A model generated the notes under the pieces. That model had not been told where the DNA came from. It did not search any database and saw only the letters and a program-made list of their open reading frames with translations. This document shows, piece after piece, positions 1 to 64,000 of a stretch of DNA of 64,000 nucleotides. Origin of the DNA: Darksidea phi (taxonomy: Eukaryota > Ascomycota > Dothideomycetes > Pleosporales > Lentitheciaceae); contig JASJFT010000002.1 of assembly GCA_030770425.1 (NCBI GenBank), positions 124,001 to 188,000 on the forward strand. Reading direction: 5' to 3'. Numbering within the stretch: the stretch's first letter is position 1; every line of letters starts with the position of its first letter. The translations under genes and the position numbers were made by a program.

Positions 1-793
1 GTATTGAATGCCGATAAACGTTTGCGTCGCGCAGCCGTACAAAGACGGCGATCTGGGAGTCTTTATATTGCGGTCCCATGCGACAATTCAGGCCAGCGCT
101 GCGCAATGACGAAGACCATAACCGGGGCCAACTCTTCACAGCACCTTCCACATCCTGCGCCTTTAGATTAAAGCGATGAAAGCGGTACGCGTACCCACAA
201 CGGTTATCCGCGGTGCGTCGCCGAGCGTCCTAGTCCGGTAGGCAAAATTCACATGCTCATATAAATGCCAGAATTGCGAGATTTCGGTACCTAGTCCGAT
301 AATTAGTTAATATGTTCGCTGCACCGCACAGGGAAGGATTTGAAATTCTCAGGGAGAACCAAGGTGGGCGGGCGCACAAGAAGGGGCGTAGCAAGCCACC
401 GAACAAAGCTCGTGATCCGCAGCGAATTGGAAGGAAGAAGCTTTAAGGGTTTGGCGAAGTGATATGTGCGGGCGCGGCAGATTTTATCCTGTTTTTCCGC
501 TGGTAGGGTTAGATGTAATTGTCAGCATAAGCCGAGGCGAAAGGATTACAAGTAGACCCGTATTCTGTGAAGTGGGGACCGGCTGCACTTGCCATGGTTG
601 ATCAAAGAGAGAAGCTACCATCCCGTCGAAATTCACATCTCCAAGCAATGGTTGTATCATCCCTAATTCATTTTAGGACTGCGTAGAACATCTCTTTCAT
701 GTAGCAATCTCCCCCCAAAATGTATGGTGTCCACCTATCTCGAAAGCCTTTGCAGATAATTCGCTCCCGTTCTTCATTATTCCCTCCTTACAT
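1..793. other. Region without recognisable gene
   Basis: I see no supportable gene here. Both strands carry only short open frames with no recognisable motif. The right end borders the BTB remnant, and the minus-strand ORF ending near 697 is an out-of-frame shadow of it. Confidence 0.5.
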
Positions 794-1045
794 TTAAGAA
801 GGGAACCATCTAATAAGCTTCTGGAGAATGCTTGAGTCGACACTGCCCTCGGCGTACTGTCCAGAGAACATCTTCTCGAACACATGAGATGCCTCACTCA
901 GGAACGCTGAAGACACTAGCAACTTGGTAGCCATCTCGCTTCCTTTGTCGAGCACAAGAATAACATCGCCATGCTTCGTCAGGCTGATGGTTGCTGGTCC
1001 TTGAGTTTGCGGTTGCGTTGTTGTAGCTATCGTGAATGGTGCTGT
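794..1045 (-). pseudogene. BTB/POZ domain remnant
   Basis: The minus frame from about 1045 to the stop at 794 reads a typical fungal BTB core: a GDVILVLD strand, then KLLVSSAFLSEASHVFEKMF and a GQYAEG turn. BTB/POZ domains mediate dimerisation and can recruit Cullin-3 ligases. The match covers only the first half of the domain; the frame stops after SILQKLIRWFPS, where the rest of the fold should follow. No ATG precedes the domain in this frame. A possible donor at about 1109 (CAAG/GTAAGT) and an acceptor at about 1046 (AAACAG) would join a short upstream exon, but that also lacks an ATG. I read it as a decayed or 3'-truncated gene. The BTB assignment is by motif only. Confidence 0.45.
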
Positions 1046-1734
1046 TTATGCATGGATTCTGGCAACCGGATATATCCAGTCAGATATAGATCGGGACTTG
1101 CGACTTACCTTGATGGTATCTTGATTGTGTAGCTAATGAAGCCTCGCGTTTGGTCGCATAGTTGTTCGTTCCGGGTGCTCTCGAAGTAGGGAGTGGTGTG
1201 AAGGCGTGGATTGACTACGATATCCAGTGAGGGAACCGTATGGCCTAGGTAGAACAGTGGTGGAAAACTGCCGTAAAAGGAAGTTTATAAGTGGGATCTC
1301 GCAGTATCCAGTGTACCAAGATGGGGGAAATACCAAATGTGCCAGAGTTGAGAGTTTATAGTAGGCCAGAGGTGCAGATGCGGGTGAGGGTGCCAAGACG
1401 TGCTAGTTCTAATTCATAGAGATATGTATCGGGCATATAACAGTTATCCCGTTGGGTGCTCTCCTTATGGGATTGTGTCGTGAATGTGTCGTGGATCGCC
1501 ATATTCCAACACTGTTCTCTCCTTTGTTCTCCTCAAACCGGCTTGCCAGGCATCCGGATGGAAATACAGAAAGAGGGTGGCCTTGCGCCGTGCGTATGCT
1601 CATGTTCCATCTTAACAATACATGGTTGATGGGAATGCCACGGCCGAGACAGGTTCGGATGCATCCTGGGGTAATTGATGGCGGCGATGGCCGCCGCGTC
1701 TCGCAGCTTCGACACTTTTGCGTCGTCTATGCCC

Positions 1735-2019
1735 TTATCGAGAGACGTTCCTGACCATGTCAAAGGCGTGCTGATACAAGTGCATGTCGGTCCAGAATTC
1801 CCCACGAGGGAAACATTTCTCGAAGCGGAATCCAAGGGCAACCATCGACTGGACATGCTCGGCCTTGATGTGGAATCTGCGGCCGACGGTTCCCGAGCCA
1901 TCTCCACCAAGGCGAAACTCGGCCGCTCCGTCCACGATAACCCCGCGATACGACCGAATTTCGACGGCGCAGGCTTGGAGACATCTCGCATCCGCTGCGC
2001 AGGCGAAGTTGAACCGCAT
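1735..2019 (-). CDS. Hypothetical protein, possible exon
   Basis: This minus-strand frame (94 codons from the ATG at 2019) has a clear excess of C and G at third codon positions, which suggests real coding history. It reads MRFNFACAADARCLQ at the start and ends in DMVRNVSR. No family was recognised. The open frame continues upstream to about 2205 without an ATG, so this may be a 3' exon of a longer gene, or a relic like the BTB fragment about 700 bp downstream on the same strand. Other frames across it are open too, which lowers confidence. Confidence 0.25.
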   Translation of the reverse strand: MRFNFACAADARCLQACAVEIRSYRGVIVDGAAEFRLGGDGSGTVGRRFHIKAEHVQSMVALGFRFEKCFPRGEFWTDMHLYQHAFDMVRNVSR

Positions 2020-3003
2020 GCACTCTACATCTCGTGCCTTTGTCGAAGGAAATCGCGCGCTTTTAAGCCTCCCCACTTGAGAGAGTCGGGCGGCTTGCTG
2101 CTGTATCGAGACCGCTGTGCATCGCGTCGCTCTCTGTGGCTCAACATGGCAAGTGATTCCGGATGGGGCCGCTGAGATGGCTGCTCCCAATGCGCATTGA
2201 ATCAATACTCAGTATAGCAATTCATACACAAGATATGTTTCGTCTGTCTGCTGTAGGGGCGTGGTTCCGTGGAGCTTCGGATTCGCATCTTTACTGTTCG
2301 GCAGCAACGCTTCCATCGGAAGCTAGCTCGGAATACCCACGATACACTTGCCGTGCCTTTGCTGGAGCTTGAGAGGAGGACCTGCATCTGTTAGGAGCCG
2401 TCTACGTTAGCCCAAGGCCTCATACTGCGGTATCGGACCAGCAAGGGCTCCCGGAAGGCATCAATTACCGCGATTTCGACCCCATGGCTCGGGAAGCGCC
2501 ACTATCGAGAAACAGCTTCCGCATCAAACAGGTAAGCAGGCAGTTCCGCTCTACGGACGCCAGTGCCATTCGCTACGACCCCGCACCATTTGCGACGAGG
2601 AGTATGCCCAAACACGACTGTGATTCCCGCAGCACGCTTGACCATTCGTCTGCTGGCCACGGCTGTACGAGGAGTGGGGCTGTTCAAGCCGTGTTAGGCT
2701 TCAAATGACCAAATATCTGGGTCCAGATGAGCGGTTGCACGCGGCCCTCTGCTTTGTCCGGTATATAAATCCCCTCTGTCCTCAAGAGGGGGCTCACGCC
2801 AACAATCTCCTTTGTGCATACTAAGCCTCGGTGAGCCATCTAAATCCCACGCCACGTAGCGCTACAAGAGGTATAACTACCATCGGCGGCATCTTCCAAG
2901 GACGAGCACGGCTGACCTCGGCTGCGTCAGATTCACGTATCGTGTCTTCCAGTACAGCAACCCAGCCGGCCTCTTTCTTGTTCGCTACCTCAATACACAC
3001 ACC
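2020..3003. other. Intergenic region upstream of fdh
   Basis: No gene recognised. The last 250 bases before the formate dehydrogenase ATG include a TATA-like stretch (GGTATATAAATCCCC near 2760) about 240 bp upstream, a plausible core promoter for that gene. Confidence 0.4.
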
Positions 3004-4496
3004 ATGGTATTTCTCCGTTCATTTTCGCGGCTTGCACGCCCCGCCTCGTCTGTCTTGTCCGCACGCGCAGCTCCCAGGGCTGTCTCTAGAGCTTCCTTCG
3101 CCCGCCACCCGAATGCCATCAGAACGCTAACGGCGACTGCGACGCAACAGGGAAAGGTTCTCCTCGTACTCTACGATGTAGGTCATGGCGTTCCAATGGC
3201 ACCCCAATTGCCCGATCGGTTGCTGACCACACCATAGGGCGGCGAGCACGCGCAGCAGGAACCCAACCTCCTCGGAACGACCGAGAACGAGCTCGGATTG
3301 AGGTCATGGATCGAGGAGCAGGGCCACACGCTCGTCACGACATCGGACAAGGAGGGCGAGAACTCCAAGTTCGACCAGGAGCTTGTAGATGCGGAGGTCA
3401 TCATCACCACACCGTACGTCGGCGCTACCCCGCACTCGCTGCCCCGCAACACGATACATACCCCGCATCGTCCCATGCGGATTGGAGATGCTGACCACGG
3501 CAAAATAGATTCCACCCCGGTTACCTGACCGCGGAGCGCCTTGCCAAGGCGAAGAAGCTGAAGATTGCCATTACTGCTGGTATCGGCTCCGACCATGTCG
3601 ACCTCAACGCCGCGAACAAGACCAATGGCGGCATCACGGTGGCTGAGGTCACGGGCTCCAACGTCGTCTCCGTCGCCGAGCATGTCGTGATGACCATCCT
3701 GGCCCTCGTCCGCAACTTTGTGCCCGCCCACGAGCAGATTGCTGCTGGCGAGTGGAACGTCGCCGCCGTCGCTAAGAACGAATATGACCTCGAGAACAAG
3801 GTCGTCGGTACCGTCGCCGTTGGCCGCATTGGCGAGCGTGTGCTCCGCCGTCTCAAGCCCTTCGACTGCAAGGAGTTGCTCTACTTCGACTACCAACCAC
3901 TGTCCGCTGAGAAGGAGAAGGAGATCGGCTGCCGAAGGGTCGAGAACCTGGAGGAGATGCTTGCGCAGTGCGACGTTGTTACCATCAACTGCCCGCTCCA
4001 CGAGAAGACCCGCGGTCTGTTCAACAAGGACCTCATCTCCAAGATGAAGAAGGGTAAGAAATATCCTTTGGTCCGCTATGATCAACGCTGATTGTTCTAG
4101 GCTCATGGCTCGTCAACACTGCCCGTGGCGCCATTGTCGTCAAGGAGGATGTTGCTGATGCGCTCAAGTCCGGCCACCTCCGCGGATACGGTGGTGACGT
4201 CTGGTTCCCGCAGCCTGCGCCCAAGGACCATCCGCTCCGTTATGCCCAGAATCCATGGGGCGGAGGTAATGCTATGGTTCCCCACATGTCCGGTACCTCG
4301 ATCGATGCCCAAAAGGTATGTCTTTTCAATGCCCGCCTCATGACGCCACCGCTAACCCTTCCAGCGATATGCTGCGGGCACCAAGGCCATTCTCGAATCG
4401 TACTTCTCCGGGCGCGAAGACTACAAGCCCGAGGACCTTATCGTGCACAAGGGCGACTACGCCACCAAGGCCTACGGCCAGCGTGAGAAGAAATAG
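3004..4496 (+). CDS. NAD-dependent formate dehydrogenase
   Basis: Oxidises formate to CO2 with reduction of NAD+, the last step of C1 detoxification. Five exons fit phase and consensus: 3004-3177, 3238-3413, 3509-4053, 4101-4315 and 4365-4496 (413 aa). The N-terminus (about 45 residues, rich in R, S and A, with [12 protein letters not shown]) looks like a mitochondrial presequence. The D-2-hydroxyacid dehydrogenase fold then follows: [36 protein letters not shown] with the substrate-site Asn region, [13 protein letters not shown], the nucleotide-binding turn [13 protein letters not shown], the catalytic-Arg region NTARGAIV and the catalytic His in PHMSGTS. The first glycine of the usual GxGxxG is Ala, as I recall for other filamentous ascomycetes. 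Length and motifs are complete, so it should be functional. Confidence 0.95.
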
Positions 4497-5036
4497 GCAT
4501 TCTCCCGTATTACAATTTTTCTTTTCAAATACTTTCGGCACTTCACGGAGTCAAAAGGGAACTTTTCGGAGCTGCATATAAGAACCAATGAAACATGCAA
4601 ATAAGTCACATTGAGCCTCTATATGCCAATACGCCAGTCATGCCCATCTAATTACGCAGAAACGTTCGGGTATCGAACCGGAAAAGATGAGTGCTTCATG
4701 GCGGTGCGGCGGAATGTCTCTATGCAACAGCACACTTTAAAGGTTTCCAAGATGCCTCATCTTTAGTGGATACCTGCAGAGCAAAGTTCCTCGAAGATGA
4801 CCGAACAGACTCGCCTATGGCTGTCGGTTGGGCATGCAAGGGAGTACGCAACAGCAGAAGCTCTTCTGACGCGCAGTGCAAGATGCGGGTATCAAAGTGA
4901 CCTGCAGTTGCTCGCTAGGGTGTGAGTCGCGATATAGCTTCGGTGGTGGCAATCGAAGCTCGTCATCCGCCAGAAGAATGCGCAGCGTAAATGCTGGTGA
5001 ACGCGCCTGAGTGCATAGCGAAAACAACACCTTGTA
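4497..5036. other. Intergenic, fdh 3' side
   Basis: Separates two convergent genes and will hold both 3' UTRs. A B-box-like GGTTCGATACC occurs on the minus strand near 4669-4679, but no tRNA cloverleaf forms around it. Nothing else seen. Confidence 0.4.
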
Positions 5037-5601
5037 TCAATAGAATCCTTCAGGGTTGCGGGTTCGCGAAAGTGACCGCCTTCTGTCGTCCTCGTGCTCG
5101 TCGTCGCTTTCGTCCTTGAAGCCCTCTTCTAACTCTCTACTCAAGCGTCGCTCGTCCTCTCCCATCATGCTCCTCCTCTGCTCCAGCGCCTCTCTTCTTC
5201 GCTCATCGATGGGATCAAACCCAACCATGCCCTCGCCTTCTATATCGTCAAACAGTTCATCTTCGTTGTGTTCTCCGCCACTTCCGTCGACTACAAAACG
5301 TCTCCGCGCCCAGCTCCTAGGCACAAACAGGTTGAACAGCGCGTCGGATATCCTCGTCCGCCAGGAAGCTGTGGTTTCGGCGACGCCTGTGGACATGGGT
5401 AGGTAATGGCTATAGCGGCTGCGGTGGCGGCGCACAAAGGGCAGGACGACGTGGGCGATGGCGACGTAGAGGATAGCGGCGAGGAAGAGCGGTATGAGAA
5501 GACTCTGGGTTGGTGTCAGCCGGCTCAGCTGGGTCGTTGCGAGGGTGGGATGCTTCGCGGAATTGAATACCCACCTTGAGAAAGTGCATGAAGCCAGCCA
5601 T
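5037..5601 (-). CDS. Conserved fungal single-pass membrane protein
   Basis: Two exons, 5601-5575 and 5504-5037, joined at AAG/GTGGGT and CCAG/AGT in phase 0, give a 164-aa protein. It starts MAGFMHFLK and runs directly into one hydrophobic helix (SLLIPLFLAAILYVAIAHVV, residues 10-29), followed by a basic RRHRSRYSHY stop-transfer segment. The rest is polar: a W-containing patch, an acidic stretch with NEDELFDDIEGEG, and a charged tail ending in RTRNPEGFY that probably forms coiled coil. It is likely anchored with the long tail cytosolic. The intron must be spliced to place the Met next to the helix, because the unspliced frame has a long unrelated lead. I do not recognise the family. Confidence 0.75.
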
Positions 5602-6216
5602 GGTGGAGCCGAGTGCGGATATGGCAGGGGATTGTCGCTCGCCGCCGGTCGGAATCGGGTTTGGGAGAGATGAAGTCCAAACAGACTTCGCGGGCGTCGA
5701 CGAGGCATGGCTTGGGGGCGCAGATGGCCTGGCCGTTCACGCGCAAGTCATCGCCCACGAGCCGGGGTGCGCTCCAAGCACGTTTCAGGAGAACCTTCAA
5801 TTGCGTCTCAACCCCAAAGCGGAAACAATCCACAGCACGAAGAAGCGCATTCGGCTGCCACTCCCAGGCCACGAAACACGTCAGATGCAGCGCTCTGAAG
5901 GCTGCGCGAGGGTCTTAATACTACCACAGTTATCTTGCGCCGCGGTCTAACTGAAGCGCTAACGCTGACTCGGCACCTGCCCGACCGTAACAGCGACCCG
6001 CCTCTATCCTCCCTCCAGCATCGCCGCCGCAGTGACACTTCTGGCCTCACACGCCTTCTTCGGTGCCCCGCATAAGCCGTTGTAGCGCCTCGCCTCGCCT
6101 CGCCTCATACCCCCCCCAACGCTGGCCGACAACGGCACACGCAGCCCGCGCGGGCACGGAAAACACCCAAGGGCGCGTTACCGCCGCCGCCACGACGCAT
6201 AGAAACACCCCAAGCG
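5602..6216. promoter_or_regulatory. Divergent promoter region
   Basis: Lies between the small membrane-protein gene (-) and the formin gene (+), so it should hold both promoters. A short tandem repeat of CGCCT units sits at about 6087-6106, followed by a C-run. No TATA box is obvious. The ORFs crossing it look like shadows. Confidence 0.4.
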
Positions 6217-9200
6217 ATGCCTCCAGGCTCGTCGCAGGATGGCAAGGGCAGGCAATCATCCGCCGGCAAGTTCTTCGGGCGTCGCCTGCACAAGGACAAG
6301 GCCAGTAACGAAACCCACCTCGCGACGCAGAGCCCCCCGGGCAGTGCCCCAGGCTCGCAGTCCTCACGACACTCGCACCGGCCGTCCAGCTCGGTCGCCT
6401 CGATAGAACGCCCCATTTCTATGGGCTTGGAGCCGGGCCTAGCTATGCAGGCGGGCGTCTTCTCTTCCATCAACTACGACCAGAATCCCGACAGCAGGGG
6501 ACAACGGCAGGCTGACGACAGTGCACTACGCCACGGCGAACCGTTACCCCATCATCTGAACAAAGGCGGAGGAGACTTCCACCAGTACCCCGTGTTCGAC
6601 ATGTCGAAGCCACCGCAGAATGGTTACTCCAATGCAGCGCCCCCGCGCCCCCCACCGCACACCTCAATGGCGACCATTGCCTCCAGCCAGCCGGGCGACA
6701 GAGGCGTCTCGATGCAACAGTGGGGATCTTCGCGGGGCAGCAATGGGTACACTTCGTATGCAGGAACAGACTCCTCTAACAACACCCGCACGTCCTCGGA
6801 CCAGGCTAGCATATACTCTAATGACTCCAAGACACGCGCCTCCAATGTCTTCCACCCCAATCAGTCGCAGTCCACCTTCTCGTCCATCGGGCTCGATCCG
6901 GGCAGTCTCCTGCCCACCGCCATCGGTACCCCGCGCCAGCCCTCCGCTTTCTCTTCGACGTCGTCATTTGGACAGAACGGCTTCAGCATACAAAGACCGC
7001 CGGACCATGTGGTGGAGCAGGAATTCATGAACCTCATGGTCAAAAGAGGGTGGAAGAGTTTGCCGGAGCAGGCGAGGCGGCAGATGGAGGCGTACAAAAT
7101 AGATAAGAAGTGGACGCTGGTGTATCAAGATAAGCTGGCAGAGTTCAAGCACGAAGAGAAGAAGCGCCAGACACATAGGACTACGTACATGGGCGGCCAG
7201 AACCCGGATATATTAGCAAGAGCAGAGGAAGAGGGATCACCGGAGTGGTATGTCAAGAAGGTCATGGACAACTCGATTACGATAAAGCAGATGTCGAGTT
7301 TAGAGATCAGCCTAAGAACACAACCCATCGCCTGGGTAAGGGGGTTCATTGAGGCACAGGGCCAAATCGCCCTCACCAATGTGCTTACCAAGATCAATCG
7401 CAGGAAGGGACAGGGACCAGCACCCCCACCGAATCAGCCACAAAAGGCAGAAAACGATTTAGAACGCGAGTATGAGATTATCAAGTGTTTGAAGGCATTA
7501 ATGAACAACAAGTACGGCGCGGACAATGCATTGAACCACCCATCCATCATACAAGCTCTAGCTAGCTCCTTGATCTCGTCACGACTGAACACCAGGAAAC
7601 TCGTATCCGATGTTCTGACCTTCCTGTGTCATTGGGGAGACGGTGCCGGTCATGAGAAGGTGTTACAAGCGCTCGACACCCTCAAGGCGCAGTATGGCGA
7701 GAACGGCCGCTTTGACGCCTGGATGCGCATCGTGGAGGTCACGGTGGATGGACGCGGCAAGATGGGTTCCATGGTGGGCGCATCAGACGAGGTTCGCAGC
7801 GGAGGCATCGGCGTGGAGAACCTGCTCATGGAGTACGCCATCGCTACCCTTTTCCTCATTAACATGATCGTGGATGCTCCGGAGCGCGATATACAGCTAA
7901 GGATGCACATTCGAGCCCAATTTACGGGATGTGGCATCAAGCGTGTGTTCAAGAAGATGGAGGGCTTCCAGTACGATGTTATTGACAAGCAAATTGAACG
8001 GTACTTGGCCAACGAGGCTATCGACTATGAGGATGTACTTGAACGCGAAAACAACTCCATGGTCGACAGCATCGAGGGCGAAATCAAGGACCTCAACGAC
8101 CCCAAGGAGATTGCGGATGCGATTTCGAACAAAATCCAGAACACCCGAGCCCAGGATTATTTCGTTTCTGCAATGCAGCATTTGTTGCTCATCCGGGATA
8201 CTGATGGCGAGGACCGCATGAGGATGTTCCAGCTCGTGGATGCCATGCTCAGTTACGTTGCAATGGACCGTCGGTTACCGGATATGGATTTGAAGCAGAG
8301 TCTAAACTTCACGGTCCAGTCACTGCTCGACAAGTTGTATACCGACGGAGAAGCGCGGCAAGTACGGGATGAAGCTATTGAAGCACGACAAATCGCCGAT
8401 TCGGCTATCGCGGAGCGTGATGAGATGAAGTCTCAGCTTGAGCTCGGAGCAGACGGCATGGTACAGAAGCTTCAGAAGCAGCTCGCGGAGCAGGAGAACA
8501 TCATTGCAGTCCGTGGCAGGCAAATCGATCAGATGAAGGCCGAGCTCGCCGAAATCCAACGGATACGAGCTCAAGAGTTGCAGCGGAACGAACTAGAGAC
8601 CCGTGAGCTATATCTAATGTTGAGAGATGCACAAGATGTTGCCGCATCTGCTGCGAAGAAGACCGGCAAGGATACTCTCGGCGCGACTGATCCAACTCAG
8701 ATGCAGGGTATACTGGATCGTGAGCGTTTGATGGGCAGGCTTGAAATCCAGCTTCAGAGAGCGAAGACGCAGGCAACACTCGAGGGCAAGAGTCTGGCAC
8801 AATTGCAACCGAGCGAGAAGTTGAGAGAGCTCAGAGAGAAAATGGACGGCACCATGGGCCAGGTACCTGATCAGAGCTTTGGCGGACTTGATCCCAACTT
8901 CCTCGGAACGACAAGAGCAAAGAGTGGTATCGTCAGAAGGAAACCTGTTGGCGATGAGGTTGCCTTGCCCGACGCAACTATGCCCGACTTGTCCGAAGAC
9001 GACGAGGATGAGGACATTATCATTGAGAAGCCCCGCCTTGTTCAGATGCATAAGCCTAAGCTTAGCAATGCCGGACGGCCTCCAACTGGGCTCCTGGATG
9101 AGATTGCGGCAAAGGTCAAGCCATACGGTGGATCTGATGAAAACGAAAGTGATGATTCAAGTACTCCTAATGCGCCAGCGAGCTCTGAAGCCGCAGCTGG

Positions 9201-11524
9201 CGCTCCCCCCCCACCACCACCTCCGCCGCCGCCGCCGCCGCCGCCTCCTGGCATGCTTGGATTTGCTCCTAATATCCCCCAACCGCCGCCTATGCCCGGC
9301 ACTAATGCTAATATACCCCCTCCACCTCCCCCACCGCCTCCAGGCCAGCTTGGGTTTCCTGGTGCTCCTGGTATCCCGCCGCCACCTCCTATGCCTGGTC
9401 AAGTGGACGGTAGCATGCCTCCGCCACCGCCGCCTCCTCCACCGCCTATGCCAGGCGCTAAACGACCCGGATTCCTACCAAAGGGTGCCTTCAACGCCGC
9501 CCCGTCCGTTAGCTTGACCGGGCCACGGCCGAAGAAGAAGCTTAAAGCTCTTCATTGGGACAAGGTCGACGCGCCTCAGAGCACGGTGTGGGCTTCCCAT
9601 GGAATGACCTCAGAAGAAAAAGAAGAGAAGTATCGAGAACTATCCAAGAAGGGCGTATTAGACGAAGTTGAGAAGCTCTTCTTGGCCAAGGAAATCAAAG
9701 CCATCGGCAAGAAGAGTGCCAAGAAAGACGAGAAGAAGCAAATCATCTCGCGCGATCTAGTACACAACTTCCAGATCAGCATAGCCAAACTCTCGCAATA
9801 TTCTGCCGAAGACGTTGCGGCGATGATCATCCACTGCGATACCAAGATTCTAGATGACCAAGTTATCATGGAATTTCTGCTGAGGAACGACTTCTGCGAT
9901 ATTCCGGATAACGTTGCGAAGCTCATGGCCCCGTACTCCAAGGATTGGACCGGACCGAATGCGGGCGAGAGTAAGCGCGAGCAAGACCCAACCGAACTCA
10001 CACGAGAGGATCAGATCTATTTGTACACTGCTTACGAACTGCATCACTACTGGAAGAGTAGGATGAGGGCACTTCTGCTTACTCGCACTTTCGAAGCTGA
10101 ATACGATGAGATTTCTAGCAAGCTTCTTGAAATTTCGCGGGTAGCAGATAGCCTGAGGAGTTCGTCTAGTTTGATCAGTGTTCTTGGTCTCATTCTCGAC
10201 ATTGGTAACTTCATGAACGATGCCAACAAGCAAGCCAACGGTTTCAAGCTCTCGTCACTGTCTCGATTAGGCATGTTGAAGGACGACAAGAATGAATCCA
10301 CTTTTGCTGACCTCGTTGAACGTATTGTGCGCAACCAATACCCCGGTTGGGAGAATTTCGTCGATGAGATTGGTGGCGTCGTCACAGCCCAGAAGATCAA
10401 CGTCGAGCAGTTGCAGCAAGACGCGAAGAAGTATATTGACAACATCAAAAACATCCAGATGTCGCTCGATGCTGGAAACCTGTCTGACCCCAGCAAATTC
10501 CACCCGGAAGACAAGGTGTCCATTGTTGTGCAAAGAAGCATGAAAGAGGCTAGACGGAAAGCCGAGCAGTTGCAGGTATTCCTAGAGGATATGCAGAAGC
10601 AGTACGAGGATATCATGGTCTTTTACGGAGAAGATTCTTCAGACGAAAGTGCCAGACGCGAGTTCTTCGCCAAGCTGGCAAACTTCGTCGTTGAGTGGAA
10701 GGTAAGTCGGCCAAGCTTGCCGGTCGCATGTACGAAGGACTAACAGAACCGAATAGAAATCCAAGGAAAAGAACATTCAACTCGAAGAGCAACACCGGCG
10801 CAACGAAGCCTCTATGCGCCGCAAAGCCGGTCCTGTCAATCCACTCTCTCCCGCCACTCTCTCCGACTCGTCCGAAGGTCCCAAGTCCCCCGCCAGCACC
10901 GGCGCAATGGACGACCTCCTCCAGAAACTGCGTGCCGCCAAACCCGAGGCCAAAGACCAGCGTGACCGAAGGCGTCGTGCCCGCCTCAAGGACCGTCACC
11001 AGGTGCGCGTGGCCAGTGGGCAGAAGATCCCTGAGCTCGGCGTTAATATGGAAGAAGAGGAGGGAGGTGCTGAGGCGGGCAAGGGTATGTTGAGTCCAAC
11101 GAGCGAGGGGGGTGAAAATGTGGAGAATGCAGCTGTGGCTAGCCCGACGGACGCGGCAGGTGGGGATGTGGCCGATCGGGCGGCTGCTATGCTTGAGGGT
11201 CTACAAGGTGGACCTTCTTCAGCGAACAAGGACGGATCTCTGTCCGTCCGCCGCAGAAGAGAAAACGCAGACAGTGAACGCGAAAGAAGGCGGAGGAGGA
11301 GACAGCAAGCCAGCACGGCGAGTAGTGCTCGAAGCGAAGACGGAGGAATTACGAGTCCAACCACCATACCCGAGGAAGGAGAAGAGGATGTGAGGAGAGG
11401 CAGTATCGTAAGTAGGGACGGGACAGACGATGGGCCGAGTACACCGATCACGGTAGTACATCCGCCCAGTCCAGAGCAAAAGAGGGATGAAAGGAAATTA
11501 CCTACACCGCCGCCAGAGTCGTAG
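6217..11524 (+). CDS. Formin (SepA/Bni1 type)
   Basis: Actin nucleator that elongates unbranched filaments for polarity, septation and hyphal tip growth. Two exons, 6217-10701 and 10757-11524, give about 1,750 aa. The N-terminal 260 residues are low-complexity S/N/Q/P. From about 262 the Rho-GTPase-binding/FH3 region begins (EQEFMNLMVKRGW, then helical repeats to about 690). A coiled coil covers about 710-860. FH1 spans about 997-1081 with four runs of 6-13 prolines that bind profilin-actin. FH2 runs from about 1105 (KKKLKALHWDKV) through LLDIGNFMND-type motifs to about 1500. The C-terminal 250 residues contain a DDLLQKLRAAKPE amphipathic segment followed by RRRRARLKDR, which resembles a DAD autoinhibitory tail. 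Size and domain order match the single formin of filamentous ascomycetes. Confidence 0.95.
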
Positions 11525-12163
11525 CTTGGCTCGAGGCTCGCGCCGTAGTACTGTTGTACGGAAATACCTGGAGCCTTTTCCGAGAGGGGTAGGGGCACAC
11601 GCAGGTTATTGGAGTGGGTTCTTATGAAACGTTCACAGCGTTGTTAACCCATTTTCGGGACCCCTTATACCTACCGCCGTTTAGGATATCAGCATGTTGA
11701 TTTTTTCCGTTCACCTTTGCAGAACTCCTACGTTCGGAATTTTTACTCTTTTCTGCATGGCTGGATCCGCATCGTCTTCCTGTTGGGGCTTTAGATTTTA
11801 CATGTTGCTTTCCTTCCCATCGCGCAGTTGCTACATTTGGCTGGCGAAACACTGTATGCCAATCTGTATGGTGGCTCAGATGGCGGCGTTTGCAGGATTA
11901 TCTACATATATTAGTAATTATGGCTGTGGTATGGTTCTATCTACGCCTGTGTCGTATCACTTCATGTGGAGACGAAGCAATATTGAACGTGAAATCCCTC
12001 TTAGTCTACATTTGAAGTGGTACAGGGTATATGCATGCTAAACATTAAATACCACATTTGCGCAGCCGCGCACCTACGGTCGGCGGTACTCCATCCATCC
12101 ATGAGGATTTCATCTCATGACATCCCAGACGTGGCCGTGCACTGTTTTTGCGGTTTACGACGA
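11525..12163. other. Intergenic, convergent 3' ends
   Basis: Lies between the formin stop (+) and the F-box stop (-) and will hold both 3' UTRs. No recognisable gene in either strand. Confidence 0.4.
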
Positions 12164-13691
12164 TCAAATGGATGAAACATCCGAGACGTCTCCCAACTCG
12201 ATATCTCTATCCTCCTCCCATTCCACAATAGTCTGGTCGAAGAATTTGTCGATCGAATCGCCTTTGTATCGGGCCGGGGTTGGATAACCTCGAAGGTTGT
12301 CGAGCTCCACTTCCGTCAGCGACGTCATCCGATCGCGAAACCATCTTAGCATGGCAAACCAGTCTTCCACCTGAAAATTGGAGAGTTGCAATGCTTGTAG
12401 AGTATTCACTAGCGGATTGAGGACGTCGAAGAGCTCAAGGCAGTCGAAGTCGAAGTTGCTTAGCTCGAGTCGCTGGATTTTGCGAAGCGACGGCAAGGAA
12501 GTCAGCTGCCGCAAGCACTCAAATGTCCCATGGCCCTCTTGGAATGTCAGCGCGAGTGTCTGGAGTGCGGGTGCTCGGTTGAAGAACGCGGTGAGGCGTT
12601 GTACGAGTTGCACTCGACGCTCAGAATTGCAAGTATCCTGGTGATGGCCCAAGTAGAGCTTGAGGCACGAGAGGGCCGCGAACGTAGAATTCAACGAGTT
12701 CTCTCCCGGTAGAGCGGAGGGGAAAGTAAGCGAATAGCAACCGAAGCCCGTCTTCTGGCATTCTTCCACATATTCGTCGGGGAAGCGAGTGGTACGAGCG
12801 TCGACACACTCCAATCGCAACCCAGCAGACTGAGCAGCACTGAGTGTGATGTGCAGGAGTCTGGCCAAAGACTGGGAAGAGTCGAGTAGAATTGGAGCGA
12901 AGCCAGCTTTTCCTTCACCAACTGACTCGACGAGATGCCGCTCGCCGTATGAATCCATGGGACTACAGAAAGGGCAGGCGCAGTCCTGCGTTGGAGCTAG
13001 GAACTCTATTTTGGTGACCGCCGATAGTCTCTGGAAGGCAGTCTGGATCATCTCTGCGTCGTAACCGAAAGCTCGCATGGTGCGGTTTTGTTCCGCGTAG
13101 CTGTACATGGCTGACACAATCCGCTGTCGGAGTGCAGGCAACTCCGGCTCCTGGCTGTTGAAGATGACGGCGCCCTGATCGTTCGAGGGTGGACCCAGTG
13201 CCAGCGTTCGTACGTATTTTGCCATGCGTGACTTCGACATTGCAACAAGAGCTTCTAGGGCGTACTTTGAGTGCATGAACTTCATTTCGCGGAAGTAAAT
13301 TTTGGCAAAGCACCACAGGACCTTGCTCTCCAGCTGTTTGCAGGTGAGTCGAAAGTTGCCGAGAGCGGGCATCGGTAAATATGCAGCGATGTTTTGGACC
13401 AGCTCGCTAGGCATGTGGGGGAGGGTGCCGCTGCCAGGCTGGCGACCTTTGAGGAAGCGAGAGAGCACTGCTGAGGATGGGGTGACGCCTAGAGGAATGT
13501 GAGGCACTGCGTCGACGAGCTTCGTGGCTTCTTAAGGGAGTCAGGGTATTCAGAGAGCAAATGACTGGGACGTTGAAGCGCTCACTCTTTTCCGTCTTCG
13601 TTGGTGTCTTTTGCTTCATGCCTTTGCCCTTCTTCCCGGCTTTTGCCTTTGGCTGTGGCTGCGGCTGCGAGGGTGTAGATGCGCACACCAT
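12164..13691 (-). CDS. F-box protein
   Basis: Probable substrate receptor of an SCF ubiquitin ligase. Two exons, 13691-13586 and 13530-12164, joined at AAAGA/GTGAGC and CTTAAG, give 490 aa. The first exon (MVCASTPS, then a lysine-rich KAKAGKKGKGMKQ stretch) could be a nuclear signal. The F-box sits at about residues 72-115: LPHMPSELVQNIAAYLPMPA, then NFRLTCKQLESKV. The remainder is a weakly leucine-rich helical region with no sharp repeat, typical of fungal F-box proteins whose substrates are unknown. The open frame extends upstream of 13691 but only with TTG, so the ATG at 13691 is chosen. Without the first exon the protein would have no in-frame ATG before the F-box. Confidence 0.8.
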
Positions 13692-15861
13692 GGTGACAGA
13701 TGGTGGTGGTAGTGAATAGGAGAGCACGAGTCTTCCACGAGCATGCGAATAAAGCAAATTGCATGTTCGTGGCTACTCCTTCCTCGATGCGGTCGGGTAC
13801 CCCACTTCAACACGTCCTCGCGAAGTCACGAGACTGCGTGAAGCAGAAAGTGCGGAGGGTGAGCTTACAAGGGAAAGGGCAAGGGGATTGCCAGTTCCAG
13901 AGCGGGTCCCACCCGAATCATCGTATACATCTTTTCCACCTCCACGTAGAGGAGTCACTCTTCACCCACCGTACCCGCTCGTTCTATACCTCATCTCAAG
14001 GAATTCGTCTCAGCCATTCCCACCTTACTGGGGTTCTTCCAAGTGCCCCGCTGCACTACCATTCGACGTGGCGGCCGTCTCAAGGCACCTCCCCTTTCGG
14101 GACAGCAGCGTTGCCGCACGGCATCCAATAGCTTCGGCGGCTCCTCGTTGCCTTCATGCGCGCGTCGGAGTAACGAGGCGACTTTTGCTACACTAGGCTT
14201 CGTCTCGTGGCGGCGAGAACGGTGGACAAGGCGCCGAGTCCTCCAGCATGCGATGTGGCAGTATGTGAGCGGTGCAGCACACCATCTGATAATTTGTTCT
14301 AGCTGACGGCGTGTCAGTTCGGCGAAGTCAGGCAACGGAAATGGAAGAAAGTGCAGGAAAACGCCATTGAGCCCGCGGAGAGTGTCGAACTCACGCTTCT
14401 ACCGATTGCCACTGTCCCCGCCGCATTAGCTATCCGGCGCCATGGTGGGCTACCATGGAGATTCCATTCTGCCATCTCATCAGAGTCATGCGGTCAGTCG
14501 GCGAGGTGGGTTGTTGCATTCTCACACCATCACTATCAACATAACGGCACGAGTAATCACAGGGGTGCGATTCGACGACTAAAAGCCTTGCGTAGATCAT
14601 CGTCTAGCTTAACCTTATACGTAACCTAGATTCGGCTCCCCTCAAAAGTCTCCGGAGCTGAGACGCACCGCAGCAACGCCAAAATTTGCCCACGCCGATC
14701 ATGCGATCAAATGCCTCCGTGATAATTGGAGAACACCTTTCTTCGACCCTCTTGTAGCCGAACACGTTGCTACCTGAGTATCGAACTAACTTGCGGCCCC
14801 GGTCCGTGGCATCACGAACATATTGCCAGCTGAACGCCTGGCCGCTTCAAGCCAGAATCTTGGCAATGCGGGTGGGCCACTGATCGAAATGTGTCCAAGA
14901 ACGAGCTGGACATACAGAGAGACGGCATCCACACAAAAGAACTGACGAAAACCATCGCGGTGCACGGCATGGCAAGCACGAATCACGCTCGATCTAACAA
15001 GAGCTTTTCCGCAGCCCTCAAAACCCCTGCCATATCAGGGGTCCTGCCGTCCTCGTCCAATGCCACCTCCATTGGCCACTGTGAAGCTTATTTACGCCAC
15101 GGTCGGACGGGACGCTTTGCTAGACCCGTGAGCCGCTAAAATCCTCGTACTAACGGCTCAACCTCAGGTTTCGTAACCTGATACAGCTGGACAGTATAGA
15201 AAACGAGAATACATTTTCCCCTTGTTTCAAACATCACCATTACAGACACCGGTTCAAACATTGAACAAATCTCTAAGAGCTCGCTAGGCTGAAGAAGCTT
15301 TCCCTGTGTAACCTCAGCCTCTAGCGAAGATGCCATGGTTGAACCCACATCATCGGCGTGCAACAGCACCACGATATCTCCGACTGGTGGACATGCAGAT
15401 TCGATATCTTAATATGTACCCAGACCTTCCGAATTAGGCGAAGGCTTCTACGGCATTCTCGTGTTTGGCCATGATCGACGCTGTCATCCTGCCGGCATCC
15501 ATCGATGCATGACACTAAAGCCGCACCCTCTTGGCGGCCCCCCGAGGCAGTGTACAACCTTGAGCCAGTCTCACCACCATATTCACGCCATCAAGTAGGC
15601 TTGTCATGGCACGATCCACGCCCCACGACGCTCTTAGCTCGGTGCTCGATCAGTGGCGGTCGTCCGGTCCGAGCGGTGGATTGTCGAAAAGTTTGCTGTT
15701 TTTGTCCATCATCTTGCTTGTCGGTAAGTATAAAAGGAGACGATGCATCGCCCTTTTGCCTAATCACCCAGGTCGTCACTCACTTCGTTTCTGATACTCT
15801 TAATTGGTTGATCCCTTGCACCTTCACTCCTCGTTTGGAACCTAATATCCTTCCGTGCATA
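13692..15861. other. 2.2-kb gene-free stretch
   Basis: No gene supported. Several ORFs of 60-145 codons occur on both strands, overlap one another and show no motif. The final 140 bases before 15862 contain GGTAAGTATAAAAGGAG near 15725, a TATA-like element about 135 bp upstream of the peroxidase start. Confidence 0.4.
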
Positions 15862-16863
15862 ATGTATATTTCAACGCCCTTGATAACCATCCTGGCTGCT
15901 GCCAGCATTACACAAGCCCTCCATCTGTCTGATGTACAGACATCAGCTTCCGAGGCCAAGCGTACCTTGGGTGGCCTCGTATCCGGTGTAGTCAGTAAAC
16001 TCACTGAACGTCAAAGCACTTGTCCGCCCGTGTGGAAGGAGATCTCTACCACCCTCACGGCACAGTTCCTTGGGGACGGTCAGTGCACGGATGCGGCTCG
16101 CGCTGCCATCCGCGCTGCTTTCCACGATTGCTTCAACGGTGCCTGTGACGGCTCTCTGATTCTCGCCAATGAATGCTCCAATTCTGAGAATGTTGGTCTG
16201 GAGACCCTGTGCGGCAGCCTTGGCAGCCTTGCAAACGAGAAGAAAGTCGGTGTAGCCGACCTTATCCAATTCGCTGCCGGTACGTGTTCCTGTTCTCTTT
16301 ATTTAACAGGCCTTCTACTAACTTAATCTACAGCGCACGCCATTAAGACCTGTCCAGGTGGCCCCACCGTTCCCGTTAAGATTGGGCGCAAAGATTCCAG
16401 CACCGCCAACGCTCTTGGCGTACTTCCTTCTGGGAAGGCCAAAGCCGACGACCTCATCAAGCTCTTCGGCTCCAAGGGCTTCTCTCCTATTGACCTCGCC
16501 GCCCTGGTTGGTGCCCACACTGCAGCCCGCCAACGCACCGTCGACCCCTCCCGTGCCGGCGCCACTTTGGATAGCACCCCAGGTGAATGGGATAACAAAT
16601 TCTACCAAGAAACCATCAATGGCAAGGCACCCTTCACCCTCGAAGCTGACAAGAACCTCGCAACCAGCTTGGTGACTTCTATACCTTTCAAGAGCTTTGC
16701 GGCCAGCCAAGCTGCGTGGTCAGTAGCTTTCGTCCCGGCTATGACAAAAATGAGCATGATGGGTGTGTCTGGGAACCTTGTGGACTGCACTTCTGCGCTC
16801 CCCGGTGGCAGCCACAAGCGTGATGTCAAGCGCTCGCCGTTATTTGAGCGCCTTGGGTGGTAA
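15862..16863 (+). CDS. Secreted class II-type heme peroxidase
   Basis: Heme peroxidase of the fungal secreted (lignin/manganese/generic peroxidase) superfamily; it uses H2O2 to oxidise aromatic substrates. Two exons, 15862-16279 and 16334-16863, give 315 aa. A signal peptide (about 18 residues, LITILAAASITQA) is followed by a short pro-region. The distal pocket is RAAFHDCFNG with Arg84 and His88. The proximal heme ligand is His201 in ALVGAHTAAR, and the C-terminal FVPAMTKMSMMGV block is family-typical. Cysteines that could form the usual disulfides are present. I see no motif proving the long-range Trp or Mn site, so generic or low-redox activity is the safer guess. A short tail SHKRDVKRSPLFERLGW follows, with KR sites that could be processed. 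Confidence 0.9.
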
Positions 16864-19606
16864 GCGGCGTGGTCCAGCAGAGCTTGTGTCCTATGTTCTT
16901 ACTTGTCTTTGATATTGGGGAGGCTCACTGTGTGTCTGTTGCTGCATTTCAAAGGCGTTTATATCAGGTCATTAACGTAATGAGTAAACGTAATGAGTAA
17001 TGAGTAATCAATGATTCCAAGTTCATGCTCGAACTTTCTTATTTTGTAAATGCTATTGAAACTTTCTGCTTTGGTGGTTGCGGAATGAGGGTAGATCATT
17101 GAATGGTGTCTAATGTGCGACCATTTGCATGCATACTTTGATCGCGGACGCTTCTATCACGACGTGATATGTCTCTGTAGAAACACAAAACGGTAGCTTT
17201 TTCTTGCGTTTCAAGGTATTCGGGATGAAATGCCTTTTTGTGTCACCTGTTTGGGTTATTCCGCGATTTTGACGATGCGATGGCTGCTACTCATTCGAAA
17301 ACGGTAGCTTTTCTAGCCTAAAGTCAACCAACATCGCCATATCTACCTGACCAGTAGCCGTCGCGTCGTCACAGGCTCACGGAATAACTCTAGCCGCCAT
17401 ATATTCGGATCCTCTAGCAGCTTCCCCTTCGTCGCTGTTGTTTAGTTTACTTTCGAGCTTAGTATCGCGATGCAGCAGTCAAATACTCAGTGAGGAGGGA
17501 GGTCGCTACAACGGCCTTGGGATATTCAAAAGACCATAACCATGTTGGAAAATGCCTCAAGTTACTATCTTCACCCCAGCTTTTTATAATTCCCCATCCA
17601 TCCCTTCTCTAATGCACGAAAAACCAGCATCACAACGTTTCATCCGCACCCAATAAATCAAGCTTTCCCGAAATAAAAGGGCAATATGGCACAACTTCGG
17701 TATGCGAGACAACTGCACGTCACTCTTGGACCTGCATGATGTTGCGGTGAGTCAGAAAATCAGTTTCCTGGTTCGGAAGGGAACGGTAGGGCGGGCTGTA
17801 GGGCTGCAGCGTGCATGCGTTGACCTCCGTTTTGGATCTCGGGATTCGGAGGTGGGGATGGGATGTCTTGGTTTGGGTGAAGCGGCGCAGGAGCGATGCA
17901 AGGCCGTTTCAACATCAGATGTACTTGGAAGATCAGTCATGGAGAATATATTGTGGGGATTTTGTTAGGGGGTTGGGGCGCAATGCGGTGAGACTCTATG
18001 GTCTGCTGAGCTAAGAGTGATGCATCGCGTGCGGAGGTTAGATTTCGCTCAACCACGTTATAGAGATATGAGGGCGTGCTACGTATACAGTACCAGCAGA
18101 AAATGGCCGCCTCGCAAAATTTGTAGACACCAAAGGTGTTGTTAGATTAAGTGCTAAGGTTTTGTGGTGACATGGCGTAGTTGTGGAAAGTAGTACGAAA
18201 CGCCCTGTAAGGATATTTTAGCCCATATCTATTATTCAACATGTCTATTTACATATCGGTCGAAATGTCATATTACAAAGCCGTCCTCGCTCGCTCCCCC
18301 ATGCTTCCCAGGACTTCGTTGTAGCTGATCGACCAGGATTCGTATTAGCGCATACGGTAGGCGAGGCAAGTTTACGCGACACGTAAGCTCCCAGTAAGCC
18401 TCACCCGTGTTTACGGAATTATGGCGCAATTATGGTCAATTTTGCAGCCCTTACTTTATTGGAGTTTGCCTTGCCCCGGTCTGATGGAAAGCGTTGCCTA
18501 ACATGATCCTTTATCTCAAATTCGGATTATGGGTTGTAGTGCAAGAACTCGTGCGACACTCATGTCAGCGGCGGTAGCGGTGTATAGATATAGCATTGGG
18601 GTTGGTCATCGTGATAGATTTTGAGGGTGTTCGCTTAGCGTTGAGTATGTATTTTGTCGGTGTTTTATCAGCCCGAATGAGCGCGTAGGATGACGTTTGC
18701 GGAATGCGCTATTGGGTCTCGGATGGTTATTAGTATGATGACGGAGTGCGTGTGGGAGTAGTGCATGATTGGGCACATCGCATGTACGAATAAAATGATG
18801 GCAAACAGTAAGCGTGCTTTTAGTTCTTGGAGCTGAATAGGAATTAGAGGTTGTTCATCTCGTACAGTAAACGGCAGCAAACGGGGGCCTTTCAAACACG
18901 GCAACTTTCTCTCAAAGGACCAAGGCGGCAGCAGCAAACCGTAGAACAGAAATGAAGATATCAACATGATTGAGAAGGTCACAAAAGCTGTGAGAAATGA
19001 CCTGCACTAAGAAGAAATAACACGTGGCTACATGAGGCATGTTCGAAAAGAATTTCATGTACGGGAAAATCTGGAGGTGAACAGATGTTGCGAACGTCGA
19101 AGAAAAAAAGGTCGTGAAAGGGCGTAAAGAAAAATGAAGTATAAGAAGAGAAACTCGGCCGTTGAGGGCCAAAAAGCCAAAAATAAAAAGCATAACAACA
19201 GAATCCAACAGCAAAACCGTAACACACTTACCCATAACGCCCGAAAGCTCCCATATGTTTCCTTTGGTGCGAACACCGCTACAACATCATGTACAATCTC
19301 TTCCTACTGCTATTAGGAAGTGCACAGCACTACAAAGTATGCTAGTGTTTCCAAAAGCCGCCGAAAATGTGGCTACCTGATTTGCGCTGTTCTAGGTGGA
19401 TGAAGTGGATGCTCCAGAAGAAGTCGGTTCCTGCAGCCAAGAATTGAAACATTCGTCGTTGACGACGGAAGAAATGAGTTTGAAAGCCCAGAACTCAGAG
19501 CCGCATTCGAGGTGTGATGTACCAGATGTTACGGGCCCTATGGAGGCTATTAGCTCAGATGTTCCTGATAACCTCTGCGGCGACTTGGTTGCTCTTGTGG
19601 CAACCC
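16864..19606. other. 2.7-kb gene-poor stretch
   Basis: No gene recognised. It opens with short direct repeats of CGTAATGAGTAA at about 16976-17010 and has two copies of ACGGTAGCTTTT near 17190 and 17301 (a third similar one lies at 23413). ORFs between 18668 and 19380 are A/T-rich and lack motifs. The right end includes possible 3' exon sequence of the next gene. Confidence 0.4.
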
Positions 19607-22259
19607 CTATTGTACTACAGAAAGCGAGACAGGTTGAAGTCAATGGGTGAGATTGCGACTTGCCATCAAGTATCGTGCACACCATTGATTGGAGTGTGGG
19701 GGCCTATGCCAGCGACGTCCCATATAGTGAACGAGTTCAGGAGTATGAGAGTACTTACATGACATATTCATGTCGGTATGCTTCAGCATATCCCACCAAT
19801 TCCACTCGGGTGCCGACTGCGCCATCGGCATCTCCACAGAAACCACGCTGTCCCGTCTTTCCCGCTCAGTCGCCTCCGAATAAGCATCCAGTTTCTCCCA
19901 TGGAATATCAAAGACCAGCTCTTCGCCACCAATCGAACCAGGCGACACACTAGCCATAAAGCTCTTGAACTTAGCACAAAATGACAAACAAAGAGCACGC
20001 TCCTTGCTATGCGGCCGAGTAACTAATGCTAAGATCAAGACCGGCATAAGGACGTAGCGAGAACCCATGGCATCCACATTGTTGTAAAGAGCGGTTAGTG
20101 CCGTCACAAGAGTGGCAAATGCTTCGTTGTGGATATCGTATCGCGTGTTCCAGATGTTAGATGAAGGCGGCTCGGAGTAACGCAATGGCGATGGGAGTGG
20201 CGACAGAAGTGGCGATGGGCTTCTTGAGAGTGGATCGTTCAGGAATGTTCCGGCAGTAAGATAGTCGGGAATAGCCTCCGTATCTGTTGAGTCGTCAACA
20301 AATTCACTAATGTCGAATTGTTCTGCATTCTGGAAATAGGCGCCAAACTCCTCGTTGCAGGCGGATGAAGCACCGCGTTGGGTAGCAAACGATGGAGTTC
20401 GACTGCGCGAGTGAGGTGTTAAATCCGGTCGCCCAAAGTATAAATAACGTAGCACAAGGATAGTTATCCCCGCTTTCCAGGCTGTGTGTATCATGTCCCA
20501 AGACTTCATGCTCGCGTCAGAGCTAGCGCATCGGTTCGTTAGAAATGCATCTCTTGAGTTGGAGCTTACTCACGGTTGAAGTCCTTGATAACAATTGTCC
20601 TTGACTGCTTGAGAGCCGTCCTGTGGCTGGAAGGATAGCACATCAAGTAGAATCTGTTCCCGTTTGTGCATTTCGGTGAAGGTGATTGGTTTACCGCTTC
20701 CAAATACCTTTTGGGCGCATGCACCAACATCCCATACCGCAAGCGTCAAGGATATAGGACAGGGGTTGAAAGCTTTTCGTTTAGTGAGGGATGCATGACA
20801 CAAGCTTTCCAGTGCGCTTCGTGAAGCCTGTTTCGGCTTCGTGATTGGAACATGTGATAGGATGATCCACATCTAGGTACGTGTAAGTCTTAGCCTTGTG
20901 GTAATGTATTGTTGAGACGTACCGTTTCAAAATGAGATACATGAAAGAAAGGTACTTGCAAATGTGGGTAATAAAAAGAAAGATTCTCAAGACCTCCTAG
21001 AGACGACATGACATTTATGGAACCAAGGGTGTGGACCATCCATCGGTTCATGCCGTGCTCGAATAGCTAAACTGTGTTAGCGAGAACAAGAGAAAGAATC
21101 GGGTCACTTTACATCCATAGCGAAGATCAGAATGCTGTTACAAATGACCACGTCTGGCTGATGGTCAAGTTGGTTTTGAGGCATCTGAAGTAGACGATTG
21201 TGGTTCTGGAAAACGTTGACTTTGGTTTCTAGGGCAAGACGTTCGAGCGCACGGTTTCCTGGGTTGCGCGATGCCATATGCACAGCAGCAATCCCAAGGA
21301 TACAATTGACTATACTCCGCGGCAATCTTTGTGCCATCTCCAGGGAGAGCGGCGCAATATGTCGTTCGATTAACTCTGTTTGCTCGATCGTGATCCGTTC
21401 TGCGCATATTGCGGAGTTGTCTAGTGCCTTGTGTGAGTATTGGCCGTCTCCAGTACGCTTACGAGAGTAAACTTACGGTATGCCATGAGCTCCAAAAATT
21501 GAGTTTCGTCAGCCACAACATCGTTGCAGCAGTTATCGGTAGTGTGAAGTCCCAGATGGGCTGCTTCTTTCAACGCGGTGTCGGCCTGCTGTTGCACATT
21601 GTTTCGAACGATGCTCATAACATTGCCTGTTCACATTCGTTTACTGACCTTGGAATCTCCATGGAATGCACTACTTACTGTCCACAACCGGCTTCGATTT
21701 GCCCTTGAGCTTGCCTCTGACGGCAACTCCATCTGCCCATCTAGTATGACAGGTCAGTGAGTTCTTGGCTCCAATCGACTTTCCTTTTAATATAAATTGG
21801 TCCAGAACCCATGCATCTTCTGTAGACACCGAATTGATAGTCTCGGATAAGGTTTGATTCGCACATAAAAATAGATTTATCTCGCTACCAGGGGAATAGT
21901 ACCTCAGTGGCTTCTGGTAGCCCAGACATTGGATACCCTTCTTTCTGCATTTGGCACTACCAAAGCAAGTTAGGGACATGTTCATTGGATCGAAGGAAGT
22001 ATATTTACCAGGTAGGTAACATGCGATCGCACCTAACATGTCGTCTGCGGCATGTGTAGCATTGGACATCCGACACTTCGGGAAGTTCGTTGGAGGGTGG
22101 GGTATTGGAGCGGGAAGAATTGCCGCCTCTCCTAGAACGGGGCGAAGACGAAGACGGGAGCATTTTCCTGGACCTTTTCGCGTATATCTGGACGTATTTG
22201 CGGATTCCGACCGATGGCAGAGCCGCCGTCCTTATACATCTTGTTGATCTACGTTCCAT
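19607..22259 (-). CDS. Zn2Cys6 transcription factor (Fungal_trans_2 type)
   Basis: Sequence-specific nuclear regulator. Exons fitted by phase: 22259-22009, 21956-21903, 21740-21679, 21626-21477, 21420-21113, 21066-20923, 20872-20574, 20510-19759, plus a tiny last exon at 19614-19607. The zinc cluster is split by intron 1: Cys67-x2-Cys-x6-Cys-x6-Cys-x2-Cys-x6-Cys, i.e. CYTCRRRHVRC then CAKCRKKGIQC. The middle region has family landmarks: GVAVRGKLKGK, SLGGLENLSFYYPHLQVP, LAVWDVGACAQKVFG and AGITILVLRYLYFGRPDL. Length is about 675 aa. The 3' end is uncertain. The donor at 19758 (GTAAGT) can splice to 19615 (short LQ end), or to 19607 giving 73 more residues and a stop at 19392. Without splicing the frame ends at 19640. 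The target genes are unknown. Confidence 0.8.
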
Positions 22260-25104
22260 CGCAACTTTGGTGAGCTTGGGGCGACTTTGATAGATGGCCA
22301 GGTTGTGAAGGCCTGTGCACCCTTAGAGATCCGCCTCGAGGCTGAAAGACCTCAAGGCTTCGGGGGTGGACGAGAGACATGGAATTGTAACCGACGGGAT
22401 CTTACATGTGGGGAGAAAAGCGTATCGCAGCAGCAGGCAGTGGAGTCTTACCGAAGAACCAATTGGAGCGCTTTCTGCCCGAATCCTTCGCTACAGCCGG
22501 GATGATCATCTAAAATTATGCAGCCTCGAGATGTGTCATCACTCGATCGGTGGGTAAAGGCTGACCCCTGGCGTTTCTACGCTGAACGCCCTAATGGGGC
22601 CTAGTCCGGAGGGCTTGTACCAATGGTGGGTTCGTGAACCCACCCACTTGTGCATCATCGACAGTAACTGCACTTAATACCGGTCGTCTGGAGTGCCCTA
22701 GCCACAATTTCAGTGGTGCAGGAAATACAACCATACAACCGCGCATAAATGCCTGGAATAAGCCGACCCGTGGCGCAGCAAGCCCGGAGCCCGCATCGTG
22801 TCCTAACGGACGCTGGGCTGGGCTGATCGACCCGTTTTCTGCTCGACATTGCAACGTCGAGTAAGTACGCGAGCGACTCTGTGGAGCGCACCATGCGAAG
22901 CGGCGCGGAGGGAAAGGGAGGCACCGGGAATAGACCTCAGCCGTTCGTCCAATCGAGGCGACAGCACTGTTAGCCACCCAGCTCAGTTGTGCCCTGCGCT
23001 AGCCATGGGCATTACTACTTGTACGGAGAGCGCCTATCAATCGGAGCAGTGCGGTATCCCTAGAATCTGGTAGCAGATGGTATGTGCTGCTCTCCCGCGT
23101 CGCCTTGCCACACTGACGCTGACATACCTGAGATGTGGCGCGTAGCTGCGGCGCAAAGTACAGCTGATATCCTCACACTAGTGCTTTAAGCTTAGGCAAA
23201 ATCAATGCAACGCTGAAAAGATCTAATGAGACATGCCATAGATAGCGTCCAATGTACCATGAGCACCCTGCAATATAGGTGATGACGGGCCCGGAAGATA
23301 GATCCACGGGAACAGCCACACCAAGAGGTAAGCCACCACCAGTCACGCTACTCGTCATCCATCCATGTCGGACAGTAAATCATGGTACGGAAATAGGTAC
23401 GATCTTTGTAAGTCGGTAGCTTTTTAGGGCACTCCAGGTGCCTCTCCTATACCGTTATCGATAGGGCTTTCTTCCCTGTTTTCGTAGGCAGCAAGATTTT
23501 CGCTTGCTTACGAAGCACCGGGTATGTGAAAAGATGCCGGGAATTCGATGCGGATACGAGGACGAGACTTCCTAGACCAACTTCATCGGCGGATTGGTGT
23601 GGTGCTCTACATTTCCAAGCGGAACATGCGTTTTTGAGAAGATTTCGAGTGGAACATGCGATTCCTAGAGCCTTCCAAAGGCCTATAGGCATGCGAGATA
23701 ACCGTAACGACCAGATTAGTGGGTGCAACATTGTGATCTTGCTTGAACGGTTGAAAGATAATGCGAAAGTTCTCTCAGGATAGACTCGGGGCCGTAGACG
23801 GCTTTTATGATGTCTTAGGCGTGATCATAGCATCGATCCAATCAAGCGGCACCCTCCGCTGGATGAACTGCTCCGAAAAGTTATAGAAGCTTCGGCGGAT
23901 GGCTTCCTAACCAGCGCCTTCTCGATCGATACTCACTGACTCTCGTTGGGCCATTCGCATCCGAGCAGGCAGAGTGGATGACGCCGTCCATTCTCCGGTA
24001 AAGTGCCAACGAAGGAAGCGCTTGTGACGACCAATGAATCCCGGCTAAATTCCAGTGGCTGTATGTCTTCAACGAAGAAACTGTTGGCGGGATTCCACTA
24101 TTTCATCATTCGTCATTCGTCCATCGAAGTTGATGTGGCGTTGGAGAATTCTCCTGACTGACGGCTCCTATTACAAAGTGCAGGAGCAATCTCGTGCAAA
24201 CAACCGGTTCGACACTCTACTGCCGTGGTATTCTTTCCTCTAAGGGGTCTGGTCTTTTGCCACGAGTGAACCGTGCATGGTCTGCGCGGCGACCAACTTC
24301 TTCGACCAAGTCTCACCATCCGTCAACCTAAACATCCTTCTCTTGTGAAGCATCCAAACGCCGCTTTTGAACATTTCGTACCCGATCTTCTGAGAGGCCG
24401 ATCGATGTCTATTATTGTTCCTAGAAACCCATTGTCGCGAAAAGTGTACCACTTGGTCCATCGTCTTCCCCGTCGGCGGCATCGTGGCTGCCGCGCTCAG
24501 TCTTTCTGACATCCGGATTCCGGGCAGCAACTGCACTCCGAAAAGATATCAGCAAATGCCGATTTACTTATGTTGAATCCTCCTATTGCGGTCCGGGTCC
24601 CCTTCGATAACGATTCGCTAACGCTATTCTTCGTAGGATGCTGGGAGTGGAAAGAGCGCTGCAAACACAGTGCAGAAACTTTTCTCCGATCGTCTCACAC
24701 ATATATCTACAATCCTCTCAGCCTTACTGACGCATAGACGCCACACTACGCGCATCTTTACCCTAATCTAGTATAAGCTCGAGTTAATCAAACTTCCCGA
24801 AAACGGCAAGCCTTACGACTTGGTCAGCACGCCCCGTTTCTGTCATCTAGCTAGCGTCAGTCCTTTTCTGCAAGTCCACAAATAAGCAAGCAAAGCGTTC
24901 AGTGAGCCAGGGAATGAATCGCGCCTTTAGTAAGTTGAAGTAGACCGCGAGTCTCGACGGGTTTGATACCCATCCAGCTGGTTCAAAACGAACCAACGAC
25001 TAAAACAACATTACTCAATGTCTACTTAACGTCGGCCGTTACTCAAATTAAAATACGGAAATCGAAACAAGCAATGCGACCCATTTAGCACCTGCCCACA
25101 ACAT
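22260..25104. other. 2.8-kb gene-poor stretch
   Basis: No coding region with recognisable motifs. The scattered ORFs on both strands are under 130 codons and overlap. The first few hundred bases are the likely promoter of the Zn2Cys6 gene. The rest could be decayed mobile DNA, but I see no terminal repeats or transposase motif that would prove it. Confidence 0.4.
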
Positions 25105-27042
25105 TTAAATCGAGACCTTCTCCGCCATACTCTTCCAAAATTCACACCTCTTGCCCCGTCCACCTTCCCAGTCATACGCGTCTACGACCTTGAAGTCGTT
25201 TTCCAAACCCGGATCAGCAAATTGCGTGACCGTAACGCCGAATCGTGTAACAGTCTGGTAAGGTACACCGCCGGTCTCATTCAAGTTAACCATCTTCGCA
25301 TCTATCCCACCATCCCACTGAGGCCAACTGCTCAGAACCTTATCACTCTCTACAGCCGGGCTCTGGTTCTTGACGAAGTTTCCCCAGAGCTGGCGAAAGG
25401 CCTGCGAAAATGCGGCGGATTGGTTGGGTGTCGATGGCCCGAAATAGGCAGGTATGTCGTCGGTGTGCGAGGCGAAGGGAACACTGTATTGGTAGTGGTA
25501 GGTTGATTTCTTGGAGGTGTAGGCCGTACTGAGCCAGTAGGAGGGGCAGATGAAGGTCGCTTCGGCGAGGATGTTGTTGCCGCGTTGTTGTTGGCCTGTT
25601 GCGACTTGACTGACATTTACGGCTGTGGGTGTTGTAAGACCGTTAGTTGCAAATCTAGGGGTTGTGAGGTCGACAGGCTCGTCGGTGCTTGGGTACGCAT
25701 CGAGCACCTTTTCCACGTCGTCATCCGTGAAGGTCGGGAATTCTTGGTGTAACCATGCCTTAAGATCATCGAGAGTGCTAATGATAGGAGGAACGAAGAG
25801 TGCACCTTCATTTGCATTGTTGCCGACTAGAATTGCCTCACCGTTCACAGATTTAGCGGTTAGAGCGCTGCTAGGTCGCAACGTAATGAAGGAGCCATCG
25901 GTCACGGGGAGGAAAGCCCACGTGCCATATGTTCCGGAAACAGTTACGTCGTGGTTAGCTTGTTGGAGGGTTGTGGAGTCTTTACCACGAAGACACTCGA
26001 GAACGTCGCCGGAGGAGCCGCAGCCTACCCGGGAAGACAAGTCGTAATAGCGACTTGTCGGGATGGTGGCGTCGTAGTCGTACTGCGCGGGCAGGTAGGG
26101 GGATGCTGCGATGCCCTGGTACTTGGTTAGCGACTCATGAATATAGTTCACCTAAGATAAACGTACACTACGGAACAGGGTCGTCCCCAAGCTTCTTCTC
26201 TTCGCAATTCCAAGAAGCATAACGCCGCCTGCGCCCGCGGATTCTCCACTGATCGTAACCTTGGTTTTGTCGCCGCCGAATTTGGCGATGTGCTTTTGCA
26301 CCCATTCGAGCGCGAAAGCCATGTCGAGGATACCAGCATTAGGCACACCTTTTGACTTCACTTCGCTGGAAGAAAGAAAGCCGAATGCGCCGAGCTACTC
26401 ATGTGTTAGCCTTCAACTTTGAGAAGTAAGGGGTTTGTCTTGCCCTATACTGAATGGAAACACCGATGAAGCCCTGGCCATTCGCGTTAATAATTGCGCT
26501 CAAATCCTGTCTACCGTCTCCGAACCCATAGCCGCCACCGTGTATCCAAACCAGTACCGGGATTTTTTCGACAGGCGGCGTCTTAGGTGCGTATACGTTT
26601 AGGAAGAGACAGTCTTCATTGCCAGGTATTCGCGGCACGTTGGGAACTGCAGGATATGCCTGGGGACAGATCGGACCGAAGCTTGTCGCATCCTGCATCG
26701 TACGATTCTTCTTTGGTGTTTGTGGATTCTTCCAGCGTAAACTACCGATAGGCGCTTCGGCGTAGCGTATTCTTCATGCTGCTAGTTAGCGATCCGAATT
26801 CGAATGGCGCAGTGTAGTTGAAGTTTTTGTTGATGAGATGAAAACTTGGCATACCCTTTCCACACATTCAAGCCTGTAGTTGAATCAAAGGCACCCTTGT
26901 AGACCGCATAGTCGAGGTCCACACTCAAGTTCGAGGGTAACAAGCCCTGCCTCCTCTGGCGATGCAATGGCCCCATTTCATACGTCGGCGCACCAATTGC
27001 GCTCGACAAACAAAGGGCCCACGTCGCTAGCCTCTTTATCAT
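25105..27042 (-). CDS. Secreted type-B carboxylesterase/lipase
   Basis: Alpha/beta-hydrolase of the carboxylesterase type-B family, hydrolysing ester bonds, probably outside the cell. Four exons, 27042-26855, 26771-26444, 26394-26167 and 26115-25105, give 584 aa. A signal peptide is evident (MIKRLATWALCLSSAIGA). Landmarks: VWKGIRYAEAPIG, EDCLFLNVYAP, the oxyanion loop WIHGGGYGFGD (about residue 141), the nucleophile Ser224 in SGESAGAGG, acidic Glu351 in NNANEGALF and catalytic His465 in ASHTDDIPAYF. All three catalytic residues are present. The second intron (26443-26395) has a GC rather than GT donor (AGG/GCAAGA); splicing it gives IQYR-LGAFGFL, as the family expects. The third acceptor could be 6 nt upstream without changing frame. 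Substrate not predictable. Confidence 0.9.
26395..26443 (-). other. GC-AG intron
   Basis: A 49-nt intron with 5' GCAAGA, an internal GGCTAACA branch site and 3' GAGTAG. No GT donor in the neighbourhood keeps the conserved YR-LGAFGF join in frame. Confidence 0.75.
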
Positions 27043-27824
27043 CTTGTCTCAGGCGTCTCTGTGATCTCCAGTGGTCAAAGAAGCCCCGATGTCGAAATAA
27101 AAGCGAGCGCAGCGCCGCTCATATGCGGGGGCCGTATTCTACACCGCCTTATATACGAACCCGCTTATTCACTCGCCCTCGTCTTTGCTCTTGCGCCCGC
27201 GACCGATATAAGCCCGAGCGTCAATCCGAAATTAATGTCTGGCACTAATCGCAATTTAAGCCAGCAACGCCTCTGATTTTTATTAGAAGGTAATATTGCC
27301 CATCCATGCTAATAGTAATGCACGTAGGCCGTGCATGTTAAGAACACGGCCAATGCAGTGTAGCGGGTACTGGGTAGGTTATTACCCGGGCTATGGCGTC
27401 GATGAACGCCCGGTCATTGCGCGATCTGGAATCTTATCGTACAGGACGCGGAGGTGCATGAAGTGTGATTCGTGATGAGAGACTCAACAGATTTAAGGGC
27501 GAGGATGGGAAGGCTTTTAGGGTGCCAGAACGTTCTGGGTCGGCATCGTGAAATGGAAGCTCTGGACCAAAGAGAGCGAAGAGCCCGAGGAACTCCATTT
27601 AGAAGAGTGGCAATAGTTCGTAGAGGACGTCATTGCTCGTTGATGGAAGATTAAGCGAGATGGTTGGAACAAGGTCATCCTAGACTGTCAGATTGTGCGA
27701 CACACAAAGGGTATAAACAGGCACAAGCGAGGGAACGCATCACGGACGTATAAAATAGATAATAATGCCCTTGGCGGACCTGTCAAATTACGCATAACAA
27801 AAAGAAGCTAGAGAGACATGCGCG
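27043..27824. promoter_or_regulatory. Intergenic region, carboxylesterase promoter
   Basis: Upstream of the esterase ATG on the minus strand and downstream of the receptor stop. The sequence CGCCTTATATACGAACC at 27146-27162 is TATA-like, about 105-115 bp before the esterase start. No gene seen in the rest. Confidence 0.4.
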
Positions 27825-29187
27825 TCAGCCTTTTCCGATTGGCAATAAGGCGTACTGCGTAGCCGAATCGAGGCGTTGGCTGCTGTCGCTGAGCCTGCGG
27901 TCGGATTTCTGGTCAAAGTCACGGGTGACGTAGATGTGCCCGTGGTTCGGCCTCTGGTGTGGCCAAGGTGGGAGAGCAGTGATAGGGCTAGGTCCAGTGC
28001 CCACGGTACCCTCTTCAACGTCGGTGTTGTTTATGGTTGCCGAGCTTTGTTTGCCACGGAGGCGCTGGAAGGAGCGGCTGAGCCCCGACTGCCTGGAAGC
28101 ACCAAAACGCTCGCTGCTTTCGTTGCTGCCTTGTGATGAGAAGGTGGGAATGATCCTGACAACCAGAGGCTTGAGGGCAGGGGTGGACGCGCAAACTATG
28201 GTCAGGTTCATTTCTATGGAAGACCAATAGGCGGCGGCAGCGCCATACCATGTACTATCTTGAGGGTTGCGGGCGACGGCGATCAAAGCGTTGAGTCGAA
28301 TCACTGAGACGATGCAAACACTATTCCGTTGTGAGCACAATGCACTTACTAAGAGGCAAAGGTGATAAGACTTACAACCAACCGAGGGTAAGAATGATAA
28401 GCAATGCGATCTTCTGCTTCATCACAATCTGTAAACGCCAGAGAGCTCTCACAGGCAGAGTAGCCACAAGCAAATCGATCCCAACGTTCAAACCGGCATT
28501 AGCATAGTAGAGCCTAGAGAGATAAGTAAATGTTCATGTTTAGTGGTTTGAACAACTCACGCATTTTCATTGAGACACTTGGCAGTCGGCCTTTTCATTA
28601 GGTCCCAGAATGCATCGACTGGGACGCATGTAAAGGTACCGGTGAGGGAAGTCTCAATGCCGTAGGCGACGCAGATGCCCATGACAATGTATATAGGAAG
28701 CCGCGCTCTCACAGAAAGGATGCTTCGGTATTGTAGCAAGATTGAGATTTTGGTCAAGGTCAGGCTGATACAGTAGGCCAGAATGCTGAAATAGAGATAC
28801 TGCATTGGTCAGGGCATTGCTCAATAGGTGAGTCGGACGACTTACTCTCAGACTTTTCACTGCTGAGACGAGATCCACGAACATGGCATGTTTGCCACTG
28901 CCATATTTTACCTCTCCGACTTGACACACGGCCACAATGACTGAAAAGAACTATACCAGTATTAGCAAATATCTCCAACATGAACTACCACATGTAATGA
29001 TTACCATTGAAAGTGCGATCGTGTAATCCTCCCATCCCACATGTTGAATGAATTTGATACGGGTGAAGAACCGAAGGATGACGCATATGAGTGCGAATAC
29101 CGTGAAAGTGACGGCAACTCCGACGAGCTTGGGTCCCTCATTCTCTTGGGCCAAGATAGCGAGTTGCTCGGGAGAAATTTGGTCCAT
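27825..29187 (-). CDS. PTH11/SAT4-type seven-helix membrane protein
   Basis: Integral plasma-membrane protein of the fungal rhodopsin-like family, a putative receptor. Five exons, 29187-29005, 28950-28846, 28799-28561, 28513-28376 and 28320-27825, give 386 aa. Family landmarks appear in order: TM1 VGVAVTFTVFALICVILRFF then GWEDYTIALSM, VKYGSGKHA after TM2-3, LYFSILAYCISLTLTKISIL (TM4 start), CVPVDAFWD with KCLNENALYYANAGLNVG, LLVATLPVRALWRLQ and a final YWSSIEMNLTIVCASTPALKPLV. The cytosolic tail of about 130 residues is polar and Ser/Pro-rich. No CFEM domain precedes the helices, so it is the short class. The ligand and any G-protein coupling are unknown. Intron phases agree throughout. Confidence 0.85.
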
Positions 29188-30660
29188 GATAAGGATCAAT
29201 CCACAAGCTTTGGTAGAATGCGATATCGGGGCAGGCAAACGTATGAGACTCTAATAAGTCGGAAGATTTGTGCTAATGCATTCGGGTGCATATGGGGCTT
29301 TATATGCCGTAATAAAGAGATGTCCGTTGTGCATCATGAAAGTGTTGACGACTCAGTCTCTACCTGCTTTCGTCAGTAGTTTCGAAAGTATAATTAAATC
29401 TCTGAGGGTTAGGCGCGTATAGCTTGAAGAAGCGGCGATCTGAGTCTGACAGCGGGTCATGGTACGGTATGCGTCCGGGCCGAGATGACGATACTGACAT
29501 TCATAAGCGAGTAATCGGAGCGAATAAGCAGCCTAGATTGTACGGGGTTAGCATGAACGAGCACGTTACCCGCAGATCTTCACATGAGCAGTAACAGGGA
29601 TTGAGCATAGGGAATGGTGTGTAACACAGATCATTTCCCCCATGACAATATCGCATAGCGTGCATGCCCAGCAATGGTCGAGAGTTGGGCCGTATTGAAC
29701 TTGCTGGCACCTGTAGCATCCACCACATAACCATGGTATGATTGCTTGTTATCATGACTACTATCACTGGGGCGTCGGCCGAGTCTTATTTTCGTCAAAG
29801 GGTCATGCGGTTATTGCTGCCGCTCGTGCTCCATGGAGGAAAATAAGATCCACGTGGAAATGTGCCATGAGGCATGTTTCGAGAAGGTCGGTCCGTTACG
29901 GGAGGATAACTGAGTTTGGCATTAGTCGGCTAGTCCTATCTTGTAATGGCTCTTGACGTCAAGTTCCTTTGCGAAATTCATCCGGTTTTCTATGCGAAAC
30001 ATTACTAACGAGCTACGGACGGCGTTCTGGAGGAAGGCAAACATAACCATTTTCAGTAAACTCCCTTTTTCGAGCTGCATATCGATCGATCTGGTAGCAG
30101 GGCCCGCTGCATTCCTGCGAACTTCCTAGTCCTTGCTCTACGAGCGGGGAATTCGGTTGAAAAGTTGGCAACCTTCATCTAGCTCTTTGTTCAGTGAAGT
30201 TGATGCTGCCCCTGCAGCAATCACATCCCCCTCATCCCGCCCCTGCCATCTCGAAATGGGAAGCAGATCAACCTCAGCTGATCAAATGTTAGCTACGAGG
30301 GTTTCGTTGTCTGTCGCTTGCATGCGAAGCCATATTTTCACCCCCAACAAGAGCGAGCTACAACCCCCGTGTTCCGATTGCACACCTCCCCAACTCTGTC
30401 CCCATTCCTCCCCACCCACTCCGTTTCCAATATGTCTGATGTCACAACCTAGTGCTCAGTGAAATGCAGTTTCAATTCTTGTATACACTCAAACGCATTT
30501 GGGGCGAACAAACGGTGACGACGCGGAGTCGATCTACTTTGGAGAACACCATCTTCTCGGGTTGTTGCCATTAACTACACAAGTCCTCCCCCCCCCCCTT
30601 CCCCCCCCCTTTATTTTTGTTGATATCAGCCGAATTACTCAGCTATCCTGTTGGTGCCTA
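29188..30660. other. 1.5-kb gene-free stretch
   Basis: No gene supported. A double homopolymer run of C interrupted by TT lies at about 30591-30610. ORFs present are short and without motifs. Confidence 0.4.
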
Positions 30661-31405
30661 GGGGGAAGAGGTAAGGCGGTTCTCTAGTACTAATTATTCC
30701 ATCGGGTAACCAGCACTGATTTCATTCCAACGAAGGGATATCTTTTAAGAAAATTCTAGTAAAGAACGACTAGTTGTACTAGAAATTGAAGAGGGATTAG
30801 ATTCTCCTAGTACTAGAATCTAATATAGAGGTGGAAAGCATATCTAGTAAACACTCTTCGATTTAATATACCTTTGTAGTGAGGAAGGGTATCGAACCCC
30901 TAATCTTTTAGATCGAGGCTAGATTATATACCATCGGACCAAGGTATCCTAGGATCAGAAGGGGGAAGCACCGGAAGGGGGTTTGCCAGGCCCCCAGCCC
31001 TATGCGACGCTTCTCCTTTCTTCTCCAGGATCCAAAGGTACCTCTGATAGATCTTGCTTCGATCCGAAGAGATTTTCTAGCGCGCTCCACCCGCAGGCGC
31101 AGCCCCACCCACAAGTCCCTTTCGGCAATGAGCGGACGGTGGAGCGGATCGGCTTGCGGAAGAGCACAAAGAACCAACTGAGTGGAGGCAAGGGTAAACG
31201 GCCAAGTCGCGGCTTGCGGAATGTAAACAGAGAGCGAAAATCGAGAAGAGGTTTCGGGCGTAGTGAAAAAAAAACCGGATGTATATATACTACAGAATTA
31301 ATGCGCATTACGGCGATTGAGGGGGATGTCGCAATCATGAAATCCGTATTTGGTCTATCCCCTAACTGTTGACCGAAGTAGAACGGCTTCCAAGGCCACG
31401 CAACT
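30661..31405. other. Composition island, possibly organellar
   Basis: The first 270 bases are A/T-rich and full of CTAGTACTAGA-like palindromic motifs; the next 300 are markedly G/C-richer. On the minus strand at about 30880-30950 is a tRNA-like piece: a T-arm with GGGGTTCGATACCC and a D-loop-like CCGATGGTATA, but I cannot close an acceptor stem. A plus-strand frame of 130 codons (30983-31372) is open through the G/C-rich half with a basic segment NQLSGGKGKRPSRGLRN; the opposite strand is open too. Nothing here resembles the neighbouring nuclear genes. Mitochondrial DNA inserted in the nucleus is one explanation; I could not identify a mitochondrial gene, so this stays a guess. Confidence 0.35.
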
Positions 31406-31412
31406 ACTATTA

Positions 31413-31439
31413 CTGTGGTTATAGGGGTAAATAATGTCA
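31413..31439 (+). repeat. Left TIR of MITE-like element
   Basis: 27 bp, inverted copy at 31693-31719 with one mismatch (T at 31422 against C). The match continues 3 bp outward through the TA. Confidence 0.75.
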
Positions 31440-31692
31440 ATTACCACACCGAGCAGTCCTCACGGATCTACTTAGGTCTAATAGATGACTGGATAGAGAG
31501 TTGCTTTGTAGCTATATGCAGTTGAGCCCAAGAACCATCATTACCAGCAATCTCCGCTCTCTCGTCTCTACAGTCACTGATATAGTAACCCGAGCGATCT
31601 TGTAGCGTGCGTTAGACACCAGAGGCGTGTGTTGACAGCTTAAGTGTAATTGGCCCTTTCAACTTTGCGGGGCAGCCCTCAGGGTGGCGATG

Positions 31693-31719
31693 TGACATTA
31701 TTTACCCCTGTAACCACAG
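31693..31719 (-). repeat. Right TIR of MITE-like element
   Basis: Inverted partner of 31413-31439, ending TAACCACAG followed by TA. Confidence 0.75.
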
Positions 31720-31723
31720 TAAA

Positions 31724-32159
31724 AGATGTCCTCATTAACTACCATGCAGTATCTCTTTGGCAACGGAGCTCCTTTCTCAAATCGTAGAACGAAGCCTACG
31801 CTGCGAAACCTCCGGTGCCCTATTCTTTGCTTTCTTCACACGAGGTCTTATCATAGACTGCTAAACATCTAACCCATTTCATAATGCCTCATCAAAAAGA
31901 AGCCTCCTGAAAGTTCGATCTTAAGTCAAGGACAAGACATTAAAAACGACCACTTCTGTAAGGCGCCTAGGAAGAGTCAGTCGTCACACCACAGCCAAGG
32001 TCAAAGAGAAGGGCCGTTTTCAAGGCCCATAAAACGTTCATTATTTTGGTCTTACAAAGAGTAATAAACGCCGTCGCTATGCAAAAATTGGGTATAGCCA
32101 TCGTCTTGTACTTGCGTACGCATTTATTAATACCAACACAACAATACCCCTTCCCATCA
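31724..32159. other. Intergenic, S41 peptidase 3' side
   Basis: No gene seen. It should contain the 3' UTR of the minus-strand peptidase gene. Confidence 0.4.
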
Positions 32160-34546
32160 CTATACCATCAAAAACATACCGACAAGCCCAACAACAAGGC
32201 CCATCAGCGCTCCACCTCTGCCCAGCATTGGCGCCGCACTCTTGCTCGCGGCAGCCTTGAACCCGCCGACGATGGAAGACTCATGTCCATAACTGCCCTC
32301 AACACAGACGGATTTAGAATCGCCCCACTGCGCATCCGCGGTTTTCTTCCACACGTTGGTAGTGTCGCGAATCATATCAGCGGTGTAGAAGATACGGCAG
32401 TCGGCGGCTTCGTATACGAATTCAAGAGGAGTAACAGAGGTATCATTCCTGCTTCTGTCAGCAAAGGGGCCGTTGGGCGAGAAGATAGATGGGTTTGGAA
32501 CTTACATGCGAATGTTATCCCTAAGATTGATGCCTGAGGAAGTCTGTCCGTTGCTCTGATATTCGCTCCTCATAAGCGGGCGGTTCGCGAACACAAGCGA
32601 ACCAAGCTCTGTCTCATTGAGCTGCTCCTGATATTCGGGAAGCTGGTCGTATGCGAGAGCAGCCTGCTTATAGACTTGCGTGAAGGAGAAAACCTGAGAG
32701 CCTTTGCTTCCAGACACACCCTGCATGGGGCCCGTCTTCGGTTTGCCACCAACAACCACCTGCTGCACGCCACCCTGCATCTTCATAAATTCAGAAAAAA
32801 CAGCGCAAGTAGAGCCGCAACCACCGTCCTGTAGTAGCACGATGTTGTTGGCATCGAACGGCTGCTTCATATTGAGCTTGTTTGCGCGGGTACGGTAGCC
32901 CGAGACATCGATGGTCAAGTCATCGGAGAAGAAGTTGTTGAGATCTTTCCGTTGGGGCACGGTGAAGTTGTCCCCGTTACGGACCTCGGGCCCGAAGTAG
33001 TCTTCCCAGGATGTGAAGTTCGAGCCGTCGATATTGATGGAGTTTCTATAGTTGAAGATGCTGTACCATAGGCCTGCGATATCTGACTGCAGCCCATTTG
33101 CTTCATAGTCGGCGAGCGCATCCTCGTAAGTGACGTCTTTGAGGTAATCAGTAAAGAACAAGCCAGTGATATTAAAGGCCTGGTTAGCACGGAACGTAGA
33201 GGCGCCATAGGGATCCTTCTCGGGGAACAGCTGCTTAAAAAGGTCGTAGCCAAGGAAGACGGCACCGCCGCCATTGCCTCGCAAATCGATAATAAGCTTC
33301 GTCTTGCCAGCGTCAGTGGCACTCTTCAAGAAAGTCCCTATCAGATCCTGGAACTCGGCAGATGCCTCATCTTTCTCTGGTGAAAATGATGGGACGCTGA
33401 GCACCGCAACATCATCATAACCACTGCCACTGAGGTAGTATCCTCCAATAATGGCCTCTGAGTGTAGAATTTCGGGCTCGGGAAAGCCGGTAGCAGTAGG
33501 GGCAGGCTCAGCGCGCTTGATCTTCTTCGTCGCACTTTGTTTAGGAGGTCCTTGGTTGAGAAAGCGGGCGAAGAAGGCCTCTCCATCCTCCACGCCATCA
33601 AACGTGTCCAACTCCACGATCGCATTGTTGAAATATCGATTGATGGTCTTGTTCTCGTGCTCCACAAAGGTATAATCCCCATCTGGCATGTTCGCGCGAC
33701 CGAAGAAGTTGACGACAGTACCCATCGAGATTTGGGCTTGGTTGGGAAACAGTCGGTTGTATCGAGCATGATCCTCATGGTATTCAAAGTTATCCGACCA
33801 CTTCTGTATGTACTCCTCAGCAGACTGGTTGTTGATCTGTGATATAGGTGAAGGTTTCCACCCCTCCTCCTGGGAATATATTATATCGTCTATGAGACGT
33901 TAGCTCATGCCATCAAACCACTGATCCCGTAACTTGCAGTAGTTGTAAAGCTTAGGTAGCTCCTTGCCATCGCTCGACACAGACACGATAGCGAACTCGT
34001 CCATGAGACCACCTCCAACGTTACCGCGCCTGAAGCGGAAGACACTGCGAATGTCTGGGCGGAAACCAAAGTGGAAGTCGTAGCACTTTGTTATAGCAGT
34101 GGATATATCAAACATAAGTGTATATTCGTCTTCGTATTTGTCGTCCTCCAAGTCCTTGCGAATGCGGTCGATCTCGTCGATAACGTCTACTCGGGGCTCG
34201 GTGTAACCTTCTGGAGGTTCTCGGAGGTAGGCAAGGTTACCTAGAGTACTATCGTCAGAACGATCTCCAGGGTAGAGAACAGTGTGAGCGCCTTACTTTG
34301 CCAATTTATGTACAGCTTCAACTCATCAATCAGGGCGAGATCCTCGTCCTTGTCAATCGGGACAGACCTCAAGCAGTCTTCTGCAGCTTGGGCAGGCACG
34401 AGCGCTTGGGTCTCGGTAGGAAAACTCGACATGTACTCGGAAGACATGGAGCTGACCGATGAACATGGGGTGCCGCCGGATTGTGCAGTCACCGTCCTGC
34501 CATTTAGCAGAACGGCTGCGCTGAGGACGAGCAAATCGAAGAGCAT
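32160..34546 (-). CDS. Secreted S41-family peptidase, probable GPI anchor
   Basis: Tail-specific-protease-like serine peptidase. Four exons, 34546-34297, 34240-33938, 33889-32506 and 32448-32160, give 741 aa. The ATG at 34546 starts a signal peptide (MLFDLLVLSAAVLLNGRTVTA); the frame upstream only offers GTG. Landmarks: CSSVSSM near the start, YDFHFGFRPDI, the core IIDLRGNGGG (about 385-394) and the predicted nucleophile Ser544 in QDGGCGSTCAVFSEFM. The C-terminus is GGFKAAASKS followed by a hydrophobic tail ending GLVVGLVGMFLMV, as for GPI attachment. Many N-x-S/T sites fit a cell-wall or secreted protein. Intron 2 (33937-33890) uses a GC donor (T/GCAAGT); no GT site nearby restores the frame. 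An alternative acceptor for intron 3 lies 6 nt upstream. Confidence 0.85.
33890..33937 (-). other. GC-AG intron
   Basis: A 48-nt intron: GCAAGTTA donor, GAGCTAAC branch site, CTCATAG acceptor. Splicing joins LPKLYNY to YDIIYSQEEG, whereas every GT in the area leaves the wrong phase or a stop. Confidence 0.75.
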
Positions 34547-36830
34547 CGGAAACGCCACGGGTGCGATAAACTGTACGGTCGGTCCGCCACAACGCCGACG
34601 GAAATTAAATTAAAACAACAACGACGACGAAGCTGCAAAAGATAGAGAAATGCCAAAGGTGCTCAAGAAACACGATGGGGATCGCCGACATTAATACTTC
34701 CCGGGGTCAGTCGCTGCGCTGCCGTTACAGGAGCATTCATTGGTCCATAGGCTACAGCCATCGTATGGTGCCGGTCCCCTATGAGGCTGGAACGGGAAAT
34801 GTGCCGCTAGATGGGGTTGAAAGCTCAGCTGGACCGCTTACGCGAAGGGATTCCGAGCTGGGCTTAGGGGGTCGAAAGCCACAGGACGGACGAAGCAATC
34901 ATTCGGGCCCGTCGCAAACTTGTCCAAAGGCGTGCAGATGGGGCGTTTGCGGCTGGAAAGCCCTAGTAGCGTGCTTGCATTGACATCCACAAGGCCAGAA
35001 TTTCAGAGTCGGGTGAGGACAGCGGATAAGGGCTAGTTGGGGGCTGCGGGGAGGTTCCCCAATGCCATAATCCTGGAAGAGAAGCATTGGGACAGAGGCA
35101 TCTGAACTAATGAAAGATGGCATCGATCCTGGGTGATGGTGGACCGGGCGTTATCCAGGGGCGCACCGGACCTCCGAAGGTCTGGAACAAAGCGTTCCTT
35201 GGCAGGTCCACGCAGACGAGTCGCTGGGGAGCGCTAAGGATAACGACCCCGAGTTTCGCAATTTTGAGACGTGAGCGCAATCTCAAACACCAAGTGTTTG
35301 GAAACCCGATATCACTTTCAGTGTTGCCTCGGTCGCACATTGAGGACGCCTGAGGTTGCAGCGTGGAGAGTGGCGTGTTATTGGAACTCTACGCGGTCTA
35401 GGCTTAGAGGCGCAATGTCGAGACTCAAATCGGTAGGCACAAGGAGCAAAGCACAAGTAGGCAGGTAGTGAGTGTGGCTACTCTTCCAGCAGTGCACTGG
35501 TCACTAACAGCTGTTCAGGCGTAAAGTTATTTCCGATTCTGTCACCAACAAGCGAGTTTCAGCACAACACTTGCAACCTTACTACGGCCAGCATCAGGGC
35601 ACGGAAATGGAGAATTTATAACATATTGGCTTTGTTTTTCAGAAGCAGATACACCTCGTGGTGGGACGAGCTGCTGCGAAAGAGCCCAAGAATAAACATG
35701 GTGACACCGCTCTTCCCCAGGGCCGCACGCACACTGATCGACAAGCGCCAACGTGGAAACCCTAGGTTCCTATCGGATGGACGAGAAGCACCGGCAAAAA
35801 AGCCCTAAAGACCTGTCCGAGACGGATCAAAATACTTCGTAGCTATGACGGCGCGTCGATAACTCGATGGATATTTGCCACACCTTCTTGTCAGTAATTG
35901 CTACGTACATGCCGCGTACCCGGCGCGTGCCTGTAGAAAAACCAAATAAAGAGACTACCAATAGGACCATATCACGGCATGGTCTGGTTCGACGACACCG
36001 ATCGGGATGTTGGACGGCATTAGAACGGTCATTAGGAGAAAATCTTTGGTGGAAGAATGATGGAATGCAATGGGACAATAGCCCCTGGTGCGCCAAGACC
36101 TGTGAGCAGCGGCGTCTCTGTTGCTTCGAGCCATTCTGGAGTGTCTTTGTTTCAATGCCCATGGGCAAGCCTCCACGGGTCGTACTGGTCACCGGATGCT
36201 TTGATGGTTATCGAGCCCAGGGATTCGATGCATTTGTCTTCCGCGGCAAGTGAAGAAGACGGCTGCTCGTTTGAGTTACACAGGTAAATCTCTCGGATGC
36301 TCTAGCACCGAGGGCCCCGATCTACGGCAACAAACTCGACAAAAAGCCAACTTCGAATTTCAAGATTGGCAAACGCTTCCGGCAGATAATTGCTTTCACA
36401 AGGTTGCAGCACCTTTGACAACTCCGTTACCCGGCTCTCATCTCTTTGGTGGCGCTCGCATATGCAGGTCGTTCCGCACTTACGTCAATCAGTAATAGCA
36501 AGCAATCTCCCAACATTACCATCCCTGTTCTCGTTTCCACCAATTTTTGCTGAAGCGCTGGACACGACTTCTCGCATCGCAAGCATCAGAAAATTCCGAA
36601 GTCCAGCGGCGGCCTTAGCGCGTAGCTACGCGCAATACTTCTGCTGTGGAACTTCAGATGGGGAGCCACGTTTTGACCGCCGTACACGTTGGGCCTCTTA
36701 TAACAACTCGCACATCTCATCAACATGCTGTTTATCTCCCCACATCAGTGGTCCACAGCAAGCTAGCTATACTGCTAATTGGTACGGATGATGCCTGCGA
36801 GTCCCACTGCAAACAGATTCGCCCCTCACG
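34547..36830. other. 2.3-kb gene-poor stretch
   Basis: The left end is the S41 peptidase promoter. No further gene is supported. A short frame at 36161-36253 reads KPPRVVLVTGCFDG, like the start of a short-chain dehydrogenase of the AYR1 type, but it stops after 30 codons and nothing of the fold follows; at most it is a relic. Confidence 0.4.
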
Positions 36831-38968
36831 ATGCATGTCGCTGTCAAGAGGCTTCCAGCTCATCCTTTCACGCCAACCCTAGAGAAGACTCACAACAAGG
36901 CGCCTTTCTTCCTTGCCATTGTCGCTACGCTGGTCTTAATCGCGCGATTGATCTTCTTGCTAGGAGTCTGCACTCGTACAGGACTTCTTCGCTTCTTCGG
37001 CATTGATGACGGCCTAATGCTCATTTCAATGGTGAGTTACAAGCGTTTTGTGTTGAAAGTATGCGAGTTGGAGGCAGCTGACGGTGGTATACAGCTTTGC
37101 GCATTAGGAGCCTTGGTCACCTTCATCGCACTCACATATTTCGGTATAGGGAAGCGCAGAGAGAGTGTACGCTTCGAAGATGCGGTGGCTATGGGATCTC
37201 ATCTATGGGCTTTTACCTTACTGGCTGTTGTCGGCGTTAGCGTCGTAAAGCTCTCGGCCGCCTTTTTTTTCTTTTGCACATCATCCAGCAACATTACTGT
37301 CGAAAATGGTTATACGGGGCTATTGGTGTGTGGATTGTGATTAATCCATCGACTAATGGACCTACTGATGCTCTTTAGTAACTCTGATCCCACTGGTATT
37401 GGTCTGGTTCTTGGGTGTTCTTTTTCAATGTATGCTAGTCGCTGCAGCATGGGACCCCGCACAACGATCTCAGGCTCGCTGCATGTCACGCCCAGCTTAT
37501 CGAAACCTCGGGCTTTCCAACAAGTGTACGTACACGGCTAGATCTTCAAGTGAATCACTGCTTATGCGAATAGCCATCAGCATCGCTACCAGCTTTGCTT
37601 TTGCACTGCTCCCGTTACTCATCGTTTGGAACCTGCGCGCCAGTCTCCGCACGAATATACGCCTTATTATTGCCCTAACCTTAGGGTTATTGTATGTTTG
37701 CCATCCTCCAACACCTTGCTTCATGCTCAACCCGCTTTGGTACGAGATGCTGCGCTGCAGCAGTTATCCGCATACCCATGACATGACATACAACACGTGG
37801 AAAGAAGATGGCCCTCTTGCGTAAGGTGTGCCATCATCTCCACGATATAATACTCTCAGCTGATATTGAACAGACATGGCGCGTCGTTATGCATCTGGAG
37901 CGTGTGAGTACGGCTACGTGCCGTTGTGTCGGGTCCTGCCAATTGCGATGTTTGGTGTCATGTGCGCGAAATCTGGTCGTGGTACGACCGGGTTCGCGAT
38001 GCGGTGCTGTGCGCGTGTCGCAGATGGGCGTACTTGTGCGACACAAGTATTGTCCATCTGGCAACGGCTTTTAATTTCGCCGCTTTGTGGATGCTCCACA
38101 TGACTTTTTCAGACGCACTTTCCGTTTTGTTGTTTGTCTTGTTTCCACCATCTTGTCCTCGTTCCATTCTGCTCCATCAACCATCCATCGTGACCATTTT
38201 CTTATCTTTCTCCCATCAAACACAACAGCGACTACAACCAAACAGCCGTCGACAATGCACACCAGCATCGAGATGTCTACCGGCATAACAGCAGCGTGTC
38301 TCCCCTCTCTCAAACCCCTCCTTACCACCGTCTCGACCTTTTTCACAGACCTCACTTCAACCCGACGGTCTCACGACTCTAAGCCCGAACAGGTAGTTGA
38401 CTCGTACGTATCTCTGCGGTACGAAAGACGGAACAGCATCTAGTCTAAGGATCATAGCTATTAGAGCCCTTCCGAATGAGCTTTACTGACTTGTAGCCCT
38501 GTATCTAGACCTCCGCCATCCCCATACGCCGCATCCTACAGCACGCCGACCTTCCTCTCGCTGCCACGTCCCAAGCCCACGCGCTTCCACGATCACACCT
38601 CCGATCTCGACTTTGATCTCTACGAGTCACCCACGCAACGGACCCGCGCACATAGCCGCAATCCTTCGCACCTAACCATGCTCTCTAACTTTACGACTTT
38701 CACGACGGCGAATGTGGAGGGCGAGGAGACGAGACCAAGGGCGTACAGTAAAGGGCTGGCTGAACTTGGGGAGGATATCAGAGGGTTCAAGAGCGGGTAT
38801 GCAGTTAGTATTACTAGTGGGAGTGGGGAGGCTTGTGAGGGGAGCGAGGAGGCAAAGACGACCAGAAGAGCGGGGAGTGAGGAAAGCGTGGAGACGGGTG
38901 AGGATGCAGCGAGTGCTGTAGCTGTGGCTGGCGGAATTACCCGGACCACCGAAGTTACGGTCGACTGA
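36831..38968 (+). CDS. SAT4-type seven-helix membrane protein, damaged or recently re-spliced
   Basis: Second fungal rhodopsin-like membrane protein in the window. Exons by phase: 36831-37031, 37095-37329, 37379-37523, 37581-37691, 37761-37820, 37874-37903, 38266-38403 and 38497-38968 (463 aa). Landmarks: LRFFGIDDGLMLISM, VVKLSAAFFFF, LFQCMLVAAAWDP with RCMSRPAYRNLGL, SNNIATSFAFALLPL, CIWSVIEMSTGITAACLPSL and a 200-residue Ser/Thr-rich tail. Exon 5 is odd: an acceptor at 37746 gives the expected helix-6 continuation CAAAVIRIPMT but hits TGA, because ATGAC is duplicated at 37778-37787. The acceptor at 37760 keeps the frame open but loses that helix end. Donor 37330 is weak. The intron at 37904-38265 is 362 nt, about seven times the others. 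Automated annotation may split this into two genes, the second from ATG 38255. Confidence 0.6.
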
Positions 38969-39800
38969 GTCGGGATGAAGGGATCCTGTGATACGCGCGT
39001 ATTGGACCCTGGACCAATATTGCTCAAAAAGTCCGCCGTTTCGGTTCAACATACTTTCTTCCGTATATTTATCGCTAGCCCGGTTATACATCTATTAATA
39101 CCATGATTGCCTACGCCAAAGCCGTTTAGCTCGCGAATCTGCGAAACTTAAGTCTAGCATTCATTGCTATGTATGTCTTTCAACCCATTTCTCATCGCCC
39201 GTCAATGTTCGAAACATCACTTCGCCAAACGCCCTATATGACCAACAGTACTGTGTACAGCTCTACAGCCCTATTATCGTATATAAGGTGTAGCACCTCT
39301 AGTGTGTACAGGCTCTCACCGTGTTTCGTGTGGACCTTACAAAAGAAACTCCCACTATACAAATCCAAACCAAATGTGCATACGCAACCTGAGGTCCAAC
39401 TCAAGGTCTCTGCCGCCTCCACATGAACAGTCTAGTCAACGCGTGCACATATATTCTCGTGTCCGCCTACACTAGTCCCCCTTGGGAAGATGCGAGCGCA
39501 TGGAAAATTCTTGTGGACCAAGGCAAGATACCATTCCTAGACTGCATTGCCGAACTCTACGTCTTCGTGCATATCAATATCGTGCACCTAGAGCTTTTCA
39601 ACTTGCAGAAGAGCATTGCTCCTCATGAGCCTTCTCAACCGCAATATCGTATCTTCGTTGAGCCAGCGTAGAGTGTGAAGTCACGTGCTATCGTGTCTAC
39701 TTAGGTAATCTGTTCCGTCTCATGCTGGCCCTGAACCTCGGGCGCGGGGAATCTCCCTTTCCAACGTCCATGCGTCGTCTCTCCTATACAGACAGCAACA
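38969..39800. promoter_or_regulatory. Intergenic region upstream of Zn2Cys6 gene
   Basis: No gene recognised. ORFs of 62-85 codons near 39170-39670 have no motif. The right end should hold the promoter of the regulator at 39801. Confidence 0.4.
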
Positions 39801-41540
39801 ATGCCTCGGACAGGCGCAGCAGCTCGTCTCGGTAAGCACCTCAATCTCTAGTCCCTTGCATGTACCCTCTGGCTCATATCTCGAAGATCCGGCATGTGGC
39901 ACGTGCCGCAAAAAATGTCGCAAGTGCGATAGGGCGCGCCCACACTGCACGCGATGCGCCTCTAAAGGGCTCGTGTGCGAAGGATATCCGCTAAGCTTCA
40001 AAATGTACGATGTACGATCTGGGCCGTCCAGCCACAAGCGAGCAAACTCAAAGGTCATACAAAAAAGGATATCTCCAGAGGCAGTGCTCTCTCCAACATT
40101 GCCTGCGAATGTTCAGTCCACCGACGATGAGCAAATGCATCTGTTACTATCGCACTGTGAGCTTTTAGATGTTTGTTATCGGGACTAATTTGAGCTAACA
40201 AAGAGCAGACGAGAATGCCATCTGCACAGTGCTTCCTGTCTCTTCCTCACACCTGACCAACCCCTTCAAAGCTTATATTCTCCCTCTAGCTCATCAGAAT
40301 ACTGGATTGCTCAAGGCCGTTCTCGGTCTCTCTGCATGTCATTTGGTAAACCAAGATCCGAAGGCGAATTCGCAGATGGTTACTGCGGCCTTGGAGCATC
40401 GAGTTTCGGCCATTCAAGCCTTGAGCTTACTGCTTATTAAAGAAGAGTGCTTCGGATTGAGCGACACTGAAGAAGAGATTACATTAGCTATCGTCTTGAT
40501 GCTACTGTTGCACGACATCTGTGACTGCGGTAAATCTAAGTACGGTGCACATCTGAACGGAGTGGCATTTCTATGTTCCCGTATCGCCACTCGTGGCCAG
40601 CCCCAGAGTCCCGGCAAGGTATTTCTTGTCACGGCGTTGACATGGTAGGCACAGCTTAGAACTCACTGGTACCTTCGCTAATGAGCTTGATCACCAGGTT
40701 CGATCTCCTTCGAGGTTACAGCGGCGCCGAAAAATTAGCCTTTCCACCCGACACACGGAACTTTGTGGAGAACGAGGGAAATCTTGTCCTTCAAACGCTA
40801 GTCGGATGTCCAAGTAGAATCTGCTCTATTGTAGGAGAGACGCTCTGCGTAGGTAGAAAGCTGAAGCTTCATGAGATCGACGCCGAAACGTGCCAGGACA
40901 TGCTGGATCCACTCCTCGCGCAGCTGCATGCTTGGGATTCAAGACAGTGCTCCTATCCCAACGATGATATTGGGTGGTACCAGCTAGCCGAAGCCTATAA
41001 ACACACCGCCATTCTTCGGATTTTGAGACTTCCGGACACATACCTCATACCTTGCTCAGACGATCGCATTCAAGTTTGCGTTACGGGTATCTTGAATGCC
41101 TCCGCCCAGATATCACGCGAATCGCCCTACTTCAAGCGGTTTCTCTTCCCGCTATTTGTCGCTGGCGCCGAGACTGAGTCACCCCATCAGCAACAATACG
41201 TGGCTCTCTGTATAGACCACATCCGGAAAACAACGGGTTTCACTTACAAAAGCCTGGACGAGCTGCTGCAAAAAACATGGGCTGAAAGGAAGAGGTCTGA
41301 TGGTACGGTGAATGTACCGTGGTTTGACTATGTAAGTACTATGTCTACAGTATTATATCAGGAATCCCTGCACACTCTTGCTTGGTATAGCGTGTCCAGA
41401 CGCGATTCGAACTGCCCTACGCATTAACTGACAACGACAGACTTGCTCGGCAGACCTTCCCCGGCAACACGATTACCTATTCTTCTAAACACCAATACTA
41501 CCGGCGTATACCATGGTCGGTGATACATTCGCAGAATTAG
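39801..41540 (+). CDS. Zn2Cys6 transcription factor
   Basis: Nuclear regulator with a binuclear zinc cluster. Exons: 39801-39831, 39887-40156, 40209-40644, 40698-41331 and probably 41391-41540 (506 aa). The cluster begins at residue 14: Cys-x2-Cys-x6-Cys-x6-Cys-x2-Cys-x6-Cys (ACGTCRKKCRKC, then HCTRCASKGLVC). An extra cysteine (Cys21) sits in the first loop. The first intron must be removed to link the ATG to the zinc cluster. The rest resembles the Fungal_trans_2 middle-homology region (LLKAVLGLSACHLV, AHLNGVAFLCSR, WYQLAEAYKHTAILRI). The last exon is less certain: without splicing the GTAAGT at 41332 the frame ends at 41427. It lies beside the transposon and the enzyme genes from 44.9 kb onward, so it could regulate them; that is inference. 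Confidence 0.8.
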
Positions 41541-42017
41541 TCGATCGGCCAGCCGCACTTTTAGCGGCACGGAACTCCTCCAACCAATCTCTGGGCCTTT
41601 GGAGTGTTTCCCGAACGTGAACTAAAAGACCAGAACTATCTCTATAACTTGTCGGTAACCTATCTCTACCTTAGAAAAGGAGGAGACCCTGAGAAATAGC
41701 GTTGCAGATGTTGTCGACGATAGAGTTGAATGATCGAAGCGAGGTATAGAAGGCCATAAAGGCATATGAAAACGGACGATGATCGTGCAGACAGGAAATT
41801 GCTTCCGCTCGTCGATGGGAGAAAAGTAGCGATGTCTCAGCACGCTGCCGGGTGACGAGTGAGATGTTATGAAATTGCTTGGTTCAAATTAGGGTGCATG
41901 CTGACATCTCCTACTTCTAACGCAGGCGGTTAGCATTTCGTCTTGGGCAGTGTAAAGATATGATAAAAGTGGTACTGGCTGCCTAAAAACTGTAGTTTCG
42001 TGAGCTCTTTTTAGTGG
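41541..42017. other. Transposon left flank
   Basis: No gene seen. Contains the 3' UTR of the regulator gene and the insertion site of the Fot1-like element. Confidence 0.4.
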
Positions 42018-42019
42018 TA

Positions 42020-42079
42020 ACGTGTTTTATAAGCGAGCTGCGAATACAAGCGAGCTGCGAACCCCACCAACTTTTCGCG
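42020..42079 (+). repeat. Left 60-bp TIR
   Basis: Starts ACGTGTTTTATAAGC and matches 43810-43869 inverted over all 60 bases. Inside it the 13-mer AAGCGAGCTGCGA occurs twice, 17 bp apart, a likely transposase-binding site. Confidence 0.95.
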
Positions 42080-42100
42080 ACGCGTTACCTATCAACTCTC

Positions 42101-43747
42101 ATGGCTCAACCAACTACTATTCGATTGCCCTGCAACGAAGCAGATATCTCCCTAGCCATCTCAGCTATCGATCAGAATCAGATCCAGTCTGTTAAACGCG
42201 CTGCAGCCACGTTTAACGTCCCCCGAACAACCCTACGCCACCGACGCGCTGGAATGGCTGCGCGACGCGATTGCCCGCCCAAATCAAGGAAGCTTTCTGA
42301 GCTAGAGGAGGAGGTGGTTATTAGCTATATACTCGACCTGGATTCGCGAGGATATGCCCCCACACTAGAGGCTGTGCGAGATATGGCGAATAGACTGCTC
42401 ACTGCGCGCGGCGCTGAGCAGGTAGGCAGAGACTGGCCTAGAAACTTCGTCCAGCGAACTGATAGCGTCAAAACACGATTTAATCGACCCTACGATCGAC
42501 AGCGAGCTCTCTGCGAGGATCCTGATATTATTCGAGCCTGGTTTGACCGAGTAGCGCGTACTAAGGCTGCCTGGGGTGTTACTGATCAGGATATCTACAA
42601 CTTCGACGAAGCTGGCTTCCTAATGGGCAAGATAACGCCGCGACTAGTCGTTACTGGCTCAGAGAGACGCGGGCAGGCTAAAGCTATCCAGCCAGGCAAT
42701 CGCGAGTGGGTTACTATAATACAAGGAATCAACGCTACTGGGTGGGCTATTCCGCCCTTCGTTATCTTCGCTGGCAAGCACCACCTCTCTGCCTGGTACG
42801 AGAGCGATATGCCAGGCGATTGGGCTATCGCTGTTAGTGAGAATGGCTGGACGAATAATGATCTAGGAGTTGCCTGGCTGAAGCACTTTATCAGGCATAC
42901 GACAGATCGTAGAGTAGGCGCGCGCCAGCTACTGATTCTTGATGGCCATGGTAGTCATATCTCGAACGAATTCCAGGACCTCTGCAAGGAGAATAATATC
43001 TACGCTCTCTGTATGCCAGCTCATTCGTCACACCTCCTACAGCCGCTTGATATAGGCTGTTTCTCGCCGTTGAAGCGCGCGTATGGGGATCAGGTCAATA
43101 GCCTAATTCGCGATCATATCAACCATATCACGAAGCTTGAATTCCTACCCGCCTTCCGCGCAGCCTATGATAAGGCTATTACAGAGAAGAATATCTGCGC
43201 GAGCTTTCGAGGCGCTGGCCTAGCTCCACACGATTCAGAGGTAGTGATCTCGAAGCTCGATATCAAGCTGAGGACGCCGTCGCCAGTAGCCCTACTAGAG
43301 GCTGTATGGGAGGCTAGAACACCAAGCAACGCGCGCGAAGTAGAGGCTCAATCAACGTTGATTCGTGAGCGCGTACGTAGGCACAAGAGCTCGTCGCCTG
43401 CTTCTGTTATTCTAGTTATCAATCAGCTGAGTAAAGGCGCTGAGGTGTTGGCTCATGAAGCTGTGTTCATGCGCGAACGAATCGCGAGCCTAGAGAAGGC
43501 AATTGAGGCCGCCACAACGCGCAGAAAGCGTAAAAAGAAGAGGATCCAGAAGCAGGGCGTCCTAACCAAGGCAGAGGGGGAGGCTATTATTATTCAAAAG
43601 GCTGCTGAGCAGCAGCAAGAGAACGAAAGACGTCAAGTTGCTGGGCAATCAGGTGTGAGCCGACAGGCTTCAGCGCGCTGCACGCGCTGCAGAGAACCTG
43701 GGCATAACTCACGAACGTGTAAGAAGCCTACTGTAGATACTACTTGA
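42101..43747 (+). CDS. Fot1/pogo-type DDE transposase
   Basis: Cut-and-paste transposase, 548 aa from the ATG at 42101, only 21 bp inside the left TIR; the longer frame begins with GTG inside the TIR and is not used. An N-terminal psq-type helix-turn-helix (RAAATFNVPRTTLRHR, residues 34-49) is followed by a CENP-B-like HTH (KLSELEEEVVISYILDL, then TLEAVRDMANRLL). The catalytic acids are Asp169 in YNFDEAGF, Asp281 in LILDGHGSH and Asp317 in LLQPLDIGCF. A basic coiled-coil segment (RRKRKKKRIQKQ) precedes a C-terminal CCHC zinc knuckle at 527-540, CTRCREPGHNSRTC. Every catalytic residue is present. The stop at 43747 leaves 62 bp before the right TIR. Confidence 0.95.
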   Translation: MAQPTTIRLPCNEADISLAISAIDQNQIQSVKRAAATFNVPRTTLRHRRAGMAARRDCPPKSRKLSELEEEVVISYILDLDSRGYAPTLEAVRDMANRLLTARGAEQVGRDWPRNFVQRTDSVKTRFNRPYDRQRALCEDPDIIRAWFDRVARTKAAWGVTDQDIYNFDEAGFLMGKITPRLVVTGSERRGQAKAIQPGNREWVTIIQGINATGWAIPPFVIFAGKHHLSAWYESDMPGDWAIAVSENGWTNNDLGVAWLKHFIRHTTDRRVGARQLLILDGHGSHISNEFQDLCKENNIYALCMPAHSSHLLQPLDIGCFSPLKRAYGDQVNSLIRDHINHITKLEFLPAFRAAYDKAITEKNICASFRGAGLAPHDSEVVISKLDIKLRTPSPVALLEAVWEARTPSNAREVEAQSTLIRERVRRHKSSSPASVILVINQLSKGAEVLAHEAVFMRERIASLEKAIEAATTRRKRKKKRIQKQGVLTKAEGEAIIIQKAAEQQQENERRQVAGQSGVSRQASARCTRCREPGHNSRTCKKPTVDTT

Positions 43748-43809
43748 TTCAGAATAGCTGTTATATTGATAGATTTCTAGTACGTTGTTGAACTAGGTGG
43801 CTTTTTGTG

Positions 43810-43869
43810 CGCGAAAAGTTGGTGGGGTTCGCAGCTCGCTTGTATTCGCAGCTCGCTTATAAAACACGT
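43810..43869 (-). repeat. Right 60-bp TIR
   Basis: Inverted copy of 42020-42079 with no mismatch, ending in ...AAAACACGT followed by TA. Confidence 0.95.
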
Positions 43870-43871
43870 TA

Positions 43872-44873
43872 GAAAGAACGAGATTATGCTTACTAGATAC
43901 GCAGAGACTAGCTCACTAAGCCAGAGTGATGGTATACTGCGCGAGCCGGGTCGCGACGAGGCTAAGGATGACAACCTGCGGACCGCCATAAACAAGAAGT
44001 TGCCCTCTAATTCGTATCAGCGTAACGGAGCGAAACAACCCCCGTACCAAATATTCGATCACGAAGTAATGGTAAAAAGCGCCAGGCCTAGCGCCGGAAC
44101 CGATCTAACTTGCGCTCAAAGATAGCTTCATGGCTATTTGACCTCAATTTAGCGTCATCGGCGATGTCAGTCATTGTCCATCTCTCAATTGTGGGTTCAC
44201 GCCTTCACCCACGTAAGTACCATTGGAAGCAGTAACATGCTTCTAGACTGTATCATCGGGGGTTTTACCGTATATGAAGAAAATGAGGAAAGAATCAAAC
44301 TACAGATCAATTGTCAATTGCCACTCGCTCAGGTCAATACACCTTATATATACTTCGTACGACGTTTATCGCACATTGACCTTCTCGCTTTTTCTGAAAG
44401 ACCGAAACTTCATATACCTAGGGTAATTCTGTGGTCGCACGCTGTGACAGTGGGGCACTCTTAGCGCATGAGGATGGATCTCTAACGCCATAGTGTAGTT
44501 TTCGCCCGGTCTCACACGTTCCGTGTTCAGAATGGGTACATTGTCAAAGGCTGGGCATTTTGCGAACGAGGATATGATCGTATTTGCCGCCGTTCCGGAA
44601 GTAAGCTGAGACATTTCCTCTACGCAGCTAGCGGGTTGGGAAACTTACCTATAAGGGAAAGCGACAACGCCAGTCTAGATGGAAATTCTTGCCCCCGCGC
44701 GCAAACCAGGTCACGTCGACGACGAAAATGGCAGCACCCCGCGATGGCACAAACAATAAGAGCAAGAAGGAGGAGAGATTGCTCCCGAGACGAAATAGTC
44801 ACTTGAGAAGCCGACTTAGCTGGACAAAAGAACAACCTACATAGCAAGAACATCGTTCCCATCTTTACACACC
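43872..44873. other. Intergenic region between transposon and PhyH gene
   Basis: No gene supported. A minus-strand ORF of 82 codons (44614-44366, MSQLTSGTAAN) has an ATG but no recognisable motif. The right end is the likely promoter of the dioxygenase gene. Confidence 0.4.
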
Positions 44874-45914
44874 ATGGTCCCTACCACCGAGCTACCCGCT
44901 GGAGTTCAAACAGTGCCAGCAGACGCGCCTGCTGAGTATGTTATCAAGCTGTTGAAGCGCGACGGTGGCGTCTTCGTAAAGGGACTTGTGTCTGAGCAAG
45001 ACATTGACAAAGCCTATGACGACTGTCGCGAGAGATTGGATAACGATATGGAATGGGACGGCGAATTCTTTCCTAGTGAGTCATCTCGCCGCACTTCGAA
45101 GGGAAACGCAGAAACGTAACCGCGCTGCAGAGGAGACCAAGCGAGCGCCGAGTCTGATCGGACTGAGCCCGACCTACACCTATACGCAAATTATGAATCC
45201 GCTATACCGCCAAGTCTGCGACCACTTTCTCACGACACGCAGCTGGTTCTGGTGGGGCAACGAGAGGAAGGAATCGGTTTCGAAGCCGTATGTTCATTCG
45301 TGCGTGGCGATGCGCATTGGTCCTGGGGGCAAAGCCCAGCCGCTTCATCGCGATGACTACATTGGACACAATATCCACGCGGAGATCGACGAGTGGGATG
45401 ACGAGCGAGACCGCAATCGCGAGACGGCTGTGGGCATGTTTGTCGCGGGCAGCAAGGTTACCCCTGAGAATGGGGGGACTGCATTCATTCCAGGAAGCCA
45501 CCTTTGGTACGCCACCGATTCTCGGATGGGGATCGCCCAAGCAAGACGATCTTGCTAACAAACAATAGGGGCAGTGACCGAAAAGAACCACCTAGTGTCG
45601 ACCAATGCATTTTTGCATCAATGGACAAAGGCGATGCCTTCATCATGCTCGCATCGGCCTATCACGGTGGCGGTCACAACCGAACTACTGACGAGTATCG
45701 CACGGTCTTCTCTACGTTCATCACGCGCGGTTATTTAAGACAGGAGGAGAATCAGTTCCTTGCTGTGCCTCTAGAAAAGGTGAAGCAGTATTCACGCGAG
45801 GTGAAGGAGTATATGGGTTACTCCCTAAGCGATCCGGCGTGTGGGACTTGGGAGCAGAAGGACCCGATTTATTATGTTATGCCGGAATTGGAGCCAAAGT
45901 ACAAGGACTACTAG
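44874..45914 (+). CDS. Phytanoyl-CoA dioxygenase (PhyH) family enzyme
   Basis: Fe(II)/2-oxoglutarate-dependent oxygenase of the PhyH family, which in fungi often hydroxylates or desaturates secondary metabolites. Three exons, 44874-45075, 45131-45506 and 45569-45914, give 307 aa. The iron ligands are visible as His140 and Asp142 in PLHRDDYIGHN and a distal His225 in SAYHGGGHN. An Arg near 246 in STFITRGYL would bind 2-oxoglutarate. The block MFVAGSKVTPENGGTAFIPG with a following SHLWG is typical of the fumitremorgin-type fungal branch. No signal peptide. It is first of three + strand enzymes (dehydrogenase and acetyltransferase follow). The substrate is not predictable. Confidence 0.88.
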
Positions 45915-46781
45915 GTTTTGGATCATCAACCATACAGTTTGGGATTGATAGGTTCCAACTCCGGTTTTAGCATATATCTTCACTCAGATGTAGTCCAAGA
46001 TAAAATCCATAAACCTATGCTTTTATCCATAGCTCATGTTAAGACAGGTTGTAAGCGCGGCTCAGTTGTACTTGTATGTACTTATAAAGCATGCGATTAA
46101 ATTGTTAGAATGGAAAGAATTTTGCCCCTACGCTCACCGCACACAAATCGTCGCCTCCGACCTACTACCCGCTCTTCAGGCTATCTCATCCTGGACCACA
46201 AAACGAAAGCTTCAAGTTAGGATAGTGCCGTGAGTAAGTTCTAAAACTACCAAAAAGCGGCAATGAAAAGCTGCACCCCTCGTATCAGCCCGGAAACATC
46301 TCAACGGCGAAGCGTGTAAATGCTTATGCCAGACGAAAGCCATGTGCGGGGTGATGCTCCGCAATCTTCCCAAACCAGCATACAGTAGCTTGGGAATATA
46401 ACTGCAATAGGCATATCTCTCAACTTGCTACCTACGGCAAAGGTCGACGCCAGTGTGCGGTATGGATCGGGCTTGTTTCCCAGCACGACCTGCTCGATGC
46501 AGTGACCGGTAGAACTAGCCTCACTGGGCAGCGTTCTCAACATCCGAGGACCTCGTGCGGCGTCCAGAACGCGCAACACGAAAGCCGTCGGCTTGCGTAT
46601 CTAAATCCTAGCTGCCAAAATTGGCGGGATGGGCTGTAAGATATAGCATAGGGAATCCGCCGTCAGCCGCCGTCTTCACTTCCCTAGTGGAAAAGAGTCG
46701 CGTACCTTCAGCTTTCTTTTCACGTCTTCTTCTTCTTCTTCTACTACCACACATTCGATCATCTAGGTCCAATCACGTATA
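45915..46781. promoter_or_regulatory. Intergenic region upstream of SDR gene
   Basis: No gene seen; the minus-strand ORF at 46301-46579 has no motif. A CTT-rich tract (TTCTTCTTCTTCTTC, about 46727-46741) lies 40-55 bp before the dehydrogenase ATG, as in many fungal promoters. Confidence 0.4.
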
Positions 46782-47753
46782 ATGGCTCAGAATGGGCATG
46801 TCCAGGACGGCGGTAGCGACAGCTGTAACGCGGAAGTCACGCCTCGGACGCAATTCGATTTGCAGGGTAAGACTGCTATCATCACTGGATCTGCGAGGTA
46901 GATTCTTCCACAGCTTCACTGCGTTCCATGGTTTCTGCTGCTAATACGCACAAAGGGGCATCGGAGCGGGCATAGCCATCGAGGTCGGCCGTCGCGGCGC
47001 CAATGTAATCGTAAACTACACCTCTAGCAAAAGCAAGACTGCGGCCGAGAAGGTCGCCAACGCAATCGAAAACAGCGGCTCCGCAGCCAAAGCCATCGCA
47101 GTACAAGCCGATGTAGTATCCAAGGAAGGCCAGCAGGCGCTCATAGACGCTGCATTGCAGCTCAGTCCTGTGCAGGAGATCAACATCCTTGTTCACAACG
47201 CAGGGAATGGCGACGATTGCTTTCTTCCAGACATCACAGAGGATTTCTACGAGATGCAGACGGATATTAACATCAAAGGTATGTGATGCACCTCGTGTTT
47301 CTCCCGCCTTTTGAAGTACAGCAACACTAACGAGTCACGACCATAGCACCGATCTTTCTCACCCAACTCGCCCTGCCCCACATCCCTCGAAACGGCCGCA
47401 TTATCATAATCTCCTCCTGCTCCGCCCGTATGGGAGTCCCTCAACAAACCGTCTACGCCGCCAGCAAAGCCGCCAACGAAGCCTTCGCGCGCGTATGGGC
47501 CACCGAGCTCGGGCAATCCCGCGGCATTACGGTGAATTGCGTCAATCCGGGACCGGTGGCGACGGATATGTACTATGCGTCCTCGCAAGAGTTTATTGAT
47601 GAGTTGAAGCCGTTGATTGAGTCCACGCCTGCGCAGGCGAGAATCGGGGAGGTCAGGGATATTGCACCTATCGTGGGGTTTTTATGTGGGGAGGAGAGTC
47701 GGTGGGTTACTGGAAGTACGGTTAGTGCTAGTGGGGGGTTGTTGTACTTTTAG
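46782..47753 (+). CDS. Short-chain dehydrogenase/reductase
   Basis: Classical SDR using NAD(P)H on a ketone or alcohol. Three exons, 46782-46897, 46956-47278 and 47347-47753, give 281 aa. The Rossmann motif TGSARGIG is at 35-42, split by intron 1. NAG appears as HNAGNGDD. The catalytic set is Ser169/170 in IISSCSARMG with Tyr183 and Lys187 in YAASK. The C-terminal GEESRWVTGSTVSASGG is family-typical. Closest in style to fungal reductases acting on polyketides and related ketones, but that is impression only. Neighbours on the same strand are the PhyH enzyme upstream and the acetyltransferase downstream. Confidence 0.9.
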
Positions 47754-48212
47754 AAAGTTTTGTTGTAGATGTAGTGAATCCTGCGCAGTCCGGACCTCTT
47801 GCCATGATTGCCATCCTCCCAAGCCAAGACCTATCTTCCTCTGATGCTTTCCCTTTCTACGATACTAATTGCAGGCCTCGCCACTAGAGTCGCATTTTGC
47901 GAAACGAGACTTCGACTTGCGAGATTATACTCAGGTGCATCGTGAAGACCGCCGTGATCTAGCCACCGCACGGACTCGAGTGCTAGCAGGGGTGATGTCT
48001 GCCTTCCGCGGCGATTCTAGACTATAAACTAGGGACGCAATTGGGGTGGGTACGCTAGGCCGTGAGAGGAAGTTTTCTCAGCTCAACCCGCACAGCAACT
48101 TCTTGTGCAGTAATGTCGTAGCAACGAGTCACGGCGGTTAGTTCTTTAAGCAGCAATCTCTTGGAGTTGCGTCTCATCATCTTTCCTTCGCTCACCTGCA
48201 TTCATCTTCAAC
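47754..48212. other. Intergenic region, SDR to acetyltransferase
   Basis: No gene or clear signal. It should contain the SDR 3' UTR and the promoter of the acetyltransferase gene. Confidence 0.4.
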
Positions 48213-48925
48213 ATGGAGAACTCAAGCCTAATAGCCAACCTCTCCAAATGCGAGGAGTACCAGAAAATGGTTCGAGGGGACCTGTATTATTCATTTGGTC
48301 CAGAGCTGAGTGCGGCACGAGAACGCTGTGCTCGGGCATGCAAACGGTTCAACAACGCCGAAGACATCACCCGCCGACGGCAAGTTGAGTTATGGCGAGA
48401 GTAGGAGCTCTGTAGTCAAGACCGGCGTTGAACAAAAGCTGACCGAACAGTATTCTCGGAAACGAGGAGCCGCTGCCGCCACCAGCACCGACTCGAAAGG
48501 AAGACGACGCGCTATTCCAAGACGAGCCTTACGTCGCCGGCTCGATTACTGTCGACTACGGGATCCATCTCAGCGTAGGACCAGGGACCTACATCAATTT
48601 CAACTTCACGGTCCTCGACACGTGCCATGTAAAGATTGGTGCTCGTGTGTTGTTCGGGCCGAACGTGTCCATCTTCACAGCTTCGCACCCGGTCGACCCC
48701 GCGGAGCGCAACGGGATGGTGGGACCAGAGCTCGGAGCGCCCATAACTATTGGCGACGATTGCTGGATCGGGGGGAGCGTAATCATACTCGCGGGAGTGA
48801 CGATTGGAGATGGCTGTACAATTGGCGCCGGAAGCGTGGTGACCAAATCGGTGGAGCCGTACTCGGTCGCGGTGGGGAATCCGGCGAGGATCATAAGGAA
48901 GTTGGAGCGGAAAGCGAAGGACTGA
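48213..48925 (+). CDS. Maltose/galactoside-type O-acetyltransferase
   Basis: Left-handed beta-helix (hexapeptide-repeat) transferase that uses acetyl-CoA to acetylate a sugar or similar hydroxyl. Two exons, 48213-48400 and 48451-48925, give 220 aa. The N-terminal maltose-acetyltransferase cap (YQKMVRGDLYYSFGPEL, then CKRFNNAED) leads into YINFNFTVLDTCHVKIG and the catalytic-His region FTASHPVDP. Hexapeptide turns follow (ITIGDDCWIGGSVII, VTIGDGCTIGAGSVVT), and it ends AVGNPARIIRKL. Splicing at CGAGA/GTAGGA restores ELWRDILGNEEPLPPPAP; unspliced, the first exon ends in a stop. Third of the enzyme trio. Complete and likely active. Confidence 0.9.
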
Positions 48926-49340
48926 GGAATGCTGAAGGGTTAGTAGATAGGAATAGACTGCCTGACTGTGTCGAGAGTTTCGTGCTATTGAGCCTAGTAC
49001 GAGGCCGTATGCGCAAGCGGTGAGGTGGTGCCGATCCCCGAGTTCAATTGGAAGTGAGAATCGCGGAAGCACATAGCAGCGGGGGCTAGTTCTGAAGGGA
49101 AGCGACTTGGAGGGGATGTTCTCGCTCGTCTCCAGTCCATAGCTTGTGCCTGTGTTTGCGTTGTCGGCAGACCAAAGGTGCTGTAACAGGTCAACCACGT
49201 CATCGGCAGATTGGGCCGGCGCAGCATGCGAAGCACACCCCAGGCAGAAGGCGCAAAATTCAGCACCTGCAATCTCAAATCCATCACCGTCTTCTCCCTC
49301 AAGTGCCTGGCAAAAGCCACACAGCTCAATGAAAAAGGGT

Positions 49341-49667
49341 CGCGTCAGCCAGAGGTAGTGCAATACTGGCGACACTGTGGCCTCAACTATGAGCAAGCTC
49401 AGTGAGAGGAGGCCGGGGTACAAAAATAGGAATAATCTTGAAAATGTTCCCGTAGGAACTGCAGACAGTCAGCAAAGAAGCTTGCGAGTGAGGAAGAAGG
49501 GACCACGGACCGTTTCAGAGATTAAACTGAAAAGAACAGATACTACACTTGATCTAAGCCAAAAGGCAAAGCTGTAAAAGGTTAGCAAGCGATCGAGAGT
49601 TGGCACCCTAGAGACCAGGACCGAAGCCTCAAAGTGTAGGGTGGAAGTGGAGGTTACTTACAGAGCT
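49341..49667 (-). ncRNA. U2 spliceosomal snRNA gene, interrupted by an intron
   Basis: U2 snRNA base-pairs with the intron branch site in the spliceosome. The minus strand carries the diagnostic 5' domain: GCCTTTTGGC stem-loop I, then GATCAAGTGTAGTATCTG with the branch-recognition sequence, then stem IIa TCAGTTTAATCTCTGA. Downstream are an Sm site (ATTTTTG, near 49420), stem III (GGCCTC pairing with GAGGCC) and stem IV with its conserved loop, GCCAG-TATTGCACTACCT-CTGGC at 49370-49348. The genomic sequence just 5' of stem I (TTTTACAG) does not look like U2, but removal of 49661-49572 joins AGCTCT to CTTTGCC. That recreates the CTCTCTTTGCC start remembered from fission-yeast U2. The spliced RNA would be about 237 nt. 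The 5' end (49667) and 3' end (about 49341) are estimates. Confidence 0.9.
49572..49661 (-). other. mRNA-type spliceosomal intron inside the U2 snRNA gene
   Basis: A 90-nt intron with strong signals: donor CTCT/GTAAGTAAC, branch site TTGCTAACC (branch A near 49582), acceptor CTTTTACAG/CTTTG. It lies about 6 nt after the predicted RNA 5' end. Confidence 0.75.
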
Positions 49668-49696
49668 GAAGAGCAAAGGGAGGGCCCAGCGGCGAG

Positions 49697-49704
49697 CTTT
49701 TATA
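49697..49704 (-). promoter_or_regulatory. TATA box of the U2 gene
   Basis: TATAAAAG on the minus strand, 37 bp upstream of the predicted RNA start at 49667. It fits the spliced model; the unspliced 5' end would lie about 125 bp away from it. Confidence 0.6.
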
Positions 49705-50221
49705 GACAGTGGGATGCCAAGCCCCTAAAAACGCTAACGGATCATGTGATTGCTATACTGCAGCAGGTGGGTGACCATTAGCGAGGCTGAAGCTGTGGTG
49801 AAGCTATAATGACGTAGAGTACAAGCCTTCAGATATTGTTGGCTTGGCACCATGACACCACATTCCAAAGCGGCAGAGGACATGACGTTAGCAATGCGAA
49901 AGCGTTACAGAATGGGGTTGAAAATTTCCCCTTTCCCCACATTTTTTGCCTATGCCTTTATATATCATGGCTACCTGTACCGCATCAACACCTACAAAGC
50001 GAAGCAATCCGCGAGATGCTGTTACCTGGTTGATAGAGGGCGGTGCACCAGAGTTTGACGACAACTGCAGACAAATGCAATCAAAAAGCAGCAGCTTCGC
50101 TCTATATCGAACTTTATGGTTGAGTCTGTTGAGTATATGACGTAGAAGATTTCACATGCTAGCATGTGAATACCCGCGAACACCCGCGCACGTATAGCCC
50201 TAGTACTACCTAATATACTTC
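49705..50221. other. Intergenic region upstream of U2 and a small + strand gene
   Basis: No gene recognised. It contains the distal promoter of U2 (-) and the upstream region of the spliced ORF at 50222. TCACATGCTAGCATGTGA at about 50150-50167 is a perfect palindrome. Confidence 0.4.
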
Positions 50222-50610
50222 ATGGATCCGAAGGATAGGGTTATCTTGATGGAATATTCTGATCCGAGCAAGGACGCCCTCCTGGGGCTTATCGACAAAG
50301 ACGGCTTTGGTTCTATCAAGAGTGCCCCACCGGTGGTGATGGAGAAGCGGGTCGAAGCCATGGTAGACAACATAAGAAGCGCGAACATCCTCGGCAAGAA
50401 ACAGCCGGTTATGGATCAGCCCTACAAGCTGGTAAGAAGCCCATTGCCTCAGCATGCAAGGCGCATCGCCCTTACATAGGATGAACTAATATATAATAAT
50501 AGGCTCGCATTGAGGTTACATACCTCTCCGAGATGCAAATCGCCACTGGCGTTTGGACGACGGGGGACAAACGGAGCCTCGCCGCGAAGACCGGCCTTTA
50601 TTCTCTTTGA
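50222..50610 (+). CDS. Small hypothetical protein, two exons
   Basis: Exons 50222-50431 and 50503-50610 join in phase 0 (CTG/GTAAGA, branch-like GAACTAAT, AATAATAG acceptor) to give 105 aa. It starts MDPKDRVILMEYSD and ends AAKTGLYSL. No signal peptide, helix or family motif was recognised. The splice phase is consistent and the first exon is codon-like, but with so short a product a chance ORF or a fragment of a lost gene is possible. Confidence 0.4.
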
Positions 50611-51115
50611 CCTCGAGTATGTATGCTCTGCGTGGCTCTCTGACTACGTGGCCTCTATATTTGAAATGGTCTGCGGAAGTATGACTGTTGTACCATTGCA
50701 TAGTTCACCTCCAACTTTTTTTTCCTTCCAGGAGGAAAGCTGCATTGCGCAACTATGCTATTGTAGTACTGATATCTAATAATGAAACTACCTCCTACTT
50801 CTCACAATGTCTTCGGTGGCATGTTTTTCGAGAGGTAAGAACGTTCCCACGTAGAGAGCCAAGGAATGTGAGGCGCAATAAGAACTGTACACACGTGTCA
50901 TAAAATGTCTGCCTAGAGACGAGTATAACGTTCGCATACTAACTCGGACAATCATTTGGACATATTTACCAAACAGCCTTTATTATTCGGATTCTACATC
51001 ATACTCGAAGAGACTATTCGCAAACCTTCTTATCCCCTATAAAACCGACAAAACATCCCTACGCAAAGTACATTTGGCAGAAAAGAACTCTAATGAACTC
51101 CGAAAACGACTACCT
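50611..51115. other. Intergenic region
   Basis: No gene seen. Holds the 3' UTR of the minus-strand gene that ends at 51116. Confidence 0.4.
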
Positions 51116-52816
51116 CTACTTCTGAAAAGTCCCTTTAAATGCCGTCGTGCGAGTGCTCCTCCGTGACGGCGTGTGCTCCACCGTATTCGGTGTCTTTGGC
51201 GGTCGGCCACGACCTCTCTTCTTTCTAGACGGCATAGGAGTGGTCGGTGCCGGCGGAGCCGAAACGGCAGGCGGGGAGCGGACGACAGGCGAGGAGCGAG
51301 CGACGGGTGCGGAGGGTGGAGAGGGGCAGGGAGATGAGGGAGGTGGAGAACGTGCAGTCCTGGCAGCGCGAGTGGTCGCAGTCGAACGCGAAACAGCACG
51401 AGAGCGGGATGATGTCCAGCTACTACCCAACACTTGAGTAGGCGATGGCGCCGAAGGAGGAGTAGCCAGCTCACCAGCTAGCTCGGCTTCAATGGAGCCC
51501 CAGGACTGAGTACTAGGCGAGAAGTCGATGATAACATCATCCCATTCAACACCCGCCTGCTCCTGCTCCTCCTTCTGCTGCTGCTTCGGCGACGTCGACT
51601 TCTCCCCCGAGGTCACAGGGACAACAGGCGCTTCATCTGGCTTGAAAATGCCCTTGATCGACCGTCGGCGATCCTTGCGCGCTGACTGCAAACTCGTGTG
51701 AAGTCGACGGGACTCATTGACGCGATACTGCGTCGGCGTCTCATCCGGAGTGCTGTTTACCGAGTTGCTCTCCTCAATGGGCGACAGGTCTGTGCCCGTG
51801 GTTGCGTAATTGGTAGCAACAGCAATCGCCTTCGGCGGCGTGCGTAGTGATGGAGACTTTGGCTTAATAGCCTTCGGGCGGTACTGATTGCCTGGCGAGT
51901 TCGGATCGAATGCTCGGTGCATGGCACGCTCGACCATGTTCGGGCGCTTTGATGGCGGTGCGTCCCTCTCCGGTGCAGGTACAATGGGCGGACTTCTTGC
52001 TGAAGATGAGGAGGAAGAGAAGTCGTTATAGTTGAAGCCATAGCCTCCCGTCGGTGCTGCTGGAGTGACCGGTTGATTCCGACGCGCGCGCGCGCGGAGC
52101 CAGGGCGGAGAGTAGCGATTAACTGCGATCGTTTCCAATCCTATCTCTTCATTCTCAAACCCACTCTCATTAGGCGTAGGAGGCAGGTTGGCGTCGTCGA
52201 CGTCCCACATACTAACATCGACAGCCTCGCCTTGCTCTTCCTCGTCGGCTTCATTCCGGTGCTCTTCTACCTCTGTCACTTCACGATCGATGCTCTGCCT
52301 CTTGGCCGGTGGAAGGTCGTCCTCCTGGATTTTGCGCTTCAACCGGCGGAGAACGCGCAGTCCCTCGCTACGGCTCAACTGGTTATCAAGCATATTACCA
52401 AGCTCATCCATTACACGTCCAAGTAGCTCTTCCGGATCTTGTAGTAGTGCTTCGTAGTCTGGGTCACTCTCAATGAGACGGATAATGTGGAAGACGGCGA
52501 GCTGAACCTTCGCGCGGCTCTGTCGATGCTCTCTGAAGAAGTGGTAGAAGCCAAAAACGGCAACAGTAGTGCCAAACACCTGGACAAGCGGCCCATAAGC
52601 TGATAGGTACTCTGGAAGCGACATTTTACCGTAGATCAACTCGGTTATCGTTCTGGCTGTCGAGTAGGTAGCTTTTGTCGCATTCGGTACGCTGGTTGCA
52701 CCTCGTGCAGTGCTGGAAGATACAGTAGTGTCAGTTTGTTGATTGGCGGCTGAGATGGTGTGTCTCGGCTTGAGCATAGAGCCCAAGATATCGGTAAGGG
52801 CGCGATTCTGGCTCAT
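51116..52816 (-). CDS. Hypothetical protein with one helix and a C-terminal AT-hook
   Basis: Single-exon frame, 566 aa from the ATG at 52816 (the frame upstream offers only GTG). A hydrophobic stretch at about 74-94 (YGPLVQVFGTTVAVFGFYHF) looks like one transmembrane helix. It is followed by a helical charged region to about 170 (VFHIIRLIESDPDYEALL). After that come long disordered Ser/Pro/acidic stretches and a basic C-terminus with an AT-hook, KKRGRGRPPKTPN, near residue 540. A membrane anchor plus a DNA-binding tail suggests a nuclear-envelope protein that tethers chromatin; that is inference from layout only. No known family recognised. Confidence 0.75.
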   Translation of the reverse strand: MSQNRALTDILGSMLKPRHTISAANQQTDTTVSSSTARGATSVPNATKATYSTARTITELIYGKMSLPEYLSAYGPLVQVFGTTVAVFGFYHFFREHRQSRAKVQLAVFHIIRLIESDPDYEALLQDPEELLGRVMDELGNMLDNQLSRSEGLRVLRRLKRKIQEDDLPPAKRQSIDREVTEVEEHRNEADEEEQGEAVDVSMWDVDDANLPPTPNESGFENEEIGLETIAVNRYSPPWLRARARRNQPVTPAAPTGGYGFNYNDFSSSSSSARSPPIVPAPERDAPPSKRPNMVERAMHRAFDPNSPGNQYRPKAIKPKSPSLRTPPKAIAVATNYATTGTDLSPIEESNSVNSTPDETPTQYRVNESRRLHTSLQSARKDRRRSIKGIFKPDEAPVVPVTSGEKSTSPKQQQKEEQEQAGVEWDDVIIDFSPSTQSWGSIEAELAGELATPPSAPSPTQVLGSSWTSSRSRAVSRSTATTRAARTARSPPPSSPCPSPPSAPVARSSPVVRSPPAVSAPPAPTTPMPSRKKRGRGRPPKTPNTVEHTPSRRSTRTTAFKGTFQK

Positions 52817-53996
52817 GGTTACAGTGTACACGCCTTGTGCGGCGTCGGAGCTGTGACGGTGACGTGCGATATTCGTGAGTGTATAATGTCGACACAGGAA
52901 AACAACAGACAGAGATGTTGAACAGTTTACAAAGGTGATCTGGTGCCGTTGTTTCGCTTCGAGTTCTTTGTTTTCGTCCGACTGTCAAATATCGCTGCAA
53001 ACGGTCGAGTTGGGTGCGATAAACAAAGAGTGAGCGAAATTTCTGAGGAAGGCCGGAGAAATATTTTTGGAGGGAACTCTAGCGCGCATTTTCCATTTGG
53101 TGGCTACTGAGCGCTTGTGGAATCCGCGGTCGTGCATTTGTGGCGGTGCTGTTTGCTCGTGAGTGATTTATAGTGAAACAGGACTTTTCACTGAGAGTGC
53201 ATACTCTGTGACAGATATAGTTCAAGAAAACGAAAGTGCAAGCCCCATTTTCTGGATGCGAATTCTTTGGTGTAGGCTCAGTAAGGTAAATGGAAATGGG
53301 TGATCAGTATTCAAAGCAACGGCTCATATGAGCATAGCTCCTTGAGGATGACGGAACGCACAGTTCAACTGGCAGGAAACATATCATGTAAAACTGTTCC
53401 AGGTACTTCTCTAGTAGGGCGAATGCAAGGCGAAAGGTGTTCTCGTTCTCTATAACGGCTATGATACAAGCGCTCAAGCAGCAACGTTGGCGTTGGAGGG
53501 CGCCCCATTGGTAGTTCTGGTCCATTCCCAAATTTAGAGTGATGCATCTGCGTCTTCGATCAATCTCTACGGCTTAGGAGATAAACGGTAGGTCTTGACC
53601 TATTGCAGCTACCTCATTGAACCTACTTCTCCATTTGTCAGGACTTTCCATCGAACGCAACAATCCTCGATCGTCATATGAACGAACAATGCACAACGCG
53701 AGGGTTTGGGGAAGGGATTTGGCAGACTGTATGCGTCACCTGTGATTGCTCGTGGCGTTCCGCACCGGCAGCCTGCAAGATCCAGAGTCCTCTAATGGAG
53801 TATGCGCAGGTTTGTAACATCAAAATCAGCGCATGTTGCTTTTAAAACTTTAATATCTGAACCAGGCCCTTGGGGTAAAATTTGGACGCCGCCTGCTGAA
53901 GCTGGATGCGGAGCTTTCACACACGCTCTGCTGTGCCCCTGAGCAACCGGCGAATGAATTCATACTGAGCCCTCAAGCTTGGATTCATGATGGCAC
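52817..53996. promoter_or_regulatory. Intergenic region, 1.2 kb
   Basis: Promoter of the AT-hook protein gene (-) at the left. No gene motif in the rest; short minus-strand ORFs at 53304-53547 look random. Confidence 0.4.
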
Positions 53997-55450
53997 TTGT
54001 CCGGCCATTCTAGAAACTTTAAAGCTCAGGTCATAGCAGTTCTTTCCGCTCTATCGATCACAGCCATCGCCATCGCCAACGCGATCAAACGGAGCACTCT
54101 GCTGACGATATCGCCCACGCATACAGCCGACTCTACGACCGGCACCTGTGCAGACATTACATACCCCTCTATAGTAGTCCTTGGAACGACATTATCGATC
54201 ATGAGCAACCAATACCTTACGCCAACAATTCATGCTGGCATCCGCGCCATTCCGAACACCTCCATGCCGTCTACAGTCACTTCCACCATCACTCAAGTAG
54301 CTCGTCTCACCAGCCAAAAGGCTACGTTGAGCATTTCCTCCGCCGATTGTTTCGCCCTTTTAGTCTGTAATGCAGCTACAGCCATCGCTGAGAAGTGTGG
54401 CGTTGCGTCATTCAACATCGAACAGCAACTGCCACTTATCAGATGGGTTACTACCGTTCTTATTTTGGGCGGTACTGCAAGTACAGCTTACCTATTCGGC
54501 CGGCGTAAGGCAAAACAAGTTCTGCCGATGCCGATTCCTAGGGGTGAAGATCCGAATGCATGGCATCGATCATGACGAATGGGCGCTATTGTGAAAGGGA
54601 CTTTGAAAGAAGATGAGCGGCTCCAGAAAGATCTGAAAAAAGCAAGACAGGCTAAGGAAGCTAATGAGCAGGTCCGGCGAGAGCTGGCGCAAGCGAAAGA
54701 AAAAATATTCGTGTTGGAAGAGCAGGAGGCCGCTCTGCAAGCGAGCGTGCACCGAGAAATCTTGCTGCGGGAGCAGGAGGAAGCCAAAGTACGAATGGCT
54801 TGAGAAAGCTGTCGAGAAATCAAGCTCGCCCAAGACATCTAGTAAGTGCTTGTACCTCCCCAAATGACTACCACAACTGAAAAGGACCAGCCGCTCAAGG
54901 CATCCCCAAAACACCATCAAGGACCAGCTCAGCGGTCAACGTAGGATCCAATAAACAGTATCCCCACGTACCGTCTAGCACTCCGCGATCGAGCATTTCA
55001 GGCCACTCCAACCCTTCAATGACACCTACCCAACAAGCCATCCACAAATCCTACAAGGAGAATATCGAGGCAAACGCCGAGCGTTTACTTAGAAAAGAGA
55101 TAACCTCTCTAGAGCTCGCTGATGAAAGTTACGAGAAAGTGAGCGGCTACACGCCACCAAGCGCGAGGGAGAAGCGCAAACTGTCCGATTTCGAAGAAGA
55201 CGAGGGGTTGAGACAGGCCTCCCCAGCATTAATGAGTACGCATCAAGCGCAGCTTATGAGCCCTGAGCTCCGAACGAAGCATGTTGTGACAGTGCAGAAG
55301 CTTGATCTTAGCAACGCGCTGAAGCTCATGCCTGAGACATCTCGAGCAAAGCGTGCTCGCATCTCTATCCCTGAAGTCACTATACAGCCTGCATCTCCCA
55401 CGCCTATCGCTTTGGCTTCTTCTCCAACGCCGGCATCCACTCTCCTCTAA
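53997..55450 (+). pseudogene. Broken membrane/coiled-coil protein gene
   Basis: Three pieces read like one gene. Piece 1 (53997-54572) has two hydrophobic helices, VIAVLSALSITAIAIANAI and VTTVLILGGTASTAYLFG. Piece 2 (54579-54800) is in the same frame after one TGA at 54573-54575 and is a charged coiled coil (LKEDERLQKDLKKARQAK). Piece 3 needs a one-base frame change near 54795-54801, then an intron (54842-54884) and exon 54885-55450, which is polar with KRKLSDFEEDE. No in-frame ATG opens piece 1: an ATG at 53990 is one frame off. So there are at least two and probably three lesions. Alternatives are two separate small genes or sequence errors. Family not recognised. Confidence 0.45.
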
Positions 55451-55635
55451 CATTCTCACTGATACCCCATCTAACGCACTTCTCACATGATATTCCTTAT
55501 ATAAGCCCGCACCGCAACCCAATATCCCAAATAGGTCGCGGTGAAGCATCATGCGCACGTCCAACACCCTCTGATCCTATCTCCACTGTATAGCCCCACC
55601 TACCATTCCCACGTGTCCTAAAACCTTCCTCTAAA

Positions 55636-55905
55636 TCCACATTCTCCCCATTTTCCTCCCGCTCGCCACGTCTGACTGTCCAATCTGCCTGCCAGACTAC
55701 AATGACGAAGATGCGCCGCCCATTTGCGTCGTCAACATTCCCGGCTGCCGCCACCACACACTAGCCCGCTTCTGTCGTACATACTCACTATATCGATCCC
55801 TGTGGATATTCCGTCCGACCCGCGGCGTAGCCAACGGAGCGATACTTCGCGGGCGGCACAACAACCGCAGCTAAATATGGAGATAGAGGCGGGCACACAG
55901 AGTAA
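55636..55905 (+). other. Possible RING-like exon or relic
   Basis: An open frame with a CPICLPDYNDED start and a following GCRHHTLARFC, i.e. Cys-x2-Cys-x12-Cys-x6-Cys-x-His-His-x6-Cys, which resembles the degenerate RING fingers of fungal E3-like proteins. There is no ATG in frame and no clear splice partner, so it may be an orphan exon or a relic. Confidence 0.25.
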
Positions 55906-56312
55906 GGCACAAGTCAACGGCAGTGAGGGGCAGAAGTGCGGGGTTGATGCAGTCGCAAATGGCAAGAAGAGAGAACAAGAAGGCGAGGGCCAGGTAATCA
56001 GACGAGCGAGGGTTTTGAAGAGGGAGTGGCAAGGGGTAGTGGCAACAATAGGGAAATGTGGTGTAACATTGTGGCGTAAAGGGGTCTTGCGATAATGGCG
56101 GTGTAGAGTTAAGCCAAGAGGCTTGTTGGCGGTCCCCTGTCTTTAGCATTGATCTCACGACCGTGGAGAATAAGAAGGAACGAAGGCGAAAGCGGAAAGG
56201 ATACGGTGTAGAAGCGTTATAAGGGCATGTATGCAAGATTACATCGTCAAGATAGCTGAAGATGGTGACATGACACTAACCATAGCGGTCTTCTGTGCCA
56301 GTCTTGTTCCTC
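55906..56312. other. Intergenic region
   Basis: No gene supported. It lies on the 3' side of the WLM protease gene, which is on the minus strand. Confidence 0.4.
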
Positions 56313-57362
56313 TCATGAAGTCTCTCCGTTACCCTTATTCTCACTATCCGCCTGCCTCTGCCTTTTGACTCTCTCTTCCGCCGCCCTGGCGAGTATATCC
56401 CTCCTTGACAAACTCCCCGCCGACATAGTCCCTCCTGCACTACTCACCACCGTCTCTGCCCCGCCACCACCCAGCACAAATTCACCCCCCGTCCACCCTC
56501 CGTGGTCAAACACCTCCTCCTCAAATGCCTCCGCATATTCGACGTTCCCTACACTCTTTCCGCCAGCCCTCCAATCATCCCGATCAACCTCCCTCTCAAT
56601 CTGCTTACACAGCTCCCAAAAGTTCCGGTCATGCGGCCCCCACACGTTATGTGCAAGCTCATGACACAACGTCTTCCGTATAGTCTTGTAGTCCCTGTAA
56701 CCGTCGTATGCGTCAGTGCGGAGACGGAGCTCGATGACCTCGCCTTGATTGCGGTTGAGACCAAGCGTGCGTGACTCGTGGGTAGTGTGCATGGCAGGAT
56801 CCATTTCTGTGAGTAATGGTACGCTGAACTTGTGGGTTCGCATCGCTGCCTTAATCCCTGCATCATCTCGCAACCGTTCTAGGAATCGAAGACTTCGATC
56901 TGGATTCGGCAGGTATGGGAGAGGCCGTAGCGTATGGAATGTATATTGCGCCTCGTCCTGTACCTTCTTCCAATCTCGATTTCTAGCTGGCGTCGCAGCT
57001 TTTATAGGACCCGGACGGCGGGGTGTGGCAGCGCGGGATATGCTGGCATTGAGGGAGGAAAGTTCGGCGGATGTGCTGCCCATTAGGGTGATCTTCTTCG
57101 AGACAAGCGTTGAGAGGGAGAGGGTAGGGTTTTTGAACGGCGGTTTTAGGAGGCCGGCTTTGGGAATGAGGAACTTTTGGGTTGCGGGCGGTATTGAGAG
57201 CTCCGAAGAGACCCGTTCGGAAAGATCTGAAATCGTGGCATCTTGCGCGAAAGACAATGTGATCTGATCGCCGTGATGGGTCAGCGTGAGCTTAAGCTCG
57301 TCGGCGGATGCGGTAGGGTCTGCGGACATATTTTGATCGTGTGTTTCGCCTGTTGAAGTCAT
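56313..57362 (-). CDS. WLM-domain metalloprotease with ubiquitin-like domain (Wss1-like)
   Basis: Zinc metalloprotease of the WLM/SprT group; the yeast relative Wss1 cuts DNA-protein crosslinks and acts in SUMO-linked repair. One exon, 349 aa, ATG at 57362. A ubiquitin-like fold occupies about 24-95 (LKLTLTHHGDQITLSFAQDA, then SELSIPPATQKFLIPKAG). The WLM domain follows from about 130 (KKVQDEAQYTFHTLRPLPYL). The zinc site is HELAHNVWGPHD near residue 235, with two His and a Glu in HExxH and a third His downstream. The C-terminal third is Gly/Ala-rich, then basic (RRDILARAAEERVKRQRQ). The UBL plus WLM order matches fungal ubiquitin/metalloprotease fusion proteins. Confidence 0.92.
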   Translation of the reverse strand: MTSTGETHDQNMSADPTASADELKLTLTHHGDQITLSFAQDATISDLSERVSSELSIPPATQKFLIPKAGLLKPPFKNPTLSLSTLVSKKITLMGSTSAELSSLNASISRAATPRRPGPIKAATPARNRDWKKVQDEAQYTFHTLRPLPYLPNPDRSLRFLERLRDDAGIKAAMRTHKFSVPLLTEMDPAMHTTHESRTLGLNRNQGEVIELRLRTDAYDGYRDYKTIRKTLCHELAHNVWGPHDRNFWELCKQIEREVDRDDWRAGGKSVGNVEYAEAFEEEVFDHGGWTGGEFVLGGGGAETVVSSAGGTMSAGSLSRRDILARAAEERVKRQRQADSENKGNGETS

Positions 57363-57877
57363 CTCTGAGCACTCTGTGTCTTGTAAGTGGGAAGGTTAAT
57401 CGTAAGATCAATATGAGGGCTATTAGGATATATCAGCATCAGTGACGTTCGCAAGGCTTCCACGCGCGTCGCCATCGCGCCATATTTGTAATCGCGCTAA
57501 GACCTTCCACGTGCCTACACTGGTCACCTCTGCACATGTGGAAGCGAACCTATCCCAAGGTTAAATCTTTGAAAAGAAACTTGGTTCGCTATCCATCATG
57601 TCCGGCTGCTAAAGTCGAAGCGAAATCCTGTAAAGTATATGTATTGCATCACAAAGAAATACACTAATACCTATCCGTCCGTCCGTCCGTCCTAACCTTC
57701 CCCTCCGTTGGTCCTCGAAAACGACGCTGGAGCTAAAGTCTCAGCAAACGTGGGTATCAATGTATCTTATCCAAGCGGTTCTCCAACGGTAAGCCACCCA
57801 AAAGAAAATGCGCCGCATAAATGCCCAAGCGATCCGCTCCCAATGCGATACATACAAAAGAAACGAGCTCAAGCCCA
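57363..57877. promoter_or_regulatory. Intergenic region
   Basis: Promoter of the WLM protease gene (-) and 3' UTR of the LicD gene (-). Contains four tandem GTCC units at about 57679-57696. No gene seen. Confidence 0.4.
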
Positions 57878-59052
57878 CTAAGCCGCTCGTTGCATCGTCT
57901 TCTCCTTTTCCTCAGCAGCCTTCCTCATCTCCTCTTCGCGCTGCTCTCTACGTAGCTCCTCCACTCGTCTATCTTTTTCTGCTTGTTCGGGGGTCTTGAT
58001 CCAGAGCTTTTGCTGTAGATTCCAAGCATGCCTGGGAGTTTGTCAAATAATGTCTAATAATGTAGACGGTAAGACAGGAAGTACTCACCCTTGAAACTCG
58101 GTGACAACAAGCGCCTTCTCCTTGTACTCCTCAATTAGAATCTTATCATACGAATACGGCACCTTCGCGACCACGCCCTCAAATACAGTCTCCCGCATCG
58201 GATAAAGATCACTCGTCTTGTATCGATGGTAATTCTTGCAGACCCACATCCCCGGGTTGGTATCAGGGTGTGTCTCGCTGAGACCCGTGATGTCGATGAA
58301 CAAGCCGTTGTTGACGTCTATCCACCTTGCATCAATTATGTTCAAGCCGTCGCCGCGTTCACGCTCCCATATCCACGGATTGACGTCGAGGAGGTATTCG
58401 CGCTGTGTGGTACCGTCGGGGAAGGTGTATATATGGCGGGTTTGGTTGTAGTGATCGGCGATGTATTGAAGAGTTGCGCCGGAGACTTGGGTGTCCATGT
58501 CCCAGTCCCATGGTAAACGCTGGAACATACGTTAGTTGTGATTTCGTCAGCAGTAAGACATGCCATACTTTTCCATTCCACCACCACCCAAGCAGTGTCC
58601 CGTGCGCTATCCATGTGTCTAGGCCTTTCTCACGAAAGAAGTCGAGGTATGCACGGATCATGTGTAGTTGTGTGTCGTTGCGTTCGTCATCAGAGACGAT
58701 GCCGTGAAAGTAACGAGCGTCGTAGTGACCCATCAAGTCTCCTTCTCTGCTTAAACATCAGCCTGATTCGATATCATCCATACCTCCACGTTGTTTGAGG
58801 TAGCGATAAAAGAAAGTATCTGAGCAGCCTCGAGACGAGAGCCGCATAATGCTGCAGCTTTGGAAGGACATACCCAGGCTCATGGAAGTACTTCAACGCC
58901 TCCTTTTGCTCCGTTGTCAATCCTTCGCGTTCTTCCGTCTTTCTCGACCCCAGAACCAAATTCCTATCTCGCCCCGCCTGCACCGGCGATGCCATACCCT
59001 CTCCTAGTATCAATGCACCTGCAGCCGCTGCCGCATATCTCGAGAATTTCAT
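57878..59052 (-). CDS. LicD-family protein (Mnn4-like)
   Basis: LicD/fukutin-type transferase; in fungi these are linked to mannosyl-phosphate addition to wall glycoproteins (Mnn4). Exons: 59052-58874, 58746-58569, 58519-58089 and 58031-57878 (313 aa). A signal peptide or signal anchor (KFSRYAAAAAGALILGEG) suggests Golgi or secretory location. Landmarks: KYFHEPG joined to EGDLMGHYDARYF, LDTWIAHGTLLGWWWNGK, then the acidic motif RLPWDWDMDTQVS, DVNPWIWERERGDG and IDARWIDVNNGLFIDITGL. The C-terminus is a charged helix (KDRRVEELRREQREEEMRK). Intron 1 is 127 nt, longer than the others, but it is the only join that keeps the frame and the HYD motif. Confidence 0.88.
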
Positions 59053-60425
59053 ATCCGAAAGTCAGGAGGATTCCCCTCGAAATCTAGCGTGGCGTCGAAA
59101 GTGCGTCGACGGTATGAATACAAGTGGCTGAAATTGACGTCTAAACGGTCGATATGGAGTGTTGCGCTGAGTCTTCCACCGGAAGGATGTTTGAGTATTG
59201 GAATGCAGAAGTCTCAGAGTGATTCGACGGGACTGTCTCTCTTGGAAGGCGTGCCCTTGTATCGATGCCAGGCCTGCAGTACCTAAACCGTTCGGGTGTC
59301 GGCAGGAGTGACGCAGATAGGGAATGTAAAACAGCAATAACAACTCAATCAATGCTTTCTCCTACAGCAAGAGCATGGAGAAGGGGGTGGAACTGCCCCC
59401 CAAGCAGAACAACCAGACGGCAAGCGGCCAGGCGGTTCTGGATGCACACCATCTGCCATGCTCGATTGCGCGGCGTTATCCGCCTCAGCAGTGGAGATCA
59501 AGCATCGCCGTGCGCCAATGCCCAGGTGGGCAAGCGATCGCGTGCAGGACAAGCCGGTTCTTCCGAAGTGCCAGTAACGCACGGCCTCGGGCACTAGGGG
59601 ACGATGCAACTTGCTTCGACCGTAATTACATCCCTTCCCTGCTTTGCTGTTGCCGTCAGCTGGTGGGGTGGGGATATGCAGCGAGCCTGGGTTTTTGAAA
59701 CAGTTGACGGCTCAATTAATGTACGAGAGGCTGTATCGTCGTACGAAGTAGCATGCCAAAATGGGTTGCATCGGCTGACCTGCCGTCTACCCGCACAAAC
59801 GGTTGGTATCACCATGGCAGTCCCTTGGCCAACAAGATGTTCATCGCTTGTCCTTCTCCGCACTTCGGCTCAAAGCCTGCTCACGACGACGACAGCAGAG
59901 AAAAGGAAGCTGTTAGGATGCGCAATGTGTTTCCACAAGTAAAAGTGGTCATGGTCAGGCTGCATTGACGCGACGCACCGGAAAAGACCCACGGTTGGAT
60001 CAAATAGCGCCGACAACGCACCGGCGACGCTAGAATTTCCACGTAAGCACCGCAGATTGATTAATGTGGCGGCGGTAGATCAGTATATAAGGAGCGGCTC
60101 CCCGCCCGCCACCTCCCAGTCTTTCACATGCCAAGAAATAGAGTGTGCAGAAGGTTTTGATGCATCTAATTTCCACTACCATGGAAATGATAGTCGTATA
60201 TGCCCATACTTTTAGCACGCCCTCCAATCAGAAAACATCTATTTTCAACTTTGGAGAAAGCCAAATACCTCTAACGCCGAAGGACAACGACAATGGCGTC
60301 TATGACACGTCCATGGCATCCGTACCATTCGTCACGGCAAGAGAGACATCACCTGCGTCACCAATGAGGCGCTTCTCAGACTCGGTTACGAACTAGAATA
60401 CCAGAGTTAGCAACTTTGTGTGCAG
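59053..60425. other. 1.4-kb stretch without firm gene
   Basis: No firm gene. A TATA-like GTATATAAGG at about 60082-60091 followed by a C/T-rich tract precedes a 78-codon frame at 60160-60396 (+, MHLISTTMEMIVV start) with no motif; it may be a small gene but is too weak to call. Other ORFs are shadows. Confidence 0.4.
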
Positions 60426-61807
<1,382 letters not shown>

Positions 61808-62189
61808 GGTGGGAGATGGACCAGTGTCGTCGGCAGGCGGGTGTAGCAGATGTCGCCCTCCTACAGAACAATTGAACACACCACAGCGAAAGCTGCATGA
61901 AGCTCGGGCCACTCTATATCGCCACTCGATAATTGTTGGACCCACTTCGCTATGCCTAATTGGGAAAGGCTCGCGTCCCAGAGCGCGTCGCGCACGGGGT
62001 TGATTCGTGCGTGTTACGACGGGTCGCCAGCGGTTTGTTCTTGACCCTATATAACCCAGTCCTCTTCTCCTCTTGGTGTACCAATCCCTCCAGCTGCTGC
62101 TACTTCCTACAGAGAGGCAGCAGCAGCAACCCATCTTTCCTTACTTACTTGCTTACTTGCTTAGTTACATCTGAGACAAGACCGCCACA
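61808..62189. promoter_or_regulatory. Divergent promoter of RVB2 and coiled-coil gene
   Basis: 382 bp between two divergent starts. A TTACTTGC-type short tandem repeat sits at about 62143-62165, just upstream of the + strand ATG, and CCTATATAACCCAG (about 62046) is TATA-like for that gene. Confidence 0.5.
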
Positions 62190-64000
62190 ATGTCTAGGCG
62201 GCCTGTATATCCGACGACCAGCAGAACCTCAGGCAGCAATCGTGCCCCCAGAGTGACCAGGTACGTTATGCCCTTGCATCCAACGCTCGCTACCGACCAC
62301 TATGGTTACAACCTTACAGCCCTGGCCTAAGCCATGATTGTCTTGCGCCCGTCTCAGCGATTATCTGCTGTGCTCACGTGCCTTCGTGTGACACCCCTCT
62401 AGATCACCTGACCGTGGATGCATACATGTGTAGTTCGCTCGAGTGCTTGCTAACACTTTACTAGCCCTGCTGACAGTGTCCATCGTTCATCGGTGTCGGC
62501 GTCATCAGACCCCATGGGTTCGAAGAAAAGATCTACGGGCCCGGAACGGGGAAACAGTCCGCCAGAGAAACGAGTGCGTTCTGGCGAATACGATAGGGTA
62601 CAGCCGATTAAGTACTTCCCGCTACACTCGTTCGCTCGCTTACGCATGCGAATAGTATGCTACCCTAGGAAGTCCTATGAGGCCCTTCAGTCCACCATAT
62701 TCAGAGCACAGCTCCATCACTAATATCCATGTACCTGTTCCTACTGGACTTGCACCTAAGACCAAGCATGGACGTTGCATTGACCATTACAGGCCCACCA
62801 GGGATGAACATGCCCGTAGAGAATCGCTAGACCGCAGAGTACCAAACGGCGTGCGGATGCCCAGCGATGCGGGCCAAAGTCCCCTAGTTCGCAACCGCTC
62901 ACCCCTGTCGGGATGGCATGGCGATAGAGGCACTCCTGGAAGCGGGGATTCTACTCCACAACAGGTGGCCCCTCCCGCTCCGTCAATGCTGGCAACTACT
63001 TCGAGCTCGTCCGTTGGGACTAGTGGCACTAGATTCGACCTTCAGGCTCTAGCGAGTGTGATCCACATGGCCACGGCAGAATATAACAACTCTCAACTAG
63101 AGCAGCAAGAGAAGCTCGAAGACAGCCCTTCTGGCACTGTATCGTCATTGCGCATCATTAAGGCCAGGAAACGAGCTCAGGCTAGCGCAGAACTAGAGTA
63201 CTGTAAGCAGAGAATGGGAAATTTCATGCCTCAGATAGTTCCAGCTGCCACTGCCGACAAGAATGGAACGGAAAGTTTATCCAACGAGGAACGAGCCACT
63301 TCAAGTCGGACGCAGGCGGAATATAAGGCCTTGCAAATTGAAGTCGAAAATCTGAAGAACGAGCGAAAGACAATTCTAAGTCGACTTGAAGAACTAGAAA
63401 AGTTGAGTGGTCTACCCAAGTCGTTTGACCAGCTAAGAGCGACATCGAATAAGCTAGATCAATGGCGACAGAACCAACCGGAACCTTTGACGCTGGAGCA
63501 GGTCCAGACAACCATAAAGGAGTACATGCCACCCGCTCTGGATGCCATCAAGACAGACTTTACGACGCAAATCAAGCAAGCCCTCAAAGAAAGTTCTCCC
63601 TCACCTGCTTCAGTGCAGGATGTTCGCATGCTCGTTGAATTCAAAAAGCAGATCGAGGAGGCAAATTGGCCAAACCAGCTCCATGTGCTAAAGGAACGTA
63701 TCGAAGAGGTTTCTAAACACCGAGGCACAACCCACAGCAATGTAGAGAAGCTGACGATCGAGCTTGAGAAGCTTGGAAACACCCAAAACAATGCTCTTAA
63801 GGGACTCGAACAGAAATTCGATGAGAAGATCGCCCAGAACCTAGATGACTTTAAAAGCGATCTTAAGAGGGTCAATGGCCCGTTAAAGGACGAGCACGCG
63901 CGTACCGGAAAGACCGTGTTGGACAGGGTTCAGTTGCTAGAGACATCCTATAGCCAGATTGAAGCTTCTCAAGGGAACCATGACATGTTATCAGAGGACC
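62190..64000 (+). CDS. Coiled-coil protein, 5' part (runs off window)
   Basis: Exons 62190-62260, 62465-62597 and 62656 onward, open to the end of the window in phase (about 515 residues seen). The N-terminus is Ser/Arg/Pro-rich and disordered (MSRRPVYPTTSRTSGSN, then SKKRSTGPERGNSPPEKRVR). Intron 2 splices AGG/GTACAG to GAATAG/TATGCT, giving YDRYATLGSPMRPF. From about residue 270 the sequence is helical, with long charged coiled coil such as QLEQQEKLED and EYKALQIEVENLKNERKTI. No enzyme motif is visible. A scaffold or cytoskeletal role would fit, but the rest of the gene is missing, so no function is assigned. It shares its promoter region with RVB2. Confidence 0.75.

Follow-up and report, generated by a model that had tools for sequence, protein, structure and literature searches.

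The presence of mRNA-type introns in spliceosomal small nuclear RNA (snRNA) genes is, as such, already known. The basidiomycete Rhodotorula hasegawae is said to have introns in its U1 and U5 genes, as described in 1996. An mRNA-type intron also interrupts its U2 gene (Takahashi et al. 1993, as cited in PMC2586383), and U6 introns are found in fission yeast and other fungi (Tani and Ohshima 1989; Canzler 2016; both as cited in PMC5832005). According to those parts of PMC5832005 which deal with U3, fungal U3 introns are 5′-proximal, lie near a site of RNA-RNA interaction and are mostly of the GT-AG type; 133 of 138 occur in the 5′ half of the first stem-loop, and intron-plus and intron-minus U3 paralogues are found together in eight genomes. 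The same parts present U3 and U6 as the only small structured RNAs which, in 2017, were known to be often interrupted.

The locus presented here resembles that of R. hasegawae in that a fungal U2 gene (and U1 genes) appears to carry a spliceosomal intron. In contrast to the R. hasegawae case, the host is an ascomycete, U4 genes are also affected, paralogues with and without the introns are present in one genome and the first exon is only about 6 nt long. The first 500 residues of the SepA formin ORF in the analysed DNA (a stretch of 64 kb, referred to below as the window) share 93% identity with that of Lentithecium fluviatile (Ascomycota, Dothideomycetes, Pleosporales, Lentitheciaceae). The host is thus a pleosporalean ascomycete near Lentithecium, and the basidiomycete precedent is no matter of close kinship. 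As with the fungal U6 introns, a spliceosomal RNA gene is split whose product is needed for its own making; unlike in those systems, U6 itself is unsplit here (one match) and the introns are in polymerase II-type snRNAs. U3 is a snoRNA, and a U3-like intron habit is seen here in U1, U2 and U4. Among the papers listed in searches of the open literature, to which most subscription papers do not belong, none was seen to describe introns in ascomycete U1, U2 or U4 genes, or an intron in U4 of any organism. For an ascomycete to carry introns in U1, U2 and U4 together, located at recognition helices and with only some 6 nt of first exon in U2, looks new. A search for U2 of other species using one exact pattern gave 0 and 0 matches in collections of viral contigs and genome contigs.

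The U2 gene occupies window positions 49339-49667 on the minus strand, as judged from its sequence and from the Rfam covariance search which had been suggested together with the original prediction. In this search, RF00004 matched positions 49578-49334 over model positions 1-192 with 127.1 bits (gathering score 46), and was the sole Rfam family over its gathering score in the 64-kb window. Read on the minus strand, the order is TATAAAAG, located 36 nt upstream of the inferred U2 start, AGCTCT, a 90-nt segment GTAAGTAAC...GCTAACCTTTTACAG and then CTTTGCCTTTTGGCTTAGATCAAGTGTAGTATC. We interpret the locus as follows:

49732-49751, minus strand: upstream promoter-like block AATCACATGATCCGTTAGCG, one base different from that of the U2 copy on C31; function presumed
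49696-49706, minus strand: TATA box within TCTATAAAAGC, 36 nt 5′ of the inferred start
49662-49667, minus strand: U2 exon 1, AGCTCT, about 6 nt with an inferred start; the same in the C434 copy, where it is contiguous with CTTTGCC
49572-49661, minus strand: intron 1, 90 nt; donor GTAAGT (49661-49656), branch site GCTAAC (49586-49581), acceptor CAG (49574-49572)
49511-49571, minus strand: U2 exon 2, with the remaining helix II strand, stem I, GTAGTA (49546-49541) and stem IIa
49459-49510, minus strand: candidate intron 2, 52 nt, in stem IIb; donor GTCCGT, branch site GCTGAC (49473-49468), acceptor CAG
49339-49458, minus strand: U2 exon 3, with stem IIb, the Sm-site region ATTTTTG and stems III and IV
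49291-49337, minus strand: 3′ hairpin CTTTTTCATTGA...CTTGAGGGAGAAG, common to the 13 U1, U2 and U4 genes scored

The 90-nt segment, its donor, its GCTAAC and its acceptor are as originally described, and a TATA box indeed lies near the inferred start. Two points of the original prediction are corrected: the stretch between stem I and stem IV is not continuous but interrupted by a second candidate intron, and the last base of stem IV is at about 49339 and not at 49341. The gene contains what appear to be GT-AG introns with donor and branch signals, and their precise removal would yield a canonical U2 of 187 nt (the three canonical copies of the genome measure 186, 187 and 187 nt). This RNA would include the branch-point recognition sequence GTAGTA in exon 2 and, by eye, an Sm-type U-rich site, ATTTTTG. 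We are highly confident that the locus is a functional gene for U2 snRNA and that its transcript, made by RNA polymerase II and capped, would carry major-class spliceosomal introns. Counted from the inferred start, the first exon has about 6 nt, an extreme length.

The genome (51.35 Mb, 477 contigs) contains four U2 matches over the cut-off: C434 (130.9 bits), C31 (129.8), the window copy on C112 (127.1) and C35 (71.4). The C434 gene has an exact empty site, AGCTCT/CTTTGCC (TTTAGCTCTCTTTGCC; slashes mark the sites of interruption), without the 90 nt and at the same base, and, as far as sequence comparison goes, provides the decisive control for intron 1. Intron 1 is also present in the C31 gene, where it is 106 nt long. 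The C31 and window copies are identical at 185 of 187 exon positions and at 89 of 90 aligned intron 1 bases, with 16 gap columns in the latter. They are recent duplicates and therefore represent one intron-bearing lineage. Their flanks (400 to 150 bases upstream and 300 bases past the 3′ hairpin) are only about 59% alike in a forced alignment; likeness to the C434 flanks, also in forced alignments, is 55-64%, so that the two are no closer to each other than to C434. These apparently unrelated flanks speak against simple alleles. The C35 gene is strongly divergent and is the only copy without a visible intron. It (L004; C35:242273-242475, minus strand) has an intact GTAGTATCTGTTCTT, a TATA box, a 3′ hairpin and a predicted U6 pairing of -12.8 kcal/mol, and is possibly a variant U2.

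Removal of intron 1 restores a proper U2 5′ end, as had been anticipated. In predictions made on short 5′ pieces, the pairing of U2 with the 3′ region of U6 (helix II) reaches -13.3 kcal/mol for the spliced form against -5.6 kcal/mol for the unspliced one, and splicing restores 11 helix II base pairs. The corresponding predictions for U1 with a consensus 5′ splice site are -13.4 kcal/mol spliced and -4.1 kcal/mol unspliced. For U4 with U6 they are -21.2 (C54) or -19.3 (C14) kcal/mol spliced and -16.3 kcal/mol unspliced (C54), most of the U4/U6 pairing thus surviving in unspliced U4. The introns thus lie, according to these predictions, in those strands of each RNA that contact its partner.

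The U1 and U4 families show the same kind of interruption. U1 is represented by four genome matches of 38.7-47.1 bits, all under the curated gathering score of 69.5 and with 5′ ends of the U1 type. Three are split (C71, C422 and C290, with introns of 57, 56 and 62 nt respectively) in the arrangement ATACTT/GTSAGT...GCTAAC...TAG/ACCTT, and the fourth, on C121, is unbroken at this site (ATACTTACCTAG). The break, ATACTT/ACC, falls inside the sequence which pairs with 5′ splice sites. Between C71 and C422, exon 2 is identical at 119 of 123 positions and the intron shows 38 matches, 15 mismatches and 7 gap columns, the splice signals being kept despite this drift. There are five U4 matches over the cut-off (L016, with 34.7 bits, is under it and outside this count). 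Two of these, on C54 and one of the two on C14, are split as AAGTGCTCG/GTACGT...GCTAAC...CAG/GGCTTTACG by an intron of 54 nt each, which interrupts U4/U6 stem II. Exon 2 of the two split genes is identical at 107 of 107 positions and the intron at 53 of 54; the near-identity of the introns indicates one lineage. No 5′ intron was seen by eye in the other three U4 matches, and none was seen in U6 or U5 (one match each). Copies which are intron-free at the split site therefore exist in the U1, U2 and U4 families alike. U1 and U4 (L005-L008, L011-L015) comprise clearly diverged paralogues, which suggests several snRNA variants within one genome.

Covariance models misaligned the 5′ ends of four split genes (U2 on C31, U4 on C54, U1 on C71 and U1 on C290). 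This is a warning that snRNA gene searches can misplace the 5′ ends of split genes.

To describe these segments we used a rule, written after the introns had been seen: a donor GT[ACG][ACG]GT, a branch site [AG]CT[AG]AC near the end and a terminal AG. All 12 candidates, that is the 5′ introns (two in U2, three in U1, two in U4), the three U2 intron 2 segments and those of two U2-like genes, conform to it, with branch sites ending 8-10 nt before the 3′ end; these candidates were found partly by the same signals, and a candidate intron in U3 is outside the 12. Across both strands of the 64-kb window, 13 start/end pairs 45-110 nt apart fit the rule (about 1.5e-6 per start and length), among them both U2 introns, which is more than would be expected by chance. 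The coding intron of the formin gene (55 nt, GTAAGT...ACTAAC...TAG) falls outside the rule by its branch distance of 12 nt, the limit being 11; the rule thus describes these snRNA introns and gives no baseline for the organism. By eye, the RuvB-like 2 gene has one coding intron, and two coding introns are too few for an organism-wide intron profile.

The proposal that an intron interrupts U2 after about the first 6 nt is borne out and strongly supported by the empty site of C434, the restored U6 pairing, the TATA spacing and the U1 and U4 parallels, and the alternatives can be weighed against these observations. If the 90 nt were an insertion in the promoter region, transcription would start at about ACAG/CTTTGCC and give a U2 with an altered 5′ end. 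The Rfam alignment does pass through TTTACAGCTTTGCC as the 5′ end, as would be expected in this case; since a covariance model is blind to a split, it would also read on into the insert end (TTTACAGCTTTGCC) of an interrupted gene. The TATA box would then lie some 128 nt from the start, against 34-51 nt in the 13 genes measured, the predicted U6 pairing of a U2 started inside the insert drops to -6.0 kcal/mol, and GTAAGT...GCTAAC...CAG, the C434 empty site and the matching U1 and U4 inserts would be left unexplained. We regard this alternative as highly improbable. Even harder to credit is that a mobile introner, inserted in many genes, gave rise to the introns. Several snRNA families are interrupted at 5′-proximal sites, which is the sort of distribution such an element could give. 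A BLAST search of the 51-Mb genome with a 261-base query (the window intron, the promoter and part of exon 2) found three U2 genes only, C434 through its exon alone. Window intron 1, to which this search applied, had no match outside U2 genes at BLAST sensitivity, and by eye the U1, U2 and U4 introns have no evident common sequence beyond the splice signals.

The intron-bearing U2 genes might also be dead or silent duplicates, functional U2 coming solely from C434 (or C35). The original prediction had pointed to a second, uninterrupted copy, the only one expressed, as the finding that would overturn it. Such a copy exists in part: C434 is without the 5′ intron but has the segment of intron 2, and the intron-free C35 gene is divergent. 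C31 and C112 are indeed recent dispersed copies with unrelated flanks, and the TATA box of C31 is altered to CATAAAAG. Against a loss of function, the three canonical U2 RNAs vary in 10 exon columns, four of which make up two compensatory pairs relative to C434 (in stems IIa and III), and all three RNAs preserve the 30 U2 stem pairs listed. The promoter block and 3′ hairpin are kept as well, and diverged U1 copies keep their splice signals while the intron drifts. We consider silence of the intron-bearing U2 genes improbable. A more serious alternative concerns only the segment in stem IIb, which could be a retained expansion of U2, intron 1 alone being spliced. Insertions in the U2 stem IIb region are tolerated in some yeasts, the Rfam model absorbs the segment as a 58-nt stem IIb loop, and its signals in the window copy, GTCCGT and GCTGAC, are weak. 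A segment of 49-52 nt with intron signals is nevertheless found at this position in all three canonical copies (three of the four U2 genes), with the same layout of donor, branch site and acceptor:

C434: 50 nt, GTACGT...GCTAAC...AAG
C31: 49 nt, GTGCGT...GCTGAC...CAG
window copy: 52 nt, GTCCGT...GCTGAC...CAG

It also diverges faster than the exons (between C434 and the window copy, 75% of aligned bases are identical in intron 2 against 95% in exon 2 and 97% in exon 3), and its removal generates a stem IIb hairpin, GUUCC-UACG-GGAAC, in which a cUACGg loop is closed across the junction. Retention of the segment is unlikely in our view, and its weak signals in the window copy, together with the capacity of stem IIb to accept insertions, make intron 2 the less certain of the two. 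If intron 2 is real, making new canonical U2 would need old U2, since all three canonical genes carry the segment.

On the reading that both segments are introns, transcription would start at AGCTCT, about 36 nt past the TATA box. U1 would bind the cap-proximal donor and pre-existing U2 would bind GCUAAC and GCUGAC. Both introns would be spliced, an RNase III would cut the 3′ hairpin, and helix II between U2 and U6 would form only after splicing and 3′ cutting. The supply of U1, U2 and U4 from split genes would thus depend on existing spliceosomes, since unspliced precursors are predicted to be poor at the pairing needed, together with the paralogues without those introns. We speculate that this dependence could act as a feedback on snRNA supply. 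A tentative proposal, which may well prove wrong, is that introns repeatedly entered polymerase II snRNAs at core RNA-RNA recognition strands by reverse splicing, making a self-gated and self-renewing machinery for which the intron-free paralogues would be the starter set. The sites concerned would be the 5′-splice-site strand of U1, U2/U6 helix II, U4/U6 stem II and U2 stem IIb, with a further site in the protein-binding loop of stem IV of two U2-like genes. Were this true, each precursor should have little or no activity before splicing.

If the introns are spliced, then the strands for 5′-splice-site recognition by U1, for U2/U6 helix II and for U4/U6 stem II are split, and the organism would offer a natural, genetically dissectable splicing machine which processes its own RNA parts. 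With intron-plus and intron-minus paralogues in one genome, it could be tested directly if snRNA introns are neutral, have a regulatory role or are left over from reverse splicing. The same system bears on the shortest capped first exon accepted by the spliceosome.

The 13 U1, U2 and U4 genes measured all have a TATA-like element 34-51 nt 5′ of the inferred start, and this spacing covers one range for intron-bearing and intron-free genes. By eye, CACATGA or CACGTGA blocks resembling the promoter block of the window gene occur 5′ of some other snRNA genes of this genome. A downstream hairpin with nearly fixed arms accompanies each of the 13 U1, U2 and U4 genes scored. Among the 21 loci examined, it is found at 19, six of which had been picked by the hairpin pattern itself, and is absent from the U6 and U5 loci. 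The genome has 13 matches to the exact arm pattern and 0 to its reversed control; with a looser pattern the figures are 26 and 12. Three (L034, L044 and L046) of 10 new loci obtained with the looser pattern fold as the hairpin; the other seven look like chance, although one of them (L053) forms a partial stem. The consensus fold has 18 pairs, nine of them changed on both sides, and is likely to be a site of RNase III (Pac1/Rnt1-type) processing and termination. In Schizosaccharomyces pombe, hairpins directly downstream of polymerase II snRNA genes are linked to Pac1, in the portion of PMC8421224 concerned with them, and the position directly 3′ of such genes is the same here. In comparison with those hairpins, the arms here, TTTTC.T.G ... 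TTGA.G.AGA, are conserved in sequence across families and the U5 match is without a hairpin. Six further loci (L019, L021, L025, L029, L034 and L046) have the snRNA 3′ hairpin and no Rfam match over the cut-off; L019 includes a U2-like stem IV and L046 a U1-like stretch (26.5 bits) adjoining L023.

Several other loci deserve a brief description. The single U3 snoRNA match of the genome (L059; C190:259883-260102, minus strand) has a snRNA-type 3′ hairpin downstream, and its 5′ end is split by a candidate intron starting with GTCGGT and containing GCTGAC, with AG shortly after; this segment conforms to the donor and branch pattern. The sole U5 match (L010; C1:20681-20798, minus strand) has TATATA at -30 (-29 in U6), a B-box-like GGTTCGAGCTA and runs of T5 and T6 just downstream. 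It is without a 3′ hairpin, and its Sm-site region, AATCTTTGGA, is without the usual T run. It looks like a polymerase III gene; a TTTT within loop I counts against this. In the U6 gene (L009; C179:23388-23487), a B-box-like GGTTCGATTTC lies downstream of a T9 run, as in the Saccharomyces cerevisiae U6 gene. Two U2-like loci (L026, in the region of C412:235746, and L044, in that of C146:226793) have a TATA-like element, U2 stems III and IV and the 3′ hairpin; the branch-recognition sequence GTAGTA is absent from the 660 bases scanned. Their stem IV loop contains an intron-like segment of 58 or 52 nt, in the arrangement GCCAG(T or C)/GT...AG/ATTGCAC. Finally, a 577-aa ORF at window positions 42014-43747 (plus strand) looks, by eye, like a Pogo/Fot1-type DDE transposase.
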